A stretch of 36,858 bases of DNA from an uncultured Granulosicoccus sp. (GTDB lineage: Bacteria; Pseudomonadota; Gammaproteobacteria; Granulosicoccales; Granulosicoccaceae): contig CALKXZ010000264.1 of assembly GCA_938003775.1 (NCBI GenBank), forward strand, positions 1 to 36,858, read 5' to 3'. Made by a program: the position numbers and the translations under genes. The notes under the pieces were generated by a model, which searched no databases, was not told the DNA's origin, and worked only from the letters and a program-made list of their open reading frames with translations. This document shows, piece after piece, positions 1-36,858 of this stretch; positions within the stretch are counted from its first letter, which is position 1; each line of letters opens with the position of its first letter.

Positions 1-2640
1 ATCACGGGTATTGACCATCGGGGCCGTCGTGAGGGACGTATTGTTGATGTAGTAGAGCGTGCAAACAAGACGTTGGTCGGTCGCCTGTCAATTGATCGTG
101 GAACCGTCGTGGTGTTGCCCGATAACAAGCGCATACACCAGGACTTACTGGTTGCACCGGGAGAACTGGCGAACGCTAACGATGGTGATATGGTCGTTGC
201 ACAAATAGTCGAACAACCCACTAGACGACATCAGCCGGTTGGCAGAATCATTGAAGTGTTAGGCCAACATTTGCGTCCTGGTATGGAAATAGATGTGGCA
301 CTGCACAGTCATGGAATTCCGTCCGAATGGCCTGAGGCGGTGACAGATCAGGCAGCCTCTTTTTCTATCGACGTTGATAGCAACGCTGCAAAGGGCCGTA
401 AAGATGTACGAGACCTGTCACTAATAACAATTGATGGCGCTGATGCGCGGGATTTTGATGATGCCGTGTGGTGTGAGCCGTTGGAAAAAGGCTGGCGACT
501 GCTGGTAGCCATTGCCGATGTGGCCCACTATGTATCACCCGGATCAGCACTGGATAAAGAAGCGATTGAACGCGGTACGTCAGTGTATTTCCCTGGGCGC
601 GTGGTGCCCATGCTCCCCGAAGTGCTCTCCAATGGACTGTGCTCATTGAATCCAGATGTTGATCGACTGTGCATGCTCTGCGAATTGACACTTGATGAAA
701 AAGCTAATGTCAAAAAAACTCGATTTCACAATGGCATTTTGCGTTCTCATGCGCGTCTAACCTACGATCAGGTTAATGAAATGCTTACTGAGCCTGATTC
801 AAGCTTGCGTACCCAGTATGCGTCTTTACTGCCGATGATCGAAGAGTTGCATCGGCTTTACAAAGCATTGGTGAAAAAACGCAAGAAACGCGGCGCTATC
901 GAATTTGATTCGAATGAGACCCACATCATTTTTGATCGAAATAAGAAAATCAAAGAGATCATACCGATCACGCGCAACGATGCGCATAAGTTGATTGAGG
1001 AGTGCATGATACTCGCGAACATTGAAGCGGCGGCCTGGCTTGAAGAACGCACCGTGCCTGCTTTGTACCGTGTGCATGCTGGGCCTAAGAGCGACAGGCT
1101 GGAGGACTTACGTGCTTTTCTGGCCCTTCGAGGATTGAGTCTGAGCGGTGGCGAACAACCCACTGCGTTGGACTATGCCGCATTAGCCCAGGCGATCAGT
1201 GATTTACCTGATCGCTCGGTGATTCAGACAGTGATGCTCAGGTCTATGCAGCAGGCGGTGTATCAGCCAAAAAATGAAGGGCACTTCGGATTGGCGTTGG
1301 ATCAATATGCCCACTTCACATCGCCTATCCGACGCTATCCGGATTTGCTGGTGCACCGTGCGCTTAAACATACGTTGCGACGTGGTAAGCCTGCTGATTA
1401 TCTGTATACCAACGAGGCGATGCAAGCACTTGGTGAGAGCTGCTCCATGACCGAACGGCGCGCTGAAGAGGCTTCACGTGATGTCGTTTCCTGGTTGAAG
1501 TGTGAATACATGCAGGATCATGTCGGCAGTGAATTTCCAGGTGTTGTATCGGCTGTGACATCGTTCGGTCTGTTTGTTGACCTTATTGGCATACATGTCG
1601 AAGGGTTGGTTCACATTACTAATTTATCGCATGACTTCTACCGCTTCGACCAGGCGGCTCAATCGCTGACTGGCGAGAGAACTGGCAGGCAATATCATTT
1701 GGGTGACGCAATAACGGTACAGGTTGCTGCAGTTAACCTTGAAGAGCGCAAAATTGACTTCACTGCGTTGGAACAAAACAACCAACAAGCCAAGGGCAAG
1801 TCTGGCTCGCGTAAGAGCGGTAAAAAACAACCGTATCATTCAACTGCCAAGGCACGAAAGAAACGCAGCAATACTGCAGAGTCTAAAAATGTTGATGCGG
1901 TTACCAAGGCTATTAATCCAGAGCAGCGACGTCAGGAGAAGCGCCGTATAAAACAACAACGTCGTGATGAGAAACGCGCTGCACAAAAAAAGGCTCGGCA
2001 ACAGGCTGGCCAATCCCGTGATCAGCTAAAACATCGGACCGTGGAGGTGGATGATTCGGGCCGCGCTGTGTCTGATGCAGAATCAACAAAATCAGCAACG
2101 AGGACGCAGCGAGCCAGCAAGCCCGTGGTAACGAAGAAATCGTCCAGCAAGAAGGCAATGAGTAAAAGCGCTGCTGCGGTGAAAAATGCTGACAAGAAAG
2201 TGGCGAAAGAACGTCCTTCGGTGGAGAATCGCGCGCTTAAGAACATGGCACCTAAGAAGGTTGCATCTAAAAAGGCTACCCATAAAAAGGTTGCATCCAA
2301 CAAGGTTGCCCATAAAAAGGTTGTCCATAAAAAGGATGCGGCCAATAAGGTTGCACCTAAGAAGATTGCCCATAAAAAAGCGACATCTAAGAAGGTTGTT
2401 CATAAAAAGCGTGTAAAGAAAAAAGTGACCAAGAAAAAAGTCACCACTAAGCCTGGCGCTATTCGGGAGAGTATCTATAAGAAACAAACCGGAAAAAAAT
2501 TAGCCAACAAAAAAACGGTGAATAAAAAAGCGTCGGGCAAAGTATCGATGCGTAAAAAAACCGCTGCTAAGCAGGCATCCGAAAACACAACACTTGCGCG
2601 TAAAACAGCCACTAAAAAGCGCTCACGTAAAAAAAATTAG
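1..2640 (+). CDS. rnr: Ribonuclease R, 5' end truncated by the window, with a very long Lys-rich C-terminal tail
   Basis: The frame is open from nt 1 (ITGIDHRGRREGRIVDVVERANKTLVGRLS...), upstream of the listed Met at 73. RNB-domain motifs are present (LITIDGADARDFDDAVWCE, HFTSPIRRYPDLLVHRALKH), followed by an S1 domain (GVVSAVTSFGLFVDLIGIHVEGLVHITNL). rlmB follows. Confidence 0.97.
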   Translation: MTGIDHRGRREGRIVDVVERANKTLVGRLSIDRGTVVVLPDNKRIHQDLLVAPGELANANDGDMVVAQIVEQPTRRHQPVGRIIEVLGQHLRPGMEIDVALHSHGIPSEWPEAVTDQAASFSIDVDSNAAKGRKDVRDLSLITIDGADARDFDDAVWCEPLEKGWRLLVAIADVAHYVSPGSALDKEAIERGTSVYFPGRVVPMLPEVLSNGLCSLNPDVDRLCMLCELTLDEKANVKKTRFHNGILRSHARLTYDQVNEMLTEPDSSLRTQYASLLPMIEELHRLYKALVKKRKKRGAIEFDSNETHIIFDRNKKIKEIIPITRNDAHKLIEECMILANIEAAAWLEERTVPALYRVHAGPKSDRLEDLRAFLALRGLSLSGGEQPTALDYAALAQAISDLPDRSVIQTVMLRSMQQAVYQPKNEGHFGLALDQYAHFTSPIRRYPDLLVHRALKHTLRRGKPADYLYTNEAMQALGESCSMTERRAEEASRDVVSWLKCEYMQDHVGSEFPGVVSAVTSFGLFVDLIGIHVEGLVHITNLSHDFYRFDQAAQSLTGERTGRQYHLGDAITVQVAAVNLEERKIDFTALEQNNQQAKGKSGSRKSGKKQPYHSTAKARKKRSNTAESKNVDAVTKAINPEQRRQEKRRIKQQRRDEKRAAQKKARQQAGQSRDQLKHRTVEVDDSGRAVSDAESTKSATRTQRASKPVVTKKSSSKKAMSKSAAAVKNADKKVAKERPSVENRALKNMAPKKVASKKATHKKVASNKVAHKKVVHKKDAANKVAPKKIAHKKATSKKVVHKKRVKKKVTKKKVTTKPGAIRESIYKKQTGKKLANKKTVNKKASGKVSMRKKTAAKQASENTTLARKTATKKRSRKKN
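2251..2445 (+). repeat. 15-bp (5-aa) degenerate tandem repeat, 13 units of the HKKVA/SKKVA/PKKIA type, in the rnr tail
   Basis: PKKVA SKKAT HKKVA SNKVA HKKVV HKKDA ANKVA PKKIA HKKAT SKKVV HKKRV KKKVT KKKVT, read in frame with rnr. Confidence 0.85.
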
Positions 2641-2744
2641 CTCGGTAAGAGACTCAGCCGTGACCGGTGAAAATGGCCGCAAGCCCAAGTCTTGCGATAA
2701 ACAGTGATACTGATTGTTCGGGTTCATGAACAGGAGAAAGGACG

Positions 2745-3497
2745 GTGAAGCACGCGTACGTGGGCGGTCTACACAGCGTAAAAGCTGCGTTGAAGTCCTC
2801 TGCCAGTGAAATAGAGCACTTGCTGATTCAAAAAGGTCGACGGGATAGTCGCTTACGGGATCTTCGTGAGCTGGCGCGCAAACATGCGATACCGACTCAG
2901 GAAGTGACACGGGCCGAATTAAACGCACTGGTTAACGATATACAGCATCAAGGTGTTGTGGCAGTGTTGCATGACGCTTCAGCCGGGGTGCGTACAGATC
3001 TGCAGGCTTTCGTGCAGCAATGCCAGCGAAGCGAGCCTGATCGTGCGCTGTTGATTCTGGTGCTCGACGAGGTTCAGGACCCCCATAACCTGGGAGCTTG
3101 TTTGCGCAGTGCCGATGCTGCTGGTGTGGATGCCGTGGTGACACCCTCTGATAACAGTGTGGGCTTGACTCCTGTGGTTCGTAAGGTGGCTTGTGGTGCA
3201 GCTCAAACTGTACCGTTGTTCCAGGTAGCCAATTTGCAACGTGCACTGAGTGAGCTTCAGGCGGCCGGAATCTGGGTGTTCGGTGCGGCAGGAGAAGCAC
3301 CACAAAATCTTTATCAGCTCGACCTAACGGGCAATATTGCCCTTGTTATGGGGGCTGAAGGGCGTGGTTTGCGCCGTTTGACGCGTGAACGCTGCGATGG
3401 ATTGTTCCATTTGCCGATGAAAGGCACGGTATCGAGCCTAAATGTATCGGTAGCCACGGGTATCAGTTTGTATGAGGTGCTCAGGCAACGAACTTAG
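2745..3497 (+). CDS. rlmB: 23S rRNA (guanosine-2'-O-)-methyltransferase RlmB (SpoU/TrmH family)
   Basis: GTG start with AGGAGAAAGGA upstream. SPOUT motifs LDEVQDPHNLGACLRSADAAGVDAVV, GAEGRGLRRL and LPMKGTVSSLNVSVATGISLYE. The rnr-rlmB-rpsF order is a known arrangement. Confidence 0.95.
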   Translation: MKHAYVGGLHSVKAALKSSASEIEHLLIQKGRRDSRLRDLRELARKHAIPTQEVTRAELNALVNDIQHQGVVAVLHDASAGVRTDLQAFVQQCQRSEPDRALLILVLDEVQDPHNLGACLRSADAAGVDAVVTPSDNSVGLTPVVRKVACGAAQTVPLFQVANLQRALSELQAAGIWVFGAAGEAPQNLYQLDLTGNIALVMGAEGRGLRRLTRERCDGLFHLPMKGTVSSLNVSVATGISLYEVLRQRT

Positions 3498-3597
3498 GCA
3501 ACGTGCTTAGGTGAACCATTGCTTGCAGACTCTACGACAAGTCAGTACAATTGGAGGGCTTTGTCATCCGGCAAGGTCAACTTCCTCGTCCAGTCTC

Positions 3598-3633
3598 ACA
3601 CGCCTGCGTGTTGTGGCGGGCGGTTACCCCACA
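3598..3633 (+). promoter_or_regulatory. Tandem hairpins directly upstream of the rpsF SD; candidate r-protein (S6:S18-type) leader
   Basis: ACACG(CCTG)CGTGT at about 3598-3611, then TGTGG-[C bulge]-GG (3612-3619), loop GCGGTTA, CC-CCACA (3627-3633); SD AGGGAG follows. Confidence 0.4.
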
Positions 3634-3643
3634 GGGAGCAATA

Positions 3644-4063
3644 ATGCGTCATTACGAAATTGTGTTTCTGGTCCATCCAGATCAGAGCGAACAGGTACCT
3701 GCGATGATTGAGCGCTATCGCGGCATCATCGAAAGCCGGGACGGTGTAATACACCGTCAGGAAGATTGGGGGCGGCGGCAGCTGGCCTACCCGATCAACA
3801 AGATATACAAAGCGCATTACACACTCATGAATATCGAGTGTGAACAGCAAGCGCTTGATGAACTGACCAGCGCCTTTAAATTCAACGATGCGGTTATCCG
3901 GCATATGGTGTTGCTGCGCGACGGACCCATAACTGAAGCCTCACACCTGATCAAGAAGGACGAGTCACGCGGTGATGAGGAGCGACGTGCGCGCTCTGCC
4001 GACGATGATTCTGCCGGTGAAAAAACCGCTGAAGCGGATGTTTCCACTGAAGCTGCCCACTGA
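3644..4063 (+). CDS. rpsF: 30S ribosomal protein S6
   Basis: [29 protein letters not shown]...[29 protein letters not shown] at 3644 with AGGGAG SD; the longer ORF from 3551 is not the likely start. Acidic/charged C-terminal tail. Confidence 0.96.
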
Positions 4064-4084
4064 TATTCGCCAGGAGAACACACA

Positions 4085-4309
4085 ATGTCACGTTATTTTC
4101 GTCGTCGTAAATACTGCCGTTTCACGGCCGAAGGCATCACCGATATCGATTACAAAGACCTAGAACTGCTGAAAGGTTTTGTGACTGAAACGGGTAAGAT
4201 CGTACCCAGCCGTATCACTGGCACCAAAGCTCGTTACCAACGTCAGTTGGCGACGTCTATCAAGCGCGCCCGTTACGTCGCATTGCTGCCTTACACTGAT
4301 CAGCACTGA
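4085..4309 (+). CDS. rpsR: 30S ribosomal protein S18
   Basis: [82 protein letters not shown]. Confidence 0.97.
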
Positions 4310-4407
4310 TTTCGCCAGCGGAAGATCTTGACCTTGACCCTTAATAGTGGGACTGGTTGATCATCCGTAGCGCTTACCCTTAACGAAACCGGTAGATATA
4401 AGCAACT

Positions 4408-5355
4408 ATGATCGCGCTGGCCAGAATTGCTGATCGTGGTCCGCTGGTCGCTGCTGGGCTGGCCGCGGTGTTGCTGTTGTCAGCATTGTGGATGCCTGTG
4501 TTGATGGGGGCCGGAAGCTCGCCTGGATTGTTGTTCATCGCCAGCTTGGTGACGACCATCTGCCTGATCGCCAGTGCCGCAGTAGTTGCCTTTGTTGCGT
4601 TGCGACATGGGGAGCTGGCAGCTCTCAGGGTCATCGGCGGGTGCTTGGTGTTATTGGTTATTGTGTCGATCACACTGTATCAATCAGCGGTGCATGTGCC
4701 ATTAGTCGCCACCATTTTTTGGTTGCCCGCCATCGTAGCAGCGATCGTTTTGGCGCGATCTGTCAGACTGGACTATGCAGTGCTAGCGATTGTGGTTTGC
4801 GGTGTCATAGCAGTGATCGGGTTATCCGTGGTTGTTGGTGATGGCGCGGAGTTTTGGCGCTCACGATTTGCCGAAGCCAGTGCGGTTGCACTGGAGCAGG
4901 GTGGTGATGACCTGACCATCAGTGACGAGCAGCGCGAAGCCTTCATTGAGTTGATGGCAAAGATGATGACCGGTGCCATCGGTGTGTCGGTAATGAGTGT
5001 CGCTTTGGGTGCGCTGTTCTTAGCACGTTCATGGCAGGCGGGCCTGTTTAATCCGGGTGGTTTTCGTGAAGAATTTCATGCTCTGGCACTGGGACGCCAA
5101 ACATCGTTGGTGTGTGTGCTGGTTGTTGCGTTAGCTATTGGGCAAGGCGGACAAATTGCAGGGGCGATCGCCATGGTGGTGATCTTCGCTTTTTTTATAC
5201 AAGGGCTGGCCGTAGCACATGCACTGGTCCGACAACGCGGTATGCATCGTTACTGGCTGCACGGACTTTATGTGCTGTTATTGCTACCGCATACATTGCT
5301 TTTACTGGCAGCGCTGGGATTGGCGGATAATCTATTCCGTCTGCGGCGCGCCTGA
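4408..5355 (+). CDS. Multi-TM membrane protein, DUF2232/YybS-like, between rpsR and rplI
   Basis: 315 aa with multiple hydrophobic helices; position between rpsR and rplI matches the DUF2232-type genes of many gammaproteobacteria. Confidence 0.8.
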   Translation: MIALARIADRGPLVAAGLAAVLLLSALWMPVLMGAGSSPGLLFIASLVTTICLIASAAVVAFVALRHGELAALRVIGGCLVLLVIVSITLYQSAVHVPLVATIFWLPAIVAAIVLARSVRLDYAVLAIVVCGVIAVIGLSVVVGDGAEFWRSRFAEASAVALEQGGDDLTISDEQREAFIELMAKMMTGAIGVSVMSVALGALFLARSWQAGLFNPGGFREEFHALALGRQTSLVCVLVVALAIGQGGQIAGAIAMVVIFAFFIQGLAVAHALVRQRGMHRYWLHGLYVLLLLPHTLLLLAALGLADNLFRLRRA

Positions 5356-5376
5356 CTATTTGATTGGAGAATTACT

Positions 5377-5829
5377 ATGCAAGTTATACTGCTTGAAAAA
5401 ATTGATAAGGTCGGTGTGTTGGGCGACCTGGTAGACGTCAAGTCCGGCTATGCCCGAAACTTCCTGTTACCTCAGGGCAAGGCTGAGATGGCCACGGCCG
5501 ACAACATAGAAGCGTTTAAACAGCGTCGCGAAGAACTGGAAAAACAGCAAGCCGATGCACTGGCACAGGCGACTGCGCGTAAGGCCGCACTGGACGGAAT
5601 GACGGTCAGTATCACGTCGCGTTCTGGCACCGAAGGTAAATTGTTTGGATCCGTTGGAACGGAGGAAATACGTTTGGCTTTCGAAGGTGCTTCTCAAGTG
5701 GTTGAAAAGAAAGAAATCAGGCTGCCAGAAGGACCACTGCGTAACGTCGGTGAGCACCCAGTGACCTTGCATTTACATGCTGATGTGAATGCCGAGGTTA
5801 TTGTGAATGTCGTCGGAGAAGAGGTCTGA
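5377..5829 (+). CDS. rplI: 50S ribosomal protein L9
   Basis: MQVILLEKIDKVGVLGDLVDVKSGYARNFLLPQGKA...; typical L9 length. Confidence 0.97.
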   Translation: MQVILLEKIDKVGVLGDLVDVKSGYARNFLLPQGKAEMATADNIEAFKQRREELEKQQADALAQATARKAALDGMTVSITSRSGTEGKLFGSVGTEEIRLAFEGASQVVEKKEIRLPEGPLRNVGEHPVTLHLHADVNAEVIVNVVGEEV

Positions 5830-5847
5830 TTCAGGCTTTATCGGTGC

Positions 5848-5893
5848 GGTGGCGTTAACGCCCGGGCGCTGTCGCCCGAACATTAATGCCACC
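5848..5893 (+). other. Long two-part stem-loop in the rplI-dnaB intergenic region
   Basis: GGTGGCGTTAA (5848-5858) pairs with TTAATGCCACC (5883-5893), 11 bp with one G.U. Inner CGGGCG(CTGT)CGCCCG (5863-5878) with a symmetric 4x4 internal loop. Confidence 0.7.
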
Positions 5894-5978
5894 AGAATAA
5901 GTCCCTGAAGCGCTTGGTACCTGATCAGTACCTTGTGGTCTAATGTTCTGATCCAGCAGCTGCACGAGTAACACCCAG

Positions 5979-7592
5979 ATGGTCCACACGCCCGAAGATT
6001 TCGGCATGCCTGCGGCGATGGAGCAGGACGAGTATGGCGTGCCAGTGGATGCTTCACCCGAAGACTTCGGATTTAATCTGCCGCCACAGGCCACGACGGC
6101 AGCACCTACGACCAGCAATACCTATCGCGCCGATCATCAGGCCGAGTCCAGTGGCCCGCCAACCGGCCGCGGTAACGGCGGGCGTGCAGGCAGGGATCAG
6201 TCTACCCGGCAACTGATGGAGCAACTGGCCAAGCGTAGTAATCACACACCACCGCAATCTGTGGAAGCAGAGCAGGCCGTGCTCGGATGCCTGATGCTTG
6301 AGGCCAACGAAGCATTCGATAAGGTTGCAGAGACGGTAACTGAAGGCGACTTCTATCAGTACAACCATCGATTAATCTATCGTGCAATCGCTGCGTTAGC
6401 GGTGGACGGACATCACCCAGACGTCGTGACAGTGACAGGTTGGTTGCAGACGCAGGGTGATCTGGATGACGCCGGTGGCCTTAACTACGTGGGTGCGCTC
6501 GTAGAGGTAACGCCCAGTGCAGGCAACGTAAAAGCCTATGCAGAGATTGTGCGGGAGCGCTCAGTGTTGCGACAACTGATAGCCGTTGCGAATCAGATTG
6601 CTGACAGTGCCTACGATGCTGAAGGACGGACTTCCAAGGATTTGCTGGACGAGGCGGAAACCAGAGTCTTTGCCATTGCTGATCAAAGCGCCAACAATTC
6701 GGGTGGCTTTCACGATATTACCAGTGTGCTCTCTGGCGCTGTTGAGCGTATTAACATGTTGTTTGAATCGGATGCTGCTATTACGGGGCTGTCCACGGGC
6801 TTTACCGAGCTGGATGAAAAGACCAGTGGTTTGCAAAGTTCCGATTTAATTATCGTTGCAGGACGACCGTCCATGGGCAAAACCACGTTTGCCATGAACA
6901 TTGCCGAGAACGCCGCCATGGAAGCATCGGCACCTGTGGCCATATTCAGCATGGAGATGCCAGCAGAACAACTGGGTATGAGAATGATCTCATCCTTGGG
7001 CCGTGTAGAGTTACAAAAGCTTCGCACGGGTAGATTATCAGAACAAGACTGGCCTCGAATAACGTCGGCCATTACCTTGCTCAATCAAAAGCGCAACGTC
7101 TATATTGACGATACACCTGCATTAACACCGACCGATCTAAGAGCGCGGTCACGACGCCTGGCGCGTGAACATGGATTGAGTTTGATCGTTATCGATTACC
7201 TGCAATTAATGCAAGTTTCGGATAATCGAGAAAACCGTGCAACCGAAATTTCAGAAATATCACGCTCACTTAAAGCACTCGCAAAGGAATTGCAGGTGCC
7301 GATCATAGCGCTGTCGCAGTTAAATAGAAGTCTGGAGCAACGCCCGGACAAACGTCCGGTCATGTCCGATTTGCGAGAGTCTGGAGCGATTGAACAAGAT
7401 GCGGATGTCATCATGTTTATCTATCGTGATGAGGTTTACAACCCGGATGACGAAGCGAGTAAGGGGCGTGCAGAGATCCTGATTAGAAAACAACGGAATG
7501 GACCTATTGGCGCTGTGAATCTGACCTTTTTAGGGCAGTACACCCGTTTTGAAAATTTCTCACCAGAAATAATGACGGGCGAATTCTCTTGA
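5979..7592 (+). CDS. dnaB: Replicative DNA helicase DnaB, with a possible ~80-aa N-terminal extension (start uncertain)
   Basis: TPPQSVEAEQAVLGCLMLEANEAFDKV, Walker A IIVAGRPSMGKTTFAMNIAENAA, LSLIVIDYLQLMQ and ADVIMFIYRDEVYN. An internal ATG near 6217 (MEQLAKRSNHTPPQ) is a plausible alternative start. Confidence 0.96.
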   Translation: MVHTPEDFGMPAAMEQDEYGVPVDASPEDFGFNLPPQATTAAPTTSNTYRADHQAESSGPPTGRGNGGRAGRDQSTRQLMEQLAKRSNHTPPQSVEAEQAVLGCLMLEANEAFDKVAETVTEGDFYQYNHRLIYRAIAALAVDGHHPDVVTVTGWLQTQGDLDDAGGLNYVGALVEVTPSAGNVKAYAEIVRERSVLRQLIAVANQIADSAYDAEGRTSKDLLDEAETRVFAIADQSANNSGGFHDITSVLSGAVERINMLFESDAAITGLSTGFTELDEKTSGLQSSDLIIVAGRPSMGKTTFAMNIAENAAMEASAPVAIFSMEMPAEQLGMRMISSLGRVELQKLRTGRLSEQDWPRITSAITLLNQKRNVYIDDTPALTPTDLRARSRRLAREHGLSLIVIDYLQLMQVSDNRENRATEISEISRSLKALAKELQVPIIALSQLNRSLEQRPDKRPVMSDLRESGAIEQDADVIMFIYRDEVYNPDDEASKGRAEILIRKQRNGPIGAVNLTFLGQYTRFENFSPEIMTGEFS

Positions 7593-8806
7593 TTGACAAC
7601 AGTCAGTACCGTCGTTCGGTGACGGTAACAATAAAGCTGTCTGCTATGTCGCGGAATCTAGCAACAGCGCGTCGGCTCAGCGGTGGTGCCCGCCAGTTTG
7701 CTACCATCAAGGCAGATGCTTATGGGCATGGCGCGGTTGCGGTAGCAAAAGCCTTAACGGCGACTGCACACAATTCAACCATCCCCAGCACCTCTGAGAA
7801 ACCAAGATCGGCCATTGATGCAGCGGAATTTGCTGACGGATGTGCTGACGGATTCGCTAAAGGATGCGCAGACAACATTGCTGACGGATATGCCGACGGA
7901 TATGCCGACGGATTTGCCGTTGTTACCGTTGATGAAGCACTGGAGCTTCGTCAAGCTGGGATTGAGCAGCCAATTTTGGTGTTACAAGGACCACAAAGCG
8001 CTGATGCTTGTAATGACATGCATCATTATCAACTGTGGCCGGTAATACATGATATGTATCAGTACCAATGGTTCCGCCAACTTGCGGTGCGTGAGCGGCT
8101 ACAAGCCTGGTTGAAAGTGGACACCGGTATGGGCCGACTGGGTGTTCTGCCACACCAGGCCAATGATCTATTGGCGGCCAACCATGGAGTTAACTGGTAC
8201 GGTGTTATGACGCATTTTGCGTGCGCTGATGAGCCAGATAACCCGTTTACCGATCAACAGATCAACACGTTTCAATCGGTCCGTAAGCCTGACCATCTTG
8301 TGTCCAGTATGGCAAACTCCGCGGCTGTTTTAGCGTGGCCACAAGCTCGGGCAGACTGGTCGCGCCCCGGTATCATGTTGTACGGATGTAATCCATTGGA
8401 CCGAGCATTACCCGCCGGGGTGACGCTGGAGCCAGCAATGCGTGTAACAGCACCACTGATTGCCAAAAAGTTGCTACCAGCAGGCGCAGGTATTTGTTAT
8501 GCCCAGACTTGGTTCTGCCCCGAAGATATGCCAGTGGGTTATGTGGCGTTGGGTTATCGAGACGGTCTGCCTAGATCGCTGGATGCTACAGCCACAGTTT
8601 GCATCGAGGGCCATCACTGCCCGGTAGTGGGTCGTGTATCCATGGATTCCATTGCAGTTGACCTACGCTCAGTGCCCGATGTTCAGCCTGGTGCTGAGGT
8701 TGAACTCTGGGGGGAATCAGCACCGATTGATGCAATAGCAAATTCGGCTGGTACGATCAGTTACGAATTACTCACGTCGATAAGAGGGCGGCGCGAGTAC
8801 ATTTAG
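7589..8806 (+). CDS. alr: Alanine racemase with an internal repeat insertion
   Basis: PLP-lysine motif ATIKADAYGHGAVAVAKAL; LKVDTGMGRLGV; CYAQTWFCPEDMPVGYVALGYRDGLPR; GRVSMDSIAVDL. TTG start overlaps the dnaB stop by 4 nt. Confidence 0.95.
   Translation: MIDNSQYRRSVTVTIKLSAMSRNLATARRLSGGARQFATIKADAYGHGAVAVAKALTATAHNSTIPSTSEKPRSAIDAAEFADGCADGFAKGCADNIADGYADGYADGFAVVTVDEALELRQAGIEQPILVLQGPQSADACNDMHHYQLWPVIHDMYQYQWFRQLAVRERLQAWLKVDTGMGRLGVLPHQANDLLAANHGVNWYGVMTHFACADEPDNPFTDQQINTFQSVRKPDHLVSSMANSAAVLAWPQARADWSRPGIMLYGCNPLDRALPAGVTLEPAMRVTAPLIAKKLLPAGAGICYAQTWFCPEDMPVGYVALGYRDGLPRSLDATATVCIEGHHCPVVGRVSMDSIAVDLRSVPDVQPGAEVELWGESAPIDAIANSAGTISYELLTSIRGRREYI
7832..7915 (+). repeat. 7 x 12-bp in-frame tandem repeat (GCYGACGGATNY) inside alr
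   Basis: GCTGACGGATGT GCTGACGGATTC GCTAAAGGATGC GCAGACAACATT GCTGACGGATAT GCCGACGGATAT GCCGACGGATTT encodes ADGC ADGF AKGC ADNI ADGY ADGY ADGF. Confidence 0.93.
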
Positions 8807-8960
8807 TTTTGCCTGCACACGTTCAAGGCCCGCTCAGTGAGACCTTGAAAGCGTTCAGATGCATTGATTACCAAAAGCAGGCCAGTACCGGTTAACAATA
8901 TGATTCAGGCCGTCACGAGTGCTAGGCGCTCCGCTGTGCTGCCAGATACTTTGGTACGAC

Positions 8961-9284
8961 TCAACGCTCCAAGTACTGGAGTTTATCTGGTTTGTCTTCC
9001 CAGGCTTTTGCATCCTCCGGTGGGTCCTTTTGCACGGTGATTACCGGCCAAACCGCTGATAACTCTGCGTTGAGTGCTAGATAGGGTTCATCTTCGGGCT
9101 TCATGTCCTCTTCTGCGACAATGGCGTTGATGGGGCACTCAGGTTCGCACAGCGAGCAGTCGATACATTCCTCAGGGTCGATGACCAGGAAATTCGGACC
9201 TTCGTGAAAGCAGTCCACAGGGCAGACTTCGACACAATCGGTGTACTTGCATTTGATGCAGTTTTCGGTAACCACGAAGGTCAT
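8961..9284 (-). CDS. fdxA: 7Fe ferredoxin (FdxA-type, 3Fe-4S + 4Fe-4S)
   Basis: [55 protein letters not shown], with canonical Cys spacing and length of 107 aa. Confidence 0.94.
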
Positions 9285-9442
9285 GGGTAGTTCTCAGGGT
9301 TGGCTTGACTGTTGCAAATATTACCAAATTGAGCGCGTAAAGGATTACTCCAGAGCTTGCTTGTCATACAATAGTGATTTGCCAATGGCGGTTTGCGCGG
9401 TGTGCCGGATACGCGGTGAACTAGAACAGGATTAGACCTACA

Positions 9443-10354
9443 ATGAAAGCGATCAAGAAGGCGGTTTTCCCGGTTGCCGGTATGGGAACGCGATTTTTGC
9501 CAGCCACTAAGGCTAACCCTAAGGAAATGTTGCCGGTCGTGGATAAACCGCTGATCCAGTATGCTGCAGAAGAAGCGGTTGCAGCAGGTATCGATACACT
9601 AATTTTCGTCACGGGTCGAAATAAACGTTCTATAGAAGATCATTTCGATACGGCCTATGAATTAGAGCGCGAACTGGAGGCCAAACAGAAAGTCAAGATG
9701 CTGTCAGTGCTGCGCAGTATTTTGCCCAGTCACGTCAATTGCGTCTTCATACGCCAGTCGCAGGCCTTGGGATTAGGACATGCCGTGTTGTGTGCCAGAC
9801 CCGTGGTCAACGATGAGCCGTTTGCTGTCATTTTGGCCGACGACCTGATCAACTTTACCAGCAAGCCTTGCTTGAGCCAGATGGTGGATCTTTTTAACTT
9901 CCAGCATTGCTCTATTCTTGGTACTGAGCCTGTGCCAATGGAGGATGTCAGCTCGTATGGCGTTGTTGATGGTATTGAGGTTAAGCCTGGTTTGATGGAG
10001 GTCTCCGGTATTGTCGAGAAGCCATCGGTCGACAAAGCACCCAGCAACGTGGCAGTGGTAGGCCGTTACATACTCACACCACGTATTTTCGACTTACTCG
10101 AAAAAACACAGCGTGGTGCGGGCAATGAGATTCAATTAACCGATGCTATTGCCGAGTTGCTCCGCGAGCAACGGGTTCTGTCGTACAACTTTGAGGGTCG
10201 GCGTTTCGACTGCGGTAGCAAGCTTGGGTATTTGAAAGCTCAAGTCGAATTTGCTCTCGATCATGAAGAGGTCGGTGCTGAATTCAAAGCGTTCCTGAAA
10301 GAGCTCCACGCACAACACACGGAGAAGGTCGTACCACTCAAGAGCGCTAACTAA
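9443..10354 (+). CDS. galU: UTP--glucose-1-phosphate uridylyltransferase
   Basis: [66 protein letters not shown]. Confidence 0.96.
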
Positions 10355-10359
10355 GTTCG

Positions 10360-11598
10360 TTGATTTCACGAGCCGCACCGTACGCAATCTTTGGCGTTTT
10401 TTTCTTTGAGTCGGCGGTCATAGGGCATTGGATACCTCGTATCCCAGATATCAAGAGTTCTCTCGGCCTTACGGATGCTGACTTAGGCCTTGCGCTGCTG
10501 ACAATGCCTCTGGGCACGTTGCTGGGCTTTTCAATCGCTGGCAAGATCATCGAAATCACCGGACTACGATCTGCTTGCAGACTGTTTCTGCCGCTATGGG
10601 CGTTATTGTTTATTGGACCTGCTTTAGCGCAAAATTTTACCCAGTTGGCCATAGCATTAATTTTTAGCGGACTGGCTATTGGTATGATAGAGACGGCTAT
10701 GAATACTGAAGCCGCTCGAATCGAGAATGCCCTGGGAAAACGTATGATGTCTCGCTGCCATGGGTTCTGGAGTTTGGGGACTATGGTGGGCGCACTGATG
10801 GGAGGAGCGCTGGCGCAGGCAGGCATGTCAGTCACTACGCACTTTCTAATTGCAATGCCATTGATTGCGATATTTGGTTATGTAGCAGCAACCGCATTGC
10901 CAGTGCTTGAACATGACGCGAAGGCGTCCATGAGGGCAACTGATATGGCTAGACCTGAAAATACGCATCACGCAATAGCATCTACCGTGTCTGAGTCTGG
11001 CCAAGATGCGCAACAACCGCGTGATTCACAAGTGTTCCGCTTGCCGGCAAAAGCCATAATTTTGTTGTGCGTTATGCCGCTGGGAATCATGATGGTCGAA
11101 GGTGCATTCATCGACTGGTCTGCGGTGTTTATGCGAGATGTTCTGGCAGCCGAACCGCTGCTGATTGCAGTGACTTACGCATCGTTTTCGTTGGTAATGG
11201 CTATTGTTCGGCTCTCGGGTGATGTGTTAGCAACGCGTTTCGGCGAATCTCTTATTGTGCGCGTATCGGGATTGGCCACCACTACGGGGGTCTGTGTGTT
11301 TGCACTGGCACCCTCTGCATTCTGGGCCTTTGTTGGTGCGGCTTTATCGGGTGCTGGCGTTGCTATCGTCTTTCCGCTGGCGGTCTCAGCTGCCGCCAAT
11401 CGACCGGGCCGTTCACCTGCGGATAACGTGGCAGCGCTGAATATGATCTCGTTCAGTGCGTTTCTAATTGCACCGCCGATTATCGGTTTTTTATCGGAAA
11501 GTTTCGGCTTACGGATTGCATTATTGGCGTTGGCTCCTGTTGCGTTTCTGACCTTCTTGCTGGCAGGTGAAGTTCGTCAGCAGCGTCATGTTGATTAA
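10360..11598 (+). CDS. MFS transporter (YbjJ/fucose-permease-like)
   Basis: About 12 hydrophobic segments; GHWIPRIPDIKSSLGLTDADLGLALLTMPLGTLLGF; NTEAARIENALGKRMMSRCHGFWSLG. Apparent TTG start 5 nt after the galU stop. Confidence 0.85.
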   Translation: MISRAAPYAIFGVFFFESAVIGHWIPRIPDIKSSLGLTDADLGLALLTMPLGTLLGFSIAGKIIEITGLRSACRLFLPLWALLFIGPALAQNFTQLAIALIFSGLAIGMIETAMNTEAARIENALGKRMMSRCHGFWSLGTMVGALMGGALAQAGMSVTTHFLIAMPLIAIFGYVAATALPVLEHDAKASMRATDMARPENTHHAIASTVSESGQDAQQPRDSQVFRLPAKAIILLCVMPLGIMMVEGAFIDWSAVFMRDVLAAEPLLIAVTYASFSLVMAIVRLSGDVLATRFGESLIVRVSGLATTTGVCVFALAPSAFWAFVGAALSGAGVAIVFPLAVSAAANRPGRSPADNVAALNMISFSAFLIAPPIIGFLSESFGLRIALLALAPVAFLTFLLAGEVRQQRHVD

Positions 11599-11602
11599 TT
11601 CA

Positions 11603-12256
11603 TTAAACTTCAATCAAATGATTCGGTAGTTCGTCGGGTCTGCCATCAGGTGCCGGAAAATGTTCCCACAGTATCTGGCGACACTGTTCAATAGCGCTGT
11701 CAAAACCGGTTGCGATATCACCGCGGTGAACATGACGAATAAACTCTGCAACAGTGTCGTCCCACAGACTGTTGTCGACCGCATCTGCGATGGCGGAGTC
11801 CACGATAATTTCGACGTAATGCTCAGCGACTGACACAAACACCAGTACACCCGTACGATCTGCTGTTTGATGCAAATTTTGCAGGAAAAACTGTTCACGG
11901 GCGTGTCGCGCGGCGCGTTGTTGCTTGACACGTTGTGGAATCATCCACAAGCGCATTTGTGGAATCTGGAACAACACACCCAGACCGAAAAATACCAACA
12001 CCTGCATCCTATACACCCCAGTGGCTGAGTACTGTGTTGTCTCGGGTGCGAGCCAACCGCTGGAGGTTAATGATAGCCAGACGTAATACAAGCCAGGAAT
12101 GCTCAAAGCCAGTAAGGCCGCCCAGAGCATAGGTATGTACCGATAACCATCGCTTTGCTGGGCGATGACGGTGACTATTTCGGCGCGCGTTCTGGATTCA
12201 GCATGATTGATTTTTACAGTTAATGCCGTTTTTTCGGACTCTGTGAGAAAGGCCAT
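11603..12256 (-). CDS. TPM-domain protein (YgcG-family, cytoplasm/membrane type)
   Basis: FLTESEKTALTVKINHAESRTRAEIVTVIAQQSDGYRYIP, VLVFVSVAEHYVEIIVDSAIADAV; adjacent to a TPM paralogue and lemA. Confidence 0.82.
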   Translation of the reverse strand: MAFLTESEKTALTVKINHAESRTRAEIVTVIAQQSDGYRYIPMLWAALLALSIPGLYYVWLSLTSSGWLAPETTQYSATGVYRMQVLVFFGLGVLFQIPQMRLWMIPQRVKQQRAARHAREQFFLQNLHQTADRTGVLVFVSVAEHYVEIIVDSAIADAVDNSLWDDTVAEFIRHVHRGDIATGFDSAIEQCRQILWEHFPAPDGRPDELPNHLIEV

Positions 12257-13159
12257 CTACCAACTCCCTGAAGCACCGCCGCCGCCAAAGCTGCCGCCGC
12301 CGCCACTAAAACCACCACCACCAAAACCACCGCCAGTGCCGAACCCGGTGCCGCCTATGTAGCCGCCACCACGCCCGCTTCCTGTTCCACCTTTGCCCGA
12401 GCCGATGAAATACATGAATAAAAAGACAATCACAGCCATGGCAAGCCCGATGAGAAGACTGCCCGTAACCAGTGTGCCCAATAGCCCGCTAAAACCCGCT
12501 GGGAACGCGCCTTTGGCAGCCTTGCGCCGACCAGTACGGCGCAACAGTTCGGTGGTGCCGACCATGGCGATGAATAATAACGGCAGCACATGACCCAACT
12601 TGTCAGAAATAGGGTCACTGCCAGGTTGACGTTTCTGAACGGGTGCAACGTATTCGCCTTCGACCGCCTGCACGATGGCGTTAACACCTTGCCTGATGCC
12701 ATCTCGGTAGTTGTTTTCTCGAAAAGCGGGGAGGATTTCGCGTTGAATAATAATGCTAGACAGTGAGTCGGTGAGCGCACCCTCCAAGCCGTAACCAACT
12801 TCAATGCGCACCTGACGATCATTGGGCGCAATAACCAGCAAAACACCATTATCTTCTTCGCTAGTGCCGATTTCCCAGGCACGTCCCAGCTGGTTAGCGT
12901 AGTCAGCAATGTCGTATCCATCCAGCGAAGCCAGCGTAACCAACACGATTTGGTTGCTGGTTTGTTGTTCGTGTTCTTCAAGCTGTGAGTTAAGGTCCGC
13001 TTCCTCAGACTCATTGAGTAATCCAGCCAGGTCGACAACACGGCCAGTGAGTTCAGGAAAATTCGGTTGTTGTGCCTGTGCCTGTGCCTGTGCCAGTGGC
13101 TGCAACAGTAGCGCGAACAACAGGAGCAGGCCAGCACGCAGGCGAGTGTGTCTTATCAT
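12257..13159 (-). CDS. TPM-domain protein with signal peptide, TM segment and Gly-rich C-terminus (YgcG family)
   Basis: MIRHTRLRAGLLLLFALLLQPLAQAQAQAQQPNFPELTGRVVDLAGLLNESEEADLNSQLEEHEQQTSNQIVLVTLASLDGYDIADYANQLGRAWEIG; C-terminus GGGGFSGGGGSFGGGGASGSW. The ORF extends to 13207 but the signal-peptide Met is at 13159. Confidence 0.88.
   Translation of the reverse strand: MIRHTRLRAGLLLLFALLLQPLAQAQAQAQQPNFPELTGRVVDLAGLLNESEEADLNSQLEEHEQQTSNQIVLVTLASLDGYDIADYANQLGRAWEIGTSEEDNGVLLVIAPNDRQVRIEVGYGLEGALTDSLSSIIIQREILPAFRENNYRDGIRQGVNAIVQAVEGEYVAPVQKRQPGSDPISDKLGHVLPLLFIAMVGTTELLRRTGRRKAAKGAFPAGFSGLLGTLVTGSLLIGLAMAVIVFLFMYFIGSGKGGTGSGRGGGYIGGTGFGTGGGFGGGGFSGGGGSFGGGGASGSW
13071..13094 (+). repeat. 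Hexanucleotide repeat (TGTGCC)x4 in the signal-peptide region of the TPM gene
   Basis: tgtgcctgtgcctgtgcctgtgcc; encodes Gln-Ala repeats on the minus strand. Confidence 0.9.
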
Positions 13160-13218
13160 TAGCAGCTCAAAAACTCTGAGCGCGCGGCAAGCCCCTGGTA
13201 TACACAAGTCAGCACCAA

Positions 13219-13815
13219 TTAGTTATTGAAATTAACGGTTGGATTAACAGTGTCTGCCTCGTCTACCGAGAAATTTTCTTTGGGTTGCATATCAGAGTAC
13301 ATAAATCTGCGCCACCAGCGGCCGGGTATGGTACGAAGCTCGGTGTTGTATGTTTGTACTGCCCCGATGTAATCACGCCTGGCCACGCTGATACGGTTTT
13401 CGGTGCCTTCCAGTTGCTGTTGCAGCGCTAGAAAATTTTCATTCGATTTTAGATCTGGATAGGCCTCTACCACCACCATCAAGCGTTGTAACGCGGATGA
13501 TAGTGCACCTTGATTTTGTTGAAACTGCTGGAAGGCTGCAGGATCACTGAGCATTTCCGGAGAAATATTCATTTGCGAAACACGCGTGCGTGCCTCGGTA
13601 ACTTCAGTTAGTACATCTTTCTCCTGCGCGGCAAATCCCTCGACTGTGCTGACCAGATTGGGCACCAGGTCTGCCCGGCGCTTGTATTGGTTTTGTACTT
13701 CGCTCCAGCGACCGTTGACGGCCTCGTCGTAGGTTGGAATATTGTTAATGCCACACCCGTTAAGTGCCAATGCGGCAAGGATGACAATGGTGAATCGAAT
13801 GGGGTTGCTGCTCAC
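13219..13815 (-). CDS. lemA: LemA family protein
   Basis: GCGINNIPTYDEAVNGRWSEVQNQYKRRADLVPNLVSTVEGFAAQEKDVLTEVTEARTRV, diagnostic LemA sequence. Confidence 0.94.
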   Translation of the reverse strand: MSSNPIRFTIVILAALALNGCGINNIPTYDEAVNGRWSEVQNQYKRRADLVPNLVSTVEGFAAQEKDVLTEVTEARTRVSQMNISPEMLSDPAAFQQFQQNQGALSSALQRLMVVVEAYPDLKSNENFLALQQQLEGTENRISVARRDYIGAVQTYNTELRTIPGRWWRRFMYSDMQPKENFSVDEADTVNPTVNFNN

Positions 13816-13900
13816 GACTTTCTCCTTCGGGCTGGTGATCAGGATGATAACAGAACAACTATTGAACGATTAGGCGCTGCAAGCGCGTAAAATAGACGGC

Positions 13901-15889
13901 ATGCTTAGTTTCAATGAAGTGGCTTGCCGACGTGACGGACGCTTGTTATTTAGCGATGTCAACTGTGTCATCCATGCCGGTCAAAAAGTGGGTCTTACCG
14001 GCGCCAACGGTACGGGTAAATCCAGTCTGTTTGCCATGATTCAAGGCAGTTTTGAGCCAGATACTGGCACTATTTCTCTGCAGCAGCAGGTGGGTATTAC
14101 ACACGTGGCACAGGAGACCACTCTCTCTGATCGGTCTGCGTTGGAGTACGTGGTTGACGGTGATCAACGCATTCGTACATTGCAAAGCCAGATCGCTGAA
14201 TGTGACGATACACAGGGGGAACGCCTGGCAACATTACTGGCTGATCTTGACCAAGCGGGTGGCTATACGGTGCAATCACGCGCAGGTGCTTTGTTAAACG
14301 GACTTGGATTCGCTACTGATCAACACACATGGCCTGTTGCTCAATTTTCAGGTGGTTGGCGTATGCGTCTGAATCTGGGACAAGCCCTGATGAGCCCAAA
14401 TGAGCTTCTGTTGCTTGATGAACCCACCAATCACCTGGATCTGGATGCTGTTCTGTGGTTGGAGTCTTGGCTTCGACTGCGTGAAGGTACGCTTATTCTT
14501 ATTTCTCACGATCGTGAATTTCTCGATGCTGTGACTAATACAACCTTGCATATCGAAGCGCAGACTGTGTCTCTGGTCACTGGCAACTACAGTGCTTTTG
14601 AGCGCTGGCGTGCCGCACGGCTGGGCAACCAGCAGGCACTTCATGAAAAAACACAGGCTAGACGTAAGGAATTGCAGAGCTTTGTTGATCGATTTCGTGC
14701 CAAGGCGACCAAGGCCAGGCAGGCGCAGAGTCGGCTCAAGATGCTTGAACGCCTGGGTGAAACCTCTGCGGTGAGAGTGGAATCACCCTTTACATTCAGC
14801 TTTCAAACGCCAGATAACTTACCCAGTCCATTGGTTGTGCTCGATAACGCATCGCTGGGTTACGACGACGCAGTCGTTTTAAATAAAGTGAACCTGACGA
14901 TACAAAGTGGTGATCGTATTGGCTTGCTGGGTGTTAATGGCGCCGGTAAGTCAACGCTTGTCAAAGCGCTTGTTGGGCAACTGGCACTGTTGCAGGGTAC
15001 GCGAACACCTGCTCAGAAACTGACCATAGGGTACTTTGCCCAGCACCAGGTTGATCAGCTCAGATCTGATCATTCACCGCTCCAGGCCCTAACCGCGCAT
15101 GATCCACGCCTCACTGACGCTCAGGCACGTACATTTCTAGGTGGCTTTGATTTTCACGGCGACCAAGCGCTGCAACCGGCGGCCACGCTCTCTGGTGGCG
15201 AACGGGCACGACTGGCGCTGGCGTTAATTGTACAGTCGCGACCTAATCTGCTGTTGCTGGATGAGCCGACCAATCATCTGGATATTACGATGCGCCAAGC
15301 ATTGGCTGATGCGTTGGTATCTTTCGAGGGTGCGTTGCTGGTTATCTCTCACGATCGCACCATGCTGCGTACTGTTGTGGACAGTTTATGGCTCATCGCT
15401 GAGAGTACTGTTGCCCCGTTTAACGATGATTTAGATGGCTATGCGCGTTGGTTGGCGTCGCGGCGGCAGCAGCAGAATAACCAAACGCTTGATAACAGCG
15501 TGACTAACCCAAGAAACTCCGGGAAACTATCCGCCGTTGCTAGTGAAAGCTCAACGCTTTCCCAAACACCCAATGCTCAAGATAGCCAATCTCATAGCGT
15601 AGACCGCCGCCAATTAAAACGCGATGCCGCTCAGAGGCGGGCGCGACTTGCACCGCTGACCCAAGCGGTGAGTCGTCATGAGAAGCAGCTCGACGCTGCG
15701 TTACGATTGCTTGCTGAGACCAGAGAGAAACTCAGTGTCGGTGAGCTATACAATGAAGACCAGAAATCAGCATTGAGTCAATTGCTAGAAGCAGAGTCCG
15801 CAGCACGATTGCAAGTGGATAGCGCGGAAGAGCTGTTGCTCGAGAGTATGGAAGCGTTGGAACAAGCCACCGATGGCGGTAGTGTGTAA
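13901..15889 (+). CDS. yheS: ABC-F family ATPase, YheS-like
   Basis: Two Walker A motifs (GANGTGKSS, GVNGAGKST), two signature motifs (FSGGWRMRL, LSGGERARL), ABC-F linker, C-terminal coiled coil; resembles E. coli YheS from memory. Confidence 0.92.
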   Translation: MLSFNEVACRRDGRLLFSDVNCVIHAGQKVGLTGANGTGKSSLFAMIQGSFEPDTGTISLQQQVGITHVAQETTLSDRSALEYVVDGDQRIRTLQSQIAECDDTQGERLATLLADLDQAGGYTVQSRAGALLNGLGFATDQHTWPVAQFSGGWRMRLNLGQALMSPNELLLLDEPTNHLDLDAVLWLESWLRLREGTLILISHDREFLDAVTNTTLHIEAQTVSLVTGNYSAFERWRAARLGNQQALHEKTQARRKELQSFVDRFRAKATKARQAQSRLKMLERLGETSAVRVESPFTFSFQTPDNLPSPLVVLDNASLGYDDAVVLNKVNLTIQSGDRIGLLGVNGAGKSTLVKALVGQLALLQGTRTPAQKLTIGYFAQHQVDQLRSDHSPLQALTAHDPRLTDAQARTFLGGFDFHGDQALQPAATLSGGERARLALALIVQSRPNLLLLDEPTNHLDITMRQALADALVSFEGALLVISHDRTMLRTVVDSLWLIAESTVAPFNDDLDGYARWLASRRQQQNNQTLDNSVTNPRNSGKLSAVASESSTLSQTPNAQDSQSHSVDRRQLKRDAAQRRARLAPLTQAVSRHEKQLDAALRLLAETREKLSVGELYNEDQKSALSQLLEAESAARLQVDSAEELLLESMEALEQATDGGSV

Positions 15890-15921
15890 CCTATACAATC
15901 AAGTCGGAAAAGGGTTTCAAG

Positions 15922-16152
15922 ATGAGCGAGCCTATCGAGAATCAGAATGCGAAACAGCGTAGTGGCACTGGGTTCTGGAGTGTCGTGCAAAGCGTTGGAG
16001 CTGCCATGATTGGTGTGCAGTCGCGCAAGAATCGCGAACGAGATTTTACCCAAGGCAAACCCCTGCATTTTATTGTGGGTGGGCTTATCGGCACAGCCCT
16101 GTTTCTGTTGGTGGTGTGGCTGCTCGTTCAGTATTTGATTGCGACTAGCTAG
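15922..16152 (+). CDS. DUF2970 small membrane protein
   Basis: SGTGFWSVVQSVGAAMIGVQSRKNRERDFTQGKPLHFIVGGLIGTALFLLVVWLLVQYL. Confidence 0.82.
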   Translation: MSEPIENQNAKQRSGTGFWSVVQSVGAAMIGVQSRKNRERDFTQGKPLHFIVGGLIGTALFLLVVWLLVQYLIATS

Positions 16153-16165
16153 TGTACTGAAACAA

Positions 16166-16187
16166 ACTAATGTGGCATTAGTATTTT
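16166..16187 (+). terminator. Weak intrinsic terminator candidate between DUF2970 and valS (convergent)
   Basis: ACTAATG(TGG)CATTAGT followed by ATTTT; AT-rich stem. Confidence 0.35.
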
Positions 16188-16225
16188 CCGTTACATAAGC
16201 TAGTCAACATACCGTACGAACTTCG

Positions 16226-19024
16226 CTACATGGCCGCAATTTTTTCGTGCTGCTGCGCCAGCTGTGCTAGCGACAACTTTGCCTCATCAAGTTTGCGTTG
16301 TTCGCCTTGCACAACGTCGGCCGGGGCCTTGGCAGTGAACCCTGGATTACTCAATTTGCCACTTAACCTAGCAACCTCTTTGGTTAAACGGTCCATCTCT
16401 TTGCTCAATCTGGCCAGTTCGGCGCTCTTGTCAATCAGCCCTGCCATGGGAATCATAAGTTTCATCTGATCAACCAGCGCTACGGCACTCTCTGGCGCAT
16501 CAGCACTCGTATCGAGTAAACCGATGGTATCGAGTTTCGCCACAAAAACCAGAAGTGTGCGGTAGCGTTCGAGGCGAGTTAAATCATCGCCGCTGGCGTT
16601 GCCGATCAGCAGAGGTAGACGCTTGCCCGGGTTAATATTCATTTCAGAACGAATTCGGCGTACGCCCATAATGACTTGTTTAACCCATTCGATTTCCTCC
16701 ACAGCGGGCTGATCGATGTGCTTTGGATTGCTGATGGGGAAGGGTTGCAAGGAAATAGTAGCGCCGCTCTTGTCGGCCAATGGTGCAACTTGCTGCCACA
16801 GTTCTTCAGTGATGTAAGGCATGAAAGGATGCGTCAGTCGCAGGGTTGCCTCAAGCACCCGTACCAGTGTGATGCGCGTTGCCTGCTTCTGCTCATGGGT
16901 GGCTTCGCCAGAGAGCACTGGCTTGGCCAGCTCCAAATACCAGTCGCAGTACTCATTCCAGATAAATTCGTACAGCGCAGTTGCTGCCAAATCGAAGCGG
17001 TATTCGCCAATGTGCTGTGCAACAGCAGCCTCTGTGTGCTGCAGGCGACTGATGATCCATCGATCTATTGTGTTGCGCTGCTCCGGTACATGGGCTGGAT
17101 CTATATCTTGCGTGTTCATCAGCACGTAACGTGTGGCGTTGAACAGCTTGTTACAGAAATTACGGTAACCTTCGACTCGCTTGAGATCGAAACGCACATC
17201 TCGACCGTTGGATGCTAACGAAGCAAAAGTAAAGCGCAGAGCATCGGTACCGTAACCGGGTATGCCGTCTGCAAATTCTTTGCGAGTCTGCTGTTCTATA
17301 TCTTTAGCCTTGTGATCCTGTAACAGATTGGCTGTGCGTTTGGCGACCAGTGCTTCGAGTTCTATGCCATCAATGATATCCAGCGGGTCCAGCACATTGC
17401 CTTTGGATTTGGACATTTTTTGCCCCGACGCGTCACGGACCAGACCGTGTATGTAGACATCTTTGAACGGAACTTCGCCATCCATAAAGCGGGTGCCGAA
17501 CATGATCATCCTGGCTACCCAAAAAAATATGATGTCAAAACCTGTGACCAGAACAGCGCCAGGGTAGAAGCTTTTTAAGCTGTCGGTCTGTTCTGGCCAG
17601 CCCAATGTGCTGAATGGCCAGAGTGCGGAAGAAAACCAAGTATCGAGGACATCATCGTCTTGGCGTAACACAATATCGGTGCTTAACTCATATTTAGCAC
17701 GCACGGCAGCCTCGTCGGCCGCAACATAGATATTGCCAGCTTCGTCATACCAAGCGGGTATTCTGTGTCCCCACCAAATTTGCCGACTGATACACCAGTC
17801 TTGAATATTTTCTAGCCACTGGTTATAGGTTCGGGTCCAGTTTCCCGGTACGAATTTGATACGCCCACTGGCAACAGCATCCAGAGAGGGTTGAATAATG
17901 GCCGTGTGTCCACCAGGCCGTCCGTCTGGCTGAGTATCGCGGGTCAGGTCCACATACCATTGGTCTGTTAGATACGGTTCGACCACGGAACCGGAGCGAT
18001 CGCCTCTTGGCACCATCAGTTTGTGCGCCTTGACCTCAACCAGCAATCCGGCAGCTTGCATGTCGTCAACCACTTGCTTGCGCGCCGCGTACCGATCCAG
18101 TCCACGATAGGCCTCTGGGACCGACTCGTTCATAGCCGCATCGTCAGTCATGATGTTAATGACCTCGAGCCCATGTCGTTGACCGAGTGCGTTGTCGTTG
18201 AAGTCGTGAGCCGGCGTGATCTTTACACAACCGGAGCCGAAATCCGGATCAACATAATCGTCGGCAACAATGGGTATTTTACGACCAACCAGTGGCAGCG
18301 TAATGGTCTTGCCGACCAGTGACTTAAAACGTTCATCTTGCGGATGCACTGCCACGGCGGTGTCGCCTAGCAGTGTTTCTGGTCGGGTGGTGGCAATGAT
18401 CACGGATCCACTACCGTCAGTTAATGGATACCGAAAGTGCCACAGATGACCGCTTTCTTCTTGACTAAGTACTTCCAGATCGGACAGTGCGGTGTGCAGG
18501 ATCGGGTCCCAGTTGACCAATCGTTTGCCTCGATAGATTAGGCCATCTTCATGCAGTTTTATAAAGACTCGCTGCACCGCCGCAGACATGCCTTCGTCCA
18601 TGGTGAAGCGTTCGCGCGACCAGTCGGGGGAGGTGCCCAAGCGACGCAGTTGCTGCGTGATGGTGTCTCCAGACTCCTCCTTCCATTGCCAGACGCGCTC
18701 TAGGAATGCTTCACGTCCCAGATCATGACGAGTCTTACCTTCTCGATTTAGCTGGCGTTCAACCAGCATTTGTGTGGCTATTCCGGCGTGATCACATCCC
18801 GGTTGCCACAGCGTGCGGTCGCCGAGCATGCGGTGATAGCGAATCAGCGCATCCATAATGGTGTCTTGGAAGGCATGACCCATGTGCAGCGTACCGGTCA
18901 CATTAGGCGGCGGGATCATGATGCAATAAGGCTTACCGTCGCCCTGTGGCGCAAAGTAACCGTTATCTTCCCAAGTCTGATACCAGCGCTGTTCTATCGC
19001 TTGTGGGTCGTATGTTTTATCCAT
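16226..19024 (-). CDS. valS: Valyl-tRNA synthetase
   Basis: [40 protein letters not shown]-terminal coiled-coil arm; 932 aa. Confidence 0.98.
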
Positions 19025-19050
19025 ACGCCTAGTGTACTGCAGGAGGTGCT

Positions 19051-19443
19051 TTAGGGTAGTGCTGCAGTTGACTTGTTAGGCGCTGTGTCTGGTATTGAGT
19101 CCGGCAGATTGGTGGCTTGCTCAAGTAACGCTCGTAAGTCGTGACGCAATGATGTGATGTGTTTATCGATGATGGTGTCGATGAGCAATTCTAAGGCGTC
19201 ATCATTAGTTGGTTGTTCTGCGTTCGGGTGGGTGTGGCCCGCCTGCGGCTCGAGGTGGAGATGAGCCGGTAAATTAACGTGTAGTGGGCCGGTTGCGCGG
19301 CTTACGGGTGGTTCATTCTCCACGCGCTGAAGGCGGGAGGAGCGGATAATCGACTTGTTGCCAAAACGAATTACATCACTGAGTACCGGCAAGTCTTCTT
19401 CAGTCAGCGCCATAGGTTCACCCTCTTTGTTCGCCAGCGTCAT
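19051..19443 (-). CDS. Hypothetical protein between holC and valS
   Basis: 130-aa ORF with conserved-looking placement in a same-strand run; no recognised family. Confidence 0.6.
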
Positions 19444-19468
19444 TGTTTTGCTGACTAGGAGTATAGGA

Positions 19469-19903
19469 CTACATTGTGTGATGTTGAAGGGGATAGCCGC
19501 GTTGTTGATAAAATCGGTAGCGTCGCCGACCGGCAGTTTTTATATCCGGATTGTCGTTGACTATTTCCAGGTTGCGCTCAAACCGGCTGAAAAATGGTGG
19601 TACTTCGATTGCCAGATTGATTAACAATGTGCGATCAGCGCTAGGCTGTCCCGATGACAGATGCACCGGATCAAACTCGGTATGGCTGTGAAGATGATCG
19701 GGCGCATGCAAAATATGACCGATGAAACTCATCGGTCGAAAGTCCCATAAACATTGGTCGATCTGGGCTAGTTCATCGGCATCATGGCTATGAATAAATA
19801 CTTTTTCCGCCCGCCCGCAGGCTTTTTCAGCCAATTTGCAGATCAGCTGCTGACGCGCCAGCGTATCGTCGCCTGACAGTACATAGAAGTCTACTCGTGT
19901 CAT
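19469..19903 (-). CDS. holC: DNA polymerase III chi subunit
   Basis: MTRVDFYVLSGDDTLARQQLICKLAEKACGRAEKVFIHSHDADELAQIDQCLWDFRPMSFIGH; pepA-holC-valS order. Confidence 0.9.
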   Translation of the reverse strand: MTRVDFYVLSGDDTLARQQLICKLAEKACGRAEKVFIHSHDADELAQIDQCLWDFRPMSFIGHILHAPDHLHSHTEFDPVHLSSGQPSADRTLLINLAIEVPPFFSRFERNLEIVNDNPDIKTAGRRRYRFYQQRGYPLQHHTM

Positions 19904-19916
19904 GGTTAGTTAAGTT

Positions 19917-21410
19917 TTAGTGGCTCAGCCGATTAAACAAATATTGCATTAACAGAGGCACGGGCCGACCGGTAGCCCCTTTTTGTTTACCGCTGGTCCA
20001 GGCAACGCCTGCGATATCCAGATGTGCCCAGTGGTAATTCTTGGCAAAGCGAGACAGAAAGCACGCTGCTGTTATTGCACCGGCTGGTCGTCCACCAATG
20101 TTGGCGATATCGGCGAAATTTGAGTCCAGTTGTTTCTGGTAGTCATCCCACAGTGGCAGCGACCAGCATCTATCGCCGGATTGTTCACTGGCTTGAAGTA
20201 GTTCATCCACGGTTGTTGGGTCGTTACCCATCACGGCACTGGCGACATTGCCCAGAGCAACAATACACGCGCCGGTTAGTGTCGCCATGTCGATCACGGT
20301 TGCCGGTTTGAATCGTTCGGCATAGGTCAGGGCATCGCACAAGACCATGCGGCCTTCTGCGTCAGTGTTGAGGATTTCTATAGTCTGGCCAGACAGGGAC
20401 GTCACCACATCTCCAGGGCGAGCTGCTTGTCCATCTGGCATATTTTCGACAGCGGCGACAATTCCAACGACGTTGAGTGGCAAATTAAGTTCAGCAACCG
20501 CTTGCATGACGCCAAATACGCTGGCGGCGCCGCACATGTCGTACTTCATTTCATCCATGCCATCCGAGGACTTTATCGAAATACCGCCTGTGTCGAAGGT
20601 CACTCCTTTACCCACGAGTACAATCGGAGATCCGGCTCGCTTACGACCCTGGTAGTTCATCACGATCATTTTGCCCGGCTGGTGACTGCCTTGCGAGATC
20701 GCGAGAAAGGCACCCATGCCCATGGATTCCATTTGCGCTTCGTCTAGAACAGTTGTGCTGAGTTTGTCATGCTCTTCGTGCAGGATATGCGCAACGTCAG
20801 CCAGATAGGTAGGCGTGCACACATTGGGTGCCAGGTTGCCTAAGTCTTTTGCCCTGGACATACCTCTTGCGGTTGCGCTGCCGCGATGAACATATTCCGT
20901 CACCGCCTCCACCGATTTTTTCTCAGCACTGAGAAAGACAGCCGTTAGTGATGCATTGGGTGTTGGACTCATGCGTTGGTGTAACGAGAAAACGTAAGTG
21001 GCATTAACCAGATCCCGTGCGAGTTGTTCGGCCATGGTGCTGCTGTCCAAGTTCTCAATGGTCACGGCATTCAGACAGTCACTTATCGCGGTACTGGCAG
21101 GCGTTGCAATCAATGATTTAGCGGCGGCCTGAGTGGCCTCCCGCCAGCGCTGGGCATCAGCTGTTTGTCGCTCGCCCAAGCCAACCAGTAAAACGCGCTC
21201 AGCCGTAATTCCTTTTAATGCATGTAAAACCACCGTTTGACCAGCCTTTGCACTGAAATCTTTGCTGACGAACAGCTTTTTTATAGCGCCGTCGGATGCA
21301 CTGTCGATTTTTCGCGCCGAACCCTTGAGCTTCCCATCGGAAAACAGGAACAACACTTGGCAGGCGTTATCCAAAGAGGTCGGCAGGCGGGTTGATACGT
21401 TAAATTGCAT
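19917..21410 (-). CDS. pepA: Leucyl aminopeptidase PepA (M17)
   Basis: VGKGVTFDTGGISIKSSDGMDEMKYDMCGAASV and NTDAEGRMVLCDALTYAE. ORF extends to 21467; MQFNVSTRLP at 21410 is the likelier start. Confidence 0.95.
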   Translation of the reverse strand: MQFNVSTRLPTSLDNACQVLFLFSDGKLKGSARKIDSASDGAIKKLFVSKDFSAKAGQTVVLHALKGITAERVLLVGLGERQTADAQRWREATQAAAKSLIATPASTAISDCLNAVTIENLDSSTMAEQLARDLVNATYVFSLHQRMSPTPNASLTAVFLSAEKKSVEAVTEYVHRGSATARGMSRAKDLGNLAPNVCTPTYLADVAHILHEEHDKLSTTVLDEAQMESMGMGAFLAISQGSHQPGKMIVMNYQGRKRAGSPIVLVGKGVTFDTGGISIKSSDGMDEMKYDMCGAASVFGVMQAVAELNLPLNVVGIVAAVENMPDGQAARPGDVVTSLSGQTIEILNTDAEGRMVLCDALTYAERFKPATVIDMATLTGACIVALGNVASAVMGNDPTTVDELLQASEQSGDRCWSLPLWDDYQKQLDSNFADIANIGGRPAGAITAACFLSRFAKNYHWAHLDIAGVAWTSGKQKGATGRPVPLLMQYLFNRLSH

Positions 21411-21500
21411 AGGATTGACAGCCATGTTGGGTTTAAAGGTCTTGTCTAGTGTACTACCGGCGACCATCAGTGTTAGATTGCCGCCACAGGCTTCACCCGC

Positions 21501-22631
21501 GTGACATGTGTGCGAATATTAGATCGATACCTGATGAAGGAAATGCTGGTTACCTGGCTGGCAGTGTTAGTGGTGCTGCTGGTTATCATGATCGGCAATG
21601 TTCTGGGGCGCAGCCTATCCAGCGTTACTGACGGCGTGATTCAGGCTGACATGCTACTTATTCTGGTTGGTGTTAAATCAATCAGTCTGCTGGTAACGCT
21701 CATACCGCTGGGCTTGTATCTGGGTATCCTGCTAGCTCACGGTAGGTTTTATCGAGACAATGAGATGTCTGTGATGCAGGCCTGCGGCGTAAGTTGGTTT
21801 GATCTGATGCGTCCGACCGCCGTAATCGGTCTGCTCGGTGTGTTGGCAATCTCACTGTTAACCATCTTTGCCTCTCCGTGGGCGGCACGCTTTGAACAAC
21901 AACTGAAACAGCAGATCAGAGATCAGTCTGCTCTGAGTCTTGTTACACCAGGTAAGTTCATTGAATCAAGTGATGGCAATACGGTGTTTTTTGCACGTCA
22001 GAGTAATCCTGAGCGTACTCAATTTAATGATGTTTTTATGTATCGTCAGAAAGGTGATGGTGACCCGGCCGTAGATTCAGCGCGAATCGCCACCTATCAA
22101 CATGATCCCGAGACGGGTGATGAGTACCTGATATTTACAGATGGTCAGACAACCGTAGGACAACCCGGTGGTGGCGAGTACACCGTTACCGACTTCAAAA
22201 GACAGGGCATTTTGCGACCTCGACAAGACTCTGGAGAGCCCAGGCTCATTATTAAAGGCAAACGATTGTCAAACCTCTGGGGAAGTTCAGACTTGGCCGA
22301 CAGGGCCGAACTGCAGTGGCGAATTTCCATACCCTTGGCGGCGCTACTACTTGCATTATTAGCCGTTCCGCTGAGTTATACATCACCTAGGGAGGGACGA
22401 TTTGGCAAGATCGCCATCGCCATATTGATTTATATCCCTTACGCCAACCTATTGGTGTTGATGAGAAAGTGGATAGCGGCCGGTACTGTACCCACGTGGG
22501 TGGGCTTGTGGCCTGTGCACGTGGCGGTGACTTTACTGATTTTGTTACTACTGGTCCGTCGAATGGGTTGGAGATGGCTTTTTGGCCGACCATCAGCGCA
22601 GGTATTGTCCAGTCACGGTGCGTCGGCATGA
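21501..22631 (+). CDS. lptF: LPS export permease LptF
   Basis: RILDRYLMKEMLVTWLAVLVVLLVIMIGN...; YjgP/YjgQ permease architecture; divergent from pepA. Confidence 0.92.
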   Translation: MTCVRILDRYLMKEMLVTWLAVLVVLLVIMIGNVLGRSLSSVTDGVIQADMLLILVGVKSISLLVTLIPLGLYLGILLAHGRFYRDNEMSVMQACGVSWFDLMRPTAVIGLLGVLAISLLTIFASPWAARFEQQLKQQIRDQSALSLVTPGKFIESSDGNTVFFARQSNPERTQFNDVFMYRQKGDGDPAVDSARIATYQHDPETGDEYLIFTDGQTTVGQPGGGEYTVTDFKRQGILRPRQDSGEPRLIIKGKRLSNLWGSSDLADRAELQWRISIPLAALLLALLAVPLSYTSPREGRFGKIAIAILIYIPYANLLVLMRKWIAAGTVPTWVGLWPVHVAVTLLILLLLVRRMGWRWLFGRPSAQVLSSHGASA

Positions 22632-23755
22632 TGTTTGGCACGCTGGATCGATATATCGGTCGTTCAATTCTGCTGACCAGCCTACTGGTGTTGTTAACAC
22701 TGGTTGCCCTGGCCAGTATATTTGCTTTCATCAGCGAGTTGGATGATGTCGGTAAGGGTGCGTATACCGTCTCTGGCGCTGTTCAATATGTCTTTCTGAC
22801 CATTCCTGGCAAGGCATATTTACTTTTTGCCCCCGCTGTTCTGCTCGGTAGCCTACTGGGTTTGGGTGCATTAGCTTCAAACAGTGAATTGACCGTTATG
22901 CGGGCATCTGGCGTGTCTGGTGCGCGGATTATTCGTGCTGTGGTGATCACCGGAGTAGGCTTGATGCTACTTATCGCCTTAATTGGTGAAACAGTGATGC
23001 CGCGTGCCGAGCAGATAGCTGAAGAACTTCGGCTTACTGCGCTTGAGAAACGACTGTCGGTCAAGGGTAGTCGCGGATTGTGGCTTAAATCGACTAATCA
23101 CTACGTTAATGTGGGCACGGTACTGCCCGACTTTACGTTGCTAGATGTCAGTGTTCATCGCTTCGAAAAAAACTCACTTGTGATGGCAATGAGTGCAGCC
23201 CGTGCTCGTCTACAAGATGATGATTGGCTGCTAGAAGAGATAGAAATAACGCTTTTCAGTGCTAGCAAAGTGACAAATGAGCGTCTCCCAAACATGACAT
23301 GGAAGCAATTTATCCGTCGGAATACCGTCACTTCGAACATTGAAGGGTTATCTGAAAACTATCCTGACCTTGTTAGTGCAGACGTTTTGAAAAGTATTTC
23401 AGTGTCTCCTGAGAGTCTTTCGGCCATCGATTTATATGATCAAGTTCGGTATCTGAAAGACAATCAGCTCGATAGTCGACGTATAGAACTTGCCTTTTGG
23501 GTAAAAATTGCAAGCCCTCTTTCAACGCTCGTTATGCTGATGCTCTCACTGCCATTTGTGTTCGCATCACAACGATCTGGTAGTGCTGGGCAGAAGATTT
23601 TTATCGGCATCATGTTGGGCATCATTTACGTGCTTTTGAACAAACTGCTGACTCAATTAGCACTGGCAAACGATGTATCACCTGCATTGAGCGCGCTGCT
23701 GCCTTTGATGTGCTTTTTGGGCGTGGCCATTGTCGGAATCCAGCGTACTACCTAG
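22628..23755 (+). CDS. lptG: LPS export permease LptG
   Basis: MMFGTLDRYIGRSILLTSLLVLLTLVALASIFAFISELDDVGKGAYTV; start overlaps the lptF stop (ATGA); the longer ORF from 22469 runs inside lptF. Confidence 0.93.
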   Translation: MMFGTLDRYIGRSILLTSLLVLLTLVALASIFAFISELDDVGKGAYTVSGAVQYVFLTIPGKAYLLFAPAVLLGSLLGLGALASNSELTVMRASGVSGARIIRAVVITGVGLMLLIALIGETVMPRAEQIAEELRLTALEKRLSVKGSRGLWLKSTNHYVNVGTVLPDFTLLDVSVHRFEKNSLVMAMSAARARLQDDDWLLEEIEITLFSASKVTNERLPNMTWKQFIRRNTVTSNIEGLSENYPDLVSADVLKSISVSPESLSAIDLYDQVRYLKDNQLDSRRIELAFWVKIASPLSTLVMLMLSLPFVFASQRSGSAGQKIFIGIMLGIIYVLLNKLLTQLALANDVSPALSALLPLMCFLGVAIVGIQRTT

Positions 23756-23806
23756 CGGATGCCGCGCTGTTTCTGGGTGGTTTTCAGTGGTTCATTTTTT
23801 ATGTAA

Positions 23807-24217
23807 CTACTTGTTATATTTGATAATTTTAGTGTTACTAAACCTGTCGTGTAACGCCTGATTGTCCGTTGAAATCAACATATACAACAGCGTGATGCCA
23901 AACAGTAGTGATCCTGTTAGGTAGCGTTTTAAGGTGTGATTAACGGTGATTTTTTCACCGTTTGTAGAGGCTAACTGGATTCGCCAAGCACGCATGCCTA
24001 ATGTTTGGCCACCATGTCTCCAGAACCAATCGAAGAACAAAAACGCGATAACAAACAGTAGGAATTTATAGCGCAAATTTTGTATGGCCTGACCATCGTT
24101 CAAAGCGATAGCCGCAGTAGTGATGATAAAGAACAGCGCTATCAACAACAGGCCGTCATAAAGAAACGCTGCACATCGTCGAAATAACAAAGGTAGAGTT
24201 GATGAAATGTTTTGCAT
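23807..24217 (-). CDS. RDD-domain membrane protein
   Basis: LPLLFRRCAAFLYDGLLLIALFFIITTAAIAL...FLFFDWFWRHGGQTLGMRAWRIQLASTNGEKITVNHTLKRYLTGSL. The ORF extends to 24280; MQNISSTLP is the likely start. Confidence 0.85.
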   Translation of the reverse strand: MQNISSTLPLLFRRCAAFLYDGLLLIALFFIITTAAIALNDGQAIQNLRYKFLLFVIAFLFFDWFWRHGGQTLGMRAWRIQLASTNGEKITVNHTLKRYLTGSLLFGITLLYMLISTDNQALHDRFSNTKIIKYNK

Positions 24218-24437
24218 ATTGTTGTGTTCGGATACTTGAATACACTGTATACGAAGCTGAAAATAAATCAGGCACGACACGTGCGATACATTGGATTGTT
24301 CGATTTGCGTACAAAATGCACAGCTTTAGCTATAGTTTTGCAAGAGTTTTTTTCAATTGATTTGTAAGTTGCAGTTGAAATAGTTATGCACTATGTGGAC
24401 AATGCGCGCATCGACAGAGAAATCGATCAGTAAAACG

Positions 24438-24462
24438 GTTGGAAGTTGTACTAACTTTCAAC
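24438..24462 (+). other. 10-bp hairpin in the RDD / H1-like intergenic region (candidate RNA element)
   Basis: GTTGGAAGTT(GTACT)AACTTTCAAC, one G.U. Confidence 0.55.
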
Positions 24463-24603
24463 ACATGATTTGTCTGGCTTTGATTGTTTATGAAGTCAGT
24501 TGTTGGGTCCGACAGCCATGATGCAGAGTTTCAGTAGCGGTAACCAGATCAATGATCAGAGTCACTGCGAAAGAATGATGCGGAAAGTTGTCGATTACGC
24601 AAT

Positions 24604-24654
24604 AACAGTCATTTCGACTGTTTGGGAGTCCGGTGTCATGACTCCTGTTTTTTT
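24604..24654 (+). terminator. Tandem hairpins followed by T7: attenuator or sRNA terminator upstream of the H1-like gene
   Basis: AACAGTC(ATTTC)GACTGTT (24604-24622), then GGGAGTC(CGGTGTCAT)GACTCCT (24624-24646), then G and TTTTTTT (24648-24654). Confidence 0.6.
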
Positions 24655-24678
24655 GAATGTCAGATCATAATCAGGAGT
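24641..24678 (+). promoter_or_regulatory. Alternative pairing that sequesters the SD of the H1-like gene
   Basis: ACTCCTG (24641-24647) is perfectly complementary to CAGGAGT (24672-24678), which contains the AGGAG SD 7 nt before ATG 24685. It uses the same strand as the terminator-like hairpin. Confidence 0.5.
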
Positions 24679-24684
24679 TCAATA

Positions 24685-25155
24685 ATGGCTCGAATGAGTA
24701 AACCGGCGGCAGCTAAACCTGCGAAGGCCGGAAAAAAGAAGGCTCGCGGTAAGAAACGTTCAACGAAAAAGAAGGCGGCTGGAAAGAAGAAGGCCGCAGC
24801 CAAGAAAAAGCGCAGTACCAAGAAAAAAGCCAGTGGCAAGAAAAAGTCGGCTAGCAAGAAAAAACGCAGTACCAAGAAAAAGGCCGCAGGTAAGAAAAAG
24901 GCTCGTGGCAAGAAAAAGGCCGCAGGTAAGAAGAAGGCCCGTGGCAAGAAAAAGGCCTCTGGCAAGAAAAAGGCCCGTGGCAAGAAGAAGGCGCGTGGCA
25001 AGAAGAAGGCTGCTGGCAAGAAAAAGGCCCGTGGCAAGAAAAAGTCAGCAGGCAAGAAAAAAGCTCGCGGCAAGAAGAAATCAGCCGGCAAGAAAAAGGC
25101 TCGCGGTAAGAAAAAGGCCCGTGGTAAGAAAAAGTCACGCGGTAAAAAGAGCTGA
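24685..25155 (+). CDS. Histone H1-like / AlgP-like Lys-Ala-Gly-rich repeat protein (156 aa)
   Basis: MARMSKPAAAKPAKAGKKKARGKKRSTKKKAAGKKK..., 6-aa period GKKKAR/GKKKAA/GKKKSA; AGGAG SD. Confidence 0.88.
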   Translation: MARMSKPAAAKPAKAGKKKARGKKRSTKKKAAGKKKAAAKKKRSTKKKASGKKKSASKKKRSTKKKAAGKKKARGKKKAAGKKKARGKKKASGKKKARGKKKARGKKKAAGKKKARGKKKSAGKKKARGKKKSAGKKKARGKKKARGKKKSRGKKS

Positions 25156-25178
25156 GACGCACTCGCAGCAGCCTGACC

Positions 25179-25208
25179 AACGCTCTGGGCATGTGTTGCC
25201 AGAGCGTT
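25179..25208 (+). terminator. Terminator-like hairpin after the H1-like gene
   Basis: AACGCTCTGG(GCATGTGTTG)CCAGAGCGTT, perfect 10-bp stem followed by TGTTTAAG. Confidence 0.7.
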
Positions 25209-25227
25209 TGTTTAAGACGTCCGACCA

Positions 25228-25256
25228 AAAAAGGGGTGGCATTGCTACCCCTTTTT
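25228..25256. terminator. Bidirectional intrinsic terminator between the H1-like gene and moeA
   Basis: AAAAAGGGGTGGC(ATT)GCTACCCCTTTTT, 13-bp stem (one G.U) with A/T tracts on both sides. Confidence 0.88.
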
Positions 25257-25260
25257 AGCT

Positions 25261-25312
25261 GTAGCGCTAATGAGTGGTGCTAATCAGTGGTGCTAATCAG
25301 TGGTGCTAAATA
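25261..25312. repeat. 13-bp tandem repeat, 4 units, spanning the moeA stop codon
   Basis: GTAGCGCTAATGA GTGGTGCTAATCA GTGGTGCTAATCA GTGGTGCTAAATA. Confidence 0.9.
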
Positions 25313-26559
25313 ACGGCATCGGCGAAATGAGTGAATGGATACACCTTGACCCTGTCACCGTGCTCAGCTCCACTACTGTGCGTTGCGAGTTCTATCAGAC
25401 AATTAGCACTGTGAAGCGAGCTCAGAACATGAGAATCTTGCAGGCCTGTTGTCTCAACCTGCCAATCTCCTGTATCCGTCTGCGACATCAGCGCGCGCTG
25501 ATATTCCACGCGTCCTGGATTTTTATTTAACGTTCCTTGCAAAGGCAACACCAATGCAGGCGGGAGTGCGTGTGGTATGCCCAGCATGTGCCGAATAGCG
25601 GGTAGGACGAAAAGCAGGCAAGTGAGCGCAGCTGACACTGGGTTCCCAGGTAGGCCGAAATAAGCCTGGTTATGGCCACTGAAGCCAAATGTCAGAGGTC
25701 TTCCTGGCTTCATGGCAATTTTCCACAGATCCACCTGACCGTGTCGCTCCAGCACCGTGCGAACATGATCGGCGTCGCCGACTGAAACACCACCGCTGGA
25801 TATCACCAGATCTGCCCCATGGGCCGCGGCAATCATTTTTTCCAAAGCTGATTCGGTATCGATGCATATGCCAAGGTCATCCACCTGTACAGATGCGTGT
25901 CTGAGCAGTGCCATCAACAAGGGTCTATTGGCGTCGTAAATTTGTCCAGTTTCCCGTGATTGCCCCGGATCAACCAACTCATCTCCGGTAGAAAATAATG
26001 CAATACGCAAAGGTTTGAATACTTCAATATCAGTAATACCGTGTGATGCCAGCAGCGCTAGCTCTGCAGCTCCAAGGCGTGTGTTGGCTGGAATCAGTCG
26101 GCTGTTTTGACGCGTGTCGGTGCCTGGATTTCGGACGTGAAGCCCTCGATGAGGTGGTACGGTAATGGTGATAGTGTCGTTGAGAACAGTGACATTTTCT
26201 TGCTGCACGACCGTATCGGCCTGGTCAGGCACTCGTGCACCGGTAGTAATGCGTTGACAAGTATATGGGGCAAGCGAATCATCACCCGGATGACCGGCCA
26301 GTGACTGACCCGCTATGTGTAGTGGTCTGTCGCTTTCATCAATACGAATGGCATAGCCATCCATGGCGGATGCGCGAAACGAAGGCACAGACAAGGCGGC
26401 GAGAGTATCTGCCACGCATACGCGGTTTTGTGCATCGGCACAGGCGATAAGCTCACTGTGTGCGAAGCGCGGTAACTGTCGCTCGATGCGTTCACGAGCC
26501 TGTTCAATAGTGATCGCGGTGGGATCGGAGTCGCTTGATGCGCGCGGAGGCAAGTTCAT
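25306..26559 (-). CDS. moeA: Molybdopterin molybdenumtransferase MoeA
   Basis: SVPSFRASAMDGYAIR, RITTGARVPDQADTVVQQENV, FSTGDELVDPGQ, SSGGVSVGDADHV, FGLPGNPVSAALTC. Confidence 0.96.
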   Translation of the reverse strand: MNLPPRASSDSDPTAITIEQARERIERQLPRFAHSELIACADAQNRVCVADTLAALSVPSFRASAMDGYAIRIDESDRPLHIAGQSLAGHPGDDSLAPYTCQRITTGARVPDQADTVVQQENVTVLNDTITITVPPHRGLHVRNPGTDTRQNSRLIPANTRLGAAELALLASHGITDIEVFKPLRIALFSTGDELVDPGQSRETGQIYDANRPLLMALLRHASVQVDDLGICIDTESALEKMIAAAHGADLVISSGGVSVGDADHVRTVLERHGQVDLWKIAMKPGRPLTFGFSGHNQAYFGLPGNPVSAALTCLLFVLPAIRHMLGIPHALPPALVLPLQGTLNKNPGRVEYQRALMSQTDTGDWQVETTGLQDSHVLSSLHSANCLIELATHSSGAEHGDRVKVYPFTHFADAVI

Positions 26560-26574
26560 GTGTATCCTACTACC

Positions 26575-27537
26575 ATGGGTAAAGCGTATGCTAACGCCAA
26601 GTTGAGCTCAGCGCGCAGTTGCGTCGGAAAAACTCGTCCACCATTGTCTGATACAGACGCTGATCTACTGCAGCGTTTTGCCGATGCGCAGTTACTTGAG
26701 CGCGGACTAAGTTCTAATACTATCGCGGCGTACAACAGCGACCTTCGCTCTTTTTTGGCCGCGTTACCTATCGAACGCTCAAGTCTGCTGGGTGTATCGA
26801 ACTCGGATGTCATGGCTTACCTGGCTAGTCGGGTTGACGATGGTAGTAGTGCTCGTAGTGCGGCACGTCTGCTTTGTGCCTTAAGACGATTCTATGCCTG
26901 GTGTGTTCGCGAAGGCTTGATGACAGACAACCCCACAGCGTTGGTTCGTTCACCCACTATTGGGCGACCATTGCCCAAGGTATTGACTGAGTCAGAAGTC
27001 AGTGCACTGTTAGTCACTCCCGATATTACAGACGATCTTGGCCTGCGTGACCGCGCCATGCTCGAGGTGTTGTATGCCTGTGGACTGCGTGTATCTGAAC
27101 TGGTTGGTATGACGATGGATCAGATCAATTTGCAACAGGGTGTCGTAAAAATCTGGGGTAAGGGTAATAAGGAGCGATTGATACCTCTGGGAGACGTTGC
27201 TGGCTCCTGGGTCGATCAGTACGTCAAAACAGTTCGGCCTTCGCTGGTGCGCAGCAGGACCGATGATCTGTTCCTGACCCGACGGGGGGCAGCGATGACG
27301 AGGCAAGCATTCTGGCACCGAATTCGTGCTCATGGTATCCAAGCGGGTATTCGAACTCAGCTCTCCCCCCATATTCTCAGGCATGCATTCGCAACACATC
27401 TGGTCAATCACGACGCCGATCTAAGGGTGGTGCAACTCCTGCTAGGACATAGTAGCTTGTCAACAACGCAAATCTATACCCACGTGGCCCGCGAGCGGCT
27501 CAAGGTAATGCATCAATTACATCATCCACGTGGTTAG
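26575..27537 (+). CDS. xerD: Site-specific tyrosine recombinase XerD
   Basis: Tyr-recombinase catalytic blocks: YACGLRVSELVGMTMDQI, SPHILRHAFATHLVNHDADLRVVQLLLGHSSLSTTQIYTHV. Adjacent dsbC. ORF extends to GTG 26560. Confidence 0.95.
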   Translation: MGKAYANAKLSSARSCVGKTRPPLSDTDADLLQRFADAQLLERGLSSNTIAAYNSDLRSFLAALPIERSSLLGVSNSDVMAYLASRVDDGSSARSAARLLCALRRFYAWCVREGLMTDNPTALVRSPTIGRPLPKVLTESEVSALLVTPDITDDLGLRDRAMLEVLYACGLRVSELVGMTMDQINLQQGVVKIWGKGNKERLIPLGDVAGSWVDQYVKTVRPSLVRSRTDDLFLTRRGAAMTRQAFWHRIRAHGIQAGIRTQLSPHILRHAFATHLVNHDADLRVVQLLLGHSSLSTTQIYTHVARERLKVMHQLHHPRG

Positions 27538-27623
27538 TGAACGGTGAGCAAGCATTACTGTTATTTCTTTGAACTTTACGGCATCATGCAAAACCAATAG
27601 GGCTGTATTACTCGGATTCAATC

Positions 27624-28370
27624 ATGACAAAAGTGACTAAGGCTATCTCGCTACTGGCGATACTGGCCGGTATTAGCTTGGCAAGTACCACCGTGCAAGC
27701 CGAACCCACCCTCGATGAGGTGCAGCAGCGAGTGTCTGAACGGCTGCCCGGTATCGCCGTCTCAAGCTTGAGTAAATCCAGCGTATCGGGTTTGTACGAG
27801 CTTGTTACCGATGGACAAGTCTATTATGTAGACGAAACGGCTGAATATCTGGTTGATGGCAGTCTTATTCGTCTTAGCGATCGCACCAATCTGACCGATG
27901 CTCGTCTGGGCGGTATTCATGTAAGCATGATTGAGGAAGTGGGTGAGGACAACATGCTTATCTACGAACCGCAAAAGCCTTCCAATCGCTCAATTACAGT
28001 TTTTACCGACATTAGCTGCGGCTTTTGTCGTCGTCTGCATGCAGAACTGGATACATTGCTCGAAGAGGGTGTGCGAGTGCGATATTTACTGTTCCCGCGT
28101 GCTGGAATCGGATCTCAGGGCCACAAAGATCTGGAGAGCGTCTGGTGCGCCGATAACCCTCAAGGGGCGATGACAGTGGCAAAAGCCGGTGGCAATATTG
28201 AGCCTGCAACGTGTGACAATCCCATAGAACAGCATATGGCGCTTGCTGAGCGCATTGGTCTGCAGGGAACACCACTGATATACACCGACAGCGGTGAAAA
28301 AATCCCGGGTTACCGAGAAGCGGGCGTGCTTGCTAGTATGGTCAATGAATCGGAGCCTGTAACAAACTGA
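27624..28370 (+). CDS. dsbC: Thiol:disulfide interchange protein DsbC
   Basis: Signal peptide; ITVFTDISCGFCRRLHAELDTLLEEGVRVRYLLFPRAG; IGLQGTPLIYTDSGEKIPGY; CGFC active site. Confidence 0.95.
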   Translation: MTKVTKAISLLAILAGISLASTTVQAEPTLDEVQQRVSERLPGIAVSSLSKSSVSGLYELVTDGQVYYVDETAEYLVDGSLIRLSDRTNLTDARLGGIHVSMIEEVGEDNMLIYEPQKPSNRSITVFTDISCGFCRRLHAELDTLLEEGVRVRYLLFPRAGIGSQGHKDLESVWCADNPQGAMTVAKAGGNIEPATCDNPIEQHMALAERIGLQGTPLIYTDSGEKIPGYREAGVLASMVNESEPVTN

Positions 28371-28441
28371 CGAGTTAGCACCAAAGGGCTCTGGCACGCG
28401 TATGCCTTGGTTGTGGGGGTTAATTGCCGGAGGTATTCATC

Positions 28442-29023
28442 ATGTTCAGACGTGCTAGACGGTTATTCAAATCCTCCACCCTGTGCGTTGTTGGTTTGAT
28501 CTGCACCACACTGTTGGTTGCAGGTGGTGCGCTAGCCGATCAAAACGCGGCAGAGTTACCGGAACTATTTGATCAGCTGCTCGACGCAACAGAGGAAGCT
28601 GATGTTCGGGCGTTGGAGAACCAAATATGGCAACACTGGCTGGTAGCACCGGATAAGTCATCGGAACTATTAATGTCACAGGTAAGCCGGGCTATGTCAG
28701 CCGGTGAGCTGGAGATTGCTCTGCAGTTCTGCAACCAACTGATCGATGGTAGCCCTGATTACGCTGAGGCTTGGAATAAGCGTGCAACTGTTCATTACTT
28801 AATGGGCAACCACGATGCCTCGGTCGCCGACATAAGAGAAACCTTGTTTCGTGAACCCAGACATTTTGGCGCTATTTCAGGTCTTGGCTTGATATTTATG
28901 CGTCAGAACAATTTTGAAGCCGCGCTGGACGCTTTTGAGCAAGTGTTGAGTATTAGCCCAGGTTCAAGCAGCGCCAAAAGCAGTGTGGAACGTGTGCGCA
29001 GAGAGTTAGGTAAGGAAATATAG
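28442..29023 (+). CDS. Exported TPR-repeat protein
   Basis: GGAGG SD 8 nt before ATG 28442; N-terminal signal or TM segment (LCVVGLICTTLLVAGGALA); TPR-like helices (PDYAEAWNKRATVHYLMGNHDASVADIRETL, FGAISGLGLIFMRQNNFEAALDAFEQVLSISP). Confidence 0.85.
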   Translation: MFRRARRLFKSSTLCVVGLICTTLLVAGGALADQNAAELPELFDQLLDATEEADVRALENQIWQHWLVAPDKSSELLMSQVSRAMSAGELEIALQFCNQLIDGSPDYAEAWNKRATVHYLMGNHDASVADIRETLFREPRHFGAISGLGLIFMRQNNFEAALDAFEQVLSISPGSSSAKSSVERVRRELGKEI

Positions 29024-29024
29024 A

Positions 29025-30101
29025 TTGCACACATTGTTCGAGCACAACACTGCTCTGTGTCATGTCCGCCACGCAAAACGCTGGGCTGCAGCCGTCTTTT
29101 TGTGTTCGGCTACGATTGTACAAGCCGAGCAAAGTGATCAGGCAGCCTTGTTTCAGCATCGTGCACAACATGCCTACAATGCAGTGATTGGGCTTCCCTC
29201 TGTGGCCTCAAGACCAGTGCAGAGCTGGGAATGGCAGATTGCTCTGGAACATTCCAATCAATTTGCAGGTGGCATGGCAGGCGATGAAGTGCTGTTACTC
29301 GATGGGGAAACCAGCGAGTTGACTCTGCGTCACCGGCAACGTGTCGGCCCTTGCTGGCAGGCAGACGTTACTGTGCCATTTATTGCCCACAGTGGCGGTC
29401 TTTTTGATCGGGCCATTGATGACTGGCATCAGTTTTTTGGGTTGCCCGATGCGCAACGCGGCGAGACTGCTAAGTTTGATCTCAATTACAGCTATGTCGA
29501 TCAGGATGGGCAGCGGGCAGGTGTGGCATCATCGGAAAATGCCCTGGGTGATATTCAGTTGTCGATACAACGTTCTCTAGGGTGTTTCGCAACCGCTGAC
29601 TCGACAAGATCAGAACCGATAGTTCGGCTCGGAGTGAAACTGCCCACCGGTAGAGTCAATGTCCTCAGTGGCAGTGGCGAACCAGATGTGTATGCTGATA
29701 TTCAATCACCTATCTGGACGCATGGCACACGTTGGCGAACCGGCGTTGCGCTGGGTGCGTTGCTGATAGGGCAGACAGATCGATTGGCGCCACAGCGTAC
29801 AGTGGCGTTGTACGGTTCAGCTGGCGCACAATTTGTACTGACTCATCGCTGGCGTTTAATCGCACAGTTGGATTGGCATACACCATTTTATCGCAGCAAC
29901 TTGCGCGAGTTGGGTGATCCTGCACTCAGTTTGAGTACAGGCTTTCGTTACCTTGGTCCAGCTGATCAGAGTATCGAGCTTTCAATCAGTGAAGATATCT
30001 CTGTTGACACGGCACCCGATATCGTTGCCAGACTAGCTTGGACCTATCGTCCGGCAGGTCGAGGGCAGGCTAACGCTAACGCTTGGAACCAAACAAAATA
30101 G
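29025..30101 (+). CDS. DUF3187 family protein, probable exported/outer-membrane protein
   Basis: LTLRHRQRVGPCWQADVTVPFIAHSGGLFDRAIDDWHQFFGLPDAQRG; alternating beta-strand pattern; TTG start 1 nt after the TPR stop. Confidence 0.75.
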   Translation: MHTLFEHNTALCHVRHAKRWAAAVFLCSATIVQAEQSDQAALFQHRAQHAYNAVIGLPSVASRPVQSWEWQIALEHSNQFAGGMAGDEVLLLDGETSELTLRHRQRVGPCWQADVTVPFIAHSGGLFDRAIDDWHQFFGLPDAQRGETAKFDLNYSYVDQDGQRAGVASSENALGDIQLSIQRSLGCFATADSTRSEPIVRLGVKLPTGRVNVLSGSGEPDVYADIQSPIWTHGTRWRTGVALGALLIGQTDRLAPQRTVALYGSAGAQFVLTHRWRLIAQLDWHTPFYRSNLRELGDPALSLSTGFRYLGPADQSIELSISEDISVDTAPDIVARLAWTYRPAGRGQANANAWNQTK

Positions 30102-32493
30102 CGAAGACCTGATCGTATTGGCTGGCATGATGGATTTTTAAGCCAGCAACAATATGTTTGGGTAGTTCAGATACATCGCGTTTATTGCCCTCCGGCAATA
30201 TGACCTCCTTAATGCCGATTCGTCGCGCCGCAATCAATTTCTCACGCACGCCACCAACCGGCAGCACCTCGCCTGTGAGGGTAATTTCACCCGTCATGGC
30301 AAACGATTTTTTAACCGGTTTTTTCAATGCCAGAGACAATAGTGCGCTGGTCATGCTAATACCTGCACTGGGGCCGTCCTTGGGAGTTGCACCTTCGGGT
30401 ACGTGCAAATGCAGGCTATGTTCCATAAACCAGTCCTGCTTAACGCCATAGCGTTGCGCGTTGGTGGTGACAAAGCTATGCGCAATCTGTGCAGATTCGT
30501 TCATGACTTGACCCAGTTGACCAGTCAGTTTCAGTCCTCGTTCGCGGGCATGCACACAGGTTGCTTCTATCGGTAGCGTTGCACCTCCCATGGCGGTCCA
30601 TGCCAATCCGGTGATGACACCGACACCACCGAGTTGTTTCTCAACGCGGAAGGGCGGTTCTCCAACAAATTCCACCAGATTTCGGTTACTGACACTCACC
30701 GAGTTGGCTTTGCCCATTAGTTTGACAATAGATTTGCGCAGCACGCGATGCAGTAGTTTTTCCAAACCACGAACACCGGCCTCGCGCGCATAGCCTTCTA
30801 TTAGCGCCTTGATAGCCGAGTCAGAGATCTTGATTTGGTTGGCCTTAACTTTGTTACGTTCCAACAGCCGTGGCCACAGGTGTTGGCGGGCAATGTCCAG
30901 TTTTTCACTGGCGATGTAGCCGCCAAGTCGAATGACATCCATTCGATCTAGCAATGGACGAGGAATCGTGTCCAGTTGATTGGCTGTGCAAACGAATAGT
31001 ACTTTGGACAGATCAACCCGCAAATCCAGGTAGTGATCAAGAAATTCGCTATTTTGCTCAGGATCCAGTACCTCTAGCATGGCAGAGGCAGGATCACCTT
31101 GATAGGAGCTTCCCATCTTGTCAATTTCGTCAAGCATGATGACGGGGTTGGACACATCGACATCTTTTAATGCCTGAACCAGTTTGCCTGGCATGGCGCC
31201 AATGTAGGTTCTGCGATGTCCTTTGATTTCTGCTTCGTCTCGCATACCGCCAACACTAAAGCGATAAAACTTTCGTCCCAGACATTCGGCTATGGATTTT
31301 CCGATCGAGGTTTTACCGACACCCGGTGGACCAACAAACAACAGGATAGATCCGCTGATTTCGCCGCGAAAGGAACCCATGGCTAGAAATTCGAGGATCC
31401 TCTCTTTAATGTCAGTCAGCCCTGCGTGATCGCGATTTAGTACCCGCTTGGCGTTGCGTAACGATAATTTATCTTTTGAGTACGTACCCCAGGGTACAGC
31501 GCTCAACCAGTCGACATAGTTTCGAGTGACACCGTATTCGGGTGAACCCGTTTCCAGGATCGACATCTTGTTGATTTCGTCATCAAAGCGCTTCTGAACG
31601 TGTTCAGGAGGCGTGCGCTTTGCCAAACGCGCGCGAAATTCATCGATATCGGACGTACGATCATCCTTTGCTATACCCAGCTCACGTTGTATAACCTTGA
31701 GCTCTTCACGCAGGAAAAACTCGCGCTGGTGTTTAGACATTTTCTGTTCAACTTCTGAGCGTATTTCCGCCTGTAGACGTGCCACTTCCAGTTCTTTGTG
31801 TAACAGCACTAACACCCGTTCCATGCGTTTTTGCAGCGATACTGTATCGAGAATACGTTGCAGATCTGGTCCAGGTGCCGTGGTAATCGCCGCTGCAAAA
31901 TCAGCCAATGGGGACGGGTCATTCAGATTGAAATGGTTGAGAAAATTCTTTAATTCCTCGTTGTACAAGGGGTTCAGGGGAATGAGTTCCTTGATCGCCT
32001 GTATCAGTGCCATTGCATAGGCTTTGATTTCCGGCGTATTCATTGTTCGCTCTGCCGGGTAACTGACTTCTGCGGCAAACGGTGCCTGCTTACTCAGCCA
32101 ACCGTCGATCCTAAAGCGTTGCATACCTTGTGCAATAAACTGAATTTTGCCGTTACCGCGAACGACATTATGCAGACGAACCACGCAGCCGGTATCGGCG
32201 AAGTCGCCGGGGGTTGCGCCAGCCTGATCATCCTGGTCTCCGGCGTAACACAGCCCGAGCAGATGATGGTCCATCTTGGCCAGACGAGAGAATGTTTCTT
32301 CCCACGGATCTTCATCGATGACCAGTGGCTGCACTTGCGCCGGAAAGAACGGACGCTCGAATATGGGCAGTAACAGCAGCTTTCCCGGTAAATTCTGATC
32401 GGGTAAAACCAAACCAGTACTTGACGAGGTTGGCTCATCATTCTGATCATCCGTGTTGACGATCAGTGCTTCATCACTCGTTTTTGAGGCCAT
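30076..32493 (-). CDS. lon: ATP-dependent protease Lon
   Basis: LLLLPIFERPFFPAQVQPL N-domain; Walker A FVGPPGVGKTSIGKSIAE; Ser-Lys dyad region PEGATPKDGPSAGISMTSALLSLAL; 805 aa. Confidence 0.97.
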   Translation of the reverse strand: MASKTSDEALIVNTDDQNDEPTSSSTGLVLPDQNLPGKLLLLPIFERPFFPAQVQPLVIDEDPWEETFSRLAKMDHHLLGLCYAGDQDDQAGATPGDFADTGCVVRLHNVVRGNGKIQFIAQGMQRFRIDGWLSKQAPFAAEVSYPAERTMNTPEIKAYAMALIQAIKELIPLNPLYNEELKNFLNHFNLNDPSPLADFAAAITTAPGPDLQRILDTVSLQKRMERVLVLLHKELEVARLQAEIRSEVEQKMSKHQREFFLREELKVIQRELGIAKDDRTSDIDEFRARLAKRTPPEHVQKRFDDEINKMSILETGSPEYGVTRNYVDWLSAVPWGTYSKDKLSLRNAKRVLNRDHAGLTDIKERILEFLAMGSFRGEISGSILLFVGPPGVGKTSIGKSIAECLGRKFYRFSVGGMRDEAEIKGHRRTYIGAMPGKLVQALKDVDVSNPVIMLDEIDKMGSSYQGDPASAMLEVLDPEQNSEFLDHYLDLRVDLSKVLFVCTANQLDTIPRPLLDRMDVIRLGGYIASEKLDIARQHLWPRLLERNKVKANQIKISDSAIKALIEGYAREAGVRGLEKLLHRVLRKSIVKLMGKANSVSVSNRNLVEFVGEPPFRVEKQLGGVGVITGLAWTAMGGATLPIEATCVHARERGLKLTGQLGQVMNESAQIAHSFVTTNAQRYGVKQDWFMEHSLHLHVPEGATPKDGPSAGISMTSALLSLALKKPVKKSFAMTGEITLTGEVLPVGGVREKLIAARRIGIKEVILPEGNKRDVSELPKHIVAGLKIHHASQYDQVFAILFGSKR

Positions 32494-32641
32494 AAACGTG
32501 GGTTCGTGAGTTAGTCCAATTACTTTACGCTGGTCTGTCCAGAATGGGATGCTGGCAATCAGCGACAGTGTATGTTGACAAAGGTACCAGTGAAACTAAG
32601 TCATGCGTGAAAGTTTTCAAGCAACAGCCGGGAATTAGTGC

Positions 32642-34648
32642 TCAGTCACCTGCCAACATGTCCATCAAGCCCTTGAGGGCGTCTTTGCCCGCAGCTCTGG
32701 ATTGCTCAGCCGAGGTTGTGTCCAACTCACCCATGATGACGACGTCCTCGGGTGGCAGATCATCGAGAAATCGGCTGCCATCGCAGGCACTGGTCTCACC
32801 AAACTGCTGGCGAGCTCGGGAACGTGTGAACGTGAGCGTATGACGCGCTCGTGTCATACCCACGTAGGCCAGGCGCCGTTCTTCTTCGAGGCTGTCTTGT
32901 TCGACACTGTTGCGGTGGGGTAACAGGTTTTCTTCCATACCCACCATAAAGACATGCGGGTATTCCAACCCTTTGGCAGCGTGTAGGGTCATCATTTGTA
33001 CTTGATTGTCGTCTGTTTCGTCATTCTGACGCGCCAGCATATCGTGTAGACATAATGATCGAACAACTGCCGACAGGGGTTGATCTTTGTGTTCATCATC
33101 GCTCAGTAGTCGCTGGATCCAAGCGAACAGCTCATTGATATTGTCCAGTGCACGTTGTGCCTTTGGCGGCGAATCGTGTTGTTTTTCAATCCAATCGGCA
33201 TAGTCAATATCGTCAAATACACCCCGAACCACCGCCATGGTGTCGCCACGCTCAGCATTGTCCGCTGCCAGCGTCAACCAGTTGGCAAAACGTTGCAAGC
33301 GGTGCAGAGCGCGGCCGGAGAGTTCAGTTTCTAATGCCATGTCATGGCAGGCCGCGAATAAACTGGTGTTACGGTTACGCGCATGCTGCCCCAGTTTGGC
33401 CAGCGTTGTCGGGCCAATTTCACGCCGTGGCGTATTGATACAGCGTAGAAAAGCGGTATCGTCATCTGGGTTTATCATTAATTTCAGATAAGCCAACATG
33501 TCTTTGATCTCGGCCTTGTCGAAAAACGAACTCCCGCCACTGATCGTGTAGGGAATTTGTTTTTCGCGCAGGGCTTGCTCGAACGGACGAGACTGGAAGT
33601 TACTGCGATATAAAACGGCAAAATCACCCCAACGGGTCCCTTTTTGAAAATGGCGGGTAAGAATTTCTGCCGACACCCATTCAGCTTCATCCAGGGTGTG
33701 CTTGCACACGGAGATACGCAGCGGGTCACCAATGCCCAAATCACTCCACAGACGTTTCTCAAACACATGTGGATTATGGCTGATGACCGCATTTGCACAG
33801 CGCAGTATGCGTTGACTCGAACGGTAATTCTGCTCAAGCTTTATTACGCGTAGATTGGGGTAGTCATCCTTCAGCGCCATCAGGTTTTCCGGGCGAGCGC
33901 CTCGCCAGGAATAGATGGACTGGTCATCATCGCCAACTGCTGTGAACGCGCCAAACTTATCAACCAGTAGGCGTACCAGCTCATACTGAGCTGCGTTGGT
34001 ATCCTGATACTCATCCACGAGTAGGTGGCGTATCTGGCCGCGCCATTTATCACGAATTTCTGGATGCTCTTGCAATAGTTTGACGGGAAGTCCGATCAAA
34101 TCGTCAAAATCGACTGAATTACAAGCCTGTAGCAGCTTATTGTAGTTGGCGTAAAGCAGAGCGGCCACGCGCTCGACATCCTCAGCCGCTGTAGACAAGG
34201 CTTGCTCGGGACTGACAAATTGATTTTTCCAGTGCGAGATCATTGTCTGCAACACTCGCTCTTCGATCGCACTGTTGCCCTCGCGAAGCAGTTCCCGAAG
34301 CGCGCTGAGTGAATCACTCTGATCCAAAATCGTAAATCCCTTGCGCAATCCAATGGCAACCCCGTCCTTGTGCAGAATGTCCATACCCAAGCGATGAAAC
34401 GTCGCAATGGTCAAGCCGCGCATCTGTTTCGGGTTTAATTGTTTTTTCAGGCGGGTGCGCATCTCATTGGATGCCTTGTTGGTGAAGGTTACAGCCACAA
34501 TGGACGAGGGCAGATAAGCCTTGTTTTCAATCAGCCAGGCAATTTTCCGGGTGATAACGCCGGTCTTGCCACTACCGGCGCCAGCGAGCACAAGTAAGGG
34601 TGTTTCGAAGTGTGTAACGGCAGCAAGTTGTTGCGGGTTCAGACCCAT
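32642..34648 (-). CDS. rep: ATP-dependent DNA helicase Rep (UvrD/Rep SF1A)
   Basis: MGLNPQQLAAVTHFETPLLVLAGAGSGKTGVITRKIAWLI, VDEYQDTNAAQYELVRLLV, VGDDDQSIYSWRGARPENL; 668 aa, Rep-like rather than UvrD. Confidence 0.93.
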   Translation of the reverse strand: MGLNPQQLAAVTHFETPLLVLAGAGSGKTGVITRKIAWLIENKAYLPSSIVAVTFTNKASNEMRTRLKKQLNPKQMRGLTIATFHRLGMDILHKDGVAIGLRKGFTILDQSDSLSALRELLREGNSAIEERVLQTMISHWKNQFVSPEQALSTAAEDVERVAALLYANYNKLLQACNSVDFDDLIGLPVKLLQEHPEIRDKWRGQIRHLLVDEYQDTNAAQYELVRLLVDKFGAFTAVGDDDQSIYSWRGARPENLMALKDDYPNLRVIKLEQNYRSSQRILRCANAVISHNPHVFEKRLWSDLGIGDPLRISVCKHTLDEAEWVSAEILTRHFQKGTRWGDFAVLYRSNFQSRPFEQALREKQIPYTISGGSSFFDKAEIKDMLAYLKLMINPDDDTAFLRCINTPRREIGPTTLAKLGQHARNRNTSLFAACHDMALETELSGRALHRLQRFANWLTLAADNAERGDTMAVVRGVFDDIDYADWIEKQHDSPPKAQRALDNINELFAWIQRLLSDDEHKDQPLSAVVRSLCLHDMLARQNDETDDNQVQMMTLHAAKGLEYPHVFMVGMEENLLPHRNSVEQDSLEEERRLAYVGMTRARHTLTFTRSRARQQFGETSACDGSRFLDDLPPEDVVIMGELDTTSAEQSRAAGKDALKGLMDMLAGD

Positions 34649-34814
34649 ACAAAAAACGCTTCAGGTGCTTGGCGGGCTGCAAGTCTACTGGCTTCTGCAT
34701 GACAATGTTTAGTCTTAACATTGCCGATTAACCCACCGGGGGTGGTGCGCAGGCTGACTGCGCTGGCCGTATACTGTCAAACTCGACAGACAATGCCTGG
34801 GACCGGGAGAGCGT

Positions 34815-35654
34815 GTGGAGTTGGACATGAGTGCTGCAAGAGCGGCTGCAGAGCAGGCGGCGAGTGCTGCTGAACAAGTGATTAGTGATTTTCTGGGGTC
34901 AGGAGATTGGCAGGTGCGCTACAAATCCGATGACACACCGGTTACCGAGGTCGATGTGGCGACAGAGCATGCCATCAGACAAGTATTGGTACAGGCATTT
35001 CCACAGGCCAGCTTCTTTGGTGAGGAAACCGGCAAGAGCGCAGCGGCTGATGCTGTTGTCAACAACACCAGCGGCGTCAATGCGGTCTCAGAATTGCGTT
35101 GGCTGGTAGACCCCATCGATGGTACCAAGAGCTTCATACGAGCCATGCCTTTTTATTCCACCCAGATTGCCCTGGAGCACAATGGCCAGTTTTGCCTAGG
35201 TGTGTCCAATGCACCCGCCTATGGTGAGCGTTTGGTGGCGGTTGCCGGTCAAGGAGTCTGGCTCAATGCAGCGCCGGTACAATGCAGTAAGGTGACCTCG
35301 ATTGATGAGGCGTTTATGTCCACCGGCAATGTAACAAGCCTTGCCAGTGACGCGTCCCAATGGCAGTGTTTCGCACAGGTGGTCAAACGCGCTAGGCGGG
35401 TACGCGGTTATGGTGATTTCTGTCATTATCATCAGTGGTGTTGTGGTCAGACTGACCTGGTAATTGAGTCCGACGTCAACATACTGGACATCGCAGCGCT
35501 GAGCGTCGGTGTTCACGCAGCAGGAGGTCTCATGACAGATATGGCGGGTCAGCCGGTGGTAGAGTCAACGAGCTCTGTGTTAGCGGCGTGCACCACTGAG
35601 CTGCACGCGCAGGCCTTAGCGCTGCTCGGATCGGGTGTCTCTGGCACACATTGA
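34815..35654 (+). CDS. Inositol monophosphatase-family phosphatase, histidinol-phosphatase (HisN)-like
   Basis: FFGEETG, LRWLVDPIDGTKSFIRAMPFYSTQIAL, DVNILDIAALSVGVHAAGG. Start is GTG 34815 or ATG 34827. Confidence 0.88.
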   Translation: MELDMSAARAAAEQAASAAEQVISDFLGSGDWQVRYKSDDTPVTEVDVATEHAIRQVLVQAFPQASFFGEETGKSAAADAVVNNTSGVNAVSELRWLVDPIDGTKSFIRAMPFYSTQIALEHNGQFCLGVSNAPAYGERLVAVAGQGVWLNAAPVQCSKVTSIDEAFMSTGNVTSLASDASQWQCFAQVVKRARRVRGYGDFCHYHQWCCGQTDLVIESDVNILDIAALSVGVHAAGGLMTDMAGQPVVESTSSVLAACTTELHAQALALLGSGVSGTH

Positions 35655-36858
35655 TTTGAAGCTCCCTTACTACAATGCCAGTCGACGTAGTGTCAGTTTT
35701 TCACTGATATTGCTGCTTGCGTTATTACTACTGGTCTTCACAGGCTTAGGTGTATTCCGTTTGTATTTCGGATTCGACTGGACTGGCGGTGAAAACGATG
35801 CGGGTCAACTGTTTGCACTGAAGATTAGCGGCGGACAGTCCTTCAATCTGTTCGAGGCTGAATCCTTTGGTCGAGCGTTCTGGTTCAGTCAATTGATACT
35901 GCTTTGTTTGTGCATATCGCTGCCGTTGTTTCGTCTTCCCGGTGGTTCTGTGCTTGCACTGATGGGTGTGTTAGCACTGATTGTGTTGCACGTGAAATAC
36001 AGTGAGGATGCACCCAGCATACCGCTGGAATTTGCGTTACTCACGGCGCTGCTGCTGTACCTCATATATGTACTGCTTGGTTATATCGGTGAAGTGCGTG
36101 ACCGAAAACGAGTGAATCAATTACTGAGTCAATATGTGCCAGAGGAACTGGCAAACGAATACCGACGTGACCCAACTATCATGCAGCTCAAAGGGGAGCA
36201 ACGGGAAATCAGTGTGTTGTTCTGCGATGTTGTTGGATTCTCATCCATCACAGAACAACTGTCACCGGCAGAGCTGACAGAATGGTTGAATCTATTTTTC
36301 ACGCATGTCAGCCGCATCGTGGTTCGTTACCGTGGCACTATCGACAAGTACATGGGCGATAGTGTAATGGCTGTCTGGGGGGCACCAACGCGCAGTGTGA
36401 CGCATGCGTTTGATGCGCTGCTTGCAGCGTTGGATATTCAGAACGAGCTGGATCTACTTAATCGAAAATATGTGGAGCGCGGATTTCCAGTAGCTTCCAT
36501 GGGCATCGGTATCAGTACGGGTCCTGCGATGGTGGGGCCGCTGGGATCCGATTATCGTATGGACTACACCGTGGTTGGTGATACCGTCAATATTGCTCAG
36601 CGACTTGAAGCTCAAACTCGCAAATACCAGGTGTCAGTTATCGTGGGTGACAAAACAGCCGAAGCTTTGCCAGACATGATGTTTCGCGAGTTGGATACTG
36701 TGACGGTGAAGGGACGCAAACAACCGGTAACCATGTTCGAGCCGCTCGGTCCAACTGAGCACATGAGTGAGCTTGCTGTGCATCGTCTGGCACTGCATGA
36801 AGAGGCAATGGAGGCGAGCAAGAACAGGCAGTGGCTGACAAAAAATGGAAAGAATAAA
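35635..36858 (+). CDS. Membrane-anchored class III adenylate/guanylate cyclase, 3' end truncated by the window
   Basis: Hand-translated open frame to the window end: about four TM segments, then LLSQYVPEELANEYRRDP...ISVLFCDVVGFSSITEQLSPAELTEWLN...GTIDKYMGDSVMAVWGAP...YTVVGDTVNIAQRLEAQT. Candidate GTG start at 35635 overlaps the upstream gene. Confidence 0.88.
   Translation, partial: MSLAHIDLKLPYYNASRRSVSFSLILLLALLLLVFTGLGVFRLYFGFDWTGGENDAGQLFALKISGGQSFNLFEAESFGRAFWFSQLILLCLCISLPLFRLPGGSVLALMGVLALIVLHVKYSEDAPSIPLEFALLTALLLYLIYVLLGYIGEVRDRKRVNQLLSQYVPEELANEYRRDPTIMQLKGEQREISVLFCDVVGFSSITEQLSPAELTEWLNLFFTHVSRIVVRYRGTIDKYMGDSVMAVWGAPTRSVTHAFDALLAALDIQNELDLLNRKYVERGFPVASMGIGISTGPAMVGPLGSDYRMDYTVVGDTVNIAQRLEAQTRKYQVSVIVGDKTAEALPDMMFRELDTVTVKGRKQPVTMFEPLGPTEHMSELAVHRLALHEEAMEASKNRQWLTKNGKNK

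Follow-up and report, generated by a model that had tools for sequence, protein, structure and literature searches.

How might the RNA upstream of an H1-like gene set the amount of a DNA-packing protein that is made? This question is raised by a 36,858-nucleotide stretch of DNA, here called the window, from an uncultured member of Granulosicoccus (Gammaproteobacteria). To our knowledge, little has been learned outside Chlamydia about how bacteria control the levels of very basic histone-like DNA-packing proteins, and a literature search on the marine genus Granulosicoccus found no work on such control. An initial annotation of the window described two tandem hairpins ahead of the gene, a T7 tract after the second hairpin, and a strand of that hairpin able to pair instead with the Shine–Dalgarno (SD) region, and proposed a switchable leader acting either on transcription or on translation. 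Reading the window directly, we found the coordinates given for hairpin 1, hairpin 2, T7, and the SD-complementary strand to be right to the base (table 1). We tentatively put forward, as our leading candidate, a genus-specific cis-acting leader RNA that would control, by limiting it, translation of the H1-like protein.

Table 1. Features of the leader and of the H1-like gene (positions in the window)
Feature	Position	Strand	Basis
Promoter-like element TTGAAA-17-GACAAT-GCGC, with GC-rich discriminator	24375..24407	+	Consensus scan; near-invariance
Predicted 5' leader, ~275 nt; 3' end conserved, middle variable	24410..24684	+	Two conserved blocks in relatives
Hairpin 1, AACAGTC (24604-24610) / GACTGTT (24616-24622)	24604..24622	+	Sequence; covarying pairs
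Hairpin 2, GGGAGTC (24624-24630) / GACTCCT (24640-24646); state A, SD free	24624..24646	+	24/24 leaders; covariation
Anti-SD strand common to hairpin 2 and closed fold	24640..24647	+	8 contiguous pairs with 24672-24679
T7 / U-rich linker, hairpin 2 to SD	24648..24654	+	Sequence; U-rich in most relatives
CAGGAGTT, SD region, target of the anti-SD strand	24672..24679	+	Sequence; GGAG invariant in relatives
ATGGCTC at the start codon; paired in closed fold too	24685..24691	+	Predicted folds
H1-like Lys/Ala/Arg-rich protein, 156 aa (MARMSKPAAAKPAKAGKKK...)	24685..25155	+	ORF and homologues with same N-terminus

The H1-like Gene and Its Predicted Promoter

The H1-like gene is solitary, with a divergent gene for an RDD-domain protein on one side and a convergent moeA on the other. 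The RDD neighbor is kept at all 28 loci taken into the tree of RDD proteins. The H1-like protein of the window consists throughout of KKKA/KKKARG-type repeats, and nearly all of its relatives begin with MARxSKP; no Pfam or NCBIfam model matched it, as is expected of a protein of such low complexity. Just 3' of the gene (25267–25309), a GCTAATCAGTGGT-like unit recurs in short tandem repeats, preceded by two terminator-like hairpins (25181–25213 and 25233–25256).

Comparison with relatives reveals two conserved blocks, 24281–24407 and 24589–24720, separated by a variable stretch. The first contains a promoter-like element whose family-wide form, TTGYRGTTGAA-N10-ACTATGTGGACAATGCG, is near-invariant upstream of the H1-like gene, is found at most once per congeneric genome (with up to one mismatch), and is separated from the H1-like start codon by 199–277 nt in most species. 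Given this single-copy, near-invariant element, we infer that the hairpins are transcribed inside a leader of ~275 nt, with transcription predicted from the sequence to begin near 24410. The initial annotation had named a promoter downstream of 24647 among the findings that would speak against its proposal; the predicted promoter lies upstream instead, at 24375–24407.

In most genomes of the genus, the -10 box is followed by a GC-rich GCGC discriminator (24404–24409), and a discriminator of this kind is a trait of promoters under stringent control. A palindrome, TTTCAACT-TGY-AGTTGAAA, overlaps the -35 box (24359–24380); it is perfect in L016 and L027, its left half is degenerate in the window, and it is a possible operator. 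In the sister genera represented by L027 and L030, the promoter element is retained at a distance of 639 nt (L027) and 387 nt (L030) from the start of the H1-like gene, and hairpin 1-like stems are present without hairpin 2. A second leader motif, TTGGCCTRTNNNNTGGATRT, is conserved in L015–L020, L022, L023, L025–L027, L029, L030, and L072, where it precedes the start codon by ~110–280 nt and usually stands directly before hairpin 1; the window's own clade lacks it, and it does not clearly resemble a promoter of either the sigma-70 or the sigma-54 type.

Conservation of the Hairpins

The fold of the window sequence alone is of modest significance (z = -2.0 for 24590–24700 and z = -1.95 for 24281–24700), and a hairpin with a 3' arm matching the SD over at least eight bases precedes 3 of 95 other genes with a GGAG SD, a background set taken from 20 stretches (20-kb samples) of a complete congeneric genome and from the window. 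What places hairpin 2 above chance is that 24 congeneric genomes keep it at nearly the same distance from the start codon, together with pair changes on both sides of the stem. Each of the 24 congeneric leaders recovered, which cover all main clades of the RDD tree, has the hairpin ahead of the H1-like gene (the genus members G003, G004, and G010 yielded no leader and stand outside this count). It precedes the AUG by ~60 nt, L019 with its insertion being the exception; in nearly all species, ~37–40 nt separate its 3' end from the AUG; and the linker between hairpin and SD is 25–28 nt long, mostly U-rich, and little structured, with a sequence that differs among species.

A covariance model of the hairpins and SD region matched once in each of 22 genomes out of the 27 congeneric ones, with no second copy in any. 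L024 and L028 were missed by the model yet carry hairpin 2 with the altered pairs GGGAGA/TCTCCC. Across 369 genomes of the class, the model recovered only two of the sampled congeners and two marginal hits. One of the marginal hits, L105, precedes an unrelated gene, and spread beyond the genus was rejected on these results.

Compensatory changes occur in both stems. In an alignment made by hand from the stems only, with loops replaced by N, and which therefore leans towards the structure, 97.4% of the cells are paired, four pairs are changed on both sides, and 0–1 of 500 shuffles were as good. Hairpin 1 has covarying pairs (A-U to G-C; U-A to C-G) and drifts freely with compensation; other clades have a hairpin of unrelated sequence at the same place. 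In hairpin 2, covariation is seen at the outer pair and pair 6, and the GGAG/CUCC core is nearly unchanged in the 24 species; the exceptions are a C to T change in L016 and an A to G change in L021, both of which keep a wobble pair.

The tract after hairpin 2 bears on the first of the two proposed modes of action, in which the hairpin is an intrinsic terminator or transcription attenuator that yields a short leader RNA ending near 24654. T7 follows the hairpin in the window, the same place is T-rich in most relatives, and L007 and L008 score as terminators; however, by the d'Aubenton Carafa formula the score is negative in 22 of the 24 leaders, including that of the window, and the T-run is broken in L009–L012 and absent from L024 and L028. 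A plus-strand terminator scan lists none here, with a loop limit of 8 in the scan and a loop of 9 in hairpin 2. The SD partner (24672–24678) is made downstream of, and later than, the T-run, so the SD could not act as an antiterminator, and the folds showed no other strong competitor of hairpin 2 that might do so from upstream. We consider attenuation very unlikely: the T-run, the scores, and the order of synthesis all argue against this part of the proposed switchable leader, and it is the translational part that is favored.

Predicted Alternative Pairing of the Shine–Dalgarno Region

The sequence ACTCCTG (24641–24647) is the exact complement of CAGGAGT (24672–24678), and the helix reaches eight pairs when a flanking G-U is counted. 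Hairpin 2 and the SD helix share this strand and are mutually exclusive. In the closed fold, hairpin 2 gives up its 3' arm to the SD, and its loop or 5' arm is paired around the AUG. The two folds are within a few kcal/mol of each other in most relatives, and the closed fold has the lower predicted energy in 20 of 24 leaders (folded from approximately -80 to +16). Predicted pairing of the SD is at least 0.9 in most leaders, compared with a median of 0.68 in the 95 other genes, and the anti-SD run extends to 10–11 pairs in the L019–L026 clade. When whole leaders are folded the two states are closer, and their balance varies with the fragment folded; in the window, hairpin 2 and the anti-SD:SD helix have values of 0.23/0.76, 0.50/0.49, and 0.03/0.97 for three different 3' ends. 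Folding of the growing transcript predicts that hairpin 2 forms first and that the closed fold appears once the SD emerges. The mutually exclusive pairing in a structured leader that the annotation described is backed by both conservation and energetics.

Among 64 cores of equal composition, including the native GGAG/CUCC, the 63 others abolish the predicted strong SD closure with rare exceptions (13 leaders, L024 and L028 excepted). In L013/L014/L021, L015, and L019, the hairpin loop is specifically complementary to the spacer between SD and start codon, a match that beats nearly all swaps with other clades; in L013/L014/L021 the SD is without one pairing base. Such loop–spacer complementarity is absent in most clades. 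The use of GCT as codon 2 in 27 of 28 genes was dropped as a sign of pairing in the start region because sister genera without hairpin 2 also use GCT.

The annotation had looked to conservation of both alternative helices. Hairpin 2 covaries, as described above, whereas the anti-SD:SD helix has no compensatory change among the congeneric leaders, and the anti-SD strand is unaltered in L008, L013, L014, and L021, in which the SD is altered. In L024 and L028, hairpin 2 is kept and the closed fold is absent (+9 to +10 kcal/mol). Furthermore, any hairpin with GGAG in its 5' arm is automatically complementary to the SD through its 3' arm, and for this reason the main rival is a constitutive translation-initiation leader, in which hairpins 1 and 2, lying immediately 5' of the 30S footprint, are fixed structures that insulate or stabilize the mRNA, the U-rich linker serves as an enhancer of the ribosomal-protein-S1 or standby kind, and the anti-SD pairing is incidental to an SD-like 5' arm. 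The near-constant distance of the hairpin from the AUG, the mostly U-rich and little-structured linker, and the compensated hairpin 2 of L024 and L028 are all consistent with a constitutive leader, as is the existence of A/U-rich translation enhancers, which are established (PMC2176067). However, the predicted equilibrium structure shuts the SD in most species, the core is nearly constant while the flanking pairs vary, and the linkers of L024 and L028 are not U-rich. We regard a constitutive leader as possible but, on balance, doubtful.

Another candidate way of blocking translation is bridging by CsrA/RsmA, whose sites would be the GGA of hairpin 2, that of the SD, and a GGATGT motif present in some clades. 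In keeping with this, csrA genes are present in 27 of 27 congeneric genomes (1–6 copies), hairpin 2 and the SD each keep their GGA, with a nearly fixed ~47 nt between the two, and GGATG is more frequent than in shuffles (15 vs. 7.6). Against it, neither GGA nor ANGGA is enriched overall (87 vs. 86.8 and 20 vs. 21.1, respectively), the GGA of hairpin 2 is in a stem rather than a loop, and the window's clade lacks GGATGT; binding by CsrA is quite unlikely to be the explanation. Most of the Granulosicoccus genomes searched carry csrA in two to six copies.

A short upstream ORF coupled to the H1-like gene would begin at the ATG in the hairpin 2 loop (24638–24670, MTPVFLNVRS) and use the GGGAG of hairpin 2 as its SD. 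An ATG is found there in L004–L013 and a TTG in L014, L021, and L023, and stops frequently fall just ahead of the H1 start; however, all three frames are found, close relatives included, and most other clades are without a usual start codon, which makes such an ORF extremely improbable. An RNA thermometer was rejected, as predicted pairing of the SD is flat from 4 to 55 °C. In an Rfam search with the leader, the best hits were far below gathering scores and no riboswitch or leader class was matched.

A Proposed Mechanism for the Leader

Based on conservation, hairpin covariation, and predicted energies, we posit that the leader works as follows. Transcription would begin near 24410, and hairpins 1 and 2 would form first on the emerging RNA, leaving the SD free on its appearance (state A, on). 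After the SD and start codon have emerged in turn, the SD could capture the hairpin 2 3' arm, with the hairpin's loop or 5' arm able to pair around the AUG (state B, closed). Given that state B is predicted to be the lower-energy form in most species, we infer, as effects of refolding in the cell, that translation would take place mainly on freshly made mRNA and be off on idle mRNA; alternatively, a ribosome, protein, or small RNA could hold state A and so permit translation. The leader may also represent a new, ligand-free class of RNA switch found only in Granulosicoccus, a timer or self-limiting gate in which fresh mRNA is translatable, refolding buries the SD and AUG, and the H1-like protein or another factor perhaps chooses the state, although we consider this class assignment unlikely.

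Conserved, present in single copy, and able to take up either of two exclusive folds, the leader of such a gene offers a compact and directly testable case of translational control. The leader probably tunes the amount of DNA-packing protein made, an idea that is plausible and testable rather than proven.

Comparison with Known Systems

Control of an H1-like protein through its translation start has a precedent in Chlamydia, where translation of HctA is repressed by the small RNA IhtA, which covers the AUG (PMC4355289, PMC3469542). In both cases an H1-like nucleoid protein is, or would be, held down by occlusion of the start; the likeness is one of outline; IhtA is a separate RNA that acts in trans on the AUG, whereas the occluding strand in Granulosicoccus is in cis. 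The protein of the window resembles AlgP of Pseudomonas aeruginosa (PMC9239181) in its repetitive, Lys/Ala-rich, H1-like composition, but AlgP differs in its N-terminal domain and its repeats, which are of KPAA, in contrast to the KKKA/KKKARG-type repeats of the window protein.

In its architecture the leader is similar to translational riboswitches and the SD-sequestering leaders of Rfam, in which an anti-SD and an anti-anti-SD helix ahead of the SD likewise exclude each other. It differs from them in having neither a recognized ligand-binding domain nor an Rfam match. The mRNA of the Helicobacter pylori type I toxin aapA3 (PMC6733600) likewise combines metastable, transient cotranscriptional hairpins, a different final fold, and ligand-free control of the SD. 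The order is reversed, however: the transient hairpin of aapA3 hides the SD, whereas that of the Granulosicoccus leader would free it and the later fold would hide it, and an antisense RNA and a toxin are known only on the aapA3 side. The element is best filed as a new, genus-restricted candidate among cis-acting translational leaders.
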